A stretch of DNA of 64,000 bases, from contig NZ_VKAC01000003.1 of NCBI RefSeq assembly GCF_008041935.1, forward strand, positions 1 to 64,000, written 5' to 3'. This DNA comes from Quadrisphaera setariae. Lineage in GTDB: Bacteria > Actinomycetota > Actinomycetes > Actinomycetales > Quadrisphaeraceae. Shown piece by piece: positions 1 through 64,000 of this stretch. Both the position numbers and the translations under genes were made by a program. Below the pieces are notes generated by a model, which worked only from the letters and a program-made list of their open reading frames with translations, was not told where the DNA came from and ran no database searches. Each line of letters begins with the position of its first letter. The stretch's first letter is position 1.

Positions 1-95
1 GCCCCCGCGGTGAGCAGGGCCAGGGCCCCCAGCCGGCGGCGTCTGCCTCGGTGGCGCGCGCAGTCCGCAGGCCGGGTGGTCGCGGGGGTGGGCAC
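1..95 (-). CDS. possible 5' end of a secreted protein (partial)
   Basis: On the minus strand a GTG at 95 opens a frame that runs off the left edge. Its N-terminus is Arg-rich (residues 13-21) and then turns hydrophobic with a run of Leu, Ala and Thr, as at the start of a signal peptide. No clear ribosome binding site is visible, and only about 31 residues are inside the window, so neither the function nor the gene itself is certain. Confidence 0.3.
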   Translation of the reverse strand, partial: MPTPATTRPADCARHRGRRRRLGALALLTAG

Positions 96-567
96 GGGGG
101 CGGGGTGTGGTGCGGAGGGCATCGGCTCTGTCCTTCGACGCATGTGAGCGGCACCTTGCTCCACCGCTCAACACATCCATCGACTGACGACGTGGAGTTG
201 TTGAGTCCCCCTTCAGGGGGTACGCCCAGCTTCGCAGGGAGGCAGGCCTGGCGCGGGAGCGCTCCTCGGCGCGGAAAGGGCAGCCAACCCCTTGTCCCCG
301 ATGGCACAGCACAGGCAGCGGCTCAGGCCGGCCGTTCAGCGGCCATCGCGGTGCCCTTGACCGGTGGAGGACTGGCCACCGGCAACGCAGGCGTCCCGCA
401 GATGCCTCTGTGGAACACGCTGACCAGCACCGCCCGTAGGACCCGCTCGCGAAACTGCCCGGTGGAGGTGCCTCGAACGACACGGTCCTCGTGCCGCTCT
501 GGCGTAGCGCTCCCCGCTCCGGCGGATCGGTCTTGATCGCCGCCGCGGGGTGTGTCTCGATGGGGGT
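96..567. other. 472-bp stretch without a convincing gene
   Basis: Open frames here have the Arg/Gly/Pro-rich composition of shadow frames and no relation to a known family. A short stem CCCCC-TTCA-GGGGG lies at 207-220. The right end (533-561) holds the promoter of the next gene. Nothing else is recognised. Confidence 0.4.
533..561 (+). promoter_or_regulatory. putative promoter of the gene at 568
   Basis: TTGATC (533-538) and CTCGAT (556-561) are separated by 17 nt. The -10-like box ends 6 nt before the GTG at 568, so transcription would start at or next to the start codon, giving a leaderless mRNA. Confidence 0.45.
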
Positions 568-930
568 GTGATCGAGGTCGGGAGGCGCACCAAGAACCAG
601 CCTGCGCCGCCCTGGGCGGTGTTCGAGGCGCTCGTCGACCCTCACCGCGACCCCGCCCGCCCGTGGCTGGCGCTGCTGCACGACGAGCTCGAGCCCGAGG
701 TGCTCGAGCAGGACGAGCTGCGCCTCGTCGTGTGGTCGTCGCTGTGGCTGCGCCGACCTGACGCGACGGTGCGCTTCGACGTCCTCCCTGGCGGGCCGAA
801 GGGCGGCACCGACCTGCGGTGGACGCTCCTCGTCGAGGAGCCCCCACCCGACCTCGCGCTGGTCGGCCAGCTGTGCAAGCGCCTCAACCAGATCATCAAC
901 GCCGAGCTGCGGTACTCCTTCGGCCAGTGA
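568..930 (+). CDS. conserved hypothetical protein, SRPBCC-like
   Basis: A 120-residue protein with the alternating charged/hydrophobic pattern of an SRPBCC (START-like) ligand-binding fold: a Trp/Phe-rich first helix (PPWAVFEALVD), a beta-rich middle (VVWSSLWLRRPDATVRFDVLPGG) and a C-terminal helix ending LNQIINAELRYSFGQ. The GTG at 568 is chosen over an upstream ATG at 550 because a -35/-10 pair places the transcription start there. It converges with the RNA-repair gene that ends at 1018. No enzymatic role can be assigned; the fold is an inference from sequence character only. Confidence 0.65.
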   Translation: MIEVGRRTKNQPAPPWAVFEALVDPHRDPARPWLALLHDELEPEVLEQDELRLVVWSSLWLRRPDATVRFDVLPGGPKGGTDLRWTLLVEEPPPDLALVGQLCKRLNQIINAELRYSFGQ

Positions 931-1017
931 CTGCCAGCGACCCTTCGCCGAGGGAAGCCCCCGATGTGGCGCGCGGGCGCGTGATCGTGCCAGGAGGGGG
1001 GCGGGGAGGTGACGGGG

Positions 1018-3657
1018 TCAGAGGCGGGGGTCCACGGGCTCGGACTCCAGGGCGAGCACCGCGAACACCGCCTCGTGCACACGCCACAGCGGCTCGCCGT
1101 CCGCGAGGCGCGCCAGCGACTCGTGCCCGAGCGCGTGCTCGCGCAGCGCCAGGCTCCGCTTGCGCCCGAGCTGGCGCTGCTTGAGCCGCTCCAGGTCAGC
1201 GGCGTAGCCCGGTCCGTAGATGAGGCGCAGGTACTCCGCGCCGCGCACCTTCACGCCCGGCTGCACCAGCCCCTTCTGCCCGCGCAGCGCCGCGCCCGCG
1301 AACGGCTTCACGACCATCCCCTCGCCGCCCGCGCCCGTCAGCTCGGTCCACCACGCGGTGCCGGCCTCGCAGGAGGCCGCGTCCGCGGCGTCCACCCGGA
1401 AGCGCCGCGTGGTGCGGAACAGCGCCGGGGCTGCCTCGACCAGCCGGTCGGCGACCGAGAGGTGCCAGCCGTGGTCGCGGTCGCCGAAGGTGGATGCGCC
1501 CCCGGCTGTGCCAGCGGCGAGCACCTGGAACGGCGCCAGCTGCACCCCGTCGAGCCGCCCCTCGCCGACGCCCGTCGGCCACACGTACCGGCGGTACGCC
1601 TCGGTGAAGGCCGCCGCGTCGACCTCGCGCCGGCGGGTCCGCTCCAGCAGCGCCCCCACGTCGAGCCCCCGGGCTGCTGACTGCTCCAGGACGACGACGG
1701 CGGCCGGCAGCGCCGCCCGCGCTGCCGCGCCGACCGCGGCGTACTGGCCGCGCAGCAGCTCCTCGGCCTTGGCCGACCACGGCAGCAGCTCGGCGTCGAG
1801 CAGCAGCCACTGGTCAGCGGCGCCGCCCTCACCCGAGGCCCCGGTGACAGTGCCGCACAGCTCGTCCCACAGCCCCGCCCGCTCGGCCGCCGCCCGCACG
1901 CCGTCGAGCAGCGCCACCGTCAGCTCGTCGCCGAAGAACGACCGCCCGGTGCGCGTGTGCACCACCCCGCCGGCCGTCGTGCCCGTCCACGCGGCGAACC
2001 CCTCCTGCGAGCGCGCCACGAGCACCACCGCACGCGAGCCCATGTGCTTCTCCTCGCACAGCAGGTCCGTGACGCCCACCTTCCGGTACGCCTCGAACGC
2101 CGCCTGCGGGTGCTCCAGCAGGTCGGGCGCCTCCGCCCAGCCGCCGGCCGGCGCCATGGTCGCCGGGAGGTACCAGAGCAGGTGCGGGTCCACCGCGAAC
2201 CGGCTCATCACCTCCAGCGCCCCCGCCGCCTGCTCCGCCGCGACGGCCACCCGCCCCGCCAGGCGCGTCTCCACGCCGCGGCCCGCGCCGTCCACCGAGA
2301 CGACATCGGTCAGCGCCAGGTCGTCGTCGTCCCGCACGGCCTGCTCCGACGCCTGCGGCACCAGCGGCTTCACCGGCTCGTAGTGCACGGCCTCCGCCGG
2401 CACCTGCACGGTCTCGCGCTCCGGCCACCGCAGCGCCGACAGCTTCCCGCCGAACACCACGCCCGTGTCCAGGCACAGCGTGTTGTTGACCCACTCCAGC
2501 TCCGGCGTCGGGACGTGTCCGTAGAGCACCGTCGCCCGGCCGCGGTAGTCGCGCGCCCAGTCGAGCCGCACCGGCAGCCCGAACTCGTCGGACTCGCCCG
2601 TGGTGTCGCCGTACAGCGCGAAGCTGCGCACCCGACCCGAGGCCCGGTTGTGGTACGCCTCCTTCAGCCCCGCGTGGGCCACGACGAGCTTCCCCTCGTC
2701 CAGCACCAGGTGGCTCACCAGACCGTCGGCGAAGCCGCGGACGCGCTCGCGGAAGGCGCGGCGCTCGTCGTCGTCCTCGATGGCGGCGATCTGGGCGAGC
2801 GTGGTCTCCAGGCCGTGGCTGACGGTGACGTCGCGCCCGTCGAGGGCGCGGACGAGCTTGGCCTCGTGGTTGCCGGGCACGGCGAGCGCGTGCCCCGCCT
2901 CGACCATGCCCATGACGAGGCGCAGCACGCCGGGGGAGTCCGGCCCGCGGTCGACGAGGTCGCCGAGGAACACCGCGCGGCGCCCCTCGGGGTGGGTGGC
3001 GTCGACGGGACGGCCGCGCTCGTCGCGGACCACCTCGTAGCCCAGCCCGCCGAGCAGGGTCTCCAGCTCCGAGAGGCAGCCGTGGACGTCACCGACGACG
3101 TCGAAGGGCCCGTGCTCGTCGCGCCTGTCGGAGCGCAGCGGCGTCCGCACGACGCGCGCGGCCGCCACCTCCTCCACCGAGCTCAGCACGTGCACCGTGC
3201 GGAAGCCCTCCCGGCGCAGCGACCTCAGCGACCGGCGCAGCGCGTCGCGCTGGCGCTTCACCACGTGCCCGCCGAAGTCGCGGTCGGCGCGGGCGGCGTT
3301 GCGGTCCAGGCAGACCCGCTCGGGCAGGTCCAGCACGACCGCCACCGGCAGCACGTCGTGCTCGCGCGCCAGCGCCACCAGCTGGCGGCGCGCGTCGGGC
3401 TGGACGTTGGTCGCGTCCACCACCGTCAGGTTGCCGCGGCGCAGCCGGACCCCGGCGATGTGGTGGAGGACGTCGAAGGCGTCCGCGGTGGCGGCCTGGT
3501 CGTTGACGTCGTCGGCGACGAGCCCGCGGCAGTGGTCGGAGGAGACCACCTCGAACGGCCCGAAGTGCTGCGCCGCGAACGTCGACTTGCCGGAGCCGCT
3601 GGCCCCGACGAGCACCACGAGGCTGAGGTCCGGGACCTCGAGGAGCGTCGAGCTCAT
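1018..3657 (-). CDS. pnkp: polynucleotide kinase-phosphatase, RNA repair (Pnkp)
   Basis: An 879-residue protein with the three-domain order of bacterial Pnkp, matching the family's roughly 870 residues. A 5' kinase has the P-loop GASGSGKST (18-26). A calcineurin-type phosphatase follows with GDVHG (189-193), GDLVDRG (232-238) and GNHE (262-265). A ligase-like adenylyltransferase has the lysine motif KHMG (537-540). In known systems it heals broken RNA ends and, with Hen1, seals them. The ATG at 3657 overlaps the stop of hen1 (ATGA), so the two are translationally coupled. Function is well supported by motif order; activity of the ligase domain in this organism is inferred. Confidence 0.95.
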   Translation of the reverse strand: MSSTLLEVPDLSLVVLVGASGSGKSTFAAQHFGPFEVVSSDHCRGLVADDVNDQAATADAFDVLHHIAGVRLRRGNLTVVDATNVQPDARRQLVALAREHDVLPVAVVLDLPERVCLDRNAARADRDFGGHVVKRQRDALRRSLRSLRREGFRTVHVLSSVEEVAAARVVRTPLRSDRRDEHGPFDVVGDVHGCLSELETLLGGLGYEVVRDERGRPVDATHPEGRRAVFLGDLVDRGPDSPGVLRLVMGMVEAGHALAVPGNHEAKLVRALDGRDVTVSHGLETTLAQIAAIEDDDERRAFRERVRGFADGLVSHLVLDEGKLVVAHAGLKEAYHNRASGRVRSFALYGDTTGESDEFGLPVRLDWARDYRGRATVLYGHVPTPELEWVNNTLCLDTGVVFGGKLSALRWPERETVQVPAEAVHYEPVKPLVPQASEQAVRDDDDLALTDVVSVDGAGRGVETRLAGRVAVAAEQAAGALEVMSRFAVDPHLLWYLPATMAPAGGWAEAPDLLEHPQAAFEAYRKVGVTDLLCEEKHMGSRAVVLVARSQEGFAAWTGTTAGGVVHTRTGRSFFGDELTVALLDGVRAAAERAGLWDELCGTVTGASGEGGAADQWLLLDAELLPWSAKAEELLRGQYAAVGAAARAALPAAVVVLEQSAARGLDVGALLERTRRREVDAAAFTEAYRRYVWPTGVGEGRLDGVQLAPFQVLAAGTAGGASTFGDRDHGWHLSVADRLVEAAPALFRTTRRFRVDAADAASCEAGTAWWTELTGAGGEGMVVKPFAGAALRGQKGLVQPGVKVRGAEYLRLIYGPGYAADLERLKQRQLGRKRSLALREHALGHESLARLADGEPLWRVHEAVFAVLALESEPVDPRL

Positions 3658-5108
3658 GCCGCTCCCTCCGTGACGTCGCTGGTCTCGCGCCGGGTGAACA
3701 CGGCCATCTGCGTGGGTGGGCCCACCTCGCCGTCGTCCTGCCCCACCGGGCTGACGACGACGACGTAGCCGTGGCGCCCGGCCACCTCCGACGCCCACGC
3801 GGCGAACTCGGAGCGCGTCCACTCGAAGCGGTGGTCCGGGTGCCGGAAGGCGCCCGCGGCCAGGGCCGGGTAGCGCACGTTGTGCTCCGCGTTGGGAGTG
3901 GTGACGACGACGGTGCGCGGGCGAGCGTGCGCGAAGACGCTGCGCTCCAGCGCGGGCAGCCGCGGCGGGTCGAGGTGCTCGACCACCTCCACGAGCGTCA
4001 CGGCGTCGACGCCGGCGAGGCGCTCGTCGCGGTAGGTGGCGGACGTCTGCAGCAGCTCCAGCCGGGCGGCCACGGTGTCGGGGAGCCGGTCCGTGCCGAT
4101 GCGGCGGGCGGCCTTGTCCAGCTCGCGGGCGGAGACGTCCGCGCCGACCACGCGCGTGAAGCGCGGGTCCCGCAGCAGCTCGCGCACGAGCCCGCCCTCG
4201 CCGCAGCCGAGGTCGACGACGCTGGCCGCACCGGCCTCGCGCAGCACCGCCAGCACCGCCTCGCGGCGCAGCACCGCCAGCGGCTCCGCCCGTCCTGCGC
4301 CGGCCGTCGTGGAGGCGGCGGCGGTGTCGTCGACGAGGGCGGGGCAGGGGAGGCCCTCGACGTCGTCGAGGCGGGCGACGGCGTCGCGCACCAGGGAGCG
4401 CTGGTGGCGCAGGTAGCGCGTCATGACGAGCTCGCGGTCGGGGTGGGACGGCAGCCAGTCGCCGCCGGCGCGGACGAGCTTGTCCACCTCGTCGAAGCTC
4501 ACCCAGTAGTGCTTGGCGTCGTCGAGGACGGGCAGCAGCACGTACAGCTGGCCCAGCGCGTCGGCCAGGCGCAGCGTCCCGCGCAGGTGGACGTCGACGA
4601 CGCGGGACTCGCCCCACTCCGGCACCTGCGGGTCCAGCGGCTCGGTGCGCGCCTCGACGTCCCAGCCCAGCGGCTCGAAGAGGCGCCGCACGAGCGCGGC
4701 GCCGCCGCGGCTCACCAGCGACGGCACGTGCACCTCCAGCGGGAAGGGCTCGCCGGGCAGCTCGGGGCGGGCGTCGCAGCGCCCGGCGAGCGCCGTCCTG
4801 AACACCTTGCCGAGCGCCACCGACAGCAGCGACGACGCCGCGTACGGCCGGTCGTTGACGTGGTCGGCCAGCGCGAACCCCTCGGGGGTCTCCCGGCGGC
4901 CGCGGCTGCGCTGCAGGGCGGCGGTGTCGACGTCGAGCAGGAGCGCCGCGGTGGCTCGGGCCTCGTCCGCCTCCGGCCACAGCACGTGCGCGGTGCCGCC
5001 GAACACCTCGCTGGACTGCGCCCGGTCGGGGTGCTTGTGCAGCAGGAAGCCGAGGTCTCGCGCCACCGGCATCGCCGGCGACGCCGTCACGGTGATCGTG
5101 AGGAGCAC
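3654..5108 (-). CDS. hen1: 3'-terminal RNA ribose 2'-O-methyltransferase (Hen1)
   Basis: A 484-residue protein made of an N-terminal bacterial Hen1 domain (about 1-240) and a C-terminal methyltransferase. The latter carries a SAM-binding motif VVDLGCGEGG (297-306) and the Hen1 metal-binding EVVEH (374-378). Hen1 methylates the 2'-OH at the 3' end of cleaved RNA before Pnkp seals it, which protects the junction from repeated cleavage. The start is taken as GTG 5108, because the typical family N-terminus (LLTITVTASPA...DLGFLLHKHP) begins there; the upstream 41 codons look non-coding. The stop overlaps the pnkp start by ATGA. Confidence 0.95.
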   Translation of the reverse strand: MLLTITVTASPAMPVARDLGFLLHKHPDRAQSSEVFGGTAHVLWPEADEARATAALLLDVDTAALQRSRGRRETPEGFALADHVNDRPYAASSLLSVALGKVFRTALAGRCDARPELPGEPFPLEVHVPSLVSRGGAALVRRLFEPLGWDVEARTEPLDPQVPEWGESRVVDVHLRGTLRLADALGQLYVLLPVLDDAKHYWVSFDEVDKLVRAGGDWLPSHPDRELVMTRYLRHQRSLVRDAVARLDDVEGLPCPALVDDTAAASTTAGAGRAEPLAVLRREAVLAVLREAGAASVVDLGCGEGGLVRELLRDPRFTRVVGADVSARELDKAARRIGTDRLPDTVAARLELLQTSATYRDERLAGVDAVTLVEVVEHLDPPRLPALERSVFAHARPRTVVVTTPNAEHNVRYPALAAGAFRHPDHRFEWTRSEFAAWASEVAGRHGYVVVVSPVGQDDGEVGPPTQMAVFTRRETSDVTEGAA

Positions 5109-5267
5109 CCGCCCATCCTGGCGGGCGGCCCGGCCTGGGCGGCACCGGGTTTCCCGTCGGCGTCGCTGGGCCTTGAGGGTGAAGCCACACAGCGCGTGCA
5201 GCCCGCTCCCAGCATCGCTGACGACTATCACCGTCGTAGTAGTTGAGATCCTGACGAGGAGCCGCGC

Positions 5268-6728
5268 GTGACCGCGACCGCCGATCCCGCCACGCGGCGC
5301 ACCCGGCGCGACGCCGTCCCGTCACCGGCCCCCGTCCGCGCCGGCCGCAGCTGGGGCGGTGACGCCGCCGGCGCCGCAGCGCTCGGCAGCCTCGTCGTCG
5401 TCACCGCGCTGTGGCTGCACGACGGCGGCCTGCAGCAGCTGCTCGCCACCGGCTCGTACGGCACCGCCGACTCCCTCACCTCCGCCGGTCGCCTGCTGGG
5501 CCTGCTCGCTTCCGACCTGCTCCTGCTGCAGTGCCTGCTGCTGGCCCGCATCCCGTGGGTGGAGCGCACGTGGGGACAGGACCGGCTGGTCAGGTGGCAC
5601 CGCTGGACCGGCTTCACCTCGTTCTGGGGGATGGTCGCCCACATCGGCGTCATCACCCTCGGCTACTCCTGGGCCGGTGACGCTGGCGCCGGTGCGCGCC
5701 TGCGGGCCCTGGCGGCCGAGGGGTGGGACCTCCTCGTCAGCTACCCCGGCATGCTCCTGGCTGCCGCCGGCACCGCCTGCCTCGTCATGGTGGTGGTCAC
5801 CTCCGTGCGCGCCGCCCGCCGCCGCCTGCGCTACGAGTCCTGGCACCTGCTGCACCTGTACGCCTACCTCGGCGTGGCCCTCGCGCTGCCGCACCAGCTG
5901 TGGACCGGCAGCGACTTCGTCGGGAACCCGGTCGCCACCGCCTACTGGTGGGCCCTGTGGGCTGCGGCCGCCACGGCGCTGCTCGTCTTCCGCCTCGGCG
6001 TGCCCGCCTGGCACACCTGGCACCGCCGCCTGCGCGTGGCGGGCGTGGTGCAGGAGGCCCCCGGCGTCGTCTCCGTGGCCGTGCGCGGGCACCGCCTCGA
6101 CCGGCTCGGCTGGCAGGCCGGGCAGTTCGCCGTGCTCCGCTTCCGGGACGGACCGGGCTGGACCCGCGGCAACCCCTACTCCCTCTCCGCCGCGCCCCAC
6201 CCCGAGTGGATGCGCGTCACCGTGCGCGACGCGGGCGACGGCAGCGCCCGCGCGGCCCACCTGCGCCCCGGCACGCGCGTGCTGCTCGAGGGGCCGTTCG
6301 GGCGGCTGACCCTCCAGGCTCGCGAGGACCCGACGCGTCCCGTGCTGCTGGTCGGCGCGGGGGTCGGCACCGCCCCGCTGCGCGCCCTCTTCGAGGCCGT
6401 CCCACCCGCCGTGCCCGCCCTGCTCGTGCAGCGCGCCAGCCGCGAGGCCGACGTCCTGCACGGACAGGAGCTGCACGAGATCGCCGCGGCCTCCGGCGGC
6501 AGCAAGCGGGCCGCGGCGCTCGTCGGACCCCGCGCCGCCGGCTCCTGGCTCCCGCAGGAGTGGGCCCACCTCGACGACGCCGGAGCCCTGCTGCACCTCG
6601 CCCCCTGGGTGGCCGGCGCCGACGTCTACGTCTGCGGCCCCGGTCCCTGGGCGCAGGCCGTCGAGCGCGCCGCCCGGCGCGCCGGGGTACCGCGCTCGCG
6701 GGTGCACGTGGAGGGGTTCGCGTGGTGA
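5268..6728 (+). CDS. ferric-reductase-like transmembrane flavoprotein
   Basis: A 486-residue protein: about six membrane segments with His in the haem-binding pattern of ferric reductases (WHRWTGF, AHIGVI, WHLLHLY, LPHQLW), then a cytoplasmic FAD domain (NPYSLSAAP) and an NAD(P)-binding domain (GAGVGTAPL, VCGPGPW). It would pass electrons from NAD(P)H through FAD and haem across the membrane. GTG 5268 is preceded by GACGAGGAG. It heads an operon with an FMN_bind protein and ApbE, so the likely electron acceptor is the covalent flavin of the next gene product. The true final acceptor is unknown. Confidence 0.88.
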   Translation: MTATADPATRRTRRDAVPSPAPVRAGRSWGGDAAGAAALGSLVVVTALWLHDGGLQQLLATGSYGTADSLTSAGRLLGLLASDLLLLQCLLLARIPWVERTWGQDRLVRWHRWTGFTSFWGMVAHIGVITLGYSWAGDAGAGARLRALAAEGWDLLVSYPGMLLAAAGTACLVMVVVTSVRAARRRLRYESWHLLHLYAYLGVALALPHQLWTGSDFVGNPVATAYWWALWAAAATALLVFRLGVPAWHTWHRRLRVAGVVQEAPGVVSVAVRGHRLDRLGWQAGQFAVLRFRDGPGWTRGNPYSLSAAPHPEWMRVTVRDAGDGSARAAHLRPGTRVLLEGPFGRLTLQAREDPTRPVLLVGAGVGTAPLRALFEAVPPAVPALLVQRASREADVLHGQELHEIAAASGGSKRAAALVGPRAAGSWLPQEWAHLDDAGALLHLAPWVAGADVYVCGPGPWAQAVERAARRAGVPRSRVHVEGFAW

Positions 6729-6756
6729 CGGTGCGAGGCGAGGAGGAGGACGCACG

Positions 6757-7257
6757 ATGAGGCGGATCACGCTGTGGCTGGTGTCGACGCTCAGCGCCCT
6801 GGTGCTGCTGCTGTCCTACCGGACCAGCACGGCGGGCACCGGCGCTGACGAGGCGGCCGCCCAGCCGGCCCCAGGGACGACGACGTCGAGCGCGCCCCCG
6901 TCCACGTCGACGGGTGCAGGCGCTGAGCCGTCGGCGAGCGCCGCCTCGGAGCCGCCGTCGTCGTCCTCCTCCTCGAGCAGCAGCGGCACGTACACCGGCC
7001 AGAGCGCGGACACCCGCTGGGGCCCGGTCCAGGTGCGGATCACCGTGACGGACGGGAGGATCACCGACGTCGAGGCCGTCGAGTACCCGCAGGAGAACCA
7101 CCACGACGTCGAGATCAACTCCTGGGCGCTCCCGCGGCTGCAGCAGGAGGTGCTCGCCGCTCAGAGCGCCCAGGTCGACGCGGTCAGCGGCGCCACGGTC
7201 ACCAGCGACGGGTACCTGACGTCGCTGCAGTCCGCGATCGACCAGGCGCACCTGTGA
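6757..7257 (+). CDS. FMN-binding (FMN_bind) extracytoplasmic protein
   Basis: A 166-residue protein with an N-terminal hydrophobic anchor (5-20), a long Ser/Thr/Pro/Ala linker (25-78, including nine Ser in a row) and a small FMN_bind domain. The flavinylation motif SGAT is at 144-147, with Thr147 the expected attachment site for FMN. The linker suggests the domain sits outside the membrane at some distance. The stop overlaps the apbE start (GTGA), which fits ApbE being its modifying enzyme. Together with the upstream ferric-reductase-like protein it forms a transmembrane electron-transfer chain; this assembly is inferred from gene order. Confidence 0.9.
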   Translation: MRRITLWLVSTLSALVLLLSYRTSTAGTGADEAAAQPAPGTTTSSAPPSTSTGAGAEPSASAASEPPSSSSSSSSSGTYTGQSADTRWGPVQVRITVTDGRITDVEAVEYPQENHHDVEINSWALPRLQQEVLAAQSAQVDAVSGATVTSDGYLTSLQSAIDQAHL

Positions 7258-8027
7258 GCGAGCTGCCCCGCCGCGCCTGGGTGCAGCAGGTGATGGGCCT
7301 GCCCGTCAGCGTGCACGTCCGCGGCGCCGCCCTGGAGGACGACGACGGCGCGCGCAGCGACGTGGAGGCCGCCGTGGCGGAGCTCTTCGCCGAGCTGCGC
7401 CGCCTGGATGCGCGCTTCAGCACGTACCGGCCCGACAGCGAGGTCAGCCTCCTGCGCACCCGTGCCGGTGCGCTGGGTGGCGACGGTTCGCCGGGGGAGC
7501 CGTCGCCGCTGCTGGCCGAGGTGCAGCACCTGTGCGCCGTCGCCCGAGGTGCCACGGGCGGCGCCTTCGACGCCGACCTGCCCGGCGGCTGGGACCCGTC
7601 CGGTCTGGTCAAGGGGTGGGCCGTGGAGCGGGCGGTGCGGCCGCTGCGGGCGGTGTGCTCCGAGCGCGGGCTCGACTGGCTGGTCGACGCCGGCGGTGAC
7701 GTGCTGCTCCGCGCCGTGGACGGGCGCACGTGGTCGGTGGGCGTCGAAGACCCGGCCGACCCCTCCCGCCTGCTCGGCGCCCTGCGCCTGCGCGACGGTG
7801 CGGTGGCGACGTCGGGGTCGGTGCACCGGGGTGCGCACGTCGTCGACCCGGAGACGGGGCGGCCGGCGAGCACGTCCGCGCAGGCGACGGTGGTGGGACC
7901 GTCGCTGCTGTGGGCGGACGTGTTCGCCACCGCAGCCGTCGTCAAGGCCGGCGGGGGAGCGGAGGTGGCCAGGGCGTGGCTGGACACCCTCTCCGGCTAC
8001 CGCGGCTCCCTGGCCTCCTCGCCGTGA
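7254..8027 (+). CDS. apbE: FAD:protein FMN transferase (ApbE)
   Basis: A 257-residue ApbE-family protein that uses FAD to attach FMN to a Thr in its partner. Visible family features are RFSTYRPDSEVSLL near the N-terminus, the SGLVKGWAVERA helix, DAGGDVLLRA, and the C-terminal metal-site region ADVFATAAVVKAG. No signal peptide or lipobox is seen, unlike many ApbE proteins, so the site of action is uncertain. It overlaps the FMN_bind gene by GTGA. The stop codon lies inside a perfect inverted repeat (8022-8054). Confidence 0.9.
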   Translation: MSELPRRAWVQQVMGLPVSVHVRGAALEDDDGARSDVEAAVAELFAELRRLDARFSTYRPDSEVSLLRTRAGALGGDGSPGEPSPLLAEVQHLCAVARGATGGAFDADLPGGWDPSGLVKGWAVERAVRPLRAVCSERGLDWLVDAGGDVLLRAVDGRTWSVGVEDPADPSRLLGALRLRDGAVATSGSVHRGAHVVDPETGRPASTSAQATVVGPSLLWADVFATAAVVKAGGGAEVARAWLDTLSGYRGSLASSP

Positions 8028-8054
8028 TCATGGGCGTCACGCCCATGATCACGG
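8022..8054. terminator. perfect 16-bp inverted repeat between convergent genes
   Basis: CCGTGATCATGGGCGT (8022-8037), one spacer base, then its exact complement (8039-8054). It overlaps the apbE stop and lies 7 bp from the rtcB stop, so it could terminate both convergent transcripts. No T-tract follows on either side. It belongs to the recurring CCGTGATCATGG family seen elsewhere in the window. Confidence 0.7.
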
Positions 8055-8061
8055 AGAGGGG

Positions 8062-9237
8062 TCAGTCGCCCTTGACGTTGACGACCTGACGCAGCTCGTG
8101 CCGGACCTCCACGAGGTCCGCCGCGTCGGCCATGACGACGTCGATGGGCTTGTACGCACCCGGGTGCTCGTCGAGGAACGCCGGCGAGGAGGCGTCCCAC
8201 TCGACCCCGGCCATGCGCTCGACGAGGTCCTCCTGGGTGAAGGTCCGCCGCGCCTTCGCCCGCGACAGCGCCCGGCCGGCACCGTGCGGCGCACTGCTCA
8301 GCGCCACCCGGTTGCCCAAGCCCGCGACGACGTACGACCTGTCGCCCATCGACCCCGGGATGAGCCCCAGCTCGCCCGCCTTCGCGGAGATCGCCCCCTT
8401 GCGGGAGAGCCAGACCTGCCGGCCGAAGTGGCGCTCCTGCTCGGTGTAGTTGTGGTGGCAGGAGACCTCCTCGAGGCGCTCCAGGTCACGACCGACGAAC
8501 TCCTCCACGCACGTCATCACCCGGTCGACCATCTCCGCCCGGTTGAGCCGCGCGAACTCCTGGGCCCACCGCAGCTCGCGGACGTAGGCCCAGAACTCGT
8601 CGGTGCCCTCCACGAGGTAGGCGAGGTCCGGGTGGGGCAGGCTGATCCACCACTTCGCGCACAGGTCGGCCGCGACGGCGATGTGCCGCTGGGCGATCTT
8701 GTTGCCGACGCCGCGCGAGCCGGAGTGGAGGAACACCCACACCCGCTCGGCCTCGTCGAGGGAGACCTCGATGAAGTGGTTGCCGGACCCGAGCGAGCCG
8801 AGCTGGAGGCGCCAGTTGCCGGTCGTCGCGCCCGGGTCGAAGCGGGCCTGCTCGGCGAGCGCCTCCAGGGCGGTGACGCGCGCGGCCGCCGTCGTCGTCA
8901 GCTGGTCGTTGTAGCGACCCGCCGACAGGGGGACGGCGGCGGCGATCGCCTCGCGCAGCGGCGCGAGGGATCCACGGGCGCGCAGGTCGTCAGCCACCAG
9001 CGGCGTGAGCACGGCACTCATCCCGCAGCCGATGTCCACTCCCACGGCGGCCGGGATGAGCGAGCGCTCGGTCGGGATGACGGAGCCGACGGTGGCTCCC
9101 TTGCCGAGGTGCGCGTCGGGCATGAGGGCCACGTGCGGGAACACGAAGGGCATGCGGGACGTCGCGAGGGCCTGCTTCCTGGTCTCCTCCTCGAGGATCG
9201 AGGCCCAGGACAGCAGCCGGTCGTTGATCTTCTCCAC
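8062..9237 (-). CDS. rtcB: RNA-splicing ligase RtcB
   Basis: A 391-residue GTP-dependent RNA ligase that joins 2',3'-cyclic phosphate (or 3'-phosphate) ends to 5'-OH ends. Metal ligands and active-site motifs are present: DIGCGM with Cys71, GSGNHF with His154, HSGSRG with His171, HHNYTEQE (261-268), and the guanylylated His318 in SSAPHGAGR. GTG 9237 is chosen because family members begin (M/V)EKIN..LLSWAS. A GGAGGG lies just upstream but is unusually close. No archease or RtcR is adjacent. The pnkp/hen1 pair lies 3 kb away on the same strand, giving two independent RNA-sealing systems. Confidence 0.95.
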   Translation of the reverse strand: MEKINDRLLSWASILEEETRKQALATSRMPFVFPHVALMPDAHLGKGATVGSVIPTERSLIPAAVGVDIGCGMSAVLTPLVADDLRARGSLAPLREAIAAAVPLSAGRYNDQLTTTAAARVTALEALAEQARFDPGATTGNWRLQLGSLGSGNHFIEVSLDEAERVWVFLHSGSRGVGNKIAQRHIAVAADLCAKWWISLPHPDLAYLVEGTDEFWAYVRELRWAQEFARLNRAEMVDRVMTCVEEFVGRDLERLEEVSCHHNYTEQERHFGRQVWLSRKGAISAKAGELGLIPGSMGDRSYVVAGLGNRVALSSAPHGAGRALSRAKARRTFTQEDLVERMAGVEWDASSPAFLDEHPGAYKPIDVVMADAADLVEVRHELRQVVNVKGD

Positions 9238-9291
9238 CCCTCCATCGTGCGCAGGGGTGCAACCGGATTGATCTCCCCCGCTCACCCGCTC

Positions 9292-9354
9292 CGCACTTTC
9301 CGGGGCAAGTGTGAGAAGGGGGTGCCCCTTCACGCACTCGCCGCGGAAAGTGCG
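9292..9354. repeat. nested inverted repeats upstream of rtcB
   Basis: An outer 11-bp perfect repeat CGCACTTTCCG (9292-9302) pairs with 9344-9354. Inside it AAGGGG (316-321 of the 9 kb block) faces CCCCTT (9325-9330). The sequence GTGTGAGAAGGGGGT is also echoed directly by GCGTGAAAGGGGGT at the right end. It lies between the small gene ending at 9365 and rtcB, both on the minus strand, so it may terminate the former or regulate the latter. Confidence 0.5.
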
Positions 9355-9364
9355 TGAAAGGGGG

Positions 9365-9595
9365 TCAGGCGACGCGGGACAGGCTGCGCAGCAGCTGCGC
9401 CTCGAGGGAGGCGAGGTCGCCCTCGGACAGGCGGCGGGCCACGGCCACGAGGGCGGGCGGCAGGGCCTGGGCGGCCTCCCCGCGGCAGGCGGTGGCCAGG
9501 CCCGCGCCGTGGCGGGGGCCGGCCTCCAGCACGGTGCCGGACTCGGCCATCTGACGGGCCCAGTGCTCGACGTGGGTGGCGAGGGTGGCGGTCAT
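9365..9595 (-). CDS. small hypothetical protein (76 aa)
   Basis: ATG at 9595 opens a 76-residue, Ala/Leu/Arg-rich protein that reads as mostly helical (ATHVEHWARQMAESG ... RRLSEGDLASLEAQLLRSLSRVA). The longer open frame upstream loses protein-like character, so the ATG is preferred. No strong ribosome binding site is seen and no family is recognised. It lies upstream of rtcB on the same strand, separated by the inverted repeats at 9292-9354. Confidence 0.5.
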   Translation of the reverse strand: MTATLATHVEHWARQMAESGTVLEAGPRHGAGLATACRGEAAQALPPALVAVARRLSEGDLASLEAQLLRSLSRVA

Positions 9596-9804
9596 GCCAG
9601 CGAGCATCGGCACCCGGCGGGGCGACCTTGACCGGCGCGGTGGGCCGATCCGGTGCACCTTGGTACCGGCAGCGCCTCCCAGGACCTCCACAGGTCGACG
9701 GGCTCGACGGGGAAGGCGCCGCCACCCTACGGTTGTCAAAGTTTCCACTACTACCTGACGTGTCGTCGAGATCGCCCGCCGGGCGACGCCGAGAGGGGCC
9801 ACCC

Positions 9805-10227
9805 GTGAGCTCGAGCACCACCAGCACCCGTCGCGCCAGTCCCCGGTCCGCCGCACCGAGCGGCGCCCTGCGCCTGCTCCAGGCCGCCACCGCCCTGTCC
9901 GTCCTCGTGGTGCTGGCGCAGTTCGTCACCGCTGGCCAGCTGCTCAGCGGCGCACCCGGCGCCGAGGGGCTCCACGCCGCCGGGGCGATCGCTCTGCACG
10001 TCGTCCAGGGCCTGGTCGTGGTGGCCGCGCTGCTGCTGCAGCGCGCCACGCGCGGGCCGGTGTGGCCGACCGCCCTGGCGGCGCTCTCCTTCCTGGTGGG
10101 GTTCGCGCAGGCGTGGACCGGTGACCACGCGGGTCTCGCGGTGCACGTGCCCGGGGCCGTCATCACCACCGTCGTCACCGTCTGGCTCACCGCCTGGGCC
10201 TTCAGCGGCGCGCGCCGCACCGCCTGA
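9805..10227 (+). CDS. small four-helix membrane protein
   Basis: A 140-residue protein with a Ser/Arg-rich N-terminus (1-22) and four predicted membrane segments (about 24-45, 58-80, 87-105, 112-132). The sequence has His at HVVQG, TGDHAG and AVHVPG, which could bind haem or metal, but this is only suggestive. GTG 9805 follows GAGAGGGG at a normal distance and is preferred to the earlier ATG, whose extension crosses the intergenic region. A strong hairpin follows the stop. No specific function is recognised. Confidence 0.7.
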   Translation: MSSSTTSTRRASPRSAAPSGALRLLQAATALSVLVVLAQFVTAGQLLSGAPGAEGLHAAGAIALHVVQGLVVVAALLLQRATRGPVWPTALAALSFLVGFAQAWTGDHAGLAVHVPGAVITTVVTVWLTAWAFSGARRTA

Positions 10228-10264
10228 GCCCCGGCTCGACGCCCGGCGCCGCCCGCGCCGCGCC

Positions 10265-10299
10265 CACCACCCCCGTCGCGCACGGCGGCGGGGGTGGTG
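10265..10299 (+). terminator. 11-bp hairpin after the membrane protein
   Basis: CACCACCCCCG (10265-10275) pairs perfectly with CGGGGGTGGTG (10289-10299), with a 13-nt loop. It lies 37 bp after the preceding stop and before the promoter region of the next gene. No T-run follows, as is common for G+C-rich actinobacterial terminators. Confidence 0.65.
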
Positions 10300-10432
10300 C
10301 GGCGTGAGGTGGATCTCGGTGGCCGGGCCCGGTGTTCGAGCCACGGGGTCCGCCCGTGGTAGGACTCGAGGCGATCCGCCGACCGCACCGCCGCGCCCGT
10401 CCGCGCCGCCGACCCTCCGAGGAGCACCCCTC

Positions 10433-11284
10433 ATGCCCACCACCCGTGGCGTGGACGCCCAGATCGCCCGCTCGTGGCTGCTCGTCAACGCCGGTCGCCC
10501 CGACGACTTCGAGCCCGCCGCTCGCTCGCGCGCCGACCAGGTCATCCTCGACGTCGAGGACGCCGTCGACCCGGCCAACAAGGCCGAGGCCCGCAAGGGC
10601 GTCATCGAGTGGCTGGAGACCAGCGGGCACAGCGCCTGGGTGCGCATCAACGACCACACGACCCCCTTCTGGGCGGACGACGTCCGCGAGCTCGCTGTCG
10701 CTGCCGCCTCCGGTGGGGGACTGGCTGGCGTCATGCTCGCCAAGACGGAGGCCCCCGAGCACGTCACCGAGACCTTCGACCGGCTCGGCGGCCACCTCCC
10801 GGTCATCGCCCTGGTCGAGTCGGCGCTCGGCATCGAGGAGGCCGTGCGCATCGCTCGCGCCCGCGGCGCCTTCCGCCTGGCCTTCGGCAGCGGCGACTAC
10901 CGCCGCGACACCGGCACCGCCGCCGACGACCTCGCGATGGCGTACCCGCGCTCCCGCCTGGTCGTGGCCAGCCGCATCGGCGGACTGCCCGGCCCCATCG
11001 ACGGACCCACCGTCGGTTCCAGCCACGCCGTGCTGCGCGAGCAGTCGGCGCTCACGGTGGCGCTGGGCCTGACCGGCAAGCTCTGCCTGCAGACCGAGCA
11101 GGTGCCGGTCATCAACGAGGTCATCAGCCCGACGCAGTCCGACATCGCGTGGGCGCAGGACTTCCTCGCCGACTTCGAGGCCCGCGGTCGCGTGGTCCGG
11201 GACGGCTCGGACCTGCCCCGCCTGGGCCGGGCCCGCAAGATCATGACCCTCGCGACCGCGCTGGGCATCGTCCCGTCCGTCTGA
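10433..11284 (+). CDS. HpcH/HpaI aldolase / CitE-like lyase
   Basis: A 283-residue TIM-barrel protein of the citrate lyase beta-subunit (CitE-like) family. It shows the N-terminal RSWLLVNAGRPDDFEPAARSRADQVILDVEDAV, the Mg-binding Glu in ALVESALGIEEA and the Asp in AFGSGDYRRDTG. Relatives cleave or form 3-hydroxy acyl-CoA thioesters such as (S)-citramalyl-CoA or malyl-CoA. There is no alpha or gamma citrate-lyase subunit nearby, so it is a stand-alone enzyme of unknown substrate. ATG 10433 follows GAGGAGC. It appears to be transcribed alone after the terminator at 10265-10299. Confidence 0.85.
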   Translation: MPTTRGVDAQIARSWLLVNAGRPDDFEPAARSRADQVILDVEDAVDPANKAEARKGVIEWLETSGHSAWVRINDHTTPFWADDVRELAVAAASGGGLAGVMLAKTEAPEHVTETFDRLGGHLPVIALVESALGIEEAVRIARARGAFRLAFGSGDYRRDTGTAADDLAMAYPRSRLVVASRIGGLPGPIDGPTVGSSHAVLREQSALTVALGLTGKLCLQTEQVPVINEVISPTQSDIAWAQDFLADFEARGRVVRDGSDLPRLGRARKIMTLATALGIVPSV

Positions 11285-11327
11285 CGCCCGCCCCGCGACC
11301 ACCCGCCCCGGCCGCCACGGGCTGTCG

Positions 11328-11705
11328 GTGGCGGGTGCCACCGTGGGGACCGTGGACGACGACGACGGCGACCTGCCTGTTGCGCGGGGAGAGCTCCGCC
11401 TGGTGACGGTGCTGCTGACCCTGGCCGTCCCGGCGTCGGCCGACGCCGAGGACGCCGCCGCGCTCGCCGCCGACGCGGCGGCGTCCACCGCGCTGCACGT
11501 CGTGCACGCCACCGGCGTGGAGGGGCACCTGCCGGCGCCCGGCGCCACCGTGGTGCGCGCCGGGCGGCAGCAGCCGTGGACCGCGGAGTCGGTGGGGGTG
11601 CGCTCGGTGCGCCTGCGCGACATCGCGGGGGACGTGGTCGAAGCGCCGCGCGCCAGCGTGCTGCCCGACCCGCTCGACGCGGGTGCGCTCGCCGAGGGCG
11701 CCTGA
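11328..11705 (+). CDS. hypothetical protein (125 aa)
   Basis: An acidic 125-residue protein starting at GTG 11328. The middle is Ala/Asp-rich (VPASADAEDAAALAADAAASTALHVVHA), then a mixed alpha/beta region rich in Val and Arg. No signal peptide or membrane segment is visible. The downstream PAP2-like gene starts 5 bp after its stop, so the two are probably cotranscribed. A GTG at 11352 is an alternative start. No family is recognised. Confidence 0.5.
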   Translation: MAGATVGTVDDDDGDLPVARGELRLVTVLLTLAVPASADAEDAAALAADAAASTALHVVHATGVEGHLPAPGATVVRAGRQQPWTAESVGVRSVRLRDIAGDVVEAPRASVLPDPLDAGALAEGA

Positions 11706-11710
11706 CCGGC

Positions 11711-12304
11711 GTGCCCGAGGGGGCCGGCCCGTCGCGGCCGCGCTGGGCGGTGTGGGCCTCTGAGGTGATGGCCCCGACCGTCCTCGCCGCCGTGGTGCCC
11801 GTCGTCGTCGGCTCCGCTGCCGACGGGTGGCGGGGTGCCGGCCTCGCGGCGGCGGGCGCGGTGGTGGCCGTGGTGCCCGGCCTGCTGCTGGTGCTGCACC
11901 TCGTGCGGCGGGGGCGCGTGGTCGACCACCACCTGCCCGACCGCGCCGACAGGCCCCGCGTGCTCGGCGCGGCGGGAGTGGGCGTGGTCGCCGCCGCGGC
12001 GCTCGTGGCGTCGCTGGGAGCCCCGCCGGCCCTGCGCGTGTTGTTCGCGGCGATGGTCGTGCTCCTCGCCGTGGTCGTGGTGGTGTCGTCGCGCTGGAAG
12101 GTGTCGCTGCACGCGGCGGCGGCCGCCGCCTCGCTCGGCGCGCTGCTGGCGGCGCTGGGGCCGTGGGCGCTGGTGGGCCTGCCGCTGCTGGTGGTGCTGG
12201 CCGCGTCGCGCGTGGTGCTGGGAGCGCACACGCCGGCGCAGGTGCTGGTGGGGCTGGCGCTGGGGGCTGCCGCGGCAGCGGTGGCGGCCCGGCTCGCCGG
12301 CTGA
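11711..12304 (+). CDS. PAP2-like phosphatase-related membrane protein
   Basis: A 197-residue integral membrane protein with about six hydrophobic segments. The C-terminus resembles the last part of PAP2 lipid phosphatases: KVSLHAAAAAAS in the place of the phosphate-binding SGH motif and SRVVLGAHTPAQVLVG corresponding to SR(x)3H(x)3D. The final Asp of the canonical motif is replaced by Gln, so catalysis may be lost or altered. GTG 11711 sits 5 bp downstream of the previous stop. Similar proteins in actinobacteria are annotated as phosphatase PAP2 family. Confidence 0.65.
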   Translation: MPEGAGPSRPRWAVWASEVMAPTVLAAVVPVVVGSAADGWRGAGLAAAGAVVAVVPGLLLVLHLVRRGRVVDHHLPDRADRPRVLGAAGVGVVAAAALVASLGAPPALRVLFAAMVVLLAVVVVVSSRWKVSLHAAAAAASLGALLAALGPWALVGLPLLVVLAASRVVLGAHTPAQVLVGLALGAAAAAVAARLAG

Positions 12305-12367
12305 CCGGCTGCCTCGCAGCCTCCGGGGCGTCCACGTGGGCGACGCGCTCTGCGCGGTCGTTGCGCT

Positions 12368-12410
12368 GAGCATCTTTCAGTACGATACTGTCTCGTACTG
12401 AAAGATGCTC
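12368..12410. promoter_or_regulatory. TetR operator, perfect 18-bp inverted repeat
   Basis: GAGCATCTTTCAGTACGA (12368-12385), a 7-nt spacer TACTGTC, then the exact complement (12393-12410). It is AT-rich against its surroundings and lies 20 bp upstream of a TetR gene start. The box TACGAT (12381-12386) inside it is a good -10 candidate, so binding would block RNA polymerase and autoregulate the operon. Confidence 0.85.
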
Positions 12411-12430
12411 CAAGTCCCGAGGAGGGTCGC

Positions 12431-13027
12431 GTGCCCGAAGACCCGAGGGTGGTGCGCTCCCGCGCCGCCGTCGTGACCGGAGCCGCCGAGCTGCTGCTCG
12501 AGGACGGCCCCGGGGCGGTCACCGTCGACGCCGTCGTCCAGCGGACCGGCGTCGCCAGGTCCACCATCTACCGCCACTTCCCCACGAGCACGGACGTGCT
12601 GCGCGCCGCCGTCGACGCGGTGCTGCCCGTCGCCGTGCCGCTGGAGGAGCTCGTCCCGCAGGGCGCAGCGGCCGCCCCCCAGCAGCTGCGCGCCGCGCTG
12701 GGGCGCCGTCTGCACGTCACCGCCGACCAGCTGTCCACCGCCGCCTGGACGCGCGCGCTGCCGGCGCTGCTGGAGCTGGTGGCCCGCGACCCCTCCCTGG
12801 AGGAGCACCGGGCGCAGATCGTCGCCCGCCACCGCGAGCCCCTCGAGGAGCTGCTGCGCGCCGTGCGCGACGCCGGGCTGCTCCCCGCGGACGCCGACCT
12901 CGCCGTCGTCGCCGCCCGCCTGCTCGGCCCGCTCTTCTACCGCCGCCTCATCAGCGGCGAGCCCCTCACCCACGAGCTCTGCGACCACCTGGTCGACGCC
13001 GTCCTCACCTCCGGAGACCCCCGATGA
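12431..13027 (+). CDS. TetR/AcrR-family transcriptional regulator
   Basis: A 198-residue protein with an N-terminal TetR helix-turn-helix (about 9-55: AAELLLEDGPGAVTVDAVVQRTGVARSTIYRHFP) and a variable ligand-binding C-terminal domain. GTG 12431 follows GAGGAGGG. The upstream 18-bp palindrome is the likely operator. The stop overlaps the ATG of the membrane protein gene (ATGA), so it probably controls that exporter-like gene and itself. The inducer is unknown. Confidence 0.9.
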   Translation: MPEDPRVVRSRAAVVTGAAELLLEDGPGAVTVDAVVQRTGVARSTIYRHFPTSTDVLRAAVDAVLPVAVPLEELVPQGAAAAPQQLRAALGRRLHVTADQLSTAAWTRALPALLELVARDPSLEEHRAQIVARHREPLEELLRAVRDAGLLPADADLAVVAARLLGPLFYRRLISGEPLTHELCDHLVDAVLTSGDPR

Positions 13028-14133
13028 GCCACCAGCACGCCCACCGCCTCGAGCCCGAGCGCCCCACGCTGCGCGCCGAGCTGCGCGACGCCATCGCACC
13101 CCGCACGGTCGCCCTCGTCGTCGCCGTCCTCCTGCTGCAGCTGGGCTTCGTGCTGAGCTACGTGGGGGCCTTCCACGACCCGAAGCCGCACGACGTCGCC
13201 GTGACGGTGGTCGGCCCCACCCAGCAGGTGGCGGACCAGACCGCCGCCGCGCTCAACGGCATCGACGGCAGCCCGCTGGACGCCACCGCCTCCACCGACG
13301 CCGCCGCCGCGCGCGCCGACCTCACCGACGACGCCACCAGCGCCGTCCTCGTCATCAGCCCCACCTCCACGCAGGACCAGCTGCTCGTGACCACCGCGGG
13401 CGGAGCGTCCACCGCTACCGCCGTCCAGACCGTGCTCACCCGCGCCGAGGCCACGCAGGGCCGCACGGTGGCGGTGGAGGACGTCGTGCCCGCCGCCGGC
13501 GGCGACGCCCGCGGCCTGTCGGGCTTCTATCTCGTCACCGGCTGGGTGGTCGGCGGGTACCTGCTGGCCGCGCTGCTGGGCGTGGCCCGCGGTGCCCGGC
13601 CCGCGACCCTGCGCCGCGCGGTGATCCGTCTGAGCGCGGTGCTCCCGTACGCCGTGGTGTCGGGGATCGGGGGAGCGGTGGTGGTCGGCCCGGTGCTCGG
13701 GGCGCTCCCCGACGACGCGGCCACGTTCTGGGGCCTCGCCGGGACGGGTGCGCTCGTCGTCGTCGCTGCTGCGACCGTGACCATGGCGCTGCAGGTGCTC
13801 GCGGGCACGATCGGCATCGGCCTGGCGGTGCTGCTGTTCGTCGTCCTGGGCAACCCCAGCGCCGGGGGTGCGTACCCGCCGGCGCTGCTGCCGCCGTTCT
13901 GGGCGTGGCTGTCGGGCGTGCTGCCCAACGGGGCGGCCGTGGACGCGGTCCGCCGGATCGCCTACTTCGACGGCGCGGACGTCGGCCAGCGGTTGCTCGT
14001 GGTGCTCGCGTGGGCCGTGGTCGGTGCAGCGGTCGCCCTGGTGGCTGCGCGCTGGCACCAGCTCCGCACCGACGGCCGCGCCCGTGCCCGCACCGCCGAC
14101 GCGGCCAGCGCGCCCGAGCCCTCCGCCGCCTGA
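13024..14133 (+). CDS. ABC-2-type/YhgE-Pip-like membrane protein
   Basis: A 369-residue protein with one N-terminal membrane segment (about 30-48), a large extracytoplasmic domain (about 50-160, Ala/Thr/Asp-rich) and five or six C-terminal membrane segments (about 165-345). This layout matches ABC-2 permease and YhgE/Pip-like proteins that take part in drug or lipid export. No ATPase is encoded next to it in this pair; the ABC ATPase at 14276 lies beyond a hairpin. Coupled to the TetR regulator by ATGA overlap, it is probably the regulated efflux component. Confidence 0.75.
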   Translation: MSHQHAHRLEPERPTLRAELRDAIAPRTVALVVAVLLLQLGFVLSYVGAFHDPKPHDVAVTVVGPTQQVADQTAAALNGIDGSPLDATASTDAAAARADLTDDATSAVLVISPTSTQDQLLVTTAGGASTATAVQTVLTRAEATQGRTVAVEDVVPAAGGDARGLSGFYLVTGWVVGGYLLAALLGVARGARPATLRRAVIRLSAVLPYAVVSGIGGAVVVGPVLGALPDDAATFWGLAGTGALVVVAAATVTMALQVLAGTIGIGLAVLLFVVLGNPSAGGAYPPALLPPFWAWLSGVLPNGAAVDAVRRIAYFDGADVGQRLLVVLAWAVVGAAVALVAARWHQLRTDGRARARTADAASAPEPSAA

Positions 14134-14149
14134 CCCCCGGCCCCACCCT

Positions 14150-14203
14150 CCATGATCACGGACGGGAAGGAGGGGGGACCCCCTACCTGGGGAGGGGGTC
14201 CCC
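14150..14203 (+). terminator. CCATGATCACGG element followed by a hairpin
   Basis: CCATGATCACGG (14150-14161), one arm of the recurring intergenic element, is followed by GGGGACCCCC (14174-14183), a 10-nt loop and GGGGGTCCCC (14194-14203). It lies just after the exporter gene and likely ends that transcript before the ABC operon. Confidence 0.65.
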
Positions 14204-14262
14204 GGGCGCGCCCGGCCACCACATCGGGCCCGCAGGAGGGCGCGCCCCGGGTGTGACGCGCC

Positions 14263-14268
14263 TAGCGT
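14263..14268 (+). promoter_or_regulatory. -10 box TAGCGT for a leaderless ABC operon
   Basis: TAGCGT ends 7 nt before the GTG at 14276. No Shine-Dalgarno sequence fits the start, so transcription probably begins at the start codon. The same hexamer and spacing recur at other genes in the window. Confidence 0.5.
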
Positions 14269-14275
14269 CGACGCT

Positions 14276-15232
14276 GTGATCGAAGCCCGGAACCTCGTCA
14301 AGCGCTACGGCGCCAAGACCGCCGTCAACGACCTCAGCTTCACCGTGACCCCCGGCCACGTCACCGGCTTCCTCGGCCCGAACGGCGCCGGCAAGTCGAC
14401 CACCATGCGGATGGTCGTCGGTCTCGACCGGCCGACCAGCGGCGCGGTCACGGTCAACGGCAAGCGCTACACCGAGCACCGCACCCCGCTCGCCGAGGTC
14501 GGCACGCTGCTCGAGGCCAAGGCGGTGCACAAGGGCCGCAGCGCCCACGACCACCTCCTCGCCCTCGCCCAGAGCCAGGGCATCGGCCGCAAGCGCGTGG
14601 CCGAGGTCATCGACCTCGTCGGCCTGCACGACGTGGCCCGCAAGCGCGCCGGCGGCTTCTCCCTGGGCATGGGGCAGCGTCTCGGCATCGCCTCGGCCCT
14701 GCTGGGGGACCCGTCCACGATCATCCTCGACGAGCCCGTCAACGGCCTCGACCCCGACGGCGTGCTGTGGATCCGCACCCTGCTGCGGGGCCTGGCGGCC
14801 GAGGGCCGCACGGTCTTCGTCAGCTCCCACCTCATGAGCGAGATGGCGCTGACCGCCGAGAAGCTGGTCATCGTGGGCCGCGGGCGGCTGCTGGCCGACA
14901 CCACCGTCGAGGACCTCATCGCCACCGCCACCGACCGGCCCGTGGTGGTCCGGTCGCCGCAGGCCGGCGAGCTGGGCCGGCTGCTGGTCAGCACCGGCGC
15001 CAGCGTCACCGACGTCGAGGTGGGGGAGCTGTCCGTGACCGGCACCACCGCCGAGCGCATCGGGGAGGTCGCCGCCGAGCGCGGCATCGTGCTGCACGAG
15101 CTGCACACCGAGCGCGCGTCGCTGGAGCAGGTCTACATGGCCCTCACCCGCGACTCCCGCGAGTACACCACCGACGACGACACCGACGCTGCCGACCAGC
15201 GCGCGCAGCAGGAGCAGGAGGTGGCGGCATGA
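14276..15232 (+). CDS. ABC transporter ATP-binding protein
   Basis: A 318-residue ATPase with Walker A GPNGAGKST (about 40-48), signature-region FSLGMGQRLGIA, Walker B TIILDEPVNGLDP and switch His in VSSHLMSEM. A C-terminal extension (about 215-318) is acidic and Gln-rich at the end. It resembles the bacitracin/lantibiotic-resistance and multidrug ABC exporters (BcrA/DrrA type). It is followed by its permease with ATGA overlap, then by a histidine kinase and response regulator, a common arrangement for envelope-stress or antimicrobial-peptide response. The substrate is not visible from sequence. Confidence 0.92.
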   Translation: MIEARNLVKRYGAKTAVNDLSFTVTPGHVTGFLGPNGAGKSTTMRMVVGLDRPTSGAVTVNGKRYTEHRTPLAEVGTLLEAKAVHKGRSAHDHLLALAQSQGIGRKRVAEVIDLVGLHDVARKRAGGFSLGMGQRLGIASALLGDPSTIILDEPVNGLDPDGVLWIRTLLRGLAAEGRTVFVSSHLMSEMALTAEKLVIVGRGRLLADTTVEDLIATATDRPVVVRSPQAGELGRLLVSTGASVTDVEVGELSVTGTTAERIGEVAAERGIVLHELHTERASLEQVYMALTRDSREYTTDDDTDAADQRAQQEQEVAA

Positions 15233-16119
15233 CCACCAACCCCTTGACCGACGGCACCAGGACGACGACGAGCGAGCAGCGCAGCGTCCCCGCTCCGCGC
15301 GAGCACCGCTCGAGCCACCGCGTCGACGCCGCCCCCTCCGGCGCCACGCTGCCGCGGGCCGTGCTGGCCGAGTGGACCAAGCTCCGCTCGCTGCGCTCGA
15401 CGTGGTGGACGCTGCTCATCGCCCTCGGCCTGGCCATCGGCTTCGCTGCGCTCATCGCCGCGGTCCTGTCCAACCCCGAGAACGCGCAGCCGCGCGGCGG
15501 GCCGGGCGCACGGGGTCTGGCCGACCCCGTGGCCGCGGCGCTGGGCGCCACCGGCTTCTCCGCGCTCGTCCTCGGCGTGCTCGGTGCGCTGGTGGCCTCG
15601 GGGGAGTACGCCACCGGGTCGATCTCCTCCAGCCTGATGGCTCTGCCGCGCCGCTGGCCGCTCGTGGTGGCCAAGGCCTCGGTGCTGCTGGCGGTGCTCG
15701 TGCCGTTCACGCTCGTGCTCTCCCTCGGCGCCCTGTGGATCGCCCAGGTGGTCTACGGCGACAAGGCCACCATCGACTGGACGGCCAGCGAGACGGTCTT
15801 CGCCGTGCTCGGCAACAGCGCCTACCTCGTGGCCGTGGCGCTGTTCGGCCTCGGCCTCGGACTGCTGCTGAGGGCGACCGCCGGCGCCATCACGTTCCTC
15901 GTGGCGGTGGTGTTCGTGGCGCCGCCGCTGCTGCAGCTGGTGACGTGGGACTGGGTGCAGGCCATCGCGCACCGCTTCCCCGACGTCGCCGCGGCCTCGC
16001 TGCAGTCGACCACCGCGACCGGTGTGCTGTCCGACGTGGCCGCCTGGCTGACCCTGCTGGGCTGGGCCGTGGTGCCGGTGGCGCTGGGAGCCCTCGCCCT
16101 GCAGCGCCGCGACGCCTGA
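15229..16119 (+). CDS. ABC transporter permease
   Basis: A 296-residue ABC-2-type permease. A hydrophilic N-terminus (1-45) ends in the typical LAEWTKLRSLRSTWWTLL entry into the first membrane segment, followed by six segments. The loop after the first segment carries YATGSISSSLMALPRR, also typical of the family. The ATG overlaps the ATPase stop, and its stop is overlapped by the following kinase gene, so ATPase, permease and two-component system form one translationally coupled unit. It forms the membrane channel of the exporter. Confidence 0.9.
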   Translation: MTTNPLTDGTRTTTSEQRSVPAPREHRSSHRVDAAPSGATLPRAVLAEWTKLRSLRSTWWTLLIALGLAIGFAALIAAVLSNPENAQPRGGPGARGLADPVAAALGATGFSALVLGVLGALVASGEYATGSISSSLMALPRRWPLVVAKASVLLAVLVPFTLVLSLGALWIAQVVYGDKATIDWTASETVFAVLGNSAYLVAVALFGLGLGLLLRATAGAITFLVAVVFVAPPLLQLVTWDWVQAIAHRFPDVAAASLQSTTATGVLSDVAAWLTLLGWAVVPVALGALALQRRDA

Positions 16120-17405
16120 CCCCGCTGCCGGAGCTCGGCATCGACCTGCGCGCGACGCTCGCCGCCCACCCCCGTCTCCGAGACGCGGGGTGGGCGGCGC
16201 TCGTGCTGCTCCCGCTGGTCCCCGACGCCTACCTCAGCGCCGGACCCCACGCCGTCCCGGTCGTGCTCGTCTCCGCCCTGCCGCTGTGGTGGCACCGCCG
16301 GGCTCCGCTGGCCGCGCTGCTGCTCACCTGCCTCCTCGTCGCTCCGGCCTGGGGCGCGCTCGGTGGTCGGCCGGCCTTCCCCGCGGTGCTGGTGCTGGCC
16401 GGCGTGGTCTCGCTCGCCCTGCACCGGCGCGGAGCGCAGCTGCGGGTCGGTGTGGCGGCCGCCGTCGTCGTCGTCCTCGTGCTGGCCGCCACCGACCGCC
16501 TGGCCCGGGGCGACGGCGCGGCGCCCACCTCCGTGTGGGCCTCGCCGGTGGTGGTGGGCCCGATGCTCGTGGCGGCGGTGCTGCTCGGCACCACGGTGCG
16601 GGCCCGGCGAGAGCAGGTGCGCCTGCTGCGCGAGCGCGCCGAGCAGCTGCGGGCCGAGCGCGACCAGCGCGCTCAGATCGCCGTGGCCGCCGAGCGCGCC
16701 CGCATCGCCCACGAGCTGCACGACGTCGTCGCGCACGCCCTCACCGTGGTGGTCAGGCTCGGCGACGGCATGACCGCCCGCGCCCGCCGCGACCCCACCG
16801 CCCCGCCCGACGCCGGCGCCCTCGACGCCATGACCGCCACCTCCCGCCAGGCCCTCGGCGAGATGCGCCGCCTGCTCGGCGTGCTGGAGCAGCCGGCCCA
16901 GGAGTCCGGCGCTGCACCGGAGCGGGCTCCCCTCCCCGCCGGTGAGGACGACGACGACGGCCTGGACGCCGTCGTCGCCGCGGTCCGCGCCGCGGGCGTG
17001 CCCGTCCGGCTCACCCGCACCGGCTCGCAGGACGGGTGGAGCCGCGCCACGCGGCTGGCGGTGCACCGCATCGTCACCGGGGCGCTCACCAACGTGCTCG
17101 ACCACGCCGGTCTGGGGGCGCGCGCTGAGGTGTCCGTCCGCTGCGTCGACGGGCGCGTGGAGGTGGTGGTCGAGGACGACGGCGTGGGCGTCGGCGTGCC
17201 GCCCACCGACGGTGGCGGCGCTCCTGGCCGACGCCCGGGACGCGGACGCGGTCTGCCCGGCATGCGCGAGCGCGCCGAGGCCTTCGGCGGGGAGTTCTCG
17301 GCCGGCCCGCGCCCCGCGGGCGGGTGGCGCGTGAGGGCGGTGCTGCCCGTCCAGCCCCTGCAGCCCCGGCAGCCGGCGCCGCCGGTGCAGGGTGGTGCCC
17401 CGTGA
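16116..17405 (+). CDS. sensor histidine kinase (HisKA_3 type)
   Basis: A 429-residue kinase if read from CTG 16116. It has about four N-terminal membrane segments, a coiled linker (RARREQVRLLRERAEQLRAERDQ), the phospho-acceptor His in ERARIAHELHDVVAHAL, and a degenerate C-terminal ATPase domain (VVEDDGVGVGVP, GRGLPGMRERAEAFGG). No ATG, GTG or TTG precedes GTG 16203 in this frame, yet the coding character clearly extends upstream of 16203. CTG 16116 overlaps the permease stop as CTGA, analogous to the ATGA/GTGA overlaps around it. GTG 16203 would cut into the first membrane segment. It probably senses the exporter substrate. Confidence 0.88.
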   Translation: MTPLPELGIDLRATLAAHPRLRDAGWAALVLLPLVPDAYLSAGPHAVPVVLVSALPLWWHRRAPLAALLLTCLLVAPAWGALGGRPAFPAVLVLAGVVSLALHRRGAQLRVGVAAAVVVVLVLAATDRLARGDGAAPTSVWASPVVVGPMLVAAVLLGTTVRARREQVRLLRERAEQLRAERDQRAQIAVAAERARIAHELHDVVAHALTVVVRLGDGMTARARRDPTAPPDAGALDAMTATSRQALGEMRRLLGVLEQPAQESGAAPERAPLPAGEDDDDGLDAVVAAVRAAGVPVRLTRTGSQDGWSRATRLAVHRIVTGALTNVLDHAGLGARAEVSVRCVDGRVEVVVEDDGVGVGVPPTDGGGAPGRRPGRGRGLPGMRERAEAFGGEFSAGPRPAGGWRVRAVLPVQPLQPRQPAPPVQGGAP

Positions 17406-18160
17406 GCGAGGAGCAGCCTGTGCTGCGCGTGCTGCTGGTGGACGACCAGGCGCTGGTGCGGCTGGGGTTCCGCATGCTGCTGGAGGCCACCGGGGCCGAG
17501 GACGGCGTGGAGGTCGTGGGGGAGGCCGGGGACGGCGCGACCGCCGTGCGCATGGTGTCCGCGCTGCAGCCCGACGTGGTGCTCATGGACGTGCGCATGC
17601 CGGGTGTCGACGGCATCGAGGCGACGCGGCGGATCGTGGAGTCCGGCTCGGCGGCGCGGGTGCTGGTGCTCACCACCTTCGACCTCGACGAGCTGGCGTT
17701 CGCCGCGCTGCGGGCAGGGGCCAGCGGGTTCCTCCTCAAGGACGTCCAGCCCGACGAGCTGGTGCGCGCCCTGCGCGCGGTGGCCGCCGGGGACGCCGTG
17801 CTGACGCCGAGGCTGACGCGCCACCTGCTGCAGCTGGCGGAGGAGCGCCTGCCCGGGCCTGCTGCCGGTGGGGCGGAGGTCGCGGTGGTCCGCCCCGAGC
17901 GGGCGCAGCTGGAGCAGCTGACCCCGCGCGAGCGCGACGTGCTGGTGGAGGTCGCCAAGGGCCTGTCGAACGCCGAGATCGCGGCGCAGCTGGTGCTGTC
18001 CGAGCCGACCGTGAAGGGCCACGTGGGCCGCTTGCTCGCCAAGCTCGGTCTGCGCGACCGGGTGCAGGTGGTGGTGTGGGCCTACCGCGCGGGAGTCAGC
18101 ACCCCCGACGGCCCCGCCCCCCTCCGTGATCATGGGAGCTACCGCCACGACCGGCGGTGA
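17402..18160 (+). CDS. NarL/LuxR-type response regulator
   Basis: A 252-residue regulator with a receiver domain (about 8-125; phospho-acceptor Asp in DVVLMDVRMPG, Lys in FLLKDV) and a LuxR-type helix-turn-helix (about 185-240: LTPRERDVLVEVAKGLSNAEIAAQLVLSEPTVKGHVGRLLAKL). It is overlapped with the kinase gene by GTGA and is its evident partner, probably controlling the ABC operon. The last residues (from about 240) are encoded by the recurring CCGTGATCATGG element, whose second copy supplies the stop codon, so the C-terminal tail looks like read-through into a repeat. Confidence 0.92.
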   Translation: MSEEQPVLRVLLVDDQALVRLGFRMLLEATGAEDGVEVVGEAGDGATAVRMVSALQPDVVLMDVRMPGVDGIEATRRIVESGSAARVLVLTTFDLDELAFAALRAGASGFLLKDVQPDELVRALRAVAAGDAVLTPRLTRHLLQLAEERLPGPAAGGAEVAVVRPERAQLEQLTPRERDVLVEVAKGLSNAEIAAQLVLSEPTVKGHVGRLLAKLGLRDRVQVVVWAYRAGVSTPDGPAPLRDHGSYRHDRR

Positions 18161-18238
18161 TCATGGGGGTCGCCGACGTCCGGTGGTGGCGACGTCCATG
18201 ATCACGGTGGGTCCTGCTGGTGGAGTCCATGACCACGG
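18124..18238. repeat. cluster of CCGTGATCATGG elements
   Basis: CCGTGATCATGG occurs at 18124-18135, a variant at 18156-18166, the complement CCATGATCACGG at 18196-18207 and a degenerate CCATGACCACGG at 18227-18238. The second and third form an 18-bp inverted repeat with two mismatches (GTGATCATGG..GTCGCC against GGCGAC..CCATGATCAC). The cluster overlaps the end of the response regulator gene and could act as a terminator or a protein-binding site. Confidence 0.7.
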
Positions 18239-18272
18239 CCAGGGTGGGGAGAGGGGGGGAGCGGGCGCCGCG

Positions 18273-18278
18273 TAGCGT
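18273..18278 (+). promoter_or_regulatory. -10 box TAGCGT for the gene at 18287
   Basis: TAGCGT ends 8 nt before GTG 18287, suggesting a leaderless transcript separate from the two-component operon upstream. Confidence 0.45.
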
Positions 18279-18286
18279 CGTCGCCC

Positions 18287-19210
18287 GTGCCCGCGCTGCT
18301 CGTCGTCGCCGTCTCCGCTGAGGGCCGCGCGCCCGCCGTCGTCGGGGTCGACGAGCCCGTGGTCGCCGCTGACGACCTCGGCCTCACCCGCGGCGACGGC
18401 TGCTTCGAGGGCCTGCGCCTCGTGCGCGGCGGCTCGGGCGACGCCGCGAGCGAGGGCGCCGTGACGGTCCCCAACCTCTCGGCGCACCTCGCGCGGCTGC
18501 AGCGCTCTGCCCGCTCCCTGGAGCTCCCCGACGACGCCGCCGGCTGGGCGCGCCTGCTCGACGTCGCCGCGCGGGAGTGGGCGACGGGCTTCCCGGACGA
18601 CGACGAGGCGGCGGTGAAGCTCTCCGTGACCCGCGGGCGTCCGGTGCCCGCGGGTCAGGTCCCGCGACCGACCGCGGTGGTGACGGTCAGCGCGATGGAC
18701 GCCGGTTCGCTGCGCGCGCGCCGCGAGGGGATCGCCGTGGCGTCGATGACGCGCGGCTACGGGCCCGAGTCCTTCGCCGACGCGCCCTGGCTGCTCGGCG
18801 GTGTCAAGACGCTGTCCTACGCCATCCACACCGCTGCCCAGCGCGAGGCGGCCCGCCGCGGCGCTGACGACGCGCTGTTCACCGCCGCCGACGGCGCGCT
18901 GCTCGAGGCGCCGACCGCGTCCGTCCTGTGGGTGCCCGAGCCCGGCCTGCTGCGCACCGTGGCCCAGGGGGCCAACGGCATCCTGGGGAGCACCACCCAG
19001 CACCTGCTCTTCGACAGCGCCCGCCGCGCCGGGTGGCGCGCCGAGGAGGCCAGCGGCACCCTCGCAGACCTGCGCGCGGCCCAGCTGGTGCTGCTCACCA
19101 GCGCGGTGCGCGGGCCGGTGCGCGTGGTGCAGCTCGACGGCGAGCCGGTCAGCCAGCACCCGTCCGCCGCCGGGCTCACCGCCGAGCTGCAGGCCCTCGC
19201 CGGCTTCTGA
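18287..19210 (+). CDS. class IV aminotransferase (aminodeoxychorismate lyase-like)
   Basis: A 307-residue fold-type IV PLP enzyme. It shows the N-terminal DLGLTRGDGCFEGLRL, the PLP-binding Lys in GGVKTLSYA, and C-terminal ALLEAPTASVLW and GILGSTTQHLL segments. Its nearest functional group appears to be aminodeoxychorismate lyase (PabC, p-aminobenzoate for folate), but branched-chain or D-amino-acid aminotransferases share the same features and no pabA/pabB is nearby. Starts at GTG 18287 behind a -10-like box. Confidence 0.82.
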   Translation: MPALLVVAVSAEGRAPAVVGVDEPVVAADDLGLTRGDGCFEGLRLVRGGSGDAASEGAVTVPNLSAHLARLQRSARSLELPDDAAGWARLLDVAAREWATGFPDDDEAAVKLSVTRGRPVPAGQVPRPTAVVTVSAMDAGSLRARREGIAVASMTRGYGPESFADAPWLLGGVKTLSYAIHTAAQREAARRGADDALFTAADGALLEAPTASVLWVPEPGLLRTVAQGANGILGSTTQHLLFDSARRAGWRAEEASGTLADLRAAQLVLLTSAVRGPVRVVQLDGEPVSQHPSAAGLTAELQALAGF

Positions 19211-19236
19211 CGCAGCCGACCGGGTTGGATGGGGCG

Positions 19237-19908
19237 ATGCCGCACCTGCTGCACCTCGACTCCTCCATCGGCCCCGCCTCCGGCCCGGGCGCCTCGCGCT
19301 CGCGCGAGATCACCGCGACCTTCGCCCGGGAGTGGCAGGCGGCCGCGGGCGCCGGCGCCACGGTCACGCACCGCGACCTCGTCGCCGACCCGCTCCCGCA
19401 CCTGCTCGACCCGGACCTGCACTGGGCGCCGGCGCTGCGCCCGGAGGGGTCGACCCCCGACCCCGGCGCCGAGGCGCTGCAGGCCCGGCTGCTCGAGGAG
19501 CTGCTCGCCGCGGACGTGCTGCTGGTGGGTGCGCCCCTCTACAACTACTCGCTGCCGTCCACCCTGAAGGTGTGGCTCGACAACGTCCACGTGCCGGGCA
19601 CCACCACGCCGTTCCCCGGCCACGAGGCGCAGCCGCTGGCCGGGCGCACCGCCGTCGTCGTCACCAGCCGCGGCGGCACCTACGACCCCGGGACGCCCAC
19701 CGCTGACTGGGACCACGCCGTGCCGCCGCTGCAGATCGTGCTCGGGGACGCCTTCGGCATGGACGTCCGCGTCATCACCACCAGCGCCACGCTGTCCGAG
19801 CACGTCGAGGCGCTCAGCGCCGGGGCGGACCGCGCCAGGGCCGACCGCGCGGCCGCCCACGAGCAGGCCGCGGCCCTCGCGCACGAGCTCGCCGCCGCGA
19901 ACCTGTAG
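19237..19908 (+). CDS. azoR: FMN-dependent NADH-azoreductase
   Basis: A 223-residue flavodoxin-fold quinone/azo reductase. It has the N-terminal LLHLDSSIGP with Ser-Arg-Ser-Arg for FMN phosphate binding, PLYNYSLPSTLKVWLDNV (about 101-118) for the flavin ring, and VVVTSRGGTYD further on. AzoR enzymes reduce quinones and azo compounds with NADH and protect against electrophiles. ATG 19237 lies 27 bp after the aminotransferase stop. It is followed by tRNA-His. Confidence 0.88.
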   Translation: MPHLLHLDSSIGPASGPGASRSREITATFAREWQAAAGAGATVTHRDLVADPLPHLLDPDLHWAPALRPEGSTPDPGAEALQARLLEELLAADVLLVGAPLYNYSLPSTLKVWLDNVHVPGTTTPFPGHEAQPLAGRTAVVVTSRGGTYDPGTPTADWDHAVPPLQIVLGDAFGMDVRVITTSATLSEHVEALSAGADRARADRAAAHEQAAALAHELAAANL

Positions 19909-19941
19909 GATCCTGCTCAGTCGCGTTCGCGCGGCGAGATG

Positions 19942-20017
19942 GTGGGCGTAGCTCAGCTGGTAGAGCGCCGCGTTGTGGTCGCGGATGTCGCGGGTTCAAG
20001 TCCCGTCGCTCACCCCA
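19942..20017 (+). tRNA. tRNA-His (anticodon GTG)
   Basis: A full cloverleaf: acceptor GTGGGCG pairs with CGCTCAC, a D-arm contains AGCTCAGCTGGTAGAGC, an anticodon stem CCGCG/CGCGG holds loop TTGTGGT with anticodon GTG (19975-19977), and the T-arm reads CGGGTTCAAGTCCCG. The extra G expected at position -1 of tRNA-His is at 19941 opposite C20014, and CCA (20015-20017) is encoded. Confidence 0.97.
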
Positions 20018-20019
20018 CC

Positions 20020-20053
20020 GAACAGGCCCGGGCGGTCCCGCCCGGGCCTGTTC
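20020..20053 (+). terminator. 15-bp hairpin after tRNA-His
   Basis: GAACAGGCCCGGGCG (20020-20034), loop GTCC, then the perfect complement (20039-20053). It directly follows the tRNA and is the strongest simple terminator hairpin in the window. Confidence 0.85.
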
Positions 20054-20185
20054 TGCGTTCGGCCCCCGGGTGCGCAGTGCGGTGCCTGCGCCGAGCGGGT
20101 GGTGCCCGAAAGTTCTGACCCGCTCCTGCCGATGATCCCTTCGACGAAGCACCGCACGGAGGCGGACTCCTGGAGGGAGCACACA

Positions 20186-20374
20186 GTGCAGCAGCGGCCG
20201 CGCCCGGACCTCGTGGTGGAACTGTCACCGGAGGCGAGCGTGATGCACCTCCTCAGGCAGGGCGTCCCCCTGTCGCTCCTCATGGACCTGTCGCTGCCCG
20301 GCGGGCCCGACTCCGAGGAGATCCTCGACCAGGAGCGCTGGCAGGCCGAGGGCTCCTGGGCCGATCGGCGCTGA
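20186..20374 (+). CDS. small conserved hypothetical protein (62 aa)
   Basis: A 62-residue acidic protein starting at GTG 20186 after GGAGGGAG at good spacing. It contains VVELSPEASVMHLLRQGVPLSLLMDLSLPGGPDSEEILDQERW, a predicted helix pair followed by an acidic tail. Short proteins of this kind occur in many actinobacteria without a known role. Its stop is 3 bp from the end of the convergent oligoribonuclease gene. Confidence 0.75.
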   Translation: MQQRPRPDLVVELSPEASVMHLLRQGVPLSLLMDLSLPGGPDSEEILDQERWQAEGSWADRR

Positions 20375-20377
20375 GCC

Positions 20378-20986
20378 TCAGCCGCGGGTGACGCGCTCGG
20401 CGGCGGCCTTGGCCGTCGCCGAGTCGGGCCCGGGGTCGGGCACGAAGACGGCCTGGCGGTAGTACCTCAGCTCGGTGATGGACTCGCGGATGTCCGCGAG
20501 CGCCCGGTGGCCGCCGTTCTTGGCGGGAGCCGCGAAGTACGCGCGGGGGTACCAGCGCCGCGCCAGCTCCTTGATGGAGCTCACGTCGATGATCCGGTAG
20601 TGCAGGTGGTCGTCGAGCTCGGGCATGTCGCGCGCGAGGAAGCCGCGGTCGGTGCCGACCGAGTTGCCGGCCAGCGGCGCCTTGCGGGCCTCGGGGACGT
20701 GGCCGCGCACGTACTCCAGCACGAGGCGGTTGGCCTCCTCCAGCGTGACGCCGTTCGGCAGCTCCTCCAGCAGCCCGGAGGTGGTGTGCATGGTGCGCAC
20801 CACCTCGCGCATCTGCGCCAGGGACTCGTCCGAGGGCTTGATGACGACGTCGATCCCCTCGTCGATGATCTCCAGGTCGGAGTCGGTGACGAGGACGGCC
20901 ACCTCGACCAGGGCGTCGACGCCGAGGTCGAGGCCGGTCATCTCGCAGTCGATCCAGACGATGCGCTCGGCGGAGGGGCTCACCAC
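20378..20986 (-). CDS. orn: oligoribonuclease
   Basis: A 202-residue DEDDh 3'-5' exoribonuclease that degrades 2-5-nt RNAs. Motifs are visible: WIDCEMTGLDL (exo I), the Asp of exo II in GNSVGTDRGFLARDMPELDDHLHYRIIDVSS, and exo III with GGHRALADIRESITELRYYR. Length fits the family (about 180-200). The start is GTG 20986 (or 20983); a -10-like TACAGT (20994-20999, minus strand) lies 7 nt before it, suggesting a leaderless mRNA. The divergent PrsW gene starts at 21122. Confidence 0.92.
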   Translation of the reverse strand: MVSPSAERIVWIDCEMTGLDLGVDALVEVAVLVTDSDLEIIDEGIDVVIKPSDESLAQMREVVRTMHTTSGLLEELPNGVTLEEANRLVLEYVRGHVPEARKAPLAGNSVGTDRGFLARDMPELDDHLHYRIIDVSSIKELARRWYPRAYFAAPAKNGGHRALADIRESITELRYYRQAVFVPDPGPDSATAKAAAERVTRG

Positions 20987-21108
20987 CGGCGTCACTGTAG
21001 TGAGTGCTCCCGACGGTCCGCCGCGTCCTCCCGCGGAGGGGGACCCGGAGCCGACGCCGAGCCGGCCCCGGCACGGCCCGTCGCGGGGCCGCGAGACCGG
21101 GTCGCGGC

Positions 21109-21114
21109 TAGCGT
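21109..21114 (+). promoter_or_regulatory. -10 box TAGCGT for the gene at 21122
   Basis: TAGCGT ends 7 nt upstream of GTG 21122, with no plausible ribosome binding site in between. Confidence 0.45.
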
Positions 21115-21121
21115 GGCGGTC

Positions 21122-22288
21122 GTGGAGCCAGCCCCCGCCGTCGTCCTCCGCGGTGAGGGTGAGCCGCACCTGCACCTGCCCCAGCGGCGGGCGCGCCGCA
21201 CAGGCCTCGGCCGGGTGCTCCTGCGGATCGCGCTCGTCGTCGTCATCGCCGGCTGCGGCCTGCTCACCGTGCTGCTCGTGGCCACCGACACCGGCATCAC
21301 CGGCTTCGGGGTGGGGACGCTGCTGGCGCTGCTGCCCGTGGTGCCGGTGGTCGCGGCGATCCTCTGGCTGGACCGGTACGAGCACGAGCCGCCCCGCCAG
21401 CTGGTGTTCGCCTTCGCCTGGGGCGCCTTCGTGGCGACCTTCGTCTCGCTGGTGCTGAACACCTCCTCGATGGAGCTCATCCGCGCTGCCGGGGGGAACC
21501 CCGACTCCGCCGCCGTGCTCGTGGCGCCGGTCGTGGAGGAGACCACCAAGGGCCTGGCGGTGCTGCTGCTGTTCCTGTTCCGCCGCCGCGAGTTCGACGG
21601 CGTGGTGGACGGCATCGTCTACGCGGCCCTCGCCGGCGTCGGCTTCGCCTTCGTGGAGAACGTGCTCTACCTGGGGCGCAGCTTCTCCGAGGACGGCGGC
21701 GGGGTGACCGCCGTGACGTTCGTGGTGCGCTGCCTGTTCAGCCCCTTCGCGCACCCGCTGTTCACCGCGGCCATCGGCGTGGGCATCGGTGTGGCGGCCT
21801 CCCGGCGCAACCCCGCGGTGCGGGTCTTCGCTCCGATCCTGGGGTGGTGCGTGGCGGTGGCGCTGCACGCGCTGTGGAACCTCACCGCCTCGCAGGGCCT
21901 GCAGGGCTTCATCGGCACCTACGTGGCGCTGCAGGTGCCGATCTTCGCCGCCGCGGTGGCCGTGGCCGTGGTGGCCCGCACCCGCGAGGGCCGCGTCCTG
22001 CGCCGCCACCTGGCCGGCTACGCGCAGGCCGGGTGGATCACCCCGGCGGAGGCGGCGATGCTCGCGTCCCTGTCGGAGCGGTCGCGCGCTCGCGACTGGG
22101 CCGGGCGCGCCCTCGGGCCGCAGGCCAAGGGAGCCATGCGCGACTTCCAGGAGCTGGCCAGCGAGGTGGCGTTCCTGAGGGACCGCATGGAGCGGGGCAC
22201 AGCGCCCGCCGGGGCCGCCGACGCGGAGCTGGCGGGCCTGCAGTCGATGTGGCGGCTGCGGCGCGCGTTCGTCCCCACCGGTGCCTGA
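21122..22288 (+). CDS. PrsW-family intramembrane metalloprotease
   Basis: A 388-residue membrane protein with about eight segments. The PrsW core is clear: LDRYEHEPPRQL, APVVEETTKG (Glu-Glu..Lys), GFAFVENVLYL (Glu-Asn) and FAHPLFTAAIG plus ALHALWNL for the conserved His residues. PrsW cleaves anti-sigma factors in Bacillus; the target here is unknown. A cytoplasmic C-terminal extension of about 110 residues (from about 280) is rich in Arg and Ala and is not part of the core. GTG 21122 is chosen from the -10 spacing. Confidence 0.88.
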   Translation: MEPAPAVVLRGEGEPHLHLPQRRARRTGLGRVLLRIALVVVIAGCGLLTVLLVATDTGITGFGVGTLLALLPVVPVVAAILWLDRYEHEPPRQLVFAFAWGAFVATFVSLVLNTSSMELIRAAGGNPDSAAVLVAPVVEETTKGLAVLLLFLFRRREFDGVVDGIVYAALAGVGFAFVENVLYLGRSFSEDGGGVTAVTFVVRCLFSPFAHPLFTAAIGVGIGVAASRRNPAVRVFAPILGWCVAVALHALWNLTASQGLQGFIGTYVALQVPIFAAAVAVAVVARTREGRVLRRHLAGYAQAGWITPAEAAMLASLSERSRARDWAGRALGPQAKGAMRDFQELASEVAFLRDRMERGTAPAGAADAELAGLQSMWRLRRAFVPTGA

Positions 22289-22346
22289 GCGCCGGAGGTC
22301 CTGACGGCCCGGAGCGGCCGGTCAGGGGGCGGTCAGGGGGTGGTGC

Positions 22347-23051
22347 TCAGGCGCCGACGGACCACAGGTCGCGGGCCGCGCGCCACACCGGCAGCCACGA
22401 CCCGCCCTCGGTGACGAGCGTCGCGAGGACCAGCGGCTGCGTGAGGCGCAGGTGCAGCAGCACCGCGCACGTCGCCAGCAGCGCCGCCTTGCCGGCCGAG
22501 GGGGTCGCCCCCGGGGGCGTGCGCACGCGGAACGCCGCGGTCCCGGCATCCAGGTCCAGGACGACGCCGACCCCGGCGTCCTCGAGCAGCGCGTCGATGC
22601 TGCGCGACAGCGCCGCCACGCACTCGCGCGCGCCCGGCGTCGTCGTCGTGGGCAGCGCGGCGAGCGGCACGGCGTAGCGGCCGAGCACGTCTCCCGCGAG
22701 CACCGCTGCGAGCGCCACCACGGTGCCCCAGTCGGTGGTGCCGACGCGCAGGTGCGGGAAGGCGGACTCCACCAGCTCCGCCAGGCTCGCCCGCAGCCGC
22801 TCCGGGACGGCCTCGCCGGCCTGCCCGGGCAGCTGGCCGTAGCGGGAGGCGTCGGCCAGCTGGGCCTGCACCTCGCGGGCCACGGCCTCCGGGCTGCGGC
22901 GCCGCGGCTGACCGCTGGGGGCGGAGCGGGGGAAGGTGGACGCCTCGGCGGAGCGGGGCGCGGGAACGCGGGGGGAGGCGGTGCGGTGCAGCGACGCCGC
23001 GGCTCCCCGGCCGAGGGCCGCGGGGGGAGCGGTGGGCGTCATGAGGGGCAC
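22347..23051 (-). CDS. hypothetical protein (234 aa)
   Basis: ATG 23051 (a second ATG is 3 codons later). The first 55 residues are disordered and rich in Pro, Arg, Ser and Ala. The remainder looks folded, with helices (PEAVAREVQAQLADASRYG, VPERLRASLAELVESAF) and a Leu-rich C-terminal half (AALLATCAVLLHLRLTQPLVLATLV). No membrane topology or signal sequence is clear and I do not recognise a family. It converges with the PrsW gene. Confidence 0.65.
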   Translation of the reverse strand: MPLMTPTAPPAALGRGAAASLHRTASPRVPAPRSAEASTFPRSAPSGQPRRRSPEAVAREVQAQLADASRYGQLPGQAGEAVPERLRASLAELVESAFPHLRVGTTDWGTVVALAAVLAGDVLGRYAVPLAALPTTTTPGARECVAALSRSIDALLEDAGVGVVLDLDAGTAAFRVRTPPGATPSAGKAALLATCAVLLHLRLTQPLVLATLVTEGGSWLPVWRAARDLWSVGA

Positions 23052-23230
23052 CCCCCGAGGCTAGGCGGCACCGGCGCCGCAGCCCCGCGTTCGGCCCGCG
23101 ACGCGCCGGAACCGGACGCCCGCGGCTGCCGGGGAGCCGGCTGGGAGGCGTCTGGACGAGGCAGCGGCCCGCAGCCGAAGGGCTGCGGGGCCGCTGCGCC
23201 GCGCTGCGGCGGGTGGTCCAGGTGCAGGGA

Positions 23231-24160
23231 TCAGGCGTTCGACGGCGAGGTCTGCGCGTCGACGTCGAAGGACCCGTCGCGCTGCTGCTCGCCGGAGGAC
23301 CCCGCGGGGTCGGTCGTGGGGCTGGAGCCGGCGTCGCCACCGGCTGCAGCAGCGGTGCGCGCGCGGGCGGCGCGGCGGGCGGGCGTGCGGGGCGACGTGC
23401 CCGACGCGCTGCCCGACGCGCCGCCCGACGCGCTGCCCGACGCGCCGCCCGACGCGCTGCTCGAGCCGCTGGAGCGGCGGCCGCGGGCCGAGCCCTGGGT
23501 GCGAGCCGCGGCGTCGTCCGCCTTCTGCTCCAGGTCGTTGGCGGCGTCCGCGATGCGGTCGGTGGCCTTCTCCGCGACGTCAGCGGCCTTGGCCGCCACA
23601 CCGCCCCTGCGGCCGGCGGTGCGGGTGGCGCCGGCGTCCGCGGTGGTCCCCCCAGCGGCGCTGGCCTCCGCCTGGCGCCCGCCCTCGGCGCGGGCTGCGT
23701 CCTCGCCGTGCGCCAGCCGCTCCCGCTGGTCGCGGGACTCCTTCGACTTCCTGGCCTTCTTGGACGCGGTCTTCAGCGCGTCGTTGTGGTCGCGCTCGGC
23801 CCTCTCGGCGTCCTCGCCCACCGCGTCGGCGTGCTTCGCGGCGATCTTCAGCTGCTTCTCCAGCGCCTCCACCCCCTTGCGCGCGGTGACGACGTCGCGG
23901 TCGGCCAGCGCCAGCTGCGCGCGGGCGGCGCGGCGGACGGCCTTGGCGGCCTTGCGGACCTGCTTCGCCTCGTCGACCTTGCGGGCGAGGGCCTCGCGCT
24001 GGTCGCCGGCGTCGTGCGCGGCGCGGGCTGCGCGCTCCAGGGCGACGCGCGTGAAGTCAGCGTGGCCGGAGGCCTTGTCCGAGGCGGCGGCGGTGGTGCC
24101 GCCCTGGTGGCGGTCGGTGTTCTCGGGCGTGCGGGAGGGCCCGGCGGTGTTCTCAGCCAT
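23231..24160 (-). CDS. Ala/Lys-rich coiled-coil protein with Ser/Gly/Ala tail
   Basis: A 309-residue low-complexity protein. Residues about 35-165 are highly charged helix (Ala, Lys, Arg, Asp, Glu) likely to form a coiled coil. Residues about 195-230 form a second helix, and about 235-260 hold a repeat of Ser-Ala-Ser-Gly-Gly-Ala-Ser-Gly encoded by a 24-bp tandem repeat (near 23400-23460). The composition recalls histone-H1-like or structural nucleoid proteins, but no signature is seen. Starts at ATG 24160, divergent from the SDR gene. Confidence 0.6.
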   Translation of the reverse strand: MAENTAGPSRTPENTDRHQGGTTAAASDKASGHADFTRVALERAARAAHDAGDQREALARKVDEAKQVRKAAKAVRRAARAQLALADRDVVTARKGVEALEKQLKIAAKHADAVGEDAERAERDHNDALKTASKKARKSKESRDQRERLAHGEDAARAEGGRQAEASAAGGTTADAGATRTAGRRGGVAAKAADVAEKATDRIADAANDLEQKADDAAARTQGSARGRRSSGSSSASGGASGSASGGASGSASGTSPRTPARRAARARTAAAAGGDAGSSPTTDPAGSSGEQQRDGSFDVDAQTSPSNA

Positions 24161-24268
24161 CGATCCAGTCTCGGACGACCGATCTCCCGTCGCCACCCGG
24201 CGACGGGGCTGCGACCGGTCGGCGGACGCCCGCGGGCCGGGGCCGCCCGCACCGCGCAGGATGGGGTC

Positions 24269-25126
24269 ATGACCACCTGGCTCATCACCGGCTGCTCCAG
24301 CGGCCTCGGGCGCGCCCTGGCCACCGCCGTCCTCGAGCGCGGCTGGAACGCCGTCGTCACCGCCCGGGACCCGCAGACCGTCAGCGACCTCGCGGACGCG
24401 CACCCGGACACCGCCCTCGCGCTGCCCCTGGACGTCACCGACGGCGCGCAGGTGCAGGCGGCCGTGCAGGCGGCCGTCGAGCGCTTCGGCGCCGTGGACG
24501 TCCTGGTCAACAACGCCGGCTACGGCTACCGCTCCGCCGTCGAGGAGGGCGAGGACGACGCCGTGCGCGCCCTCTTCGACACCAACGTGCACGGCGCCGT
24601 CGCGATGACCAAGGCGGTGCTCCCCGGCATGCGCGCCCGCCGCAGCGGCGCCGTCGTGAACATCTCCTCCATCGGCGCCCAGCTCTGCCCGCCCGGCTCG
24701 GGCTACTACGCGGCGACCAAGCTGGCGCTGGAGGGCATCACCGGCTCGCTGCGCGCGGAGCTGGCGCCGCTGGGGATCTGCGCGGTGTGCGTGGAGCCCG
24801 GCGGCTTCCGCACCGACTTCGCGGGCAGGTCCCTCACCGGCACCTCCACCGTCATCGACGACTACGCCGAGACCGTCGACGCCCGCCGCAAGGAGAACGA
24901 CAGGGTCCACGGCACGCAGCTGGGAGACCCGGCGCTCGCCGCCCGCGCCATCATCGACGCCGTCAGGTCTCCCGAGCCTCCGGCGATGCTCCTGCTCGGC
25001 AGCGACGCCCTCGACGCGGCGCGGAAGACCAACGAGGCCCGGCGCCGCGAGCTGGAGTCGTGGGCCGCGGTCTCGACCAGCACGGACGTCCGCGCCCAGG
25101 ACGGCGCAGAGGGCAGCGCGGGCTGA
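24269..25126 (+). CDS. short-chain dehydrogenase/reductase
   Basis: A 285-residue classical SDR. It has the NAD(P) motif TGCSSGLG (about 8-15), NNAG (about 86-89), catalytic Ser in NISSIGAQ and YYAATK with the catalytic Tyr and Lys. The N-terminus TTWLITGCSSGLGRALATAVLERGW matches the oxidoreductase/retinol-dehydrogenase-like group annotated in many actinobacteria. Substrate unknown. Transcribed alone. Confidence 0.85.
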   Translation: MTTWLITGCSSGLGRALATAVLERGWNAVVTARDPQTVSDLADAHPDTALALPLDVTDGAQVQAAVQAAVERFGAVDVLVNNAGYGYRSAVEEGEDDAVRALFDTNVHGAVAMTKAVLPGMRARRSGAVVNISSIGAQLCPPGSGYYAATKLALEGITGSLRAELAPLGICAVCVEPGGFRTDFAGRSLTGTSTVIDDYAETVDARRKENDRVHGTQLGDPALAARAIIDAVRSPEPPAMLLLGSDALDAARKTNEARRRELESWAAVSTSTDVRAQDGAEGSAG

Positions 25127-25172
25127 CCTCGGGCGGCGCCGGCGGGGGGTCGCCACGGCTTACGATCGTGGG

Positions 25173-25547
25173 GTGGTGGCGATCAACCGGGTGGCGCGCG
25201 TCGTCCTGGTGCTCGCCCTCCTCTGGTCGCTGGTCGCCCTGCTGGCGGCGGTCAACTGGCACGTCAACTGGACGACCCTCCAGCGCGCCGGCGGGGGCGG
25301 CTCCGACTTCGCCGTCCACGCCCAGGAGCGCTGGCAGCTCTGGGTGGACCTGACGCTCGTGGGCGTGGTGGTGGCGGTGCTGGCGCTGGTCGGGGCCGTC
25401 TGGCCCCTGGTGCGCTCCGCGGGGGCCCTCGCCCAGCGGCGCGGCGAGGCGGACGCTGACCTCGAGATCGACCTGCGAGGGCCCGCGGGCTTCGGCGGCG
25501 GCTCGGAGGAGGTCCGCCGGCACGCGGGGGAGAGCGATGCCCGCTGA
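25173..25547 (+). CDS. small membrane protein, two transmembrane segments
   Basis: A 124-residue protein with two membrane segments (about 7-27 and 61-85) and an acidic, Gly-rich C-terminus. GTG 25173 follows a TACGAT box (25161-25166) by 6 nt, suggesting a leaderless start. It overlaps the next gene by 11 bp, so the pair is coupled. No family recognised. Confidence 0.6.
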   Translation: MVAINRVARVVLVLALLWSLVALLAAVNWHVNWTTLQRAGGGGSDFAVHAQERWQLWVDLTLVGVVVAVLALVGAVWPLVRSAGALAQRRGEADADLEIDLRGPAGFGGGSEEVRRHAGESDAR

Positions 25548-26136
25548 GGGGTCCGGGCAGCCCGTCGAGCACCTCGTGCGCCAGGGCCGCGGTGCCCGAG
25601 GGCTGCGCTGGGCGGTCGTGGCGTTCGGCACGTACAACCTCCTCGTGCACGCCGTGGAGGGCCGCCTCTGGCTGGCGCTCGCCTGGGCGGGCCTGACCGG
25701 CGCCCTGCTGGCCGTGCAGCTGGCGCCCCGCCGGCTCGGCACGCGGGTGGAGCGAGACGGCCTGCGCGTGGGCACCGGCACTCGCTGGGGCCGCCTCATC
25801 ACCTGGGACCAGGTGGAGCGCCTGCGCGTCCAGGGCCCCTACGACAGGTCCAGCGCACTGGTCCTGTCCGAGGGCCACCGCCTGCTCCTGCTGCGCGGGA
25901 TGGACGCCGACGCCGTCCGCGCGCTCGCCGCCGCCCGCGGCCTGCCCCTCGACGACCCGGCCCGCCGCCGCTCGGCCACCGACCCCGTCCAGGACGTCGA
26001 CGACGAGAGCGGCTCGGCTGACCGGTCCGCCCCGGCCGCCGGACCCGACCTGGACGCCCAGACCGAGCCCCTCGACGACGGTCCGCTCGACGGTCCGTTC
26101 CGCGCGTCGAGCCGCAGGGGCGCCCCGCCGGCCTGA
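25537..26136 (+). CDS. PH-domain-containing membrane protein
   Basis: A 199-residue protein with two membrane segments (about 25-42 and 47-65), then a small PH-like domain of the bacterial bPH type (GTRVERDGLRVGTGTRWGRLITWDQVERLRVQGPYDRSSALVLSEGHRLLLLRG) and a disordered acidic/Pro-rich tail. Similar proteins are common in actinobacteria and of unknown role. It overlaps the upstream 2-TM gene by 11 bp. It converges with the Nudix gene at 26173. Confidence 0.7.
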   Translation: MPAEGSGQPVEHLVRQGRGARGLRWAVVAFGTYNLLVHAVEGRLWLALAWAGLTGALLAVQLAPRRLGTRVERDGLRVGTGTRWGRLITWDQVERLRVQGPYDRSSALVLSEGHRLLLLRGMDADAVRALAAARGLPLDDPARRRSATDPVQDVDDESGSADRSAPAAGPDLDAQTEPLDDGPLDGPFRASSRRGAPPA

Positions 26137-26172
26137 GCGCTCCCGCCGGACCGGTCTCCTCGGGAGCCCGGC

Positions 26173-26604
26173 TCAGAGCAGACCGGCGAACCGCCTGCCG
26201 GCGTCCACGAGCTCGACCCGGTCGAGCGCTCCGACGTCCTTCAGGGGCACCCACGCAGCGCGGTCGGTGCTGCCGCCGACCTCGTCGCGGAGCGCCCCGC
26301 CGACCACCCGCGCGCGGTAGACGATCCGCAGCGCGTGCATCGGCCCGCGGTCCGCGCCCACTCGGTGCTCCGGCGCCACCACCGCGGAGTCCACGCCGAG
26401 GAGCGCCTCGAGCTCCGCCGCGTACCCGTTCTCCTCGAGCACCTCGCGCACCGCGGCGTCCGCCAGGTCCTCCCCGGGGTCGATGCCGCCCCCGGGCAGC
26501 GTCCACCCCGAGCGCCCGTGCTCGTTCCAGTGCGCCAGCAGCATGCACGGCCGCCCCTCGTGCTCGGCGACGACGACGGCGTACGCGGCGACCCGGGTGT
26601 CCAC
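26173..26604 (-). CDS. Nudix hydrolase
   Basis: A 143-residue protein with an intact Nudix box, GGIDPGEDLADAAVREVLEENGY (about 40-62), which binds Mg and hydrolyses nucleoside diphosphates linked to another moiety. Substrate is not predictable. GTG 26604 is preceded on the minus strand by TAGCGT (26611-26616) at 6 nt, indicating an own leaderless promoter rather than read-through from the Nudix gene upstream. A 9-bp tandem repeat separates the two. Confidence 0.85.
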   Translation of the reverse strand: MDTRVAAYAVVVAEHEGRPCMLLAHWNEHGRSGWTLPGGGIDPGEDLADAAVREVLEENGYAAELEALLGVDSAVVAPEHRVGADRGPMHALRIVYRARVVGGALRDEVGGSTDRAAWVPLKDVGALDRVELVDAGRRFAGLL

Positions 26605-26610
26605 GGATGG

Positions 26611-26616
26611 ACGCTA
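26611..26616 (-). promoter_or_regulatory. -10 box TAGCGT for the Nudix gene at 26604
   Basis: Read on the minus strand, TAGCGT ends 6 nt before the GTG start codon. Confidence 0.5.
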
Positions 26617-26632
26617 GAACGGCAGTGACCGG

Positions 26633-26695
26633 CCCGGTCAGCCCGGTCAGCCCGGTCAGCCCGGTCAGCCCGGTCAGCCCGGTCAGCCCGGTCAG
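26633..26695. repeat. seven perfect copies of CCCGGTCAG
   Basis: Seven head-to-tail copies of the 9-bp unit CCCGGTCAG, without a mismatch, fill the space between two Nudix genes. The last copy contains the stop codon of the right-hand Nudix gene (TCA at 26692-26694 on this strand). A perfect short tandem array of this kind is prone to copy-number change. Confidence 0.95.
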
Positions 26696-27369
26696 TCCAG
26701 GTCGACCGGCAGGGAGGGGTCGCGGTGGTGCTCGAGCGCCCGCCGCAGCTGGCGCTCGGTCACGCGCGCCGCCGACAGCGGCGGCAGCGCGTCGAGGGAG
26801 AACCAGCCCACGTCGAGGGTCTCCAGCTCCTGCGCCGGCCTGACGTCCCCGGTGGCCCGGCACAGGAAGAACAGCTTGAACACGGCCACCGGCAGCGGCG
26901 GGACGTGCCCCTGGACGTCGCGCTCCCAGCAGGCGAAGAGCTTGACCACCTCGGCGGCGTAGCCGCTCTCCTCGCGGACCTCGCGCAGCACCGCGGTGCG
27001 CGGGGTGTCCAGCGGGTCGGCCCAGCCGCCGGGAGGGCACCACCTGCCGTCCGAGCGCTCCTGCATGAGCAGCACGCGCTCGTCGTCGTCGAAGAGCACG
27101 CCGCGCACGTCCACCTTGGGGGTGGCGTACCCGCTGTCGCGCCCGAGCTCGGCGTGCAGGTCGTCCGCGGGCCGGGCCGTCAGGACGGCGAAGAGCTCGG
27201 CGGCCAGACGGCTGGCCTGCGCGTAGCGCACCTGGTCGTAGCGGTCCTGCGCGAAGGTCGCGCCGTCCTGGGCGAGGGCCGCCAGCTCCACCGCCACCCT
27301 GCGCACCCGCTCCGCCGCGCTGGTCGTCGGGTCGCTGGGTGCCTCGCTGCTGGTCGCTCCGCCGTCCAC
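26692..27369 (-). CDS. Nudix hydrolase with N-terminal Nudix-associated domain
   Basis: A 225-residue protein. The N-terminal helical part (about 18-85, RVRRVAVELAALAQDGATFAQDRYDQVRYAQASRLAAELFAV) matches the domain found ahead of some ADP-ribose pyrophosphatase-like Nudix enzymes. The Nudix box follows (GGWADPLDTPRTAVLREVREESGY, about 117-140). GTG 27369 lies 7 nt after TACGGT on the minus strand. The stop falls inside the 9-bp tandem repeat. Confidence 0.85.
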   Translation of the reverse strand: MDGGATSSEAPSDPTTSAAERVRRVAVELAALAQDGATFAQDRYDQVRYAQASRLAAELFAVLTARPADDLHAELGRDSGYATPKVDVRGVLFDDDERVLLMQERSDGRWCPPGGWADPLDTPRTAVLREVREESGYAAEVVKLFACWERDVQGHVPPLPVAVFKLFFLCRATGDVRPAQELETLDVGWFSLDALPPLSAARVTERQLRRALEHHRDPSLPVDLD

Positions 27370-27514
27370 GCCGGCCACCGTACGGCTGTCCGCACGGGCT
27401 GTGAGGTCCACAGCCGTCGCACAGCCGGCGCCGGGCGTGCGGAGAGCCGGTGCGTGCACCGTGCGGAGGACGGACGGACAGGCTCGCCCGCCAGGACACC
27501 GCAGGAGGCGCCCC

Positions 27515-28027
27515 GTGACCGCGACCGCTGGCATCCCCGTCGTGGCGCCGGTCGAGGAGCCGGCCGTCGACCCGGCTCCTGCAGCCGCGTCCACGAGGCA
27601 CAGGCCGTCCCGCGACTGGGCCCCTCCGGTCGCCGTGCTCGCGGCCGTCGGTGCGGTGTCCCTGGTGCCGTGGGTGGTCTACCTGGGCGCGACCCTGCCT
27701 GCCGACTACACGACCACCGACTGGGTCGGCACCTGGCAGGGCCTCGACGCGGCGCTGGCGGTGGTGCTGGCCGTGACCGCGCTGAGCACCTGGCGCCGCT
27801 GGCCCAGCGCCGCGCTGTGGGCCTGCGCCGCCGGGGTGCTCATGCTGGCCGACGCCTGGTTCGACCTGTCGATCAGCACCGAGGGCTCCGACCGCGTCTG
27901 GTCGGTGGTGTGCGCGTGCGTGGAGGTGCCGGTGGCGCTGCTCGTGGTGCGCCACGGCCACCGCGAGCTGCGCCGGCTGCTGCGTCGTGTGACGCCCGAC
28001 GTGCAGAACCCCTCCGACGTCCCCTGA
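27515..28027 (+). CDS. four-helix membrane protein, hypothetical
   Basis: A 170-residue protein starting at GTG 27515 after AGGAGG. After an Ala/Pro-rich N-terminus (1-30) there are four membrane segments (about 38-58, 72-90, 100-118, 128-148) and a basic C-terminus (RHGHRELRRLLRRV). The fourth segment region reads VWSVVCACVEVPVALLVV. No family recognised. It is divergent from the Nudix gene. Confidence 0.7.
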   Translation: MTATAGIPVVAPVEEPAVDPAPAAASTRHRPSRDWAPPVAVLAAVGAVSLVPWVVYLGATLPADYTTTDWVGTWQGLDAALAVVLAVTALSTWRRWPSAALWACAAGVLMLADAWFDLSISTEGSDRVWSVVCACVEVPVALLVVRHGHRELRRLLRRVTPDVQNPSDVP

Positions 28028-28263
28028 TCCGGGCCCACCGCGGACTTCTGCCCGTCCGGCGTCACAGCTCCCGTGGGCGCGGCTGTCCCGCCGGACGTGC
28101 AGGACCCGGCTCAGGTGCCCCTGGGGGGTGCTGTCGGGCACTTCTGCATGCTCGGCGGGACGCCGACCGCGCCGGGAGCAGTCCTGCTGCTCGTCACACT
28201 CCGTGGCGGTCACCCAGCGTGGCGAACGGCTGTGACGGGTGGTGCTCACGAGACGATGGGGAT
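28028..28263. other. 236-bp intergenic region with a promoter at its right end
   Basis: No gene is supported here. GACGAT (28252-28257) ends 6 nt before GTG 28264, again the leaderless spacing. Partial echoes of GGACTTCTGC/GGCACTTCTGC and of CCGACGTGCAG/CCGGACGTGCAGG occur but form no clear structure. Confidence 0.35.
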
Positions 28264-29109
28264 GTGCTTGCGCCTGAGCTGACCCTGGCCGACGTCGTCC
28301 CGGGGAGGCCGCTCGAGGCGCTCCTGCGCACCCTGCGCCCCAGCGCGGACGGCTCGCTCGCCGTGCTCGTCGCCCTCACCGAGCACCCCCACCCGGCGGT
28401 GCGCGCCGCCCTGGCCCAGCGCCTGCCGCTCCTGCCCCACGGCCCCGCCGGGCCCGCGCCCGAGCTCGTCAGCGCCCTCGCCCGCCTCACCGGCGACGAC
28501 GACGCCCGCGCCCGTGAGGCCGCCTGCTTCGCCCTGGCCACCATGTGGCGAGACCACGACGTCCCGGGTCTGTGCGACGCCCTGGCCGCCCGGCTGCACG
28601 ACGCCGACGCCGACGTGCGCGACGAGGCGCTGCTCGGCCTGGCGCACCGCCGCGACCCGCGGGCGCTGGCCGCGGTCGACGTCGCTCTGGCCGGGGCCGA
28701 GGGGCCGGCGTCGCGCCTGGTGCTGGAGGCCGCTGGCGCGCTGGGGGACCCCTCGCTGCACGAGGCGGTGCGCACCCACGCCGAGGCGTGGCTCGCGGAC
28801 GAGGACGCCGACCCGGCCGACCTCGACGTGGTCGAGGCCGTGGTGCGGCTGACAGACCCCGACGGCGTGGGGGACGACCTGCTCGACGGTGTGGCCGACC
28901 TGTGCCGGGCCCGCGCGCACGCCCGCCCCGCCGGCCGTGCGGTGGCCGCGTGGGAGCAGCTCGACGCGGTGCTCGACGTGGCCCCGCACCGCGCCCGCCA
29001 GGCGCTGGAGGAGGTGGCGGCGCGGCTGCACGGCGACGCGGCCGCGCTGGAGCACCTGAGGGAGCGCTCCGCGCTCGGCCAGCTCGCTGCCGCCCTGCCG
29101 ATCGGGTGA
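28264..29109 (+). CDS. HEAT-repeat protein
   Basis: A 281-residue protein made of HEAT-like helical pairs with the usual Asp-Val-Arg pattern (HPAVRAALAQRLPLL, DDDARAREAACFALATMWRD, DADVRDEALLGLAHRRDPRALAAV). Such proteins are adaptor scaffolds for protein contacts; the partner is unknown. GTG 28264 is supported by the -10-like GACGAT. A CG-rich dyad (ACCGCCCG/CGGGCGGT, about 29116-29178) follows the stop. Confidence 0.8.
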   Translation: MLAPELTLADVVPGRPLEALLRTLRPSADGSLAVLVALTEHPHPAVRAALAQRLPLLPHGPAGPAPELVSALARLTGDDDARAREAACFALATMWRDHDVPGLCDALAARLHDADADVRDEALLGLAHRRDPRALAAVDVALAGAEGPASRLVLEAAGALGDPSLHEAVRTHAEAWLADEDADPADLDVVEAVVRLTDPDGVGDDLLDGVADLCRARAHARPAGRAVAAWEQLDAVLDVAPHRARQALEEVAARLHGDAAALEHLRERSALGQLAAALPIG

Positions 29110-29189
29110 CCGCACGACCGCCCGGAGACCGTGGCGGGCACCCGCGCTCGGTCGGGCGCGCGAGCGCCCTCGGGCGGTGCGGCGCTCGC

Positions 29190-29195
29190 TAGAGT
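29190..29195 (+). promoter_or_regulatory. -10 box TAGAGT for the HAD/LacI operon
   Basis: TAGAGT ends 6 nt before GTG 29202, so transcription likely starts at the start codon and the operator at 29204 lies immediately downstream. Confidence 0.5.
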
Positions 29196-29201
29196 CCTCG
29201 T

Positions 29202-29834
29202 GTGGAACGTTCCCGATCTGCTGTCCAGGCCGTGGTGTTCGACATCGGCGGTGTGCTGTCCGCCCCTGAGGGCGCCGTCCCCCAGGTCGCCGAGGCGCTC
29301 GGCCTCCCCGTCGACGCGGTGGGCCCCGCGTACTGGGGGCCGCGAGAGGCCTACGACCGCGGTGGCGCCCTGGCCGACTACTGGCGGGCCGTGGGCGAGG
29401 CGCTCGGTCTGGACCTCGTCGGTGCGCGCGCCGCCGAGCTGGACGACCTCGACGCCCGTCGCTGGGGCGCCCTCGCCCCCCGCTCCGCCGACCTGCTCGC
29501 CGAGGTCTCGCAGGTGGCGGCCAGGGGAGCTGTCAGGTTGGCGGTGCTGTCCAACGCCCCCGCGTCGCTGGCCGGCGTGGTGAGGGCGTCGGAGTGGTCG
29601 GAGCCCTTCGAGGCGCTGCTGTTCTCCGCCGAGCTGCGCGCCGCCAAGCCCGGACCGGCCGTCTACGCCGCCGTCGAGCAGGCGCTCGACCTGCCCGGTG
29701 ACCAGCTCGCCTTCTTCGACGACAGGCCGGTCAACGTCGAGGCGGCGCGGGCCCGCGGCTGGCGCGCGCACCTGTGGACCGGCGCCGACGAGGCGCGCGC
29801 CCAGCTGGTGCGGCTGGGAGTGCTCGATGGCTGA
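29202..29834 (+). CDS. HAD-superfamily phosphatase
   Basis: A 210-residue haloacid-dehalogenase-like hydrolase. Motif I is FDIGGVL, in which the second catalytic Asp is replaced by Gly, as in several HAD-IA members. Motif II is VLSNAP, motif III Lys is in RAAKPGP, and motif IV is AFFDDRPVN. It is likely a small phosphatase. It overlaps the lacI gene by 8 bp. Its first codons contain the GGAACGTTCC operator, and the same operator controls the downstream Ugp-like importer. This suggests it dephosphorylates an imported organophosphate or its product. Confidence 0.85.
   Translation: MERSRSAVQAVVFDIGGVLSAPEGAVPQVAEALGLPVDAVGPAYWGPREAYDRGGALADYWRAVGEALGLDLVGARAAELDDLDARRWGALAPRSADLLAEVSQVAARGAVRLAVLSNAPASLAGVVRASEWSEPFEALLFSAELRAAKPGPAVYAAVEQALDLPGDQLAFFDDRPVNVEAARARGWRAHLWTGADEARAQLVRLGVLDG
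29204..29213. promoter_or_regulatory. LacI operator GGAACGTTCC (copy 1)
   Basis: A perfect 10-bp palindrome inside codons 1-4 of the HAD gene, just downstream of its predicted transcription start. It matches the cores of two more copies at 30962 and 30983, so the LacI protein encoded in this operon is the likely ligand. Confidence 0.8.
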
Positions 29835-30885
29835 CCGGCAGGCCGAGGGGCGGGGCGAGGTCGAGCGCGCCTCGGCCAGGCCGGCGACCATCCTCGACGT
29901 CGCGGCGCGGGCCGGGGTCTCCAAGTCGGTGGTGTCCCGGGTGCTCACCCAGGCCCCGGGCGTGGCGGCGGCGACGCGCGAACGCGTGCTGCACGCCGCC
30001 GGCGAGCTCGGCTACGTGCCCAACACCATGGCGCAGGCGATGGTCGCCCGGCGCACAGGAGCGCTCGGCGCCTTCGTGCGCGACGCCTCCACCCCGTTCT
30101 ACGGCCACCTGCTCACGCTCATGCAGGACCGCGCCGCCGAGCTCGGCTACCGCGTGGTGACCGCCACCGGGTCGGGGCGCTTCTCCGTGGCCGACGAGCG
30201 TCGGGCCCTCGACGTCATGACCGGGCTGCGGGTGGAGGGGCTGGTCATCTGCAGCGGCCTGCTCCCTGAGCGGGACGTCGAGGAGGTGGCCGCCAAGGTG
30301 CCGACCGTGGTGGCCGGCCGGCCGCTCGTCAGCGACGCCTGCGGCAGCGTCTTCTGCGACGAGGCGGGTGGCGGCCGGGGCGTCGCGGAGCACGTGCACG
30401 CGCTCGGGCACCGCCGCGTGGCGGTGCTCGTCCACTCCCCGGACCTGTCCCTCACGCTCTCTCCTCGCAGTCGTGCGGCGGCCGACCACCTCACAGAGCT
30501 CGGTGCGGACGTGGTGCGCCTGCCGGTGCACGACTTCTGGCGGACCACCCACGAGGACGTCGACGCCGTGGTCGCGGCCGCGCTCGACGCCGGCGCCACG
30601 GCGCTCGTGCTGCCCTCGGACCGGTTGGCCCTGCGAGCCCTCGAGGCGCTGCGCGTGCGCGGCCTGGAGGCCCCCGGTGACCTGTCGGTGACCGGGTACG
30701 ACGGCTTCGGGGAGCTGGCCAGCCCGTTCCTCGGGCTCACCACGTGGCGCCAGCCGCTGCCCACCATCGCGCGGATGGCCGTCGACTCCCTCGTCGGTCT
30801 CGTGCAGGGGCGGGTCGACGGCCGCGGCGCCACCGCCCTGGCCGGCGAGCTGGTGGTCGGGCGCACCGCGTCGACCCCCGCCTGA
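29827..30885 (+). CDS. LacI-family transcriptional regulator
   Basis: A 352-residue regulator with a helix-turn-helix and hinge (about 20-70: TILDVAARAGVSKSVVSRVLTQAPGVAAATRERVLHAAGELGYVPN) and a periplasmic-binding-protein-like sensor domain (about 75-340, with TALVLPSDRLALRALEALR and SVTGYDGFGELAS). It overlaps the HAD gene by 8 bp and precedes the ABC importer by 91 bp. GAACGTTC-type palindromes in front of both transcription units mark its regulon. The inducer is presumably the imported compound or its breakdown product. Confidence 0.93.
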   Translation: MADRQAEGRGEVERASARPATILDVAARAGVSKSVVSRVLTQAPGVAAATRERVLHAAGELGYVPNTMAQAMVARRTGALGAFVRDASTPFYGHLLTLMQDRAAELGYRVVTATGSGRFSVADERRALDVMTGLRVEGLVICSGLLPERDVEEVAAKVPTVVAGRPLVSDACGSVFCDEAGGGRGVAEHVHALGHRRVAVLVHSPDLSLTLSPRSRAAADHLTELGADVVRLPVHDFWRTTHEDVDAVVAAALDAGATALVLPSDRLALRALEALRVRGLEAPGDLSVTGYDGFGELASPFLGLTTWRQPLPTIARMAVDSLVGLVQGRVDGRGATALAGELVVGRTASTPA

Positions 30886-30939
30886 TCTCGCCCGCACCCG
30901 GCTCGTCCGCCACCTGACACCAGCCGTTCACCCGATCTC

Positions 30940-30973
30940 TTGACGAGGGACATCTGGCACTGGGAACGTTCCC
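30940..30973 (+). promoter_or_regulatory. promoter -35 and LacI operator (copy 2)
   Basis: TTGACG at 30940-30945 is a good -35 box. GGGAACGTTCCC (30962-30973) follows at the position where the -10 region should be, so repressor binding would occlude the promoter. Confidence 0.7.
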
Positions 30974-30976
30974 TGC

Positions 30977-31864
30977 ATGACAGGGAACGTTCCCTTCACT
31001 TGCCCAGGACGCCGGTCAGGACCAGCGCTCGTCGCGCCAGCGCTGGTGCTCCTGCTCGTCTTCGCCTACTGGCCGGTGCTGCGCAGCGCCTGGCTCAGCC
31101 TCCACGGGTCCGACCTCCTGGGCCGTCCCACGCGCTTCGTCGGCCTCGACAACGTCGCGCAGCTGGTGCTCGACCCCGCCCTGCGCTCCGTGCTCCTCAC
31201 CACCGTCGTCATGGCCGCGGCCTCCACGGCGCTCGCCACCTCGGCCGCGGTGCTCGCGGCCCTCCTGCTGCGCCGAGCCGCCGCGCGCGCCCGCGGCGCG
31301 GTCTCCCTCGTCCTGTCGCTGCCCTTCGCCTACTCCGCAGCCGCAGCCTCGGCCACCTTCGCCGGGCTGCTGGCGCCCTCCAGCGGCATCGCCGACCGCC
31401 TCCTCGCCGCGGCCGGGGTGAGCGGACCGGGCTGGCTCACCGAACCCGCCTGGGCCGTGGCCAGCGTCTCGGTCACCACCGCCTGGTACGAGTTCGGCTT
31501 CGCCTTCCTCGTCGTGCTCGCGGCCGTCAGCCAGCTCGACCCGGCCCCGCTGGAGGCCGCAGCGCTCGACGGCGCGGGGGAGTGGCGCAGCAACCTGGCG
31601 ATCGTCCTTCCGGCGCTGCGGCCGAGCATCCTCTTCGTGGTGGTCACGCAGACCATCTCCGGGTTGCAGGTCTTCACGCAGGTGGCCGTGCTCACCGGCG
31701 GCGGACCGGGCAGCTCCACGCACACGCTGGTCTACGAGCTCTACCAGCGCGCCTTCGGCGGCGGCCTGCCCCAGTACGGCGTCGCCTCCGCGCTGGGGCT
31801 GCTGCTGCTCGTGCTGGTCGGGCTGGTCAGCGCCGCGCAGATGCGCCTGGGCAGGGAGCGCTGA
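30977..31864 (+). CDS. ABC transporter permease, UgpA/MalF-like
   Basis: A 295-residue permease with six membrane segments and the EAA-type loop EAAALDGAGEWRSNLAIVLPALRP (about 193-216) that contacts the ATPase. It belongs to the carbohydrate/glycerol-phosphate importer family. ATG 30977 lies between the two operator copies. The stop overlaps the next permease start (TGATG). No ATPase gene is in the operon, so a shared MsmK/UgpC-type ATPase encoded elsewhere is expected. Confidence 0.9.
   Translation: MTGNVPFTCPGRRSGPALVAPALVLLLVFAYWPVLRSAWLSLHGSDLLGRPTRFVGLDNVAQLVLDPALRSVLLTTVVMAAASTALATSAAVLAALLLRRAAARARGAVSLVLSLPFAYSAAAASATFAGLLAPSSGIADRLLAAAGVSGPGWLTEPAWAVASVSVTTAWYEFGFAFLVVLAAVSQLDPAPLEAAALDGAGEWRSNLAIVLPALRPSILFVVVTQTISGLQVFTQVAVLTGGGPGSSTHTLVYELYQRAFGGGLPQYGVASALGLLLLVLVGLVSAAQMRLGRER
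30983..30994. promoter_or_regulatory. LacI operator GGGAACGTTCCC (copy 3)
   Basis: A second perfect 12-bp copy starts exactly 21 bp after the first, two helical turns, so two dimers would bind on the same face. It lies inside the first codons of the permease gene and encodes Gly-Asn-Val-Pro. Confidence 0.8.
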
Positions 31865-32712
31865 TGACCGGCCCCTCGACGTCACGCGCCCTCCTGCGGC
31901 CCCGGCCGCTCGACTCCGCCCTGCGGTGGACGGGCCTGGCGGTGCTCGTCGTCGTCGTCGCGGGTCCGGTGTACCTGACCGTCGCCACCGCGCTCCTCAC
32001 GCCGGCCGACATCGCCGCTGGTCGCCTGCTGCCCGACCCGCGCCACCTCACGCTGGCCAACGTCCGCGAGGCGCTGGCGAGCATCCCGCTGGGCCGGCAG
32101 TACCTCACCAGCGTGGCCGTCACCGCGATCCAGGCCACCTGCCAGGTGGTGCTCGGTGCGATGGCCGCCTACGCCCTGGTCTTCCCGGCCTGGAAGGGCC
32201 GCCGCCTCGTCTTCGCGCTGCTCATCGGCACCCTGGCCATCCCTGGCGAGACCACGGTGCTGCCCAACTACGAGCTGGTGTCCGGGCTGGGCCTGCGCGA
32301 CACCGTCATCGCCGTCGCCCTGCCCTTCCTGGCCGCCGCCTACCCGGTCTTCCTGCTGCGCCAGGCGTTCTCCGACCTGCCCCGGGAGGTGTGGGAGGCG
32401 GCCTCGCTCGACGGCGCCGGCCACCTGCGCACCCTCGTCAGCGTCATCCTCCCGATGGCGCGACCGCAGCTGGTCACCGCCGCGCTCTGGTCGGCGCTGG
32501 CCGCCTGGAACGGCTACTTCTGGCCGCTGCTGATCACCGACTCGCCGCAGAACCGCACCGTGCAGGTCGGGCTCGCCCAGCTCGTGGCCAGCGAGTCCTC
32601 CACCCCCGGCGTCGTCTACGCCGGAACGCTCCTCGTCCTCGCACCGACGCTGCTGCTGGTGCTCCTCGGCCAGCGCTTCCTCGTCAACGGCCTGGCCGCC
32701 CGCTCCTCCTGA
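31864..32712 (+). CDS. ABC transporter permease, UgpE/MalG-like
   Basis: A 282-residue permease with six membrane segments and EAASLDGAGHLRTLVSVILPMARP (about 178-200) as the EAA loop. The preceding GTLAIPGETTVLPNYELVSGLGLRDT is characteristic of the UgpE/MalG side of the heterodimer. It is coupled to the first permease and is followed 69 bp later by the binding protein. Confidence 0.92.
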   Translation: MTGPSTSRALLRPRPLDSALRWTGLAVLVVVVAGPVYLTVATALLTPADIAAGRLLPDPRHLTLANVREALASIPLGRQYLTSVAVTAIQATCQVVLGAMAAYALVFPAWKGRRLVFALLIGTLAIPGETTVLPNYELVSGLGLRDTVIAVALPFLAAAYPVFLLRQAFSDLPREVWEAASLDGAGHLRTLVSVILPMARPQLVTAALWSALAAWNGYFWPLLITDSPQNRTVQVGLAQLVASESSTPGVVYAGTLLVLAPTLLLVLLGQRFLVNGLAARSS

Positions 32713-32781
32713 GCTCCCCGCGCACCCAGCGCGTCCCCCGCACGTCTCCGCACCCCACACCACCGCCCTTGGAGGTCCGTC

Positions 32782-34179
32782 ATGCCCGCTCCCTCGCGTC
32801 GCAGCCCCCGCCCTCGCCGTCGTGCCGTCGTGGTGGCCATCGCCCTCGGCGCCACGGCGCTGACCGGTGCCTGCAGCAGCAGCGCCAGCACGCCCGGCGC
32901 CGTCAGCACCAGCGCCCTCGCCTCCGCCGGGCCGGTGACGATCACGCTCTGGCACGGCTTGGGCGGAGCCCCCGGAGACGCCTTCGCGAAGGTCGTGAGC
33001 GAGTTCAACGCCACCAACCCGCAGCACATCACCGTGGACGCCGTCTTCCAGGGCTCCTACGACGACGCCCTCACCAAGTACACGGCAGCCGCCCGCGACG
33101 GCAGCACCCCCGACGTCATGCTCACCAACGACATCTCCACCGGCTTCATGCACGACCTCGGCCAGACCGTGCCCGCCGGCGACCTCGCGAAGGCCAACCC
33201 CGGCAGCCTCGACCTCGAGCACCTCTCCCCGGCGGCTCGCAACTACTACACCGCCGACGGCACGCTCCTCGCCGTCCCCTTCAACACCTCGGTGCCGCTC
33301 CTCTACGTCAACACCGACCTGCTCGCGAAGGCAGGCGTCGACACCTCCACCCTCGGCACGACGGACGGCCTGGACGCAGCCGCCCGCAAGGTCGCTGCTG
33401 CGCTGCCAGGGGTCAAGGGCTTCGCGCTGCCCCAGGCCGGCGGCTGGTGGTACGAGCAGATGACCGCCGCGGCCGGCGAGCCGTACTGCACCCCCGACAA
33501 CGGGCGCAGCGGCGGCGGTGCCACGGCGCTCTCGCTCACCGGCCCCGCGCAGCAGCAGGCCTTCGCCACCGTGGCCGGCCTCGCGCGCGACGGCGTCTCC
33601 CTGAGCACCGGCTCCGACGACAACGCCCTGCTCAACGCCTTCGCCTCCGGCCAGGCGGCCATGATGTTCAACTCCTCCGGCGCGTACAGCGGTCTGGTGA
33701 AGGCCGGCATGAAGGACGTCACCGCCGTGCCGCTGCCGCTCAGCGGCCCCGCGGCCTCCAGCGGGCCGCTCATCGGCGGTGCGGCCCTGTGGGTCAGCGG
33801 CCAGGGGCACTCCGAGGCGCAGCAGGCGGCCGCGTGGACCTTCATCAGCTACCTCAGCTCCGCGGAGGTCCAGGAGGAGTTCTCCCAGGCCTCCGGCTAC
33901 GTGCCCGTCAACACGCAGGTCGCCTCCAGCAGCACCGAGCAGAGCTACCTCGCGGCCAACCCGGTCGCGGCCGTCGCCGCGAAGGAGCTGGCGGAGGCCC
34001 CGGTGGTCCCCGCGACCGCCGGCTGCCTCACCGGCGCGCTGCCCACCGTGCGCAAGACCGTCGTCGCGGACCTCTCCCAGGCCATCAACGGCCAGGGCGA
34101 CCTGGCCGCCGCGCTCGCCAAGGCCGAGGCCGACGCCACGAGGAACATCACCGACTACCGCGCCCAGGCGGGGAAGTGA
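32782..34179 (+). CDS. ABC solute-binding lipoprotein, UgpB-like
   Basis: A 465-residue binding protein. The N-terminal basic region and hydrophobic stretch end in the lipobox LTGACSSS (Cys about 31), so it is membrane-anchored outside the cell. The mature part begins ITLWHGLGGAPGDAFAKVVSEFNATNPQ and contains PFNTSVPLLYVNTDLLAKAG, both typical of the glycerol-3-phosphate-binding UgpB group. Two Cys (in PYCTPDN and TAGCLTG) may form a disulphide. ATG 32782 follows TTGGAGG. Substrate is probably a small organophosphate ester; this rests on resemblance and neighbours. Confidence 0.9.
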   Translation: MPAPSRRSPRPRRRAVVVAIALGATALTGACSSSASTPGAVSTSALASAGPVTITLWHGLGGAPGDAFAKVVSEFNATNPQHITVDAVFQGSYDDALTKYTAAARDGSTPDVMLTNDISTGFMHDLGQTVPAGDLAKANPGSLDLEHLSPAARNYYTADGTLLAVPFNTSVPLLYVNTDLLAKAGVDTSTLGTTDGLDAAARKVAAALPGVKGFALPQAGGWWYEQMTAAAGEPYCTPDNGRSGGGATALSLTGPAQQQAFATVAGLARDGVSLSTGSDDNALLNAFASGQAAMMFNSSGAYSGLVKAGMKDVTAVPLPLSGPAASSGPLIGGAALWVSGQGHSEAQQAAAWTFISYLSSAEVQEEFSQASGYVPVNTQVASSSTEQSYLAANPVAAVAAKELAEAPVVPATAGCLTGALPTVRKTVVADLSQAINGQGDLAAALAKAEADATRNITDYRAQAGK

Positions 34180-34187
34180 GCCCGGAC

Positions 34188-34868
34188 ATGACGACCACGA
34201 CGACGACGCCGGCCATCGCGACCGAGCACCTGCGCTGGAGCCGGTCGGAGGGCGACCCGTACCGCTACGGCGTCTACCTCATGCCCGATCCGCGCACCGC
34301 CCTCGCCGTCACCACCGCCACCACGGCGGTGCGCGCCCAGTACGGGCTGCTGTCCGCCGGGGCGTTCCCGCCGCACGTGACGCTGGTGGGCAGCCAGCAC
34401 TGGGGCCTCGACGAGGCGCGGGCCGTCGAGGTGCTCGACGCCGCGCTGTCCTCCCGGCCCGCCGTGCGCGTGCACAGCAGCGGGGTGCAGCGCCTGGGGG
34501 CGGGGTGGGTCGTCGACTGGCACCTGCTGCCGGACGGTTCGCCCAACCCCGAGCTCGTGGCGCTCGCGGACGCCGTGGAGGCTGCCGTCACGCCGCTGCG
34601 CCGGCCGGCCTCCAGCCCGCCCAGCAACGACGTGCACCACGAGACCTGGCACGCGCACCTCTCGCTCGCCTCCCACGACCTGCACGACCGCGCCGACCTG
34701 CGCGAGGAGGTGGGCGATTTCCTGCGGGGCCTGCCGCTCGACCTGCCGGGGGCGGTGGTGGCGGATCGCGTGGCGCTGTACCGCACCGCCAGTGACGACT
34801 GGTCGGGCCGCTGGTGGCGCTCCCTCACCTGGGAGCACCTGCGCACCTGGCGCCTGGCCCGCCCGTGA
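34188..34868 (+). CDS. 2H phosphoesterase (2'-5' RNA ligase family)
   Basis: A 226-residue two-histidine phosphoesterase. The paired motifs are HVT (63-65, PPHVTLVG) and HLS (157-159, WHAHLSLAS), the hallmark of 2',5'-RNA ligase/cyclic phosphodiesterase enzymes that open cyclic phosphates or cleave 2'-5' linkages. It lies 8 bp after the binding-protein gene in the LacI-regulated importer operon. In this setting it more likely hydrolyses an imported cyclic or diester phosphate than acts on RNA. That role is inferred. Confidence 0.85.
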   Translation: MTTTTTTPAIATEHLRWSRSEGDPYRYGVYLMPDPRTALAVTTATTAVRAQYGLLSAGAFPPHVTLVGSQHWGLDEARAVEVLDAALSSRPAVRVHSSGVQRLGAGWVVDWHLLPDGSPNPELVALADAVEAAVTPLRRPASSPPSNDVHHETWHAHLSLASHDLHDRADLREEVGDFLRGLPLDLPGAVVADRVALYRTASDDWSGRWWRSLTWEHLRTWRLARP

Positions 34869-34986
34869 TGAGGGACCGGTGGAGCACCTGAGGACGTCGA
34901 CCGGCCTCGCGCCGTGGGCGGGGGCTGACCGCCCGTCGGTGGACCAGGGGCTGCAACGGCCGCGAGGCCCCGCGCGTCGTGGGGGC

Positions 34987-36201
34987 GTGAGCACCCGGAG
35001 CGCGGCTGCCGCCGTCGTCCTCGTGGCCCTGCTGACGACGGGGTGCGGGGCCCGCGGCCGTGGTCCGGTCGAGGAGCCGCTGCCGTCCTCGACCGTGGCG
35101 CCGGTGCCGGCGTCCGCGGGGGAGTGGGAGGCGATGAGCGCGGCTCCCCTGGAGCCGCGCGGCGGGGCGCTGACCGCGTGCACGGGTGAGCGGCTGCTGC
35201 TGCTCGGCGGGCACCGGAGCGACGAGCAGCAGCCGCCCTGCCCGCCTGGCGCCAGCTGCGCCGGCGTCGAGCCGACCCGGTTCGACGACGGCGCCGCGTG
35301 GGACCCGGCCACCGACGCCTGGACCCACCTCGTGGATCCGACCGGCGCCGAGACCGGCCTGTCGCAGGACGGCGACGGCGCGGTGTGGTCGGGGGAGTCC
35401 CTGTTCACCCGCTCGCAGCGGTTCACGCCGGACCTGGCTGCGGGCACGCTCACCCGTGCCCCCTTCGACGCCGGACCCGCGCTCGTCTACTCCGACCCCG
35501 TCTGGACCGGTGACCGCCTGGTCGCGGTCGGATGGGACTGCGGGGGCGCAGCCTCCGGCGTGGACGGGCAGCTCGTGGCGCAGGTCGTCGACCCTGCCAC
35601 CGGGACCGCGACGGCGGTGCCCTGGCCGTACGACCCGCCGGGCGCCGAGAGCGTGCGCACCGCGTGGACGGGGAGCGAGGTGGTCGCGCTCGTCGCCACG
35701 GACGGCGCCTCGGAGACCGGTGAGGGCACCTGGCGCGCGGTCGCCTTCGACCCGGCCACCTCGACCTGGCGCTCGGTCGCCGACCGTGCCGACGGGCCCC
35801 GCGAGCTCGCGTGGGACGGGCGGCGCCTCCTGCTCCAGGACCAGGACCGGGTCGGCGCCCTCGACGTCACCACGGGGGAGAGCACCGACGTGGTGCAGCT
35901 GCCCGACCGCACGAGCGGCGGGCTGGAGCTCAGCGCCTCGGGGCGCGTGCTGCTCCACACCTGGCGCGGTGCCTACCTGCTCGACGACGGCGACGGCGAC
36001 GCCGGCTGGCTGCGGGTGCCCGACCCGCCGGGAGCGGACCGGACCACGGCGAGCACGGTCGCCTGGGCCGGCGACGACCTCGTCGTCTGGGGCGGCACCC
36101 AGGCGTACGAGGAGGACGGGGGAGCCACCCGCAGCAGCGCTGACGGCTGGGTCTGGCGAGACCTGGGAGCCTGGCCGTCCACGTCCAGGAGCGGCTCGTG
36201 A
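34987..36201 (+). CDS. lipoprotein with beta-propeller-like repeats
   Basis: A 404-residue protein starting at GTG 34987 with a short signal peptide and lipobox LTTGCGARG (Cys about 20). The mature part contains Kelch-like repeats of the pattern hydrophobic-Gly-Gly ... Trp-x-x-Leu (RLLLLGGHR, AWDPATDAWTHL, VAFDPATSTWRSV, DDLVVWGGTQ), which suggests an extracytoplasmic beta-propeller. The upstream part of the open frame (back to 34792) is not protein-like. Function unknown; cotranscription with the importer operon is possible. Confidence 0.75.
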   Translation: MSTRSAAAAVVLVALLTTGCGARGRGPVEEPLPSSTVAPVPASAGEWEAMSAAPLEPRGGALTACTGERLLLLGGHRSDEQQPPCPPGASCAGVEPTRFDDGAAWDPATDAWTHLVDPTGAETGLSQDGDGAVWSGESLFTRSQRFTPDLAAGTLTRAPFDAGPALVYSDPVWTGDRLVAVGWDCGGAASGVDGQLVAQVVDPATGTATAVPWPYDPPGAESVRTAWTGSEVVALVATDGASETGEGTWRAVAFDPATSTWRSVADRADGPRELAWDGRRLLLQDQDRVGALDVTTGESTDVVQLPDRTSGGLELSASGRVLLHTWRGAYLLDDGDGDAGWLRVPDPPGADRTTASTVAWAGDDLVVWGGTQAYEEDGGATRSSADGWVWRDLGAWPSTSRSGS

Positions 36202-36275
36202 GCGGCTCCTGGCCCGGGCCCTCCCGCGAGTCGCGGGTCGGTCAGCGACGGCCGGTGCGCATGCTGGACGCCCAG

Positions 36276-36329
36276 CACGCCGACGACCACGCCGACGACC
36301 ACGCCGCCGACCACGCCGCCGACCACGCC
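36276..36329. repeat. 4.5 copies of a 12-bp repeat (CACGCCGACGAC)
   Basis: Two copies of CACGCCGACGAC, two of CACGCCGCCGAC and a half copy lie in the gap before the gene at 36340. They end 10 bp before its ATG and overlap the region where a ribosome binding site and leader would sit. Confidence 0.8.
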
Positions 36330-36339
36330 AGGAGCCCGC

Positions 36340-37620
36340 ATGAGCACTCCGGAGCCTGCGGCGCCCCAGCCCGCGGCGCGGCAGCGGGTCGCAGCGGTCG
36401 ACGTCGTGCGGGGGCTGCTCCTGGTGGTGATCGTGGTCAGCGGGAGCCTGGTGGAGCCGCCCGCCTGGTTCGACCACGCCCCGTGGGCCGGCGCGCACCC
36501 CCTGGACCTCGTCTTCCCGTCCTTCGTCCTGCTGATGGGCGTGGGCCTGGGGTTCGCCTGCTCCCGGGGCGTGCAGCTGTCGCGACTGCCCCGGCGGGTG
36601 CTGGTGCTGCTGGCTGCCGGGCTGGTCTACAACGCCGCGGTGCAGTGGGCCCGCCTGGGGACCGTCGACCTCGACCAGCTGCGGTGGACCGGGGTCCTGC
36701 AGGTGTTCGCGCTGGTGACGCTGGTCATCAGCCTGGTCCACCTCGTGGTGCGGGGGTGGGTGGCGTGGACCGCCGTGGCGCTGGCCTTCGCGGCCGGCCA
36801 CACCTGGCTGCTCGCCCGCTGGGCCGCCGCGTGCCCGGGCGGTGAGCTGGCTCCCGCGTGCAACCCCTCCCTGGGTCTCGACACCGCCCTGCTGCCGGCG
36901 CGGCACCTGTACTGGCAGATGGACGCCGGGCACGATCCCGAGGGCCTCGTCGCGGTGCTGGGCGCCTGCGTCACCGCGGCCGCCGGAGTGGCTGCGGCCC
37001 ACGCCCTGCGCGGTCGTCGGGCCACCCCCGACGACCAGGCCCCGGGGGAACCCCCCGCCGCCGGGCCGGTCGGTGGGGGACTGGTCGGCCGGGGACTGGC
37101 CGCGGCGGGACTGGTGGGGTCGGGAGTGGTGCCCGCTGCGGCGCGGCTGGTGGTGGTCGCCGCGGTGCTGGCGGGGGCCGGGCGGGCCGCCTCCCTGTGG
37201 GTGCCACCCGTGAAGCGGCTGTGGACGGCTCCCTTCGGCCTGTCCGTCGCCGCACTCGTCATCGCGCTGGTCGCGGTGGTGCACCTCCTCGTCGACGCGC
37301 CGTGGGTCGAGCAACGGCGAGCGCGAGGTCCAGCGGCGGCGGCCGTGGCGGCGGGCGCCCTCCGAGCGCTCCGCGAGCCGTTCGTGGCGCTGGGGCGCAA
37401 CAGCCTGCTGGTCTACGTGGGCAGCGAGGTGCTCGCCGCCGTCCTCCTGCTGCGCCCGCTGCGCGCCGACCCGGCGATCGAGCCCAGCCACGCCCAGTCG
37501 CTGGCGGACCGCCTGGCGTGGCTGGGGAGCCCGCAGATCGGGCTCAGCGCCGCGCTGCTGGCGGCCTGGTGGCTGCTCGCAGTCCTGCTGCACCGGCGCC
37601 GCTGGTACCTGCGCGCCTGA
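36340..37620 (+). CDS. membrane acyltransferase-like protein (DUF1624/HGSNAT type)
   Basis: A 426-residue integral membrane protein with about ten segments. The N-terminus RVAAVDVVRGLLLVVIVVSGSL, HPLDLVFPSFVLLMGVGL and the late FVALGRNSLLVYVGSEVLA are typical of the heparan-alpha-glucosaminide N-acetyltransferase-like family, which moves acyl groups across membranes in eukaryotes and is of unknown role in bacteria. A Gly/Pro-rich loop (about 228-260) separates the two halves. ATG 36340 follows CAGGAGCC. Confidence 0.8.
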   Translation: MSTPEPAAPQPAARQRVAAVDVVRGLLLVVIVVSGSLVEPPAWFDHAPWAGAHPLDLVFPSFVLLMGVGLGFACSRGVQLSRLPRRVLVLLAAGLVYNAAVQWARLGTVDLDQLRWTGVLQVFALVTLVISLVHLVVRGWVAWTAVALAFAAGHTWLLARWAAACPGGELAPACNPSLGLDTALLPARHLYWQMDAGHDPEGLVAVLGACVTAAAGVAAAHALRGRRATPDDQAPGEPPAAGPVGGGLVGRGLAAAGLVGSGVVPAAARLVVVAAVLAGAGRAASLWVPPVKRLWTAPFGLSVAALVIALVAVVHLLVDAPWVEQRRARGPAAAAVAAGALRALREPFVALGRNSLLVYVGSEVLAAVLLLRPLRADPAIEPSHAQSLADRLAWLGSPQIGLSAALLAAWWLLAVLLHRRRWYLRA

Positions 37621-37624
37621 TGCC

Positions 37625-38146
37625 TCAGGCGCCGCCCGCCTCGCCGTCGTCGTCCGCGTCGTCGTAGCGGCGGTACATCGCCGCCATCCCGCCGCCGCTG
37701 TCGAGGTTCCGCAGCAGCGCGTCGGCGATGCCGGTGAGCTGGGCCAGCTGCGCAGGGCTCAGGACGTCGACGACGTGCTCGCGCACCGCGCGCACGTGAC
37801 CAGGTGCCGCCTGCTCGATCCGCTCGAGTCCGCCGTCGGTGAGCTCGGCCACGGTGGCGCGCCGGTCGTCGGCGTCCGGTCGGCGTTCCACGAGGCCGCG
37901 GGACTCCATGCGCTTCACCACGTGCGACAGGCGGGGCAGGGTGGCGCTGGTCTGGGCCGCCAGCTCGCTCATGCGCAGGGCGCGCCCGGGGGCCTCGGAG
38001 AGCATCGCGAGGACGAAGTACTCGAAGAGCGTGACGTCGGCGTCGCGCCTCAGCTGGCTGTCCAGGGTGCCGGGCAGCACCTCGAGCAGTGCCGCCACGC
38101 GCACCCACGCGGCGAGCTGGGTCTGGTCGAGCCAGGGGACGTCCAC
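37625..38146 (-). CDS. MarR-family transcriptional regulator
   Basis: A 173-residue winged-helix regulator (RDADVTLFEYFVLAMLSEAPGRALRMSELAAQTSATLPRLSHVVKRMESRGLVERRPDADDRRATVAELTDGG). GTG 38146 is chosen because upstream codons run into the operator region. It is divergent from an esterase/SDR/dioxygenase cluster, and two 14-bp boxes of GTTGNNNNGACAAC lie in the shared promoter region. Gene content suggests an MhqR-like sensor of quinones or aromatic electrophiles. Confidence 0.9.
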   Translation of the reverse strand: MDVPWLDQTQLAAWVRVAALLEVLPGTLDSQLRRDADVTLFEYFVLAMLSEAPGRALRMSELAAQTSATLPRLSHVVKRMESRGLVERRPDADDRRATVAELTDGGLERIEQAAPGHVRAVREHVVDVLSPAQLAQLTGIADALLRNLDSGGGMAAMYRRYDDADDDGEAGGA

Positions 38147-38169
38147 ACCCCCATGGTGCGGCACGGATG

Positions 38170-38183
38170 GTTGTAGGGACAAC
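38170..38183. promoter_or_regulatory. MarR box 1, GTTGTAGGGACAAC
   Basis: An imperfect dyad (GTTGT/ACAAC) that overlaps TTGTAG (38171-38176), the -35 candidate for the plus-strand operon, with TACGGT (38194-38199) 17 nt further as -10. It matches box 2 at 12 of 14 positions. Confidence 0.75.
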
Positions 38184-38210
38184 TTCCGAGTGCTACGGTC
38201 TCAGCAGGAA

Positions 38211-38224
38211 GTTGAAGCGACAAC
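38211..38224. promoter_or_regulatory. MarR box 2, GTTGAAGCGACAAC
   Basis: Second copy of the dyad, 41 bp downstream of box 1 and just before the AGGAGG ribosome binding site of the esterase gene. The two boxes bracket the predicted transcription start. Confidence 0.75.
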
Positions 38225-38242
38225 TACTGAGGAGGGTCATCA

Positions 38243-38914
38243 GTGGAGCCCGTCGTCCTGCGCCGCGGCGCCTGCGGTGCCGCAGGCGCCGGAGCCGCGC
38301 CGCTCGTCGTGCTGCTGCACGGTCGCGGCGCCACCGAGGCCGACCTCGTCGGCCTGGCTGACCACCTGCCCTCCGGTGAGGGCGGCCCTGAGTACGTCGC
38401 CCTGCGCGCCCCGATCGCCGAGGGGGGCGGCTACGCGTGGTTCGCCAACGCCGGCATCGGCCGCCCGCTGCCCGGCTCCCTCACCGCCTCGACCGCCTGG
38501 TTCCGCACCTGGCTCGACGCCGAGGCGCCCCTCGACGTCGAGCGCCCGCGCCCGGTGCTCCTCGTCGGGTTCAGCGGGGGAGCGACCTTCGCCGGTGGCG
38601 CCCTCCTCGCCGACCCCGCGCGCTACGCCGGGCTCGCCACCCTCTTCGCCACCCTGCCGTTCGACGCCGGAGTGCCCACCACGCCCGGCCACCTCGCCGG
38701 CGTGCCGGTGTTCGTGGCCCAGGGCGACGCCGACACCGTGATCCCGCCCGAGCTCCAGCGCCGCACCTGGACCTACCTCCACGAGACCTCCGGCGCCGAC
38801 CTCACCGCCGTGCGCACGCCCGGCGGCCACGGCCTGACGGCCGACGTCGTCGTCGCCCTGCACCGCTGGGTGGCAGACGTGCTCACCGCACAGCGGACCG
38901 GCAGGCTCGCCTGA
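38243..38914 (+). CDS. carboxylesterase/phospholipase (alpha/beta hydrolase)
   Basis: A 223-residue alpha/beta hydrolase of the YvaK/MhqD-like carboxylesterase group: LLHGRG oxyanion region (about 25-30), nucleophile Ser111 in GFSGG, acid Asp164 near GDADTVIP and His196 in PGGHG. GTG 38243 follows AGGAGG. It is the first gene of the MarR-controlled operon and its stop overlaps the SDR start (TGATG). MhqD-type enzymes belong to quinone-response regulons in Bacillus, although their exact substrate is unclear. Confidence 0.88.
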   Translation: MEPVVLRRGACGAAGAGAAPLVVLLHGRGATEADLVGLADHLPSGEGGPEYVALRAPIAEGGGYAWFANAGIGRPLPGSLTASTAWFRTWLDAEAPLDVERPRPVLLVGFSGGATFAGGALLADPARYAGLATLFATLPFDAGVPTTPGHLAGVPVFVAQGDADTVIPPELQRRTWTYLHETSGADLTAVRTPGGHGLTADVVVALHRWVADVLTAQRTGRLA

Positions 38915-39642
38915 TGGACCTCGGACTCTCAGGCCGCGTCGCCGTCGTCACCGCCGCCTCCAAGGGCCTCGGCCGCTCCAGCGCGCTGGCCCTCGCCGGC
39001 GAGGGTGCGCGGGTGCTCGTCTCCGCCCGCTCCGCCGACCTGCTCGACGGGCTGGTGGACGAGGTCGCCGCCTCCGGCGGCGAGGCGCTCGCGGTGCCCG
39101 GCGACATGACCGACCCCGCGCTGCCGTCCCGGCTCGTGGCCGCCGCGCTCGAGCGGTGGGGGCGCCTCGACGCCGTGGTCGGCAACGCCGGAGGTCCGCC
39201 CACCGGGCGTGCTCTGGACGTCGACGACGACGCGCTGCTCGCCGCCTTCCAGGCCAACGCCCTGGCGTCGATCCGGCTGGCCCGCGCGGCCGTGCCGCAC
39301 ATGACCGAGCGCGGCTGGGGGCGGGTCGTCTTCATCGCGTCGGCCAGCGTCAAGCAGCCCATCCGCGACCTGGCCCTGTCCAACACCGCGCGCACCGCGC
39401 TGTGGGCGTGGACCAAGACGGCCGCCGCCGACGTCGCCGCCAGCGGCGTGACCATCAACATCGCCGCGCCCGGCCTGCACGCCACCGACCGGCTCCTCGA
39501 GCGCGGCGTCCCCGCTGGCGCGCGCACCGGGACGCCAGAGGACTTCGGGAAGGTCGTCGCCTTCCTCTGCTCCGAGCCCGCCGCCTTCGTCAACGGCACC
39601 GCCGTGGCCGTCGACGGCGGAGCCACCCTCGGCCTGCTCTGA
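38914..39642 (+). CDS. SDR-family oxidoreductase lacking the catalytic Tyr
   Basis: A 242-residue SDR with NAD(P) motif TAASKGLG (about 12-19), GNAGGPPTG (about 90-98) and the C-terminal AVAVDGGATLGLL. At the YxxxK position the sequence reads WAWTK inside LSNTARTALWAWTKTAA, so Trp stands where Tyr is expected; the preceding Ser region is FIASASVKQP. A divergent SDR subgroup has this SN..R pattern, and its chemistry is not classical. It is coupled to the esterase by TGATG and under the same MarR control. Confidence 0.85.
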   Translation: MDLGLSGRVAVVTAASKGLGRSSALALAGEGARVLVSARSADLLDGLVDEVAASGGEALAVPGDMTDPALPSRLVAAALERWGRLDAVVGNAGGPPTGRALDVDDDALLAAFQANALASIRLARAAVPHMTERGWGRVVFIASASVKQPIRDLALSNTARTALWAWTKTAAADVAASGVTINIAAPGLHATDRLLERGVPAGARTGTPEDFGKVVAFLCSEPAAFVNGTAVAVDGGATLGLL

Positions 39643-39648
39643 CCCGCC

Positions 39649-39776
39649 AGGTGCTGGTGACGTCCCGGATCACGTCCGGTGGTGCCGGCAGCTCCCACGA
39701 CCACGGTCAGGAGACCGTCCGTGATCGTGCGAGCCACCAGCAGCACCCGTCGTGATCATGGGAGTCACCAGCACCT
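39649..39776. repeat. long imperfect inverted repeat containing GTGATCATGG
   Basis: AGGTGCTGGTGAC (39649-39661) pairs perfectly with 39764-39776. Just inside, TCCCGGATCACG faces CGTGATCATGGGA (39751-39763) with a small bulge. CTCCCACGACCACGG and CCGTCCGTGATCGTG give further internal matches. It separates the SDR and the dioxygenase gene on the same strand and could be an attenuator between them. Confidence 0.7.
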
Positions 39777-39808
39777 CCACCACTGCTCGACGTCCCGGAG
39801 GACCCGCC

Positions 39809-40729
39809 ATGACCACCCCGTCCAGCACCAGCGAGCTGCTCCTGCCCGGCGCCACCACCATGGACGCCGTCACCCTGCACGTGGCTGACCTGCCCGGCAC
39901 GACCGCCTACTACCGCGACGCCCTCGGCCTGGTGGAGCTGGACGGAGCGGTCGCCCGGACCGCCGTCGACCTCGCGACCCCGGGCGCAGCGGGCGCGCAG
40001 CACGCCGTGCTCGGGCGGGGCGGCACGCCGCTCGTCGTCCTCGTCCACACGCCGGGACTGCCCGCGCCGAAGCGGGGCGAGGCCGGGCTGTTCCACACCG
40101 CGCTGCTCTTCCCCGACCGCGCCGGCCTCGCCGACGCCGTGGCCCGCGCCGCGCAGCACCCCCGCTCGCGCTACGTCGGCTCCGCCGACCACCTCGTGTC
40201 GAACGCCTTCTACTTCACCGACCCCGAGGACAACGGCATCGAGCTGTACTGGGACCGCCCGCGCGAGCAGTGGGACTGGAAGGCCGGCCAGGTGGTCATG
40301 GACAACGCGCCGCTCGACCCCGACGCGTTCCTGCGCGAGCACGTCTCCGCACCCCTCGACCAGCCCGCGCGCAGCGACGCCGAGGTCGGCCACGTGCACC
40401 TCAAGGTCGGAGACGTCGAGGTCGCCCGCGCCTTCTACGTCGACACCCTCGGCTTCGAGGTGACCGCGGAGTGGCACGGCGCGCTGTTCGTCGCCGCCGG
40501 CGGCTACCACCACCACATGGCCATGAACACCTGGTCGAGCCGCGGCGCCGGTGCCCGCGCCGCGACCCTCGGGCTGGGGCAGGTCTCGCTCGTGCTGCCG
40601 GCGCGCTCCGACCTCGACGCCCTGGCCGACAGGCTGCGCGCCGCCCGGGTCGACGTCCGCGACGACGGCCGCACGCTGCGCTTCGAGGACCCGTGGAAGA
40701 GCCTCCTGGAGGTCAGCGCCGCCGCCTGA
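39809..40729 (+). CDS. ring-cleavage (VOC-family) dioxygenase
   Basis: A 306-residue protein of two tandem vicinal-oxygen-chelate modules, like catechol-2,3-dioxygenase CatE and MhqA/MhqE. Metal ligands are suggested by His24 (VTLHVAD) in module 1 and by VGHVHLKV, YHHHMAMN and the late Glu in SLLEVSA in module 2; FTDPEDNGIELYWDRP is typical. It would cleave aromatic rings of hydroquinone or catechol type. ATG 39809 follows CGGAGG. It lies downstream of the MarR-controlled esterase and SDR. Confidence 0.88.
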   Translation: MTTPSSTSELLLPGATTMDAVTLHVADLPGTTAYYRDALGLVELDGAVARTAVDLATPGAAGAQHAVLGRGGTPLVVLVHTPGLPAPKRGEAGLFHTALLFPDRAGLADAVARAAQHPRSRYVGSADHLVSNAFYFTDPEDNGIELYWDRPREQWDWKAGQVVMDNAPLDPDAFLREHVSAPLDQPARSDAEVGHVHLKVGDVEVARAFYVDTLGFEVTAEWHGALFVAAGGYHHHMAMNTWSSRGAGARAATLGLGQVSLVLPARSDLDALADRLRAARVDVRDDGRTLRFEDPWKSLLEVSAAA

Positions 40730-40744
40730 CCACCGGTCCCCGTT

Positions 40745-40795
40745 GGCACGGGGCGCCCCTGTGCCAGACCCACTGGCACGGGGGCGCCCCGTGCC
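40745..40795. terminator. 23-bp inverted repeat with self-palindromic arms
   Basis: Arms 40745-40767 and 40773-40795 are complementary with a single mismatch and a 5-nt spacer. Each arm is itself nearly palindromic (GGCACGGGGC/GCCCCGTGCC), so it can fold as one long hairpin or two adjacent ones. It lies between the convergent dioxygenase and PhyH genes and is likely a bidirectional terminator. Confidence 0.8.
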
Positions 40796-40830
40796 GGTGG
40801 GGAGACGGCGCCGCAGGGTGGGCGCCTCGC

Positions 40831-41709
40831 TCAGGAGGCGCGGCGCAGGCGCTCGGGGACCACGGCCTCGCGCGGCGCGGTCGGTGCGAACGCGTACGAG
40901 TCCACGCCGAGCCCGCGCAGCACGGCCCGCTCGACGGGGGAGTGCCCGCCCGCGCTGGCCCCCGTGCCGTCAGAAGGGCGGTCGAAGCGCATCGGCTCCG
41001 CCAGCGCGATCGGCGGGTTGGTGATGAGCCGCTGCGCGCGCAGCACGTTCTGCGACGTCGCGTGCAGCGTGAAGGGGTGCATGAGCACCACGTCACCAGC
41101 CTTCCCCGTCACCTCGGTGAACTCGCGGCACCTGCTGATGAGCGGCGTCTCCTGCAGCTCGGTCGGCAGGAGCCCCTCGGGGTGCTCGGCGAGGTGGCGC
41201 GCCACCACCCCGACCGAGTCGGTCGCCACGAACGTGCCGCCGCCCGTGGACAGCACGTCGGTCCACAGCACGATCGTCAGCAGCCCCTGCTCGGGGGAGT
41301 CGAGGAAGTGCCGGAAGAAGTCGCCGTCCTTGTGCCATCCGGGCACCTGCGGTGACGGGGGGTCGAACGGCCGGTCCGCGCCCACCCCGAGGTTGGCGAT
41401 GAACCCGTCGCCCCACTCCCAGGGCAGGTCCACCCGCGGGTCGGCCCCGGTGTGCCCGAGCAGCTGCAGCGCCGCCGCGTGGGCGCGCGGGGCCAGCTGC
41501 GCCGCGTCGACGCGCTGCTCGGTGGGCAGGTGCACGCGCGGCCGCGTCCAGGTCGCCGGGTCGTCCGGGTCCACGCCGAGCCGTTCCCACCCCCGGTCCA
41601 CCCAGCCCGGGGGCTGGGTGGAGGGGTCGAAGGCGCCCTCGACGACGACGACGCCGGTGGCCAGGAACTGCTCGACCTGCTCCGCCGACAGCGGTGCGTT
41701 CTCGCTCAT
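40831..41709 (-). CDS. phytanoyl-CoA dioxygenase (PhyH) family protein
   Basis: A 292-residue Fe(II)/2-oxoglutarate oxygenase-like protein. The iron-binding facial triad is visible as HKD (WHKDGDFF, about 126-133) and the distal His in MHPFTLHATSQN, followed by an Arg for 2-oxoglutarate. It would hydroxylate an organic substrate. It is the last gene of the operon SBP-permease-permease-phyH, 62 bp after the MalG-like permease, so it probably acts on the imported compound. The substrate is unknown. Confidence 0.85.
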   Translation of the reverse strand: MSENAPLSAEQVEQFLATGVVVVEGAFDPSTQPPGWVDRGWERLGVDPDDPATWTRPRVHLPTEQRVDAAQLAPRAHAAALQLLGHTGADPRVDLPWEWGDGFIANLGVGADRPFDPPSPQVPGWHKDGDFFRHFLDSPEQGLLTIVLWTDVLSTGGGTFVATDSVGVVARHLAEHPEGLLPTELQETPLISRCREFTEVTGKAGDVVLMHPFTLHATSQNVLRAQRLITNPPIALAEPMRFDRPSDGTGASAGGHSPVERAVLRGLGVDSYAFAPTAPREAVVPERLRRAS

Positions 41710-41771
41710 GGTGGTGCTCCGTGGTGGTGCGTCTGCGGGGCCGCCGCGGTGCTGCAGCGACGGGTGCGGGG

Positions 41772-42698
41772 TCAGCCCTTGAACGCGCCGTCCATGATCC
41801 CGGACACCATCTGGCGGCCGAAGAACGCGAACAGCACGAGCAGGGGCACGGTCACGAGGAACGAGCCGGCCATCGCCAGGCCCAGGTCGACCGTGAGGTT
41901 GGACTGCAGGGCCTTGATGGCGATCTGCGCGGTGTAGACCTCCGGCGACTTCAGCACGATGAACGGCCACAGGAAGTCGTTCCAGGCGTTGACGAAGCCG
42001 AGCAGCCCCAGCACGAACGCCGCGGGCCTCACGATGGGGAAGGCGATCTTCGAGAAGATCTGCCAGCTGCTGGCGCCGTCCACGCGGGCGGCCTGCAGCA
42101 GCTGGTCGTCGATGGTGGCCGAGATGTGCTGGCGCATCCAGAAGATGCCGAAGGCGCTGACGAGCCCGGGGACGACGAGCGCCTGCAGCGAGTCGACCCA
42201 CCCCAGCTGCGCGATGATCATGTACTGCGGGATGACCGACAGCGACGCCGGCACGGTCATCGTCAGCACCAGCAGCAGGAACAGCGCGTCGCGCCCCTTG
42301 AAGGCCAGCTTGGCGAAGGCGAACCCCGCCAGCGCGCACAGGAACGCCTGCCCGACGGCGATCAGCCCGGCCACCACGAGGCTGTTGAACAGCGACCGCA
42401 GGAAGGGGATGGTGTCGAAGACCAGCTGCGTCACCACGAGCAGCCGCCCACCGGGCACGACGCGCGGGGGCATCTCGGCGGCGGCCTCGGTGCCGGCGGA
42501 GGCCACCACGAACATCCAGTACAGCGGGAACAGGCACGCCAGCACGGCGAGGGTGAGGACGGCGTAGGTGTACCAGCGCACCCGCCCCACCTGGCGCCCG
42601 CGCGGCACCCGGTCCAGGCGCGGCTCCCGTCGTCGTCCTGGGCCCTTCGACCGCCCGGCGGCCGACGAGCGGTCCGGAGCGTCCACGAGCTGGGCCAT
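41772..42698 (-). CDS. sugar ABC transporter permease, MalG-like
   Basis: A 308-residue permease with a basic N-terminus (1-42), six membrane segments and the EAA loop QAARVDGASSWQIFSKIAFPIVRP (about 200-223). ATG 42698 overlaps the stop of the MalF-like gene by one base. No ATPase is encoded in the operon. The product forms half of the membrane channel. Confidence 0.92.
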   Translation of the reverse strand: MAQLVDAPDRSSAAGRSKGPGRRREPRLDRVPRGRQVGRVRWYTYAVLTLAVLACLFPLYWMFVVASAGTEAAAEMPPRVVPGGRLLVVTQLVFDTIPFLRSLFNSLVVAGLIAVGQAFLCALAGFAFAKLAFKGRDALFLLLVLTMTVPASLSVIPQYMIIAQLGWVDSLQALVVPGLVSAFGIFWMRQHISATIDDQLLQAARVDGASSWQIFSKIAFPIVRPAAFVLGLLGFVNAWNDFLWPFIVLKSPEVYTAQIAIKALQSNLTVDLGLAMAGSFLVTVPLLVLFAFFGRQMVSGIMDGAFKG

Positions 42699-43651
42699 CA
42701 GGCACGCCTCCCCACACGGCTGGACAGCAGGTAGTTGATCAGCGCGACCACCACGATGATGGCGAACAGGGCCACGCCGATCGCGGAGCCGTAGCCGAAG
42801 TTGAAGACCCCGAAGCCCTGCTCGAACTGGAACAGGGAGAGGGTCTGGCACTGCCGCTCGGCGCCGCAGGTGGTGCCCGAGGTGGGCTGCAGCAGCAGCG
42901 GCTCGGTGAAGATCTGCAGCCCGCCGATGGTCGAGGTGATGACCGTGAAGATGATCACCGGGCGCAGCGAGGGCAGCGTGATGTTGAAGAACTGCTTGAC
43001 CTCGCCAGCGCCGTCCACGGAGGCGGCCTCGTACAGGTCGCGCGGCACCGCCTGCAGCGACGCCAGGTACAGCAGCGTCGTGTACCCGAACCAGCGCCAG
43101 GTCACCATGACGGCGATGAGCACGTGGCTGCCCAGCACGGTGTTCTTGAAGTCGACGTGCTCGAAGCCGAGCAGGCCGATGAAGAAGTTCAGCAGGCCGT
43201 AGTCGCGGTCGAAGAGCTGCGCGAAGACGATCGTCGTCGCCGCCACCGAGGTGATGTACGGGACGAGCATCGACATCCGCCAGAAGCTGGCGAACCGCAG
43301 CCGGGCCTTGTTGAGCACCTGCGCCAGCACGAGCGCGATGACCAGCTGCGGGACCGTCGACAGGATCCAGATGCTGAAGGTGTTGCGCAGCGCGTTCCAG
43401 AACCTCGGGTCCTCGCCGAGCCGGACGAAGTTGTCCAGCCCCACGAACGTGCGGTCGCCGATGGGGTTCCAGTCGAACAGCGCCACCACGAAGGTGAACA
43501 CCAGCGGGAACAGCCCGAAGACGGCGAAGAGCAGGTAGAACGGCGCGACGTAGCCGTAGGGCGCCAGGCGCTCCCAGCGGCTCTCGACGGGCTTGGTGGC
43601 GGTCGTCCCGCGGGTGGCGCGGCCGGCCTGCGGGGTGAGGGTGGCGCTCAC
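42698..43651 (-). CDS. sugar ABC transporter permease, MalF-like
   Basis: A 317-residue permease with six membrane segments and the EAA loop EAASVDGAGEVKQFFNITLPSLRP (about 207-230). An extracytoplasmic insertion with two Cys (SGTTCGAERQCQ) between segments 5 and 6 may be disulphide-linked. GTG 43651 overlaps the stop of the binding-protein gene (GTGA). It pairs with the MalG-like permease. Confidence 0.92.
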   Translation of the reverse strand: MSATLTPQAGRATRGTTATKPVESRWERLAPYGYVAPFYLLFAVFGLFPLVFTFVVALFDWNPIGDRTFVGLDNFVRLGEDPRFWNALRNTFSIWILSTVPQLVIALVLAQVLNKARLRFASFWRMSMLVPYITSVAATTIVFAQLFDRDYGLLNFFIGLLGFEHVDFKNTVLGSHVLIAVMVTWRWFGYTTLLYLASLQAVPRDLYEAASVDGAGEVKQFFNITLPSLRPVIIFTVITSTIGGLQIFTEPLLLQPTSGTTCGAERQCQTLSLFQFEQGFGVFNFGYGSAIGVALFAIIVVVALINYLLSSRVGRRA

Positions 43652-44958
43652 AGGTCACCCACCACGATCTCGACGTTGCGCACGCCCTTGGCCCACGCCT
43701 GCGCCGGGTCGGCGGCGCTGAGCTCGACCGCCTTGATGGCGTTCTGCAGCTCGGTGCCGATCTCGGCCGTGTACCGGCCGACGGGGAACGGGGTGATGTC
43801 GAGCACCGCCTTCGTGAAGATCGCGCCGGTGGGTGCGTTCGAGAAGTAGGGGTCGGTGAAGTCCGCCAGCTCGGGCTCGGAGTAGTTCTCCGGGGTGGTG
43901 GGCAGCGAGCCGGCGTCGACGAAGTGCTGCAGCTGGGACGCCGGCGACTGCACGCTGCGCACGTACTCCCAGGCGGCCTCCTTGCGCTCGGCCGCGGCGG
44001 GGATGGCGAGGTAGCTGCCGCCCCAGTTGCCGATGCCGTTGGGGATGGTGGCGAGGTCCCACTGGCCCTCCAGGTCGGGCGCCTGGGACTTGATGGTGCC
44101 GAGCATCCAGCTGGGGGAGCAGGTGACGGCGAACGCGCCGCGGCCGATGCCCGCGTTCCAGGCGCTGCCGAAGGAGTCGACCCGGGCGGAGATGCCCGCC
44201 GCCAGCGCGTCGAGGGACCAGTCGAACGCCTGCCTGACCTGCGGGTTGGTGTAGGCGTACCCGCCGTCGGCGTCGTAGAACTGCTCGCTGACCTGCCCGA
44301 GCGCCTGGTAGAAGACCGACGTCGCGGCGTTGTCCACGAACGCGTTCCCCGTGGCCTCGGTGTAGCGGCGGCCCGTCTCGATGAAGCTCGGCCAGTCCGG
44401 CCACAGCGCGCTGACCTCGTCGCGGTCGGTGGGCAGGCCCGCCGCGGCGAAGAGGTCCTTGCGGTAGGCGACGGCCAGGCCGCCGACGTCGGTGGGGATG
44501 CCGATCACCTGGCCGCCCCGGGTGGTCGCCTGGGCGATGACCCAGTCGAGGTAGGGCGCGCCGACGTCGTCGCCGCCGAGGCGCCGGTAGTCGACGAAGT
44601 TGTCGGGGGACAGGGCGAACTTGGGCAGGTCGGCGGCCTGCACGAGCGCGAGGTCGGGCACCTTGCCGCCGGCGATGGCGGTGGTGAGCGCCTGCGCGGT
44701 CTCCTGGGAGCTGCCGACCTCGGTGAGCTTGATGGTGACGCCGGGGTTGGCGCTCATGTACCGCTCGACGTCGGCCTTCTGCCCGATGCCCGTGAAGGAC
44801 CAGAACGTGAAGTCCCGCGGGCCGGTGGGCGCCGAGGGTGAGCACGCGCTGGTGGCGGCCGCCGCTCCGAGGCCGGCGAGCGCGTACGAGAGGACCTGCC
44901 GGCGCGACGGCGCGCGCCGTCCGGGGGAGTGGGCGAGGGGTGGGGCGGTGGTTCTCAC
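43648..44958 (-). CDS. sugar ABC transporter binding lipoprotein (Tat/lipobox)
   Basis: A 436-residue binding protein. The N-terminus has SRRQVLSYALAGLG, a twin-arginine-like signal, ending in the lipobox ATSACSPS (Cys about 39). The mature part is of the family-1 solute-binding type (RDFTFWSFTGIGQKADVERYMSANPGVTIKLTEVG; GIPTDVGGLAVAYRKDLFAAAG). GTG 44958 follows AGGGGAG. It is the first gene of the operon and is divergent from a LacI gene across an AT-rich operator region. The bound sugar is unknown. Confidence 0.9.
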   Translation of the reverse strand: MRTTAPPLAHSPGRRAPSRRQVLSYALAGLGAAAATSACSPSAPTGPRDFTFWSFTGIGQKADVERYMSANPGVTIKLTEVGSSQETAQALTTAIAGGKVPDLALVQAADLPKFALSPDNFVDYRRLGGDDVGAPYLDWVIAQATTRGGQVIGIPTDVGGLAVAYRKDLFAAAGLPTDRDEVSALWPDWPSFIETGRRYTEATGNAFVDNAATSVFYQALGQVSEQFYDADGGYAYTNPQVRQAFDWSLDALAAGISARVDSFGSAWNAGIGRGAFAVTCSPSWMLGTIKSQAPDLEGQWDLATIPNGIGNWGGSYLAIPAAAERKEAAWEYVRSVQSPASQLQHFVDAGSLPTTPENYSEPELADFTDPYFSNAPTGAIFTKAVLDITPFPVGRYTAEIGTELQNAIKAVELSAADPAQAWAKGVRNVEIVVGDL

Positions 44959-45083
44959 GGGGCTCCCCTGTCGTCAGGGGCACCTCGAGCGCCGTGCGGG
45001 TGGGGCGGGGCCGGTGGGCCGCGTCGTCGTCGCCGGGCCGGGTGCTCGTCGTCGAGCGGTCTTGATCTGCTGGTCAAGGACGT

Positions 45084-45112
45084 GTATCGATATAGGTTCT
45101 GTATCGATATAG
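45084..45112. promoter_or_regulatory. AT-rich double operator GTATCGATATAG
   Basis: GTATCGATATAG occurs at 45084-45095 and again at 45101-45112, 17 bp apart; each holds the palindrome TATCGATA. It is strikingly AT-rich for this genome and lies between the divergent ABC operon and lacI gene. TTGATC (45062-45067) is 17 nt upstream of the first copy, so the operator likely covers a promoter. Confidence 0.75.
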
Positions 45113-45186
45113 AACCGCACGCCCGGCCCGTCGTCAAGGCGCGGACGGGGGTGTCGAGGACGACGACGACAGGGGAGGCTCTGCAG

Positions 45187-46209
45187 GTGGTCACCATCCG
45201 CGACGTCGCCGCAGCAGCTGGTGTGTCGCCCATGTCCGTGTCCAACGCGCTCTCGGGGACCCGGCCGGTCTCGGAGGTCACGCGCGTCAAGGTGATGTCC
45301 GCGGTCGAGCGGCTCGGCTACCAGGTGAACACCGCCGCCCGCAGCCTCCGGCAGGGCCGCACCGGGGTCGTCGGCGTGGTGGTGCCGACCCTCGAGAGCC
45401 AGTACTACGCCCAGCTGTGCGGCCGCCTCGTGCGCCGCTTCGCCGAGGCCGGGCTGTCCGCCGTGGTCGAGGACACCGGCGCCACGTGGGAGCGGCAGGC
45501 ATCGGTCTTCCGCGACAGCCGCGTGGCCGCCTACGACGGCCTCGTGCTCTCCCCGATCGGCCTGTCCGAGGCGGAGCTGCGCAGCTTCGCCGGCCGCCTG
45601 CCGCTCGTCGTCCTCGGGGAGCAGCAGCTGCACCGCAGCGTGGACAGGGTCGGCATGGCCAACGCCGCCGGCGCCGCCGCAGCCACCCGCGTGCTGCTCG
45701 CGCGCGGCTGCCGCAGGCTCGCCGTGGTCGGCGCACCGCCGCTCGACCAGCTCGGCGAGCGCGCCGAGACCTCGCTGACCGAGGGGGCCGCCTTCGTGGA
45801 GCGCGCCCGCGGCTTCCTGGCCGCCACGCGCGAGGTGCCCGGCGTCACCACCACCTCGCTCTACACCGGGTCCACCCTCGCCGACGGCCGGCGGGCCGGG
45901 CACGACCTGCTCGCCGCCCACCCCGACGTCGACGGCGTGCTGTGCGCCACGGACACCCTCGCCTTCGGCGTGCTGCGGGCGCTGGCCGACCGGGGCGTGC
46001 GCGTCCCCGACGACGTGCGCGTCATCGGCTTCGACGACGTCGAGGAGGCCAGCTTCAGCGTGCCGTCGCTGTCCAGCGTCGACCCCGGCCACGAGGCCAT
46101 GGCCGCGGCCGCGGTGGAGCTGCTCGTGCGCCGCATCACCGACCCGGGCGCCGCCCCGCGCGACGTGGTGGGCGAGGCCCGCGTGGTCGAGCGGCAGTCC
46201 ACGGCCTGA
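45187..46209 (+). CDS. LacI-family transcriptional regulator
   Basis: A 340-residue regulator with helix-turn-helix and hinge (VTIRDVAAAAGVSPMSVSNALSGTRPVSEVTRVKVMSAVERLGYQVN, about 2-47) and a sugar-binding-type sensor (DGVLCATDTLAFGVLRALADRGVRVPDDVRVIGFDDVEEASFSVPSLSSV). GTG 45187 follows AGGGGAGG. It faces the sugar ABC/PhyH operon and is its probable repressor, acting through the TATCGATA operators. Confidence 0.93.
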   Translation: MVTIRDVAAAAGVSPMSVSNALSGTRPVSEVTRVKVMSAVERLGYQVNTAARSLRQGRTGVVGVVVPTLESQYYAQLCGRLVRRFAEAGLSAVVEDTGATWERQASVFRDSRVAAYDGLVLSPIGLSEAELRSFAGRLPLVVLGEQQLHRSVDRVGMANAAGAAAATRVLLARGCRRLAVVGAPPLDQLGERAETSLTEGAAFVERARGFLAATREVPGVTTTSLYTGSTLADGRRAGHDLLAAHPDVDGVLCATDTLAFGVLRALADRGVRVPDDVRVIGFDDVEEASFSVPSLSSVDPGHEAMAAAAVELLVRRITDPGAAPRDVVGEARVVERQSTA

Positions 46210-46279
46210 CGCCCCACCCAGGGGGCACACTGTCCCCGCACCACGCACCACGTCCGCTCGAACCCCCGGGAGGTGTCCT

Positions 46280-47404
46280 GTGGCCAGGCGCCGACTGCCG
46301 CTGCCCTCGATGGGCCGACGCGGCCTGGTCCCCTCGCGCGACCTCTCCCAGGACGGCGCCATCCCGATGGCCCGCCCGGTGCGGCGCTCCAGCCTGGTCG
46401 ACAGCGGCGTCTACTGCGGCGGTGAGCGCGTCGCCTCCCCGCAGGACCTGTCCGGCACCGTCGCCGCGCTGCGCGAGGAGCCCGGGCGCACCGCGTGGAT
46501 GGGTCTGTACCGCCCCGCCGCGCAGGAGCTCACCGCGCTCGCCGAGGAGTTCGACCTGCACGAGCTGGCCGTCGAGGACGCCGTCGTCGCCCACCAGCGG
46601 CCCAAGCTCGAGCGCTACGGCAGGACCCTCTTCGTCGTCCTGCGCGCCGCCCGCTACCTCGACGACGTCGAGGAGGTCGAGTTCGGCGAGCTGCACCTGT
46701 TCATCGGACCCGACTTCGTCATCACCGTCCGCCACGCCGAGAGCCCCGACCTGTCCGCGGTGCGCCGACGCCTGGAGGCCGACCCCGAGCTGCTCGCCCG
46801 CGGCACCGAGGCGGTGCTCTACGCCATCCTCGACGCCGTCGTCGACGGGTACGGCCCGGTCCTGCGCGGCCTCGGCACGGACATCGACGAGATCGAGTCG
46901 CAGGTGTTCAGCGGAGACCCGCAGGTGTCGCGGCGCATCTACGACCTCTCCCAGGAGGTGGTCGACTTCCAGCGCGCGGTCACGCCGCTGGTGTCGATCC
47001 TCGCCGGGCTCACCGCCGGCTTCGAGAAGTACGGCGTGGACGAGGAGCTGCAGCGCTACCTCCGCGACGTCGCCGACCACGTCACCGTGGCCGCCGAGCG
47101 CATCGACGCCTACCGCAACCAGCTGCGCGACATCCTCCAGGTCAACGCCATCCTCGTGGGGCAGCGCCAGAACGAGGAGATGAAGGCGATGACCGAGGCC
47201 AGCTACGCCCAGGGCGAGGAGGTCAAGAAGATCTCCTCCTGGGCGGCCATCCTCTTCACGCCCAGCCTCATCAGCGGGATCTACGGGATGAACCTCAAGA
47301 TCCCCGAGACCGACACCGCCTGGGGCTACCCGTTCGCGCTGGGTCTCATGCTCGTGCTGTCCGTGGCCCTGTACGTCGCCTTCAAGCGCCGCGGCTGGCT
47401 CTGA
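46280..47404 (+). CDS. corA: CorA-family magnesium/cobalt transporter
   Basis: A 374-residue CorA protein: a large cytoplasmic N-terminal funnel domain and two C-terminal membrane helices (about 315-335 and 348-368). The pore motif is YGMNLK, with GMN intact, and the following loop IPETDTAWGYP is the usual periplasmic selectivity loop. GTG 46280 follows GGGAGG. It carries Mg2+, Co2+ or Ni2+ inward. Confidence 0.92.
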   Translation: MARRRLPLPSMGRRGLVPSRDLSQDGAIPMARPVRRSSLVDSGVYCGGERVASPQDLSGTVAALREEPGRTAWMGLYRPAAQELTALAEEFDLHELAVEDAVVAHQRPKLERYGRTLFVVLRAARYLDDVEEVEFGELHLFIGPDFVITVRHAESPDLSAVRRRLEADPELLARGTEAVLYAILDAVVDGYGPVLRGLGTDIDEIESQVFSGDPQVSRRIYDLSQEVVDFQRAVTPLVSILAGLTAGFEKYGVDEELQRYLRDVADHVTVAAERIDAYRNQLRDILQVNAILVGQRQNEEMKAMTEASYAQGEEVKKISSWAAILFTPSLISGIYGMNLKIPETDTAWGYPFALGLMLVLSVALYVAFKRRGWL

Positions 47405-47482
47405 CCCGGCCCGTCCGCCGGGATGACGCGACACGCGGGACGGTCAACCCGCGGTCTGACGGCCGCGGAGCCGCCTGATCAC

Positions 47483-47488
47483 TAGCGT
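47483..47488 (+). promoter_or_regulatory. -10 box TAGCGT for the gene at 47495
   Basis: TAGCGT ends 6 nt before GTG 47495. A TGATCA palindrome directly precedes it (47476-47481). Confidence 0.45.
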
Positions 47489-47494
47489 GCGCTC

Positions 47495-48907
47495 GTGACG
47501 ACGACGGGCGCCGAGGCGCTCCTGCCCTCTCCCCGGCCCCAGGGCGACGCCTCCGAGGTCCCTCAGTCCTCCGGCGGTGGTGAGAGCACCTCCCCGCCCG
47601 CGTCCGTGCAGCGTCCCCGCCTGCGCGGCGTCGACCTCGCCCGCGGGCTCGCGGTGCTCGGGATGTTCGCCGCCCACATCGGCGCGGCCCCCACCTTCCT
47701 GGCCTCCGACCCCAGCACCTGGGGCGGGGTGGCGCACGGCAGGTCGTCGATCCTGTTCGCCACCCTCGCCGGTGTCTCGGTGGCGCTCATGAGCGGTCGC
47801 ACCACTCCTCCCGGTGACGAGGACGTGGTGGCCGCCCGGCTCCGGCTGCTGGTGCGCGCGGTCTGCCTCTTCCTCGTGGGCGGGCTGGTCCAGTACCTCA
47901 GCACCCCCGTCGCCGTGATCCTCGAGTTCTACGCGGTCCTCCTCGTGCTGTGCGTGCCCCTGCTGCGCTGGCGCCCCCGCCACCTGTTCCTCCTCGCCGC
48001 CGGCATCGCGCTGGTGCTCCCCGGGCTGCGGGCGCTGCTCGTCGCGGCACAGGGCACCAGCTCCTGGCTGGGCAGCGGCGGCGAGCTCGGCACGCTGGCC
48101 GTCAGCGGCATGTACCCGGCCGTGGTCTGGGCGGCCTTCGTCGTCGCCGGTCTGGGCGTGGGTCGCTGCGACCTCACCGCGGCGCGCGTCAAGGGCGCAC
48201 TGGTGGCCGTCGGCGTCGCGCTCGCGGTGGTGGGCTACGGCGGCTCGTGGGCCCTCACCCAGGCCTTCCCCTCGATCGACCCGATGAGCCCGGCGAGCTC
48301 CTCGGCCGGCCCGTCGTCGAGCGGCCCGTACCCCGAGCCCCAGCAGGTGCCCGGCTCGGAGGTGGACCTCACCGGCTTCACGTGCATGGACCAGATGGAC
48401 GGCACCTACTGGTGCGCCGACGACTCCGGGCCCAACGCGCTGAACGGCCCTCCGCCCGGGGCAGAGAGCGACGCCGGTGCCGGAGTCCCGCCCTTCACGT
48501 CCTCCCTGCGGGTCAGCGACTTCCTCGGCACCGCCGCCCACTCCGGGGCCACGCCCGAGGTCATCGGCTCCGGGGGCGTCGCCCTCGCCGTGCTCGGCAC
48601 CTGCCTGGCCCTGGCCGACGCCCTGGGGCGCCGGCGGGCGGGTGGGCTGGTCGCGCCGCTGGTGGCGGTCGGGGCCATGCCGCTGACCGCTTACTGCGCG
48701 CACCTCGTGGCCATCGCGGTGGTCGGGCACCTCCCCGGCGGGATGATGGCCGAGGGGGAGCCGGGCTGGCTGTCGGGCAGCTGGCAGCTGTGGGCGCTGT
48801 TCGCGGGGGCCGCCCTCGTGGTGTGCACCCTGTGGGGCAGGTTCCTGGGCCGCGGGCCGCTGGAGCGCCTCATCAGCTGGACCGCACGGCGCGCCACCCG
48901 GGCGTGA
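47495..48907 (+). CDS. multi-pass membrane protein, DUF1624/DUF418-like
   Basis: A 470-residue protein with a disordered N-terminus (1-40) and about ten membrane segments. RLRGVDLARGLAVLGMFAAHIGAAP and HGRSSILFATLAGVSVALMSGR resemble the acyltransferase-like DUF1624/DUF418 families. A Ser/Pro/Gly-rich extracytoplasmic loop of about 90 residues (about 268-350) contains two Cys (FTCMDQMDGTYWC) that may be bonded. Transcribed alone from a leaderless-type start. Function unknown. Confidence 0.78.
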   Translation: MTTTGAEALLPSPRPQGDASEVPQSSGGGESTSPPASVQRPRLRGVDLARGLAVLGMFAAHIGAAPTFLASDPSTWGGVAHGRSSILFATLAGVSVALMSGRTTPPGDEDVVAARLRLLVRAVCLFLVGGLVQYLSTPVAVILEFYAVLLVLCVPLLRWRPRHLFLLAAGIALVLPGLRALLVAAQGTSSWLGSGGELGTLAVSGMYPAVVWAAFVVAGLGVGRCDLTAARVKGALVAVGVALAVVGYGGSWALTQAFPSIDPMSPASSSAGPSSSGPYPEPQQVPGSEVDLTGFTCMDQMDGTYWCADDSGPNALNGPPPGAESDAGAGVPPFTSSLRVSDFLGTAAHSGATPEVIGSGGVALAVLGTCLALADALGRRRAGGLVAPLVAVGAMPLTAYCAHLVAIAVVGHLPGGMMAEGEPGWLSGSWQLWALFAGAALVVCTLWGRFLGRGPLERLISWTARRATRA

Positions 48908-48987
48908 AGCGGGTGTGAGCGGAGCGTGACGACGCGCCGTCCTCGGAGGCCGCTGAGGGGGGTGCCGTTGATCAGCGGAGGTGCCTA

Positions 48988-51900
48988 GTGCCATCCTCCG
49001 CCGTGCCCGGGTTCGACTTCACCACCGACGACGTGCCGCCGCTGCCCCTCGACGAGGGCTGGGCGCAGGCCGTGGCGCGCGAGCGCTTCGGGCTGGACGT
49101 GCGGGCGCGCTCGCTGGGGAGCCAGCAGGACGCGAACTTCCTCCTCACCCGTCACGACGACGACGCCAGCGGGCCCGCCGAGGTGGTCGCGGTGCTCAAG
49201 GCCTCCAACCCCTCGACCAGCGCCACCGAGGTGGAGGCCCATGACGAGGCCGCCGACCTGCTGGCCCGCCGCTGCCCGGACCTGAGGGTGGCGACGGTGC
49301 TGCGCGGCGACGACGGCGCGCCCCTGCGCCAGCGGGTCGCCACCCCGCACGGCGACGTCACCGTGCGGCTGATCCGCTTCCTGCCCGGAGGCACCGCCGT
49401 CGACCACGGCCTCCTGCGGCCTGCGCTCGTGGCGCGGATGGGCGAGGTGGCGGCGCGCGTCGACCTGGCCCTGGAGGGGTGGGAGCACCCCGGGCTGCAG
49501 CGCGTGCTCGAGTGGGACCCGCAGCACTCGCTGCGAGGTGTCGAGCTCATGGCGTCCTCGCTGCCCGCGGACCGGCGCGAGGGCGTGCTCGCCACCGCGC
49601 GGGCGGCGTGGGCGCGCGTGGCCGCGGTCGCCGACCACCTGCCGCAGCAGGCGGTGCACCTGGACCTCACCGACGACAACCTCGTGCTCGCCGAGCACCC
49701 TGCACCCGGCGGCGGTCGCACCCTCGACGGCCTCATCGACATCTCCGACCTCGTCTGCACGTGGACGGTCTCCGAGCTGGCCATCACGGTCTCCTCGCTG
49801 CTCCACCACGACGGCGTGCTCCACGCGGGCCCGTCGGCGGTGCTGCCCGCGGTGCGCGCCTACCACGAGGTGCGCCCGCTGTCCGGGGCCGAGGTGGCGG
49901 CGCTGTGGCCGCTGGTGGTGCTGCGCGCGGCGGTGCTCGTCACCAGCGGCAGCCACCAGGTGGAGGTCGACGGCGGCAACACCTACGCCAGCTCCCGGCT
50001 GGAGCAGAACGAGTGGCGCATCTACGAGCAGGCCACGGCTGTGCCGTGCGACGTGGTCACCGCGCTGCTGCAGCACGAGCTCGGTGCGGACGCCCCGCCG
50101 TCGTCGTCCCCAGTCAGCCCGACGACGACGGACGCAGCGGCGGCGGTCCCGGCGGCGCCGGCCGCCGTCGAGGACCTCGTGGCGGACCTGGCCGACGCCG
50201 CCGTGCTCGACCTCTCGTGGGACTCCGACGCGCTCGACGGCGGGGCGTTCCTGCGCCCGGGCCTGGTGGCGGAGCTGGCCGGGGCGCACCTGGAGCAGGG
50301 CGCCCGCGCCGTGGTGACCCGCTGGGGCGAGGCGCGCCTGGCCGGCAGCCCGGCGCTGTCCGCCCAGGCGCCCGCCACCGTCGCCACCGGCGTGGAGGTG
50401 TGGCCGGCCCGGCCGCTGGTGCTGCGCGCGCCGTGGGCGGGCGTGCTGGAGCGCACCTCCGGCGGGCTGGTGCTGACCGCCGGGGAGGACCGGCTGGTGC
50501 TGGCCCTGGACGACCCCGACCCGGCGCTCCTCACCGACCCGGGCGCCGTGGGCGCCGGCCGGGCGCTGGCGGAGCTGGCGGCGGGGGAGCGGTTCGCCGT
50601 GCAGCACCTCACCGGCGGTGCCGGTGGGGGCGTCGAGGCGGTGCCCCTGCTCGTCTCCGCCGCGGAGGCGCCGGGCTGGCTGGCGCACACGGCCGACCCG
50701 GCCCTCCTGCTCGGGCTCCCAGCAGCCCCGCCGCGGCCCTCGGCCCGCGACGCCGCGCGGGAGCTGCTCGTGCGCCGCGACGACGGCGTGCTCGCTGAGG
50801 TGCAGGAGCACTACTACTCCGGCGCCGTCGAGCCGCCGCGCGTCGAGCGCGGCTGGCGCCACCACCTCGCCACCACCGACGGCCGCGTGCTGCTCGACAT
50901 GCTCAACAACGTCACGGTGGCCGGGCACGCCCACCCGCGCATCGCCGCCGCAGCCAGCCGGCAGCTGGCCCGGCTCAACACCAACTCCCGCTTCCACTAC
51001 GCCGGCGTGGTCGAGCTGTCCGAGCGCCTGGCGTCGCTGCTGCCCGACCCCCTCGACACGGTGTTCCTCGTGAACTCCGGCTCGGAGGCCACCGACCTGG
51101 CCATCCGCCTCGCGACCGTGGCCACCGGGCGGCCCGACGTGGTGGCGGTGCGCGAGGCCTACCACGGGTGGACCTTCGCCTCCGACGCCGTCTCCACCTC
51201 GGTGGCCGACAACCCCGCCGCGCTGGAGACCCGCCCGGCGTGGGTGCACACCGTGGAAGCGCCCAACGCCTACCGCGGCCGCTACCGCGCTGCCCGGGGA
51301 GACGACCTGGGCCGCTACGCCGCCGACGCCGTCGCCGCGGTCGACGCCCTGGCCGCCGCGGGCCACCCGCCGGCGGGGTTCATCGCCGAGGCGTTCTACG
51401 GCAACGCCGGTGGCATGCCCCTGCCCGACGGCTACCTGGAGGCCGTCTACGCCGCCGTGCGCCGCCACGGAGGGCTGGCGATCGCCGACGAGGTGCAGGT
51501 CGGCTACGGCCGTCTCGGCTCGACGTTCTGGGGCTTCCAGCAGCAGGGTGTGGTGCCCGACGTCGTCGCCGTCGCCAAGTCGGTCGGCAACGGCCACCCC
51601 GTCGGCGCGGTCATCACCACCCGCGAGGTGGCCGCCCGCTACCGCGACGCCGGCTACTTCTTCGCCTCCACCGGAGGCAGCCCCGTCTCCTGCGCAGTGG
51701 CGATGGCGGTGCTCGACGTGCTCCAGGGCGAGCAGCTGCAGGAGAACGCCCGCGTCGTCGGGGCGCGCCTCAAGGGCGCGCTGACCTCCCTCGCCGAGCG
51801 CCACCGGCTCATCGGGGCCGTGCACGGCGAGGGCCTCTACCTCGGTGTGGAGCTCGTCCGCGACCGCGAGACCCTCGAGCCCGCCCGCGAGGAGACGGCT

Positions 51901-52056
51901 GCGCTGTGCGACCGCCTCCTCGACCTCGGCGTGGTCATGCAGCCCACCAGCGACCGGCAGAACGTGCTCAAGGTCAAGCCGCCGCTGTGCGTGGACGAGG
52001 CCGCCGTCGACTTCTTCGTGGCCGCCGTCGACAGGGCCCTGTCCGAGATCGCCTGA
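48988..52056 (+). CDS. fusion: APH-type kinase + beta domain + class III aminotransferase
   Basis: A 1022-residue three-part protein. Residues about 20-360 form an aminoglycoside-phosphotransferase-fold kinase with HLDLTDDN (224-231) and the Mg-binding LIDISD. Residues about 390-600 are beta-rich and in relatives are related to M23 peptidases. Residues about 610-1022 form a class III PLP enzyme with VNSGSEATDLAIRLA and PLP-binding Lys864 (AVAKSVGNG). In animals the separate counterparts are hydroxylysine kinase and the phospho-lyases PHYKPL/ETNPPL. A kinase-then-lyase channel for an amino alcohol is therefore likely. GTG 48988; transcribed alone. Confidence 0.88.
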   Translation: MPSSAVPGFDFTTDDVPPLPLDEGWAQAVARERFGLDVRARSLGSQQDANFLLTRHDDDASGPAEVVAVLKASNPSTSATEVEAHDEAADLLARRCPDLRVATVLRGDDGAPLRQRVATPHGDVTVRLIRFLPGGTAVDHGLLRPALVARMGEVAARVDLALEGWEHPGLQRVLEWDPQHSLRGVELMASSLPADRREGVLATARAAWARVAAVADHLPQQAVHLDLTDDNLVLAEHPAPGGGRTLDGLIDISDLVCTWTVSELAITVSSLLHHDGVLHAGPSAVLPAVRAYHEVRPLSGAEVAALWPLVVLRAAVLVTSGSHQVEVDGGNTYASSRLEQNEWRIYEQATAVPCDVVTALLQHELGADAPPSSSPVSPTTTDAAAAVPAAPAAVEDLVADLADAAVLDLSWDSDALDGGAFLRPGLVAELAGAHLEQGARAVVTRWGEARLAGSPALSAQAPATVATGVEVWPARPLVLRAPWAGVLERTSGGLVLTAGEDRLVLALDDPDPALLTDPGAVGAGRALAELAAGERFAVQHLTGGAGGGVEAVPLLVSAAEAPGWLAHTADPALLLGLPAAPPRPSARDAARELLVRRDDGVLAEVQEHYYSGAVEPPRVERGWRHHLATTDGRVLLDMLNNVTVAGHAHPRIAAAASRQLARLNTNSRFHYAGVVELSERLASLLPDPLDTVFLVNSGSEATDLAIRLATVATGRPDVVAVREAYHGWTFASDAVSTSVADNPAALETRPAWVHTVEAPNAYRGRYRAARGDDLGRYAADAVAAVDALAAAGHPPAGFIAEAFYGNAGGMPLPDGYLEAVYAAVRRHGGLAIADEVQVGYGRLGSTFWGFQQQGVVPDVVAVAKSVGNGHPVGAVITTREVAARYRDAGYFFASTGGSPVSCAVAMAVLDVLQGEQLQENARVVGARLKGALTSLAERHRLIGAVHGEGLYLGVELVRDRETLEPAREETAALCDRLLDLGVVMQPTSDRQNVLKVKPPLCVDEAAVDFFVAAVDRALSEIA

Positions 52057-52064
52057 CCCGCGGT

Positions 52065-52111
52065 GGCGGCCGACCTCCCATGATCGTCGTGGTCATGGGA
52101 GGTCGGCCGCC
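52065..52111. terminator. 19-bp perfect inverted repeat between convergent genes
   Basis: GGCGGCCGACCTCCCATGA (52065-52083), a 9-nt loop, then the exact complement (52093-52111). It lies between the kinase/aminotransferase fusion and fgd, which converge. The core again contains CCCATGATC, linking it to the recurring element. Confidence 0.8.
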
Positions 52112-52122
52112 CGGAGGAGCCC

Positions 52123-53133
52123 TCAGCCGCGCAGCAGGGGGACGACGTCCTCGGTGAACTGGGTCAGGAAGCGGGTCTGGTCGTGGCCGGGCCCGTGGAA
52201 GACGAGGTGGTCGAAGCCGGCCTCGACGTAGCCCGCCACGGCGGCGGTGACCTCGGCGGGGTCGTCGGTGACGATCCACCGCTTCGCGACCTGCTCGATC
52301 GGCAGCTCGTCGGCCAGGCGCCCCATCTCCACCGGGTCGTGCACCTGGGACTTCTGCTCCGCGCTCAGCGACAGCGGCGCCCAGAAGCGGGTGTTCTCCA
52401 GCGCGCGGGTGCGGTCGCGGTCGTAGGAGACCTTGATCTCGATGGTCCGCTCGATGTCGGCCTCGGTGCGCCCGGAGGCCTCCAGCCCCTCGCGCAGCGC
52501 CGGCAGCAGCGTCTCGGAGTACAGGTCCATGCCCTTGCCGGAGGTGCAGATGTACCCGTCCCCGGCGCGCCCGGCGTACTTGGTCACCCCCGGGCCGCCG
52601 GCGGCGATGAACACCGGCACGGGCTGGTCGGGCTTGTCGTAGACGGTGGCGTCGTGCAGGCGGTAGTACTCGCCCTCGAAGGTGACCCGGTCCTCGGTCC
52701 ACAGCGTGCGGATGAGGCGGACGGCTTCGCGCAGGCGGGCGAAGCGCTCACGGGTCTCGGGGAAGGCCGAGCCGACGGCGTGCTCGTTGAGGGCCTCTCC
52801 GGTGCCGACGCCGAGGATGACCCGCCCCGGGGCCAGGCAGCCCAGGGTGGCGAAGGCCTGGGCGATGACGGCGGGGTTGTAGCGCAGGGTGGGGGTCAGC
52901 ACCGAGGTGCCGAGGGCGACGCGGGTGGTCTTGGCGGCCACCCACGGCAGCCAGCTCAGCGCGGAGGGGGCGTGTCCGCCCTCGTGGCGCCAGGGCTGGA
53001 AGTGGTCGGAGATCCACACGGAGTCCAGTCCTGCTTCTTCGGCCTGGACGGCGTAGTCGGCCAGCTGGGCGGGGTCGAACTGCTCCGCGGAGGCCTTGTA
53101 GCCGAGCTTCAGCTCGCGACGCTCATCACTCAT
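52123..53133 (-). CDS. fgd: F420-dependent glucose-6-phosphate dehydrogenase
   Basis: A 336-residue luciferase-like F420 enzyme, the same length as mycobacterial Fgd1 and very similar throughout: [95 protein letters not shown] and [11 protein letters not shown]. It oxidises glucose-6-phosphate and reduces F420. The ATG overlaps the stop of the diguanylate cyclase gene (ATGA), an unusual partnership. It shows that the host makes F420. Confidence 0.95.
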
Positions 53134-54326
53134 GCACCGATCCTGGGCCCTGGCGCCCCGCGCTGCGAGGGCGCCCCGGCAGCGCCGGAGCTGTGGCGCA
53201 CGCAGTTGCGCCCGGCGCGCTTGGCCTCGTAGAGGGCCTGGTCGGCCCGGTCGATGAGGCGGGACAGCACGTCGGAGGCGCTGCCGCCCTCGGTCTCCTC
53301 GGCTCCCGCGACCTCGCCGGCGGGAGCGGTCGCGGTGCCGATGCTGACGGTGACCGGCGGCAGTCCTGGCGCCCGCTGCTGCTCCACCGCCGCCCGCAGG
53401 CGCTCGGCGGCCGCGGCGACGGCGTGGTCGTCCTTCCAGGCACCGATCACGGCGAGCTCCTCGCCGCCGAGTCGCACCACGAGGTCACCGGCGCGCACGT
53501 CCTCCCGCAGGGCGGACGCCGTGGCCACCAGCACCTCGTCGCCGACGGCGTGGCCCCAGGTGTCGTTGACGGCCTTGAACCCGTCGACGTCGGCCAGCAC
53601 CACCCCGACCACCTCCGCGCGGCGAGCCGCCCCGCTGAGCAGGGCGCCGGCGGCCTCGCCCATCCCGCGCCGGTTGAGCAGGCCCGTGAGCACGTCGGTG
53701 CGGGCCTGCAGGGCGGTCTCGGCCTGCATGGCGCGGACCGCCCGGGCCAGCACCCCGATGATGACGACCGGCACGAGCGACGCCAGGACCAGGGCGCTCA
53801 CGGAGAACAGCCCCAGCGCTGCGCCTTCGTCGCGGTGGAAGGCGATCACCACCTGCCCGGCCACGACGACCGCCGTCAGCGGCGCCAGACGCGGTCCCCG
53901 CCGGAACACGATCCCGGTCACGGGCACCAGGGAGAGCACCACGGCGCACACCCACTGCCAGGTGGGGTCGCGCACGAGCACCGCCTCGACGACGAGCATG
54001 CCCGTGGCGCCGCACAGCTGCGCGAGCGCCTCGCCCTCCGTCAGGCGCCGGCGCACCGCGCCCCAGAGCGCGAGCAGCGCCCAGGTGCCCGCGACGGCGA
54101 GCAGCGTGGGCGGTGGCACGGCGAGCACCCCCGCGCGGGCGAGGCCCACGGCGACCAGGACCTCCGCCGCCGCCCCCGCGTTCATCGCCACCACGAGAGC
54201 GGTCCGCCAGTCGTAGGGCGCGGCCAGTGCGCGCAGCCGCGGACCGGGTCCCCTCACCCTCGTGTCATCGGCAGGGGGAGCAGAGCGGTCAAGTCCTCCG
54301 TGCGCCGGACGCAGCGGCTCCCGCAT
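53130..54326 (-). CDS. membrane diguanylate cyclase (GGDEF), copy A
   Basis: A 398-residue protein with about six N-terminal membrane segments (about 40-195) and a C-terminal GGDEF domain. The signature is GGEEL instead of GGDEF, with an intact inhibitory RxxD site (RAGD) five residues before it. [21 protein letters not shown] carries the metal-binding Asp. It would make cyclic di-GMP, though Leu at the fifth signature position may weaken activity. It follows a close paralogue by 4 bp and overlaps fgd. The first 30 residues may not be translated if a later start is used. Confidence 0.85.
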
Positions 54327-54330
54327 GCGG

Positions 54331-55419
54331 TCAGGTCGAGCTCCAGGAGGGGGCCGCGTCCGCGCGCGAACCGCGGCAGACCCGGTTCCTCCCCTCGCGC
54401 TTGGCCTCGTACAGCCCCTGGTCGGCCTCGTCGATGAGACGGGCCAGCGCTCCGGAGGGGCTGTCGGTGGCGACCCGGCGGGCCGGCGCGCTCGCCGTCC
54501 CGATGCTCACCGTGACGCGCGGCAGGCCCAGGACGTCCTGGTGCTCGACCGCTGCCCGCAGGCGCTCGGCGGTGACGGCGACGTCGTCGTCGTCCTTCCA
54601 GGCGCCCACGACGGCCACCTCCTCACCGCCGAGGCGGACCACGAGATCGCCATCGCGGACGTGCCGGCGCAGCGTCTGCGCGCACGCGACGAGCACCTGG
54701 TCGCCCACGCCGTGCCCCCAGGTGTCGTTGACCCTCTTGAACCAGTCGACGTCGGCGACCAGCACCCCCAGCACGCGTCCGTCCTGCGCGGCGCCGGCGA
54801 CCACCTCGGCAGCGGCCTCGCCCATCCCGTGGCGGTTCAGCAGCCCGGTGAGCGCGTCCGTGCGGGCCATGTGCTCGGCCCGCTCCTGCGCCGCGCGCAC
54901 CGCCGAGGCCAGCACGAAGACGACGACGACGGGCACCAGCGAGGAGAGCAGCACCGCGGAGAGCGTGTACGCGGCGAGCAGCGGGTCGGGGTGGCGGGCG
55001 AGCACCACGACCACCTGGCCCGCCACCACGAGGAGCGTGAGGAGCGCCAGCAGGGAGCGGCGCAGGAACATCACCCCCGCCACGGGCACCACGAAGAGCA
55101 CCGTGGCGCACACCCACTGCCACGTCGTGTCCGGCACGAGCACCGACTCGAGCACCAGCAGCGCGCTCACCGCGCTCAGCTGCACCAGGGCCTCGCCCTC
55201 GGTGAGGCGCCGGCGCGCCAGGCACCAGGCGAACAGGACGGCCCAGACGCCGGCGACGACGAGCATGGTCGAGGTGGCGACCTCCAGCACGCCCCTGCGG
55301 CTGAGCTGCGCCCCGATGAGCACCTCGACCACCCCGGCGCCGAAGAGCACGGCGAGCAGCCCGGTGCGCCAGTCGAAGGCAGCGGTCAGACCCCGCGCGC
55401 CCTTCGAGACCCCCGCCAC
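54331..55419 (-). CDS. membrane diguanylate cyclase (GGDEF), copy B
   Basis: A 362-residue paralogue of the preceding entry with the same layout: six membrane segments (about 15-170) and a GGDEF domain with signature GGEEV, an RxxD site (RDGD) and DVDWFKRVNDTWGHGVGDQVL. The pair shares long matching blocks such as [13 protein letters not shown] and TDxLTGLLNRxGMGEAA, so they arose by tandem duplication. Start GTG 55419. The two cyclases and fgd are closely packed in one direction. Confidence 0.85.
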   Translation of the reverse strand: MAGVSKGARGLTAAFDWRTGLLAVLFGAGVVEVLIGAQLSRRGVLEVATSTMLVVAGVWAVLFAWCLARRRLTEGEALVQLSAVSALLVLESVLVPDTTWQWVCATVLFVVPVAGVMFLRRSLLALLTLLVVAGQVVVVLARHPDPLLAAYTLSAVLLSSLVPVVVVFVLASAVRAAQERAEHMARTDALTGLLNRHGMGEAAAEVVAGAAQDGRVLGVLVADVDWFKRVNDTWGHGVGDQVLVACAQTLRRHVRDGDLVVRLGGEEVAVVGAWKDDDDVAVTAERLRAAVEHQDVLGLPRVTVSIGTASAPARRVATDSPSGALARLIDEADQGLYEAKREGRNRVCRGSRADAAPSWSST

Positions 55420-55488
55420 CCACCGGTCATCGGCACGCGGGCGTGCGCCGCACAGGTCCCCGTGCGGCAGACACCAGCGCCCCCGGTG

Positions 55489-57114
55489 TCAGGAGTGCTC
55501 GACCGCGGCGCGCTCCACCGGGAGGGCCGCCACGTAGCGGCGCAGGTAGGCGTCGAAGCCGGCGACGTCGCCCGCGTCCGGGTCGAGGGTCTCCAGCTGC
55601 GCGTCGGCGAAGACGGCCTCGTCGAGGTAGGTGGCCAGGTCCCGCTGCTCGGCCGCCTCACCGGCCTCTCCGGAGGCGGCGCGGGCGGCGGTGAAGGCCG
55701 CCAGGACGGCGATGCCCCACGCCCCGCCCTCGGCGGCGACGTCGCCGACCGACACGGGGGTGTCGATGGCGGCGGCGAGGTGGCGCTGCGCGACGCCCTT
55801 GGTGCCGAACACGCCGCCGTGGGCGAACATCCGGTCCAGGCGCACGCCCTCGGCGGTCAGCACGTCCATGCCGATCCGCAGCGTGGCGAACGCCGCGTAG
55901 ATCTGCGTGCGCATGAACGTCGACAGGTCGAACGGGCTGCCGGGCGTGCGCAGGAAGAGAGGACGCCCCTCCTCGAGGTCGGTGATGGGCTCACCGGACA
56001 GGTAGTTGTAGGCGAGCATCCCGCCGCCGTCCGCGGCGCCGTCGAGGGAGGCCTCGAAGAGGGTGCGGAAGACTCCTGCGTCGTCGAGGGGTGAGCCGGC
56101 GGCCGCGGCGAACTGCTTGAACAGCCCCGCCCACGCGTTGAGCTCTGAGGCGCCGTTGTTGCAGTGGACCATCGCCACCGGGTCACCGGCGGGGGTGGTC
56201 ACGAGGTCGAGCTCGCGGTGGACCTGCGAGAGCGGCCCCTCCAGGACGACCATCGCGAAGATCGAGGTGCCGGCGCTGACGTTGCCGGTGCGCGGGGCCA
56301 CCGAGCCGGTGGCCACCATGCCGGTGCCGGCGTCGCCCTCGGGCGGGCACAGCGGGGCCCCGGCCTGCAGCGCGCCGCTGGGGTCGAGGAGGCGGGCTCC
56401 GGCCTCGGTGAGGTGGCCTGCGACCTCACCGGCGGGCAGCACCCGGGGCAGCACGTCGGTCAGCTGTCCGGCGAACCCCGCGCCGGCCAGGACGCGCTGC
56501 GCGGTGGCGAGCCGGTCGGCGTCGTAGGTGCCGGTGGAGCTGTCGATGGGGAAGACGCCGCTGGCGTCGCCCACGCCCAGGACGTGCTCTCCCGACAGCG
56601 CGTGGTGGACGTAGCCGGCGAGCGTGGTGGCGGTGGCCAGGCGCGGCAGGTGCTCCTCGCGGTCCAGCACGGCCTGGTGCAGGTGCGCGATGGACCAGCG
56701 GTGGGGCACGTTGAAGTCGAGGGCGGCGGACAGCTGCTCCACGGCCTCGCCGGTGTTGGTGTTGCGCCAGGTGCGGAAGGGCACGAGCAGCTCGTCGTCG
56801 GCGTCGAGGGCGAGGTAGCCGTGCATCATCGCCGAGACGCCCAGGCCCGCCAGGCGGGTCAGCTCGACGCCGTGCTCGTCGCGCACGGTGGCCGCCACCT
56901 GGCCGTAGGCCTCCCGCAGGCCCGCGCGGACGTCCTCCAGCGAGTACGTCCACAGCTTGTCGACCAGCTGGTTCTCCCACGTGTGCCCGCCGGTGGCCAG
57001 CACGCGGTGGTCCGGTCCGATGAGCACCGCCTTGATGCGCGTCGAGCCGAGCTCGATGCCGAGCACCGCCCGTCCCTCAGTGATCTCCGTCGATGACTGC
57101 GTCGCCACGGGCAC
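55489..57114 (-). CDS. FGGY-family carbohydrate kinase
   Basis: A 541-residue sugar kinase. It has the N-terminal GIELGSTRIKAVLIG phosphate-binding motif, WRNTNTGEAVEQL substrate region, GTGMVATGSVAPRTGNVSAGTS in the second domain and the C-terminal HGGVFGTKGVAQRHLAAAIDTPV. Length and motifs suit pentulose kinases (ribulokinase/xylulokinase), but the precise substrate group is not clear. GTG 57114 or GTG 57108 could start it. There is no pentose isomerase or transporter adjacent; the triosephosphate-isomerase paralogue at 60639 is 3.5 kb away. Confidence 0.82.
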   Translation of the reverse strand: MPVATQSSTEITEGRAVLGIELGSTRIKAVLIGPDHRVLATGGHTWENQLVDKLWTYSLEDVRAGLREAYGQVAATVRDEHGVELTRLAGLGVSAMMHGYLALDADDELLVPFRTWRNTNTGEAVEQLSAALDFNVPHRWSIAHLHQAVLDREEHLPRLATATTLAGYVHHALSGEHVLGVGDASGVFPIDSSTGTYDADRLATAQRVLAGAGFAGQLTDVLPRVLPAGEVAGHLTEAGARLLDPSGALQAGAPLCPPEGDAGTGMVATGSVAPRTGNVSAGTSIFAMVVLEGPLSQVHRELDLVTTPAGDPVAMVHCNNGASELNAWAGLFKQFAAAAGSPLDDAGVFRTLFEASLDGAADGGGMLAYNYLSGEPITDLEEGRPLFLRTPGSPFDLSTFMRTQIYAAFATLRIGMDVLTAEGVRLDRMFAHGGVFGTKGVAQRHLAAAIDTPVSVGDVAAEGGAWGIAVLAAFTAARAASGEAGEAAEQRDLATYLDEAVFADAQLETLDPDAGDVAGFDAYLRRYVAALPVERAAVEHS

Positions 57115-57203
57115 AGCCTGCCCGATCCGTGGGAGCGTTCACACCGCGGGGCCGCCGCACGGGTGGCGAGGCGCGGACCGGCCCGCCGCAGCCGTGCCTC
57201 CGC

Positions 57204-57209
57204 TAGCGT
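57204..57209 (+). promoter_or_regulatory. -10 box TAGCGT for the gene at 57216
   Basis: TAGCGT ends 6 nt before GTG 57216, the same geometry as at 26604 and 47495. Confidence 0.45.
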
Positions 57210-57215
57210 CGTCGT

Positions 57216-57878
57216 GTGGGCGACCCGCGGACCGGCGCGCTGCGCGCGGCCCGCGGCCTCGCGCTGGCGCTCGCCGTCGTCGCCATCGCGGCCGGGGCCC
57301 ACCTGCTCGGCGGCGGGCAGCTCCCGCCCCCGCTCCTGCTGGCCGGGGTGGTCGTGGCCGCGGCCTGCACCGGCCACGCCGTCACTGCTCGCCGGCTGGG
57401 CGGCCCGTCGGCGCTGGCCGTGCTCGGAGCGGGCCAGGTGGTGCTGCACGCGGCCTTCGAGCTGCTGGCCCCGGGCGGCCCGGGCGCCCTGCCAGCGTCC
57501 GGGCTCGTCGCTGCCGGCGCCCACACCCACGCCCATGCCCACGCGGGGGCGTCCCACCTCGGTCTCCCGGACCTCTCCGGAGCCGCCGACGCCGCCTCGA
57601 GCAGCTCCGACCCCGTCCTCATGCTCGCAGCGCACGTCGCAGCCACGGCCCTGACGGCCGCCGTCCTGGCGAGCACCGACCGGTCCCTGTGGCTGCTGAG
57701 GGCCTGGCTCGCGCCGCTGGTGCTGCTGCTCGCTGTGCGCGCGCCCCTGGTGCGCTCCCGCCGGGGAGGCCTGCGGGCGCCCGCCGCCGACGCTCTCCTC
57801 GCCCCGCCGCACCAGCCGGCCCTGTGCCGCACCACCTCGCGCCGCGGTCCGCCCCGGCGGGTCCTCGCGCCGGCCTGA
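57216..57878 (+). CDS. His-rich membrane protein
   Basis: A 220-residue protein with five or so membrane segments (about 10-30, 34-55, 65-85, 130-148, 155-173). The extracytoplasmic loop between the third and fourth contains AHTHAHAHAGASH, a cluster of five His likely to bind metal such as copper or zinc. The C-terminus is basic. It precedes the PepSY protein, which also has a His/Met-rich loop, so the two may act in metal handling. No family is recognised. Confidence 0.65.
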   Translation: MGDPRTGALRAARGLALALAVVAIAAGAHLLGGGQLPPPLLLAGVVVAAACTGHAVTARRLGGPSALAVLGAGQVVLHAAFELLAPGGPGALPASGLVAAGAHTHAHAHAGASHLGLPDLSGAADAASSSSDPVLMLAAHVAATALTAAVLASTDRSLWLLRAWLAPLVLLLAVRAPLVRSRRGGLRAPAADALLAPPHQPALCRTTSRRGPPRRVLAPA

Positions 57879-57879
57879 C

Positions 57880-57902
57880 CGCACCCCGCACCGGCGGGTG
57901 CG
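57880..57902 (+). terminator. 7-bp hairpin after the His-rich membrane protein
   Basis: CGCACCC (57880-57886) pairs with GGGTGCG (57896-57902) around a 9-nt loop, directly after the stop. Weak but well placed. Confidence 0.45.
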
Positions 57903-58010
57903 CGGTTCCGCCGGTCGTGCCGTCAGACCCCCGCAGACCTCGACGACGACGCTCCCGGCCGCGTGCCGGCTGCTGCGCCGTCGCGGGTCGCCGCACGTCC
58001 GGAGGACCCC

Positions 58011-59528
58011 GTGACCGCCTCACACCTCACCCCACCCACCGCACCCACCGCACCCGCACCCGCACCCGCCACGTCCGCAGCCGGACCGTCGGCGTGGTCG
58101 CGGCTGCGCCCGCTGGTGCTGCGGCTGCACTTCTTCGCCGGGGTGCTCGTCGCCCCGTTCATCCTCGTGGCCGCGGTCACGGGTGGCCTGTACGCCGTGG
58201 CGCCGCAGGTGGAGCAGGTCGTCTACGACCACGAGCTGCACGTGGCGCCGTCCGCCACCGCGCTCCCGCTGGACGCGCAGGTCAGCGCGGCCCTCACCGC
58301 GCGGGGCGCCGGCAGCGAGAGCACCCTCCTCGCCGTCCGTCCCGCACCGACCCCGTCGGACACCACCCGCGTGCTGTTCAGCGACCCGTCGCTGGGGGAG
58401 TCCTACCGGCTGGCCGTCTTCGTCGACCCCGGCACCGGCGAGGTCCGGGGGCAGCTGCCCGTGTACGGCACGTCGGGCTCGCTGCCGCTGCGCGCGTGGG
58501 TGAGCGAGCTGCACCGGAACCTGCACCTGGGGGAGCCGGGCCGGGTCTACAGCGAGCTGGCCGCCTCGTGGCTGGCGGTGCTGGCCGTCTCAGGTCTGGC
58601 GCTGTGGACGACGCGGCGCGTCACCTCCCACCGCCTGCGGCGGACGCTCCTGCTGCAGCGCGGCACCACCGGCCGCGCCCGCACGCGGTCGCTCCACGGC
58701 GTCACCGGGACGTGGATGCTCCTGGGGCTGCTGGCGCTCTCCGCCACGGGCCTGACGTGGTCGACCTACGCGGGGGAGCGCGTCACCGCGCTGCGCTCCG
58801 CCCTGGCCTGGGAGACCCCCGCCGTCGACACCGCCCTGGGTGACGCCACCGCCGGGGCCGGGGCGCAGGGCTCGACCGCCGGGCACGAGGACCACACCTC
58901 GATGGCGGGCACGGCAGGGATGGACGGCTCCACGCCCTCCGCTGCGGACCTGGCCGCGCAGACGACCTCCGTGCTCGCCGCCGCGCGCGCCGCGGGGCTG
59001 GACTCCGCCCAGGTCGAGGTGGAGCTGCCCGCTGACGCGACCTCCACCTGGAAGGTCGACGAGGTGCACCGCAGCTGGCCCGAGCAGGTCGGCAGCGCCG
59101 CGGTCGCCGTGGACGCGCCGACGGCCGAGGGCGGACGGCCCAGCGCTCACGTCGTCGACGTCGTGAGGTTCTCGGACTACCCGTTCATGGCCAAGATGGC
59201 CCGCTGGGGCATCGACGCCCACTCCGGCAGCCTCTTCGGCCTCGCCAACCAGCTGGTGCTGCTGGCGCTGGCCGCGGGCATCACCGCGTCGGTGCTCTGG
59301 GGCTACCGGATGTGGTGGCAGCGCCGGCCCGACAGGTCCACCCGCTGGGGCGTCGGCAGGCCGGCGCAGCGCGGAGCGCACCGGTGGCTGCCGCTGCCGG
59401 CGCTCGTCGTCGTCCTCGTGGTGACGGCCGCGGTGGCGTGGGCCCTGCCCGTGCTGGGGGTCAGCCTGGCGCTGTTCCTGCTGGTCGACGCGGTCACCGG
59501 AGCCGTGGTCAGAACGCGCACCACCTGA
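58011..59528 (+). CDS. PepSY-associated transmembrane protein
   Basis: A 505-residue protein of the PepSY_TM family, often tied to iron or copper uptake and reduction. Four or five membrane segments are visible; the first is preceded by LRLHFFAGVLVAPFILVAAVTGGLYA, with the His typical of the family. WVSELHRNLHLGEPGR and SLHGVTGTWMLLGLLALSATGLTW carry further conserved His. A loop GHEDHTSMAGTAGMDGS is rich in His and Met. The N-terminus is a Thr/Pro/Ala repeat. GTG 58011 follows CGGAGG. Confidence 0.85.
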   Translation: MTASHLTPPTAPTAPAPAPATSAAGPSAWSRLRPLVLRLHFFAGVLVAPFILVAAVTGGLYAVAPQVEQVVYDHELHVAPSATALPLDAQVSAALTARGAGSESTLLAVRPAPTPSDTTRVLFSDPSLGESYRLAVFVDPGTGEVRGQLPVYGTSGSLPLRAWVSELHRNLHLGEPGRVYSELAASWLAVLAVSGLALWTTRRVTSHRLRRTLLLQRGTTGRARTRSLHGVTGTWMLLGLLALSATGLTWSTYAGERVTALRSALAWETPAVDTALGDATAGAGAQGSTAGHEDHTSMAGTAGMDGSTPSAADLAAQTTSVLAAARAAGLDSAQVEVELPADATSTWKVDEVHRSWPEQVGSAAVAVDAPTAEGGRPSAHVVDVVRFSDYPFMAKMARWGIDAHSGSLFGLANQLVLLALAAGITASVLWGYRMWWQRRPDRSTRWGVGRPAQRGAHRWLPLPALVVVLVVTAAVAWALPVLGVSLALFLLVDAVTGAVVRTRTT

Positions 59529-59555
59529 GCGGGCGTCGAGGGTCCCGACAGCGGC

Positions 59556-60545
59556 TCACCGGGGCTGAGGTGCTGACAGCTCGGCGCACCAGCGCGTGAA
59601 GCCCTCCACGAGGAACGCGGTGGCCACGCGGCTCACCCGGGCCCGCGGCGCCATGAGGTCGAACGCGTGGAAGCAGCCGGGGTAGACGCGGCTCTCCACC
59701 CGCACGCCCGCCTCGCGCAGGCGCTCGGTCCAGGCGACCACCTCGTCGTGGAACGGCTCGGCGTCGCCGACGAACGTCAGCACCGGCGGCAGCCCGCGCA
59801 GGTCCTCGGCCCGCGCGGGCGCCGCCGTGGCGGGCACGGAGGCGCTGCCGCACAGCGGGCCGAGGTAGGCGTCCCAGCCGGCGTCGTTGGTGGCCGAGCT
59901 CCACACCGGCGCGGTGCTGCCCGTCGAGGACGGCGTCGGCCGGTCGTCGATCATCGGGTACAGCGGCACCTGGAAGGCCACCGCCACGTCACCGCGCTCG
60001 CGGGCCAGCAGGCAGGTCGCGGCCGTGAGGCCGCCGCCGGCGCTCTCGCCTCCCACCACCAGCTGGTCGTCGCGGGCGCCCAGTCCGGCGGCGTGGTCTC
60101 GCAGCCAGACCAGCGCGTCGTAGCAGTCGTGCAGGGCCGCCGGGTACGGCTCCACCACCGACAGCCGGTAGTCGGGCAGGACGACGACGCAGCCCGTCGC
60201 GTCCACGAGCCGGCGGGCCGTGCCCACGCTCATCTCCGGGGAGCCGACGGCGTACCCGCCGCCGTGGACCCACAGCACCGCGGCGCTGGGTGCCCCACCG
60301 CGCTGCCGCCGGACGACGAGCGCGCGCGTCCGGCCGCCGTCGCGCCGAGGCAGCCAGCGCTGCAGCTGCTCCACGCCGCCGCCGAGGTCCTTGTGCGCCG
60401 GCGTCGGACGCATCGCGCGACCGGTGGCGGAGACCGCGTTCGCCAGCCTCACCTGGAGCCGGTGGCTGCGGGCGCTGCGCGGGGTGACCAGGCCCATGAG
60501 GGCCGCCGCCCGCCTCAGCTCCGGGTCGTACTGCGACACGTCCAC
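59556..60545 (-). CDS. alpha/beta hydrolase, HSL-type esterase
   Basis: A 329-residue esterase/lipase. The hormone-sensitive-lipase motif HGGGYAVG (about 103-110), nucleophile Ser in GGESAGGGL (about 168-176), acid Asp in FVGDAEPFHDE and His in YPGCFHAFD complete the catalytic set. GTG 60545 is chosen over upstream frames that overlap the divergent gene. It would hydrolyse short-chain esters. The divergent isomerase gene starts 94 bp away. Confidence 0.88.
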   Translation of the reverse strand: MDVSQYDPELRRAAALMGLVTPRSARSHRLQVRLANAVSATGRAMRPTPAHKDLGGGVEQLQRWLPRRDGGRTRALVVRRQRGGAPSAAVLWVHGGGYAVGSPEMSVGTARRLVDATGCVVVLPDYRLSVVEPYPAALHDCYDALVWLRDHAAGLGARDDQLVVGGESAGGGLTAATCLLARERGDVAVAFQVPLYPMIDDRPTPSSTGSTAPVWSSATNDAGWDAYLGPLCGSASVPATAAPARAEDLRGLPPVLTFVGDAEPFHDEVVAWTERLREAGVRVESRVYPGCFHAFDLMAPRARVSRVATAFLVEGFTRWCAELSAPQPR

Positions 60546-60638
60546 CGCTGGTCTCCTCACCGCGCGCCCGCGCGGGCCGCTGGTCCCGCAGCGTGCCACC
60601 GCGCGCGACGGTGGAGCGGGACGGGGAGGATCGGGCGG

Positions 60639-61418
60639 GTGGACGCGGCACGGCTCTGGGTGGGCACCAGCTGGAAGATGACCAAGACCCGTGCCGAGGG
60701 CGTCGCGTGGGCGCGGGCGCTGGTCGCCGCGGCCGCCGACCGCGGGGGCGAGGAGGCCTGGGCGGGCGTGCAGCCCTTCGTGGTGCCGCCGGCCACCGCC
60801 ATCTCCGACGTGGCGGCCGCCCTGCAGTCGCCCGGCACCTCCCGGGTCCTCGTGGGCGCGCAGGACGCGCACTGGGAGGACGCCGGCGCCTGGACCGGCG
60901 AGCTGTCCGTGCCCCAGCTGGCCGACGCCGGCGCGCAGCTGGTGGAGCTCGGGCACTCCGAGCGCCGCGAGCACTTCGCCGAGACCGACGAGCGGGTCGC
61001 CCTCAAGGTGTCGGCCGTGCTGCGGCACGGGCTGCTGCCGCTGGTCTGCGTGGGCGAGACCGCGCAGCAGCGCGACGCCGGCCGCTCGGTCGACGTCGTC
61101 CTCACCCAGGCGCGGGCCGCCCTCGACGCCGCGGGGGACCAGCGCTGCGTGATCGCCTACGAACCGGTCTGGGCCATCGGCGAGCACGGCCGCGAGGCCC
61201 GCCCCGAGGAGGTCGCGCCCGTGGTCGCGGCGCTCGCGGACCTCGTGGGCGAGCGCGGAGGCACGCCGGCGCGCAACCCCGTGCTCTACGGGGGGTCGGT
61301 GACGGTGGAGGGTGCGCCGGGCGTGCTGGAGGTGCCGGGCGTGGACGGCCTGTTCGTGGGGCGCACCGCCTGGCGCTCCGAGGGGTTCACCGCCCTGCTG
61401 GACCTCGCCGCGCGCTGA
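60639..61418 (+). CDS. triosephosphate-isomerase paralogue (LerI/EryH-like)
   Basis: A 259-residue TIM-barrel isomerase with the catalytic set: Lys in GTSWKM, His in LGHSERREHF and Glu in AYEPVWAIGE, plus the phosphate-binding YGGSVT and GLFVGR. The N-terminal motif is GTSWKM instead of the GNWKM of true TpiA. That variant is typical of tetrulose-phosphate isomerases of erythritol/threitol catabolism (EryH/LerI). It is not next to gap or pgk, which supports a role other than glycolysis. Substrate assignment is inference. Confidence 0.85.
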   Translation: MDAARLWVGTSWKMTKTRAEGVAWARALVAAAADRGGEEAWAGVQPFVVPPATAISDVAAALQSPGTSRVLVGAQDAHWEDAGAWTGELSVPQLADAGAQLVELGHSERREHFAETDERVALKVSAVLRHGLLPLVCVGETAQQRDAGRSVDVVLTQARAALDAAGDQRCVIAYEPVWAIGEHGREARPEEVAPVVAALADLVGERGGTPARNPVLYGGSVTVEGAPGVLEVPGVDGLFVGRTAWRSEGFTALLDLAAR

Positions 61419-61478
61419 CCCGCGGCGGCCCAGCGGCTCAGGACCCAGCACCCAGCGCCTCAGCGCAGGTCGAGGTCA

Positions 61479-61504
61479 GCGGCGGACCCGGCCGGGTCCG
61501 CCGC
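61479..61504 (+). terminator. 26-bp perfect palindrome after the isomerase gene
   Basis: GCGGCGGACCCGG (61479-61491) is followed without spacer by its exact complement CCGGGTCCGCCGC (61492-61504). It lies 60 bp after the isomerase stop and 63 bp before the next ATG, and may be a terminator or a regulator-binding site for the next gene. Confidence 0.6.
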
Positions 61505-61567
61505 GACCGAGGCGCGTGGAGCGAGATCCACCTGCGGGTGCGACCGGCCACGGGCAGGGTGAGGCGC

Positions 61568-62566
61568 ATGGCCACACCCCTGCGCATCCTCTTCATCGGC
61601 GGCACCGGGATCATCAGCTCCGCCGCGTCCGCGCTCGCCGTGGAGCGCGGGCACGAGCTGCACGTCCTCAACCGCGGCACCACCTCGCTGCGCCCGCTGC
61701 CGGAGCAGGCGGTCCAGCACACCGCCGACGTCCGCGATCCCGCCGCCGCGCGCGAGGCCCTGGGAGACCTCGAGTTCGACGCCGTCGTCGACTGGCTCTC
61801 CTTCACCCCCGACCACGTGCGCACCGCCACCGACCTCGTGCGCGGCCGCACCGGGCAGTACGTCTTCATCTCGTCGGCGTCGGCCTACCAGACCCCGCCG
61901 GAGCGGCTCCCCGTCACCGAGTCCACCCCGCTGCGCAACCCGTTCTGGCAGTACTCCCGCGACAAGATCGCCTGCGAGGACCTCCTCACGCAGCTGTACC
62001 GCGAGGAGGGCTTCCCGATGACCGTGGTACGCCCCTCGCACACCTACGACCGCACGCTGGTGCCCTTCGACGGCGGCTGGTCGTTCGTGGAGCGGATGCG
62101 GCGCGGGCAGCCCGTCGTCGTCCCCGGAGACGGCACCTCGCTGTGGACCCTCACCCACCACACGGACCTCGCCGGGGCGCTCCTGCCGCTGCTCGCGCAG
62201 CCGCGGGCGCTGGGGGAGGCCTTCCACATCACCGGCGACGACGCCTGGACGTGGGACCAGATCGCCCGGGCCCTGGGCCGCGCCGCCGGGGTGACCGACC
62301 CCGAGCTGGTCCACGTGCCCTCGGAGGCCATCAACGCCGTCGACCCCGAGTGGGGTGCCGGGCTCCTCGGCGACAAGGCCCACTCGATGGTCTTCGACAA
62401 CAGCAAGGTCAAGGCCCTCGCGCCCGGGTGGCGCGCGGTCGTGCCGTTCGAGCGAGGTGCGGAGGAGATCGTCGCCTGGCACGACGCCGACCCCGCGCGC
62501 CGCTCCCTCGACGAGCGCTGGAACGGCGTGGTCGACGGCCTGGTGGAGCGCTTCCGGGTCCGCTGA
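61568..62566 (+). CDS. NAD-dependent epimerase/dehydratase-like SDR
   Basis: A 332-residue extended SDR with the NAD motif GGTGIIS (about 11-17), SSASAYQTP and a Tyr/Ser-Arg-Asp-Lys region ([13 protein letters not shown]) with YxxxK as the catalytic pair. A substrate-binding part follows ([17 protein letters not shown]). Similar proteins act on nucleotide sugars or chloroplast-type RNA-binding SDRs; substrate is unknown here. ATG 61568 is the first reasonable start. Confidence 0.8.
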
Positions 62567-62620
62567 CGGTGGGCCGGCGGTCGACTGGGGGCGTCTCCCA
62601 TGTCGATCAAGACCTGGGGC

Positions 62621-62648
62621 GAAAGTCCTCATGGTCCTCTGCCGATGG
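62621..62648 (+). promoter_or_regulatory. sigma-28 (FliA/SigD/WhiG)-type promoter
   Basis: GAAA (62621-62624) and GCCGATGG (62641-62648) are 16 nt apart, close to the sigma-28 consensus TAAA-N15/16-GCCGATAA. It lies 40 bp upstream of the chemotaxis-receptor start, as expected for a late flagellar-class gene. Confidence 0.7.
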
Positions 62649-62687
62649 TCGGGGGGTCAGCCGCCAGCCCCCCGAACGGGAGACGCC

Positions 62688-64000
62688 GTGTTCGCTCGCC
62701 TGCGCGACCTCAAGGTCGCCACCAAGCTCTTCGCCGCGTTCGGCGTCGTCTGCGTCCTCCTGCTGACCGTGCTCGGCATCGGGGTGCTGCGGCTGTCCGA
62801 GGCGCAGGAGCGGCTCGACGACATGTACTCCGGCAACCTCATCTCCCTGGAGGCGCTCGCCGCGGCGCGCCTGGACATCCAGCTGCTGCGCCAGGACACC
62901 TCCCGCGCCCAGGCGGGCATCAACGACCCGAAGACCATGAAGCTGGCCCTGGACGGCAACGTCGAGCACGAAGCCGCCCTGGACGAGGACTGGAAGCGGT
63001 ACGACTCCGGGAAGACGGGAGCCACCGCAGAGCAGCGCGCCGAGGCCTGGAAGCTGGTCGGCCAGTGGCGCGAGGAGCGCAAGGCCCTCTTCACCTTCGC
63101 CCAGGCGGGCGACAACGCGGGGTACAGCAAGCACCGCGACGACGTGGTCGCCCCGCTGACCACCCAGATCGCCAAGGCGATGGACGGCCTCTACGCGGCG
63201 GAGCTCGCGAACGGCGCGGCCGACGCGAAGGCCGGTGCCGCCGCGTTCCGCAGCGCCATGACCCTCATGGTCGGCGCGGCCGTCATCGCCCTCGCGATCG
63301 CCGTCACCACCGCCGTGGTCCTGGCGCGCTCCATCTCCCGCCCGCTGACCCGCGTGCTCGACGTGGTCAAGGGCCTGGCCGAGGGCCGCCTGGACCAGCG
63401 CACCGGCATCACCAGCAGGGACGAGGTCGGTCAGCTGGCCAGCGCCACCGACGAGTCGGTGGCGAACCTCGCCGGGGTGGTCCGCACCATCAAGACCCGC
63501 GCCGACGACCTGACGCGCGCCTCCGAGGGCCTGACCGGCGTCTCGGCGCAGCTCTCGGCGGGTGCCGAGGAGTCCTCGGTGCAGGCCAACCTGGTGGCGG
63601 CGGCCTCCGAGGAGATCTCGGTGTCGATGTCGACCATCGCCGCCGCCGGTGAGGAGATGACGTCCGCGATCGGCGAGATCGCCGCTTCCACCGCCACCGC
63701 GGCCCAGACCGCGGCCGACGCCGTGTCCACCGCGCAGGAGGCGGACGCGATCCTGACCCGCCTGGGCACCTCCAGCCGCGAGATCGGCGAGGTGGTCAAG
63801 CTCATCACCTCCATCGCCGAGCAGACCAACCTGCTGGCGCTGAACGCCACCATCGAGGCCGCTCGCGCCGGCGAGCTCGGCAAGGGCTTCGCGGTGGTGG
63901 CCGGCGAGGTCAAGGAGCTGGCCCGCCAGACCGCCCAGGCCACCGACGAGATCGTCGGCAAGGTCTCGGCCACCCAGGCGGACGCCGCTGACGCCACTGC
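62688..64000 (+). CDS. methyl-accepting chemotaxis protein (partial, 3' end cut)
   Basis: 437 codons are inside the window; the frame runs off the right edge. Domains in order: N-terminal membrane segment (about 13-35), four-helix sensor domain of the 4HB_MCP type (about 40-185), second membrane segment (about 190-212), HAMP (about 213-265, [22 protein letters not shown]) and the start of the signalling domain, including [46 protein letters not shown] 62688 follows CGGGAGA. The sigma-28 promoter upstream shows it is expressed with motility genes. The ligand is unknown. Confidence 0.95.

What the first reader, a model, noticed from the sequence alone, without database searches (positions are those of the whole stretch)
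29202..34868. LacI-controlled import and cleavage system for a cyclic or diester organophosphate
One regulon has a UgpB-like binding protein, two permeases, a two-histidine (2H) phosphoesterase and a HAD phosphatase, with no ATPase. 2H enzymes of this family open cyclic phosphates, and HAD enzymes remove the remaining phosphate. The set suggests scavenging of a compound such as a glycerol or inositol cyclic phosphate or a glycerophosphodiester. I know of no characterised system with this exact composition.
Basis: inference. Interest (0 to 1): 0.75.

Follow-up and report, generated by a model that had tools for sequence, protein, structure and literature searches.

The report
Importer and cutter for sugar phosphodiesters
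An actinobacterium carries a six-gene, apparently mobile cassette that probably imports a sugar-containing phosphodiester whole, cuts it inside the cell and removes the phosphate, resembling in its parts the routes that two plant-associated bacteria use to eat such compounds.

Summary
HAD hydrolase, LacI, two UgpA/E-like permeases, a UgpB-like lipoprotein and a 2H phosphoesterase lie at 29202-34868, all on the + strand, with no local ATPase (one MalK-type ATPase elsewhere in the genome). I found 12 more cassettes in Actinobacteria, one on a conjugative plasmid. HAD is found in 10 of 13, LacI in 12, and the operator core GGAACGTTCC in 12. The binding proteins keep UgpB's phosphate-contact residues (three positions in 13 of 13, the fourth in 12) but have lost one of its two clamp tryptophans, which points to a phosphodiester rather than a plain sugar or glycerol phosphate. 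Variant cassettes add galE under the same operator, a secreted GDPD, or phosphate/Mg homeostasis genes (PIT, MgtC). Five of 13 have a PHO-box heptamer upstream of permA. Best explanation: substrate- and perhaps phosphate-controlled import of a sugar phosphodiester, cytoplasmic cleavage by the 2H enzyme, then dephosphorylation. The parts match Agrobacterium agrocinopine catabolism, and the enzyme class matches Xanthomonas xanthosan catabolism (XanP, 2025). The exact substrate, and whether it is cyclic, is untested. New variant of a known kind.

The parts
29202..29834 (+). HAD-IA phosphatase (210 aa), GTG start at the edge of an operator; FDxG motif I
   Evidence: found in 10 of 13 cassettes
29203..29214 (.). 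LacI operator TGGAACGTTCCC, encoding the first HAD codons (M-E-R-S)
   Evidence: same embedded site in L008, L021, L029, L038
29827..30885 (+). LacI-family repressor (352 aa)
   Evidence: found in 12 of 13 cassettes
30926..30932 (+). PHO-box-like heptamer GTTCACC (degenerate tandem TGACACC-AGCC-GTTCACC at 30915-30932)
   Evidence: same place (-51 to -54 from permA) in 5 of 13 cassettes against 0.22 expected
30962..30973 (.). LacI operator 1, exact GGGAACGTTCCC, centre -10 from permA start
30977..31864 (+). UgpA-like ABC permease (295 aa)
30983..30994 (.). LacI operator 2, exact, inside permA codons 3-6 (M-T-G-N-V-P), centre +12
31864..32712 (+). UgpE-like ABC permease (282 aa)
32782..34179 (+). 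UgpB-like substrate-binding lipoprotein (465 aa) with UgpB phosphate-contact residues Y93, S170, S298, Y373 and D117, G333, R424; of the clamp, W222 kept and the Trp188 position lost (A219)
34188..34868 (+). 2H phosphoesterase (226 aa), HVT 63-65 and HLS 157-159, no signal peptide seen by eye

Best explanation
The cassette imports a small sugar-containing phosphodiester intact through a UgpB-type ABC importer powered by a shared MalK-type ATPase. In the cytoplasm the 2H enzyme hydrolyses the diester to a sugar phosphate (for example a hexose 1-phosphate), and the HAD enzyme releases phosphate. LacI represses importer and HAD through GGGAACGTTCCC operators until a breakdown product appears, and PhoP may add phosphate control in part of the family. 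Shown by computation: gene content, motifs, pocket residues, operator-like sites, conservation. Inferred: the substrate class, the order of the reactions, LacI's effector, PhoP binding, and the ATPase partner.
For: (1) The unit is conserved in distant Actinobacteria: the 9 other HAD cassettes at 39-75% identity gene by gene, the 3 without HAD at 31-47%, with the same operator core in 12 of 13. (2) Pocket: of UgpB's four phosphate contacts (Tyr64, Ser143, Ser266, Tyr342, from PMC12718374 passages), the first three are kept in 13 of 13 and Tyr342 in 12 of 13 (Phe in L058). Asp for Glu88, Gly303, Arg393 and Trp191 are kept in 13 of 13; Trp188 is lost in 13 of 13. Two other CUT1-type binding proteins used as controls keep 0 of 4. 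The paper says the Tyr/Ser set is kept in GPC- and dinucleotide-binding proteins but not in glucose binders, and ties the Trp pair to glycerol phosphates. (3) The 2H model (pLDDT 86.8) matches Arabidopsis cyclic phosphodiesterase and LigT. (4) HAD profile hits include chains named alpha-D-glucose 1-phosphate phosphatase YihX; 2b0c, labelled putative phosphatase and the same as YihX over the stretch printed, shares the FDxG motif. (5) In the Paenarthrobacter plasmid an operator precedes 2H-orf-galE, and galE passes its equivalog cut-off (445 bits, cut-off 262). (6) A GDPD-domain protein with an apparent signal peptide follows the 2H gene in L039. (7) PIT in L058 and MgtC in L014, L015 and L022 lie beside the same operators. 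(8) PHO-box heptamer, 5 of 13.
Against: No cassette names its substrate. galE and GDPD each occur in one cassette. HAD similarity to YihX is weak (48-49 bits), and a haloacid dehalogenase (54) and epoxide hydrolase 2 (51) score higher. After UgpB the binding-protein model is next closest to a plain-sugar binder, the cyclic maltosyl-maltose protein 7bvt (Foldseek rank 5), then to the Thermus dinucleotide binder (rank 6), so sugars and nucleotides remain possible. The nearest 2H structures are a cyclic nucleotide phosphodiesterase and LigT. L039 has no LacI hit and no operator. In L015 and L022 the second 2H motif is HLG and HLA.
Confidence: 0.5

Rival explanations
1. The substrate is a glycerophosphodiester or a teichoic-acid repeat (glycosylglycerol phosphate), and the 2H enzyme acts as a cytoplasmic replacement of GDPD.
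For: UgpB-type pocket with the glycerol-contact positions Asp/Gly/Arg kept; a GDPD-domain protein and a PhoD lie beside 2H genes in L039 and L037, enzyme types tied to teichoic acid breakdown (GlpQ: PMC7086022, search listing only; PhoD: recalled); PHO-box heptamer.
Against: The Trp188 half of the glycerol clamp is lost in 13 of 13; the PhoD neighbour is next to a 2H gene without this importer; clustering of called ORFs in 12 fetched cassettes' or orphan loci, one weak-hit locus and the window showed no further conserved glycerol gene (rough gene calls, L058 not included); galE would need a galactosylated form.
Confidence: 0.22
2. The substrate is an RNA dinucleotide or 2',3'-cyclic nucleotide: 2H opens the cyclic phosphate and HAD is a nucleotidase.
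For: Nearest 2H structures are a cyclic nucleotide phosphodiesterase and LigT; the Thermus uridylyl-guanosine-binding protein is among the nearest structures of the binding protein (rank 6).
Against: UgpB matches the binding-protein profile about twice as well by sequence (226 against 112 bits); the Thermus chain aligns Thr at the Ser266 position and nothing at the Trp191 position that the cassettes keep; galE does not fit.
Confidence: 0.13
3. The importer takes up an ordinary disaccharide and the 2H and HAD genes are a coincidental or repair function.
For: LacI control and CUT1-type permeases are typical of sugar importers; a plain-sugar binder (7bvt) is the next structural neighbour after UgpB; the operator resembles common LacI palindromes (recalled).
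Against: 13 of 14 genomes keep 2H beside the importer; phosphate-contact residues are kept while two other CUT1-type binding proteins have none; the ORF clustering showed no conserved further enzyme gene.
Confidence: 0.08

Closest known systems
Agrocinopine catabolism (acc genes) of Agrobacterium, PMC4526662 (passages read)
   Same: Repressor, ABC importer, cytoplasmic phosphodiesterase (AccF) and phosphatase (AccG, called putative there) for a sugar phosphodiester; the repressor's effector is the cleavage product
   Different: I recall AccF as GDPD-like and AccA as a peptide-type binding protein, not 2H or UgpB-like; no sequence comparison was made here
Xanthosan utilisation (XanT, XanP) of Xanthomonas, PMC12807533 (abstract, sections 7, 8, 11 and passages read)
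   Same: A 2H phosphoesterase with HxT/S motifs cleaves an imported cyclic galactose phosphodiester to Gal-1-P; a GDPD-derived enzyme makes it
   Different: Uptake by a TonB-dependent transporter, ROK-family regulator; no HAD mentioned in the parts read; sequence of XanP not compared here
Ugp glycerol-3-phosphate / GPC importers (UgpB of E. coli, marine bacteria, M. tuberculosis)
   Same: Nearest family of the binding protein and permeases; phosphate contacts kept
   Different: Trp188 half of the clamp lost; no own ATPase; diesterase is 2H, not GDPD; LacI control
2H phosphoesterases (plant CPDase, LigT/ThpR)
   Same: Fold and catalytic motifs
   Different: 18-19% identity to the plant structures; encoded with an importer

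Membership tests
2H phosphoesterase superfamily | Two HxT/S motifs in a bilobal fold | tested here: met
   Window protein: HVT and HLS, PF13563 over cut-off, fold match. Of 15 2H sequences from 14 loci, HxT in 15 and HLS in 13; HLG in L015 and HLA in L022
UgpB-type phosphate-ester binding proteins | Tyr64/Ser143/Ser266/Tyr342 phosphate contacts | tested here: met
   window 4 of 4; 12 of 13 cassettes 4 of 4, L058 3 of 4; two controls 0 of 4
UgpB proper (glycerol phosphate specific) | Trp188/Trp191 clamp | tested here: not met
   Trp191 kept, Trp188 lost in 13 of 13; NCBIfam UgpB 168.7 bits, cut-off 411
Xanthosan utilisation (XanP-type) | Orthology of the 2H enzyme to XanP | not tested
   I had no XanP sequence in hand; only the motif types given in the paper were compared
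Xanthosan utilisation (XanP-type) | Galactose phosphodiester as substrate | not testable with these tools
   Hint only: galE behind an operator in one cassette of 13
Agrocinopine-type operon | Repressor + ABC importer + phosphodiesterase + phosphatase | tested here: met
   Composition by family met in the window and 9 more cassettes with HAD; likeness of function by family names, not homology, and no activity shown
PHO regulon of actinobacteria | Two tandem GTTCACC-like 11-bp repeats in the promoter | tested here: inconclusive
   One exact heptamer, other repeat degenerate (3 mismatches in all) in the window; best in L038 (1 mismatch)

The most novel reading that the evidence does not exclude
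Actinobacteria carry a mobile catabolic cassette for xanthosan-like (possibly cyclic, galactose-containing) sugar phosphodiesters. In some lineages a secreted GDPD-family protein is encoded with it, so that such compounds form a general currency made and eaten by bacteria well beyond Xanthomonas and Agrobacterium.
Probability: 0.17. Interest if true: 0.85.

Novelty: new variant of a known kind. Interest (0 to 1): 0.6.

Why it matters
If right, uptake and 2H-type cleavage of sugar phosphodiesters is not confined to two plant-associated genera but is a mobile trait of Actinobacteria. That would point to an unrecognised pool of such compounds. The cassette gives ready tools to find it: a binding protein to fish the ligand, a repressor to sense it and an enzyme to cut it.

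Tried and rejected
A phage-defence reading of the 2H protein: no PADLOC or PHROGs match at 0.001; set aside. A trait of the genus: no match in 58 other relatives, including 5 of the same genus and 7 more of the same family; rejected in favour of spread by transfer. An importer without energy source: set aside, a MalK-type ATPase exists. AvrBs2-like synthase in L039: its GDPD protein scores 34.2 bits against the AvrBs2 model (cut-off 1000) and 27.5 against an ordinary GDPD model. Two ordinary GDPDs used as controls also score 32.9 and 21.6 against AvrBs2 but prefer the ordinary GDPD model by 134 and 99 bits, so this is a weak hint only. Further conserved genes: clustering of roughly called ORFs from 13 fetched loci and the window gave no seventh family in most loci; MgtC in 3 (L058 was fetched later, L040 has no cassette). 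Weak 2H hits G595, G275 and G1485 were fetched and dropped: no binding protein, LacI or HAD hit and only distant permease hits in L030 and L031. Seven further weak hits were not examined. Sequence search of the PDB with the 2H profile found no credible relative. A search for MgtC and phosphate control in print gave no paper.
Full report
What is there. The span 29202-34868 holds six + strand genes: HAD, LacI, two permeases, a binding lipoprotein and a 2H phosphoesterase. HAD overlaps LacI by 8 bases and permease 1 overlaps permease 2 by one. Exact palindromes GGGAACGTTCCC lie at 30962 and 30983 on either side of the permease start codon, and one with a single change lies over the HAD start. In the whole 4.9-Mb genome seven places match within one mismatch, three of them here, so the regulon looks confined to the cassette. 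The first codons of HAD (GTG GAA CGT TCC) and codons 3-6 of permease 1 (GGG AAC GTT CCC) are themselves operator. The same embedding, with the permease pair at -10 and +12, occurs in L008, L021, L029 and L038. There is no ATPase in the cassette. The genome has one match to the MalK OB-fold family, in an ABC ATPase on contig C10 beside recR- and dnaX-type genes; a FecCD-type permease and a binding protein lie about 4.6 kb further. That it serves this importer is inferred.

Relatives. Searches with the 2H protein or its alignments examined 59 relatives, 394 genomes of the class (38), 394 of one family (46), 297 and 297 of two others (50, 51), 396 of the order (54) and 150 of another family (86), besides one scan of genome contigs (16) and one of plasmids (39). 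The sets overlap in part, are samples, and in the larger ones only some candidates per genome were scored, so relatives may be missed. Clear relatives were found in 14 genomes or records, the window's own included: G000, G259, G611, G736, G1079, G1387, G1441, G1477, G1507, G1709, Streptomyces sp. GQFP (L008), Pseudonocardia alaniniphila (L009), Nonomuraea sp. (L010) and a conjugative Paenarthrobacter plasmid (L014). Thirteen of 14 have the importer beside it. The 9 other HAD cassettes are 39-75% identical gene by gene; L014, L039 and L058 are 31-47%. The exception, L037, has a 2H gene followed by a PhoD-type phosphatase. HAD is found in 10 of 13 (not L014, L039, L058), LacI in 12 of 13 (not L039). 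GGAACGTTCC is found in 12 of 13: 27 sites in 82,532 bases of cassette, against 1 in 217,476 bases outside and a mean of 0.0 in 30 shuffles of each cassette. The 2H protein has no match in the 58 other relatives, including 5 of the same genus, so the cassette is sporadic and probably mobile. Pseudonocardia has two 2H genes in tandem. A tree of the binding proteins splits a HAD clade (10 rows, 96/99) from a clade without HAD (L014, L039, L058; 97/95); the outgroup branch is very long.

What the binding protein tells. By sequence the nearest solved proteins are UgpB (226 bits) and then a Thermus dinucleotide-binding protein (112 bits) (with 12 rows gives the same order). By fold the order is UgpB (Foldseek E 1.8e-27), the cyclic maltosyl-maltose binder 7bvt (2.1e-24, a plain sugar ligand), then the dinucleotide binder (5.5e-24) and GacH. 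PMC12718374 (passages read) gives UgpB's phosphate contacts as Tyr64, Ser143, Ser266 and Tyr342, its hydroxyl contacts as Glu88, Gly303 and Arg393, and a Trp188/Trp191 clamp on glycerol. It reports that the Tyr/Ser set is kept in GPC and dinucleotide binders and not in glucose binders. My alignment shows Tyr64, Ser143, Ser266, Asp for Glu88, Gly303, Arg393 and Trp191 in 13 of 13, Tyr342 in 12 of 13, and Trp188 in none (for 12 rows, for L058). The Thermus chain has Thr, not Ser, at the Ser266 position in my alignment, a small disagreement with the paper. Two other CUT1-type binding proteins of unknown ligand (window 43648-44958 and L037 830-2140) have 0 of 4 phosphate contacts. This argues for a phosphate-bearing ligand larger than glycerol phosphate.

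What the enzymes tell. Of 15 2H sequences from the 14 loci, the first motif is HxT in 15 and the second HLS in 13; L015 has HLG and L022 HLA, which weakens the claim that every member is a normal catalyst. The window protein's AlphaFold model (pLDDT 86.8) matches plant cyclic phosphodiesterase and LigT. No signal peptide is visible by eye, so it should act in the cytoplasm. HAD keeps Asp14, Ser117, Lys149 and Asp173/174 in 10 of 10. Its motif I is FDxG, like 2b0c (labelled putative phosphatase, the same as the YihX chains over the stretch printed) and 3cnh (DxG) and unlike the FDxD of epoxide hydrolase 2; but all scores are near 50 bits and a dehalogenase scores best.

What the variants tell. 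On the Paenarthrobacter plasmid an operator precedes 2H-orf76-galE, and galE passes its equivalog cut-off; the window's genome has one GalT-family gene. In L058 the operator lies between divergent permease and PIT phosphate-transporter genes, the latter followed by a PhoU-like DUF47 gene. L039 has PIT in the same place without the operator. MgtC lies in L014, L015 and L022, with an operator between it and the permease or just upstream of it. In L039 a 762-aa GDPD-domain protein with an apparent signal peptide follows 2H after about 150 bases on the same strand. The PHO-box heptamer GTTCACC (consensus as in PMC9019756 and PMC7244524, passages) lies 51-54 bases before permease 1 in 5 of 13 cassettes against 0.22 expected; these five are related, so they are not independent. 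The tandem repeat is near chance in the window as a whole (6 found, 4 expected), and 5 of 13 upstream regions score no better than a fifth or more of random stretches (L015, L022, L028, L039, L058), but L038 has it with one mismatch (0.2% of random 220-mers).

Mechanism. Most likely: diester in through the ABC importer; 2H cleaves to a sugar phosphate; HAD (or, in the other clade, perhaps the Leloir route with GalE) handles the phosphate or the sugar; the product or substrate lifts LacI; surplus phosphate may be dealt with by PIT or MgtC in some lineages. Substrate class about 0.5; galactose and cyclic forms less. Rivals are teichoic-acid or glycerol diesters, nucleotides and, least, plain sugars.

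Comparison. PMC4526662 (passages) describes repressor AccR, importer AccA-E, phosphodiesterase AccF and phosphatase AccG for agrocinopine, with the cleavage product as effector. PMC12807533 (abstract, sections 7, 8, 11 and passages) describes XanP, a 2H phosphoesterase that turns a cyclic galactose phosphodiester into Gal-1-P. The present cassette has the first system's composition and the second's enzyme class, with a UgpB-type importer. I saw no paper on this combination in the listings of searches of the held open-access library, which lacks most subscription journals.

Noticed in passing
window 41772-46209: A second CUT1-type ABC importer (permeases 41772-42698 and 42698-43651, binding protein 43648-44958, - strand) with a divergent LacI gene (44974-46209) and no ATPase seen between them; its binding protein lacks the UgpB phosphate contacts.
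   Followed up: partly
window, ten places: GTTCACC occurs 10 times in the window, more than in any of 100 shuffles (mean 4, largest 8); meaning unknown.
   Followed up: no
L037:9725-12978: 2H relative (57-60% identical) followed by a PhoD-like phosphatase and preceded by an AraC-type regulator, without this importer.
   Followed up: partly
L039:6556-8844: 762-aa protein with an apparent signal peptide and a GDPD domain of which only residues 89-221 match Pfam; the rest is unassigned.
   Followed up: partly
L015 and L022, 2H genes: Second catalytic motif is HLG or HLA instead of HLS, in cassettes that also carry MgtC.
   Followed up: no
L062:1-2745: On an Antarctobacter plasmid an ordinary GDPD lies between an ABC ATPase and a LacI gene, perhaps another LacI-type glycerophosphodiester set.
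   Followed up: no
window 34990-37620: Just downstream of the cassette, a lipoprotein-like ORF with weak kelch matches below cut-off (34990-36201) and a membrane protein matching HGSNAT/NagX-type acyltransferases (36340-37620); not clustered with any gene of the 13 loci.
   Followed up: no
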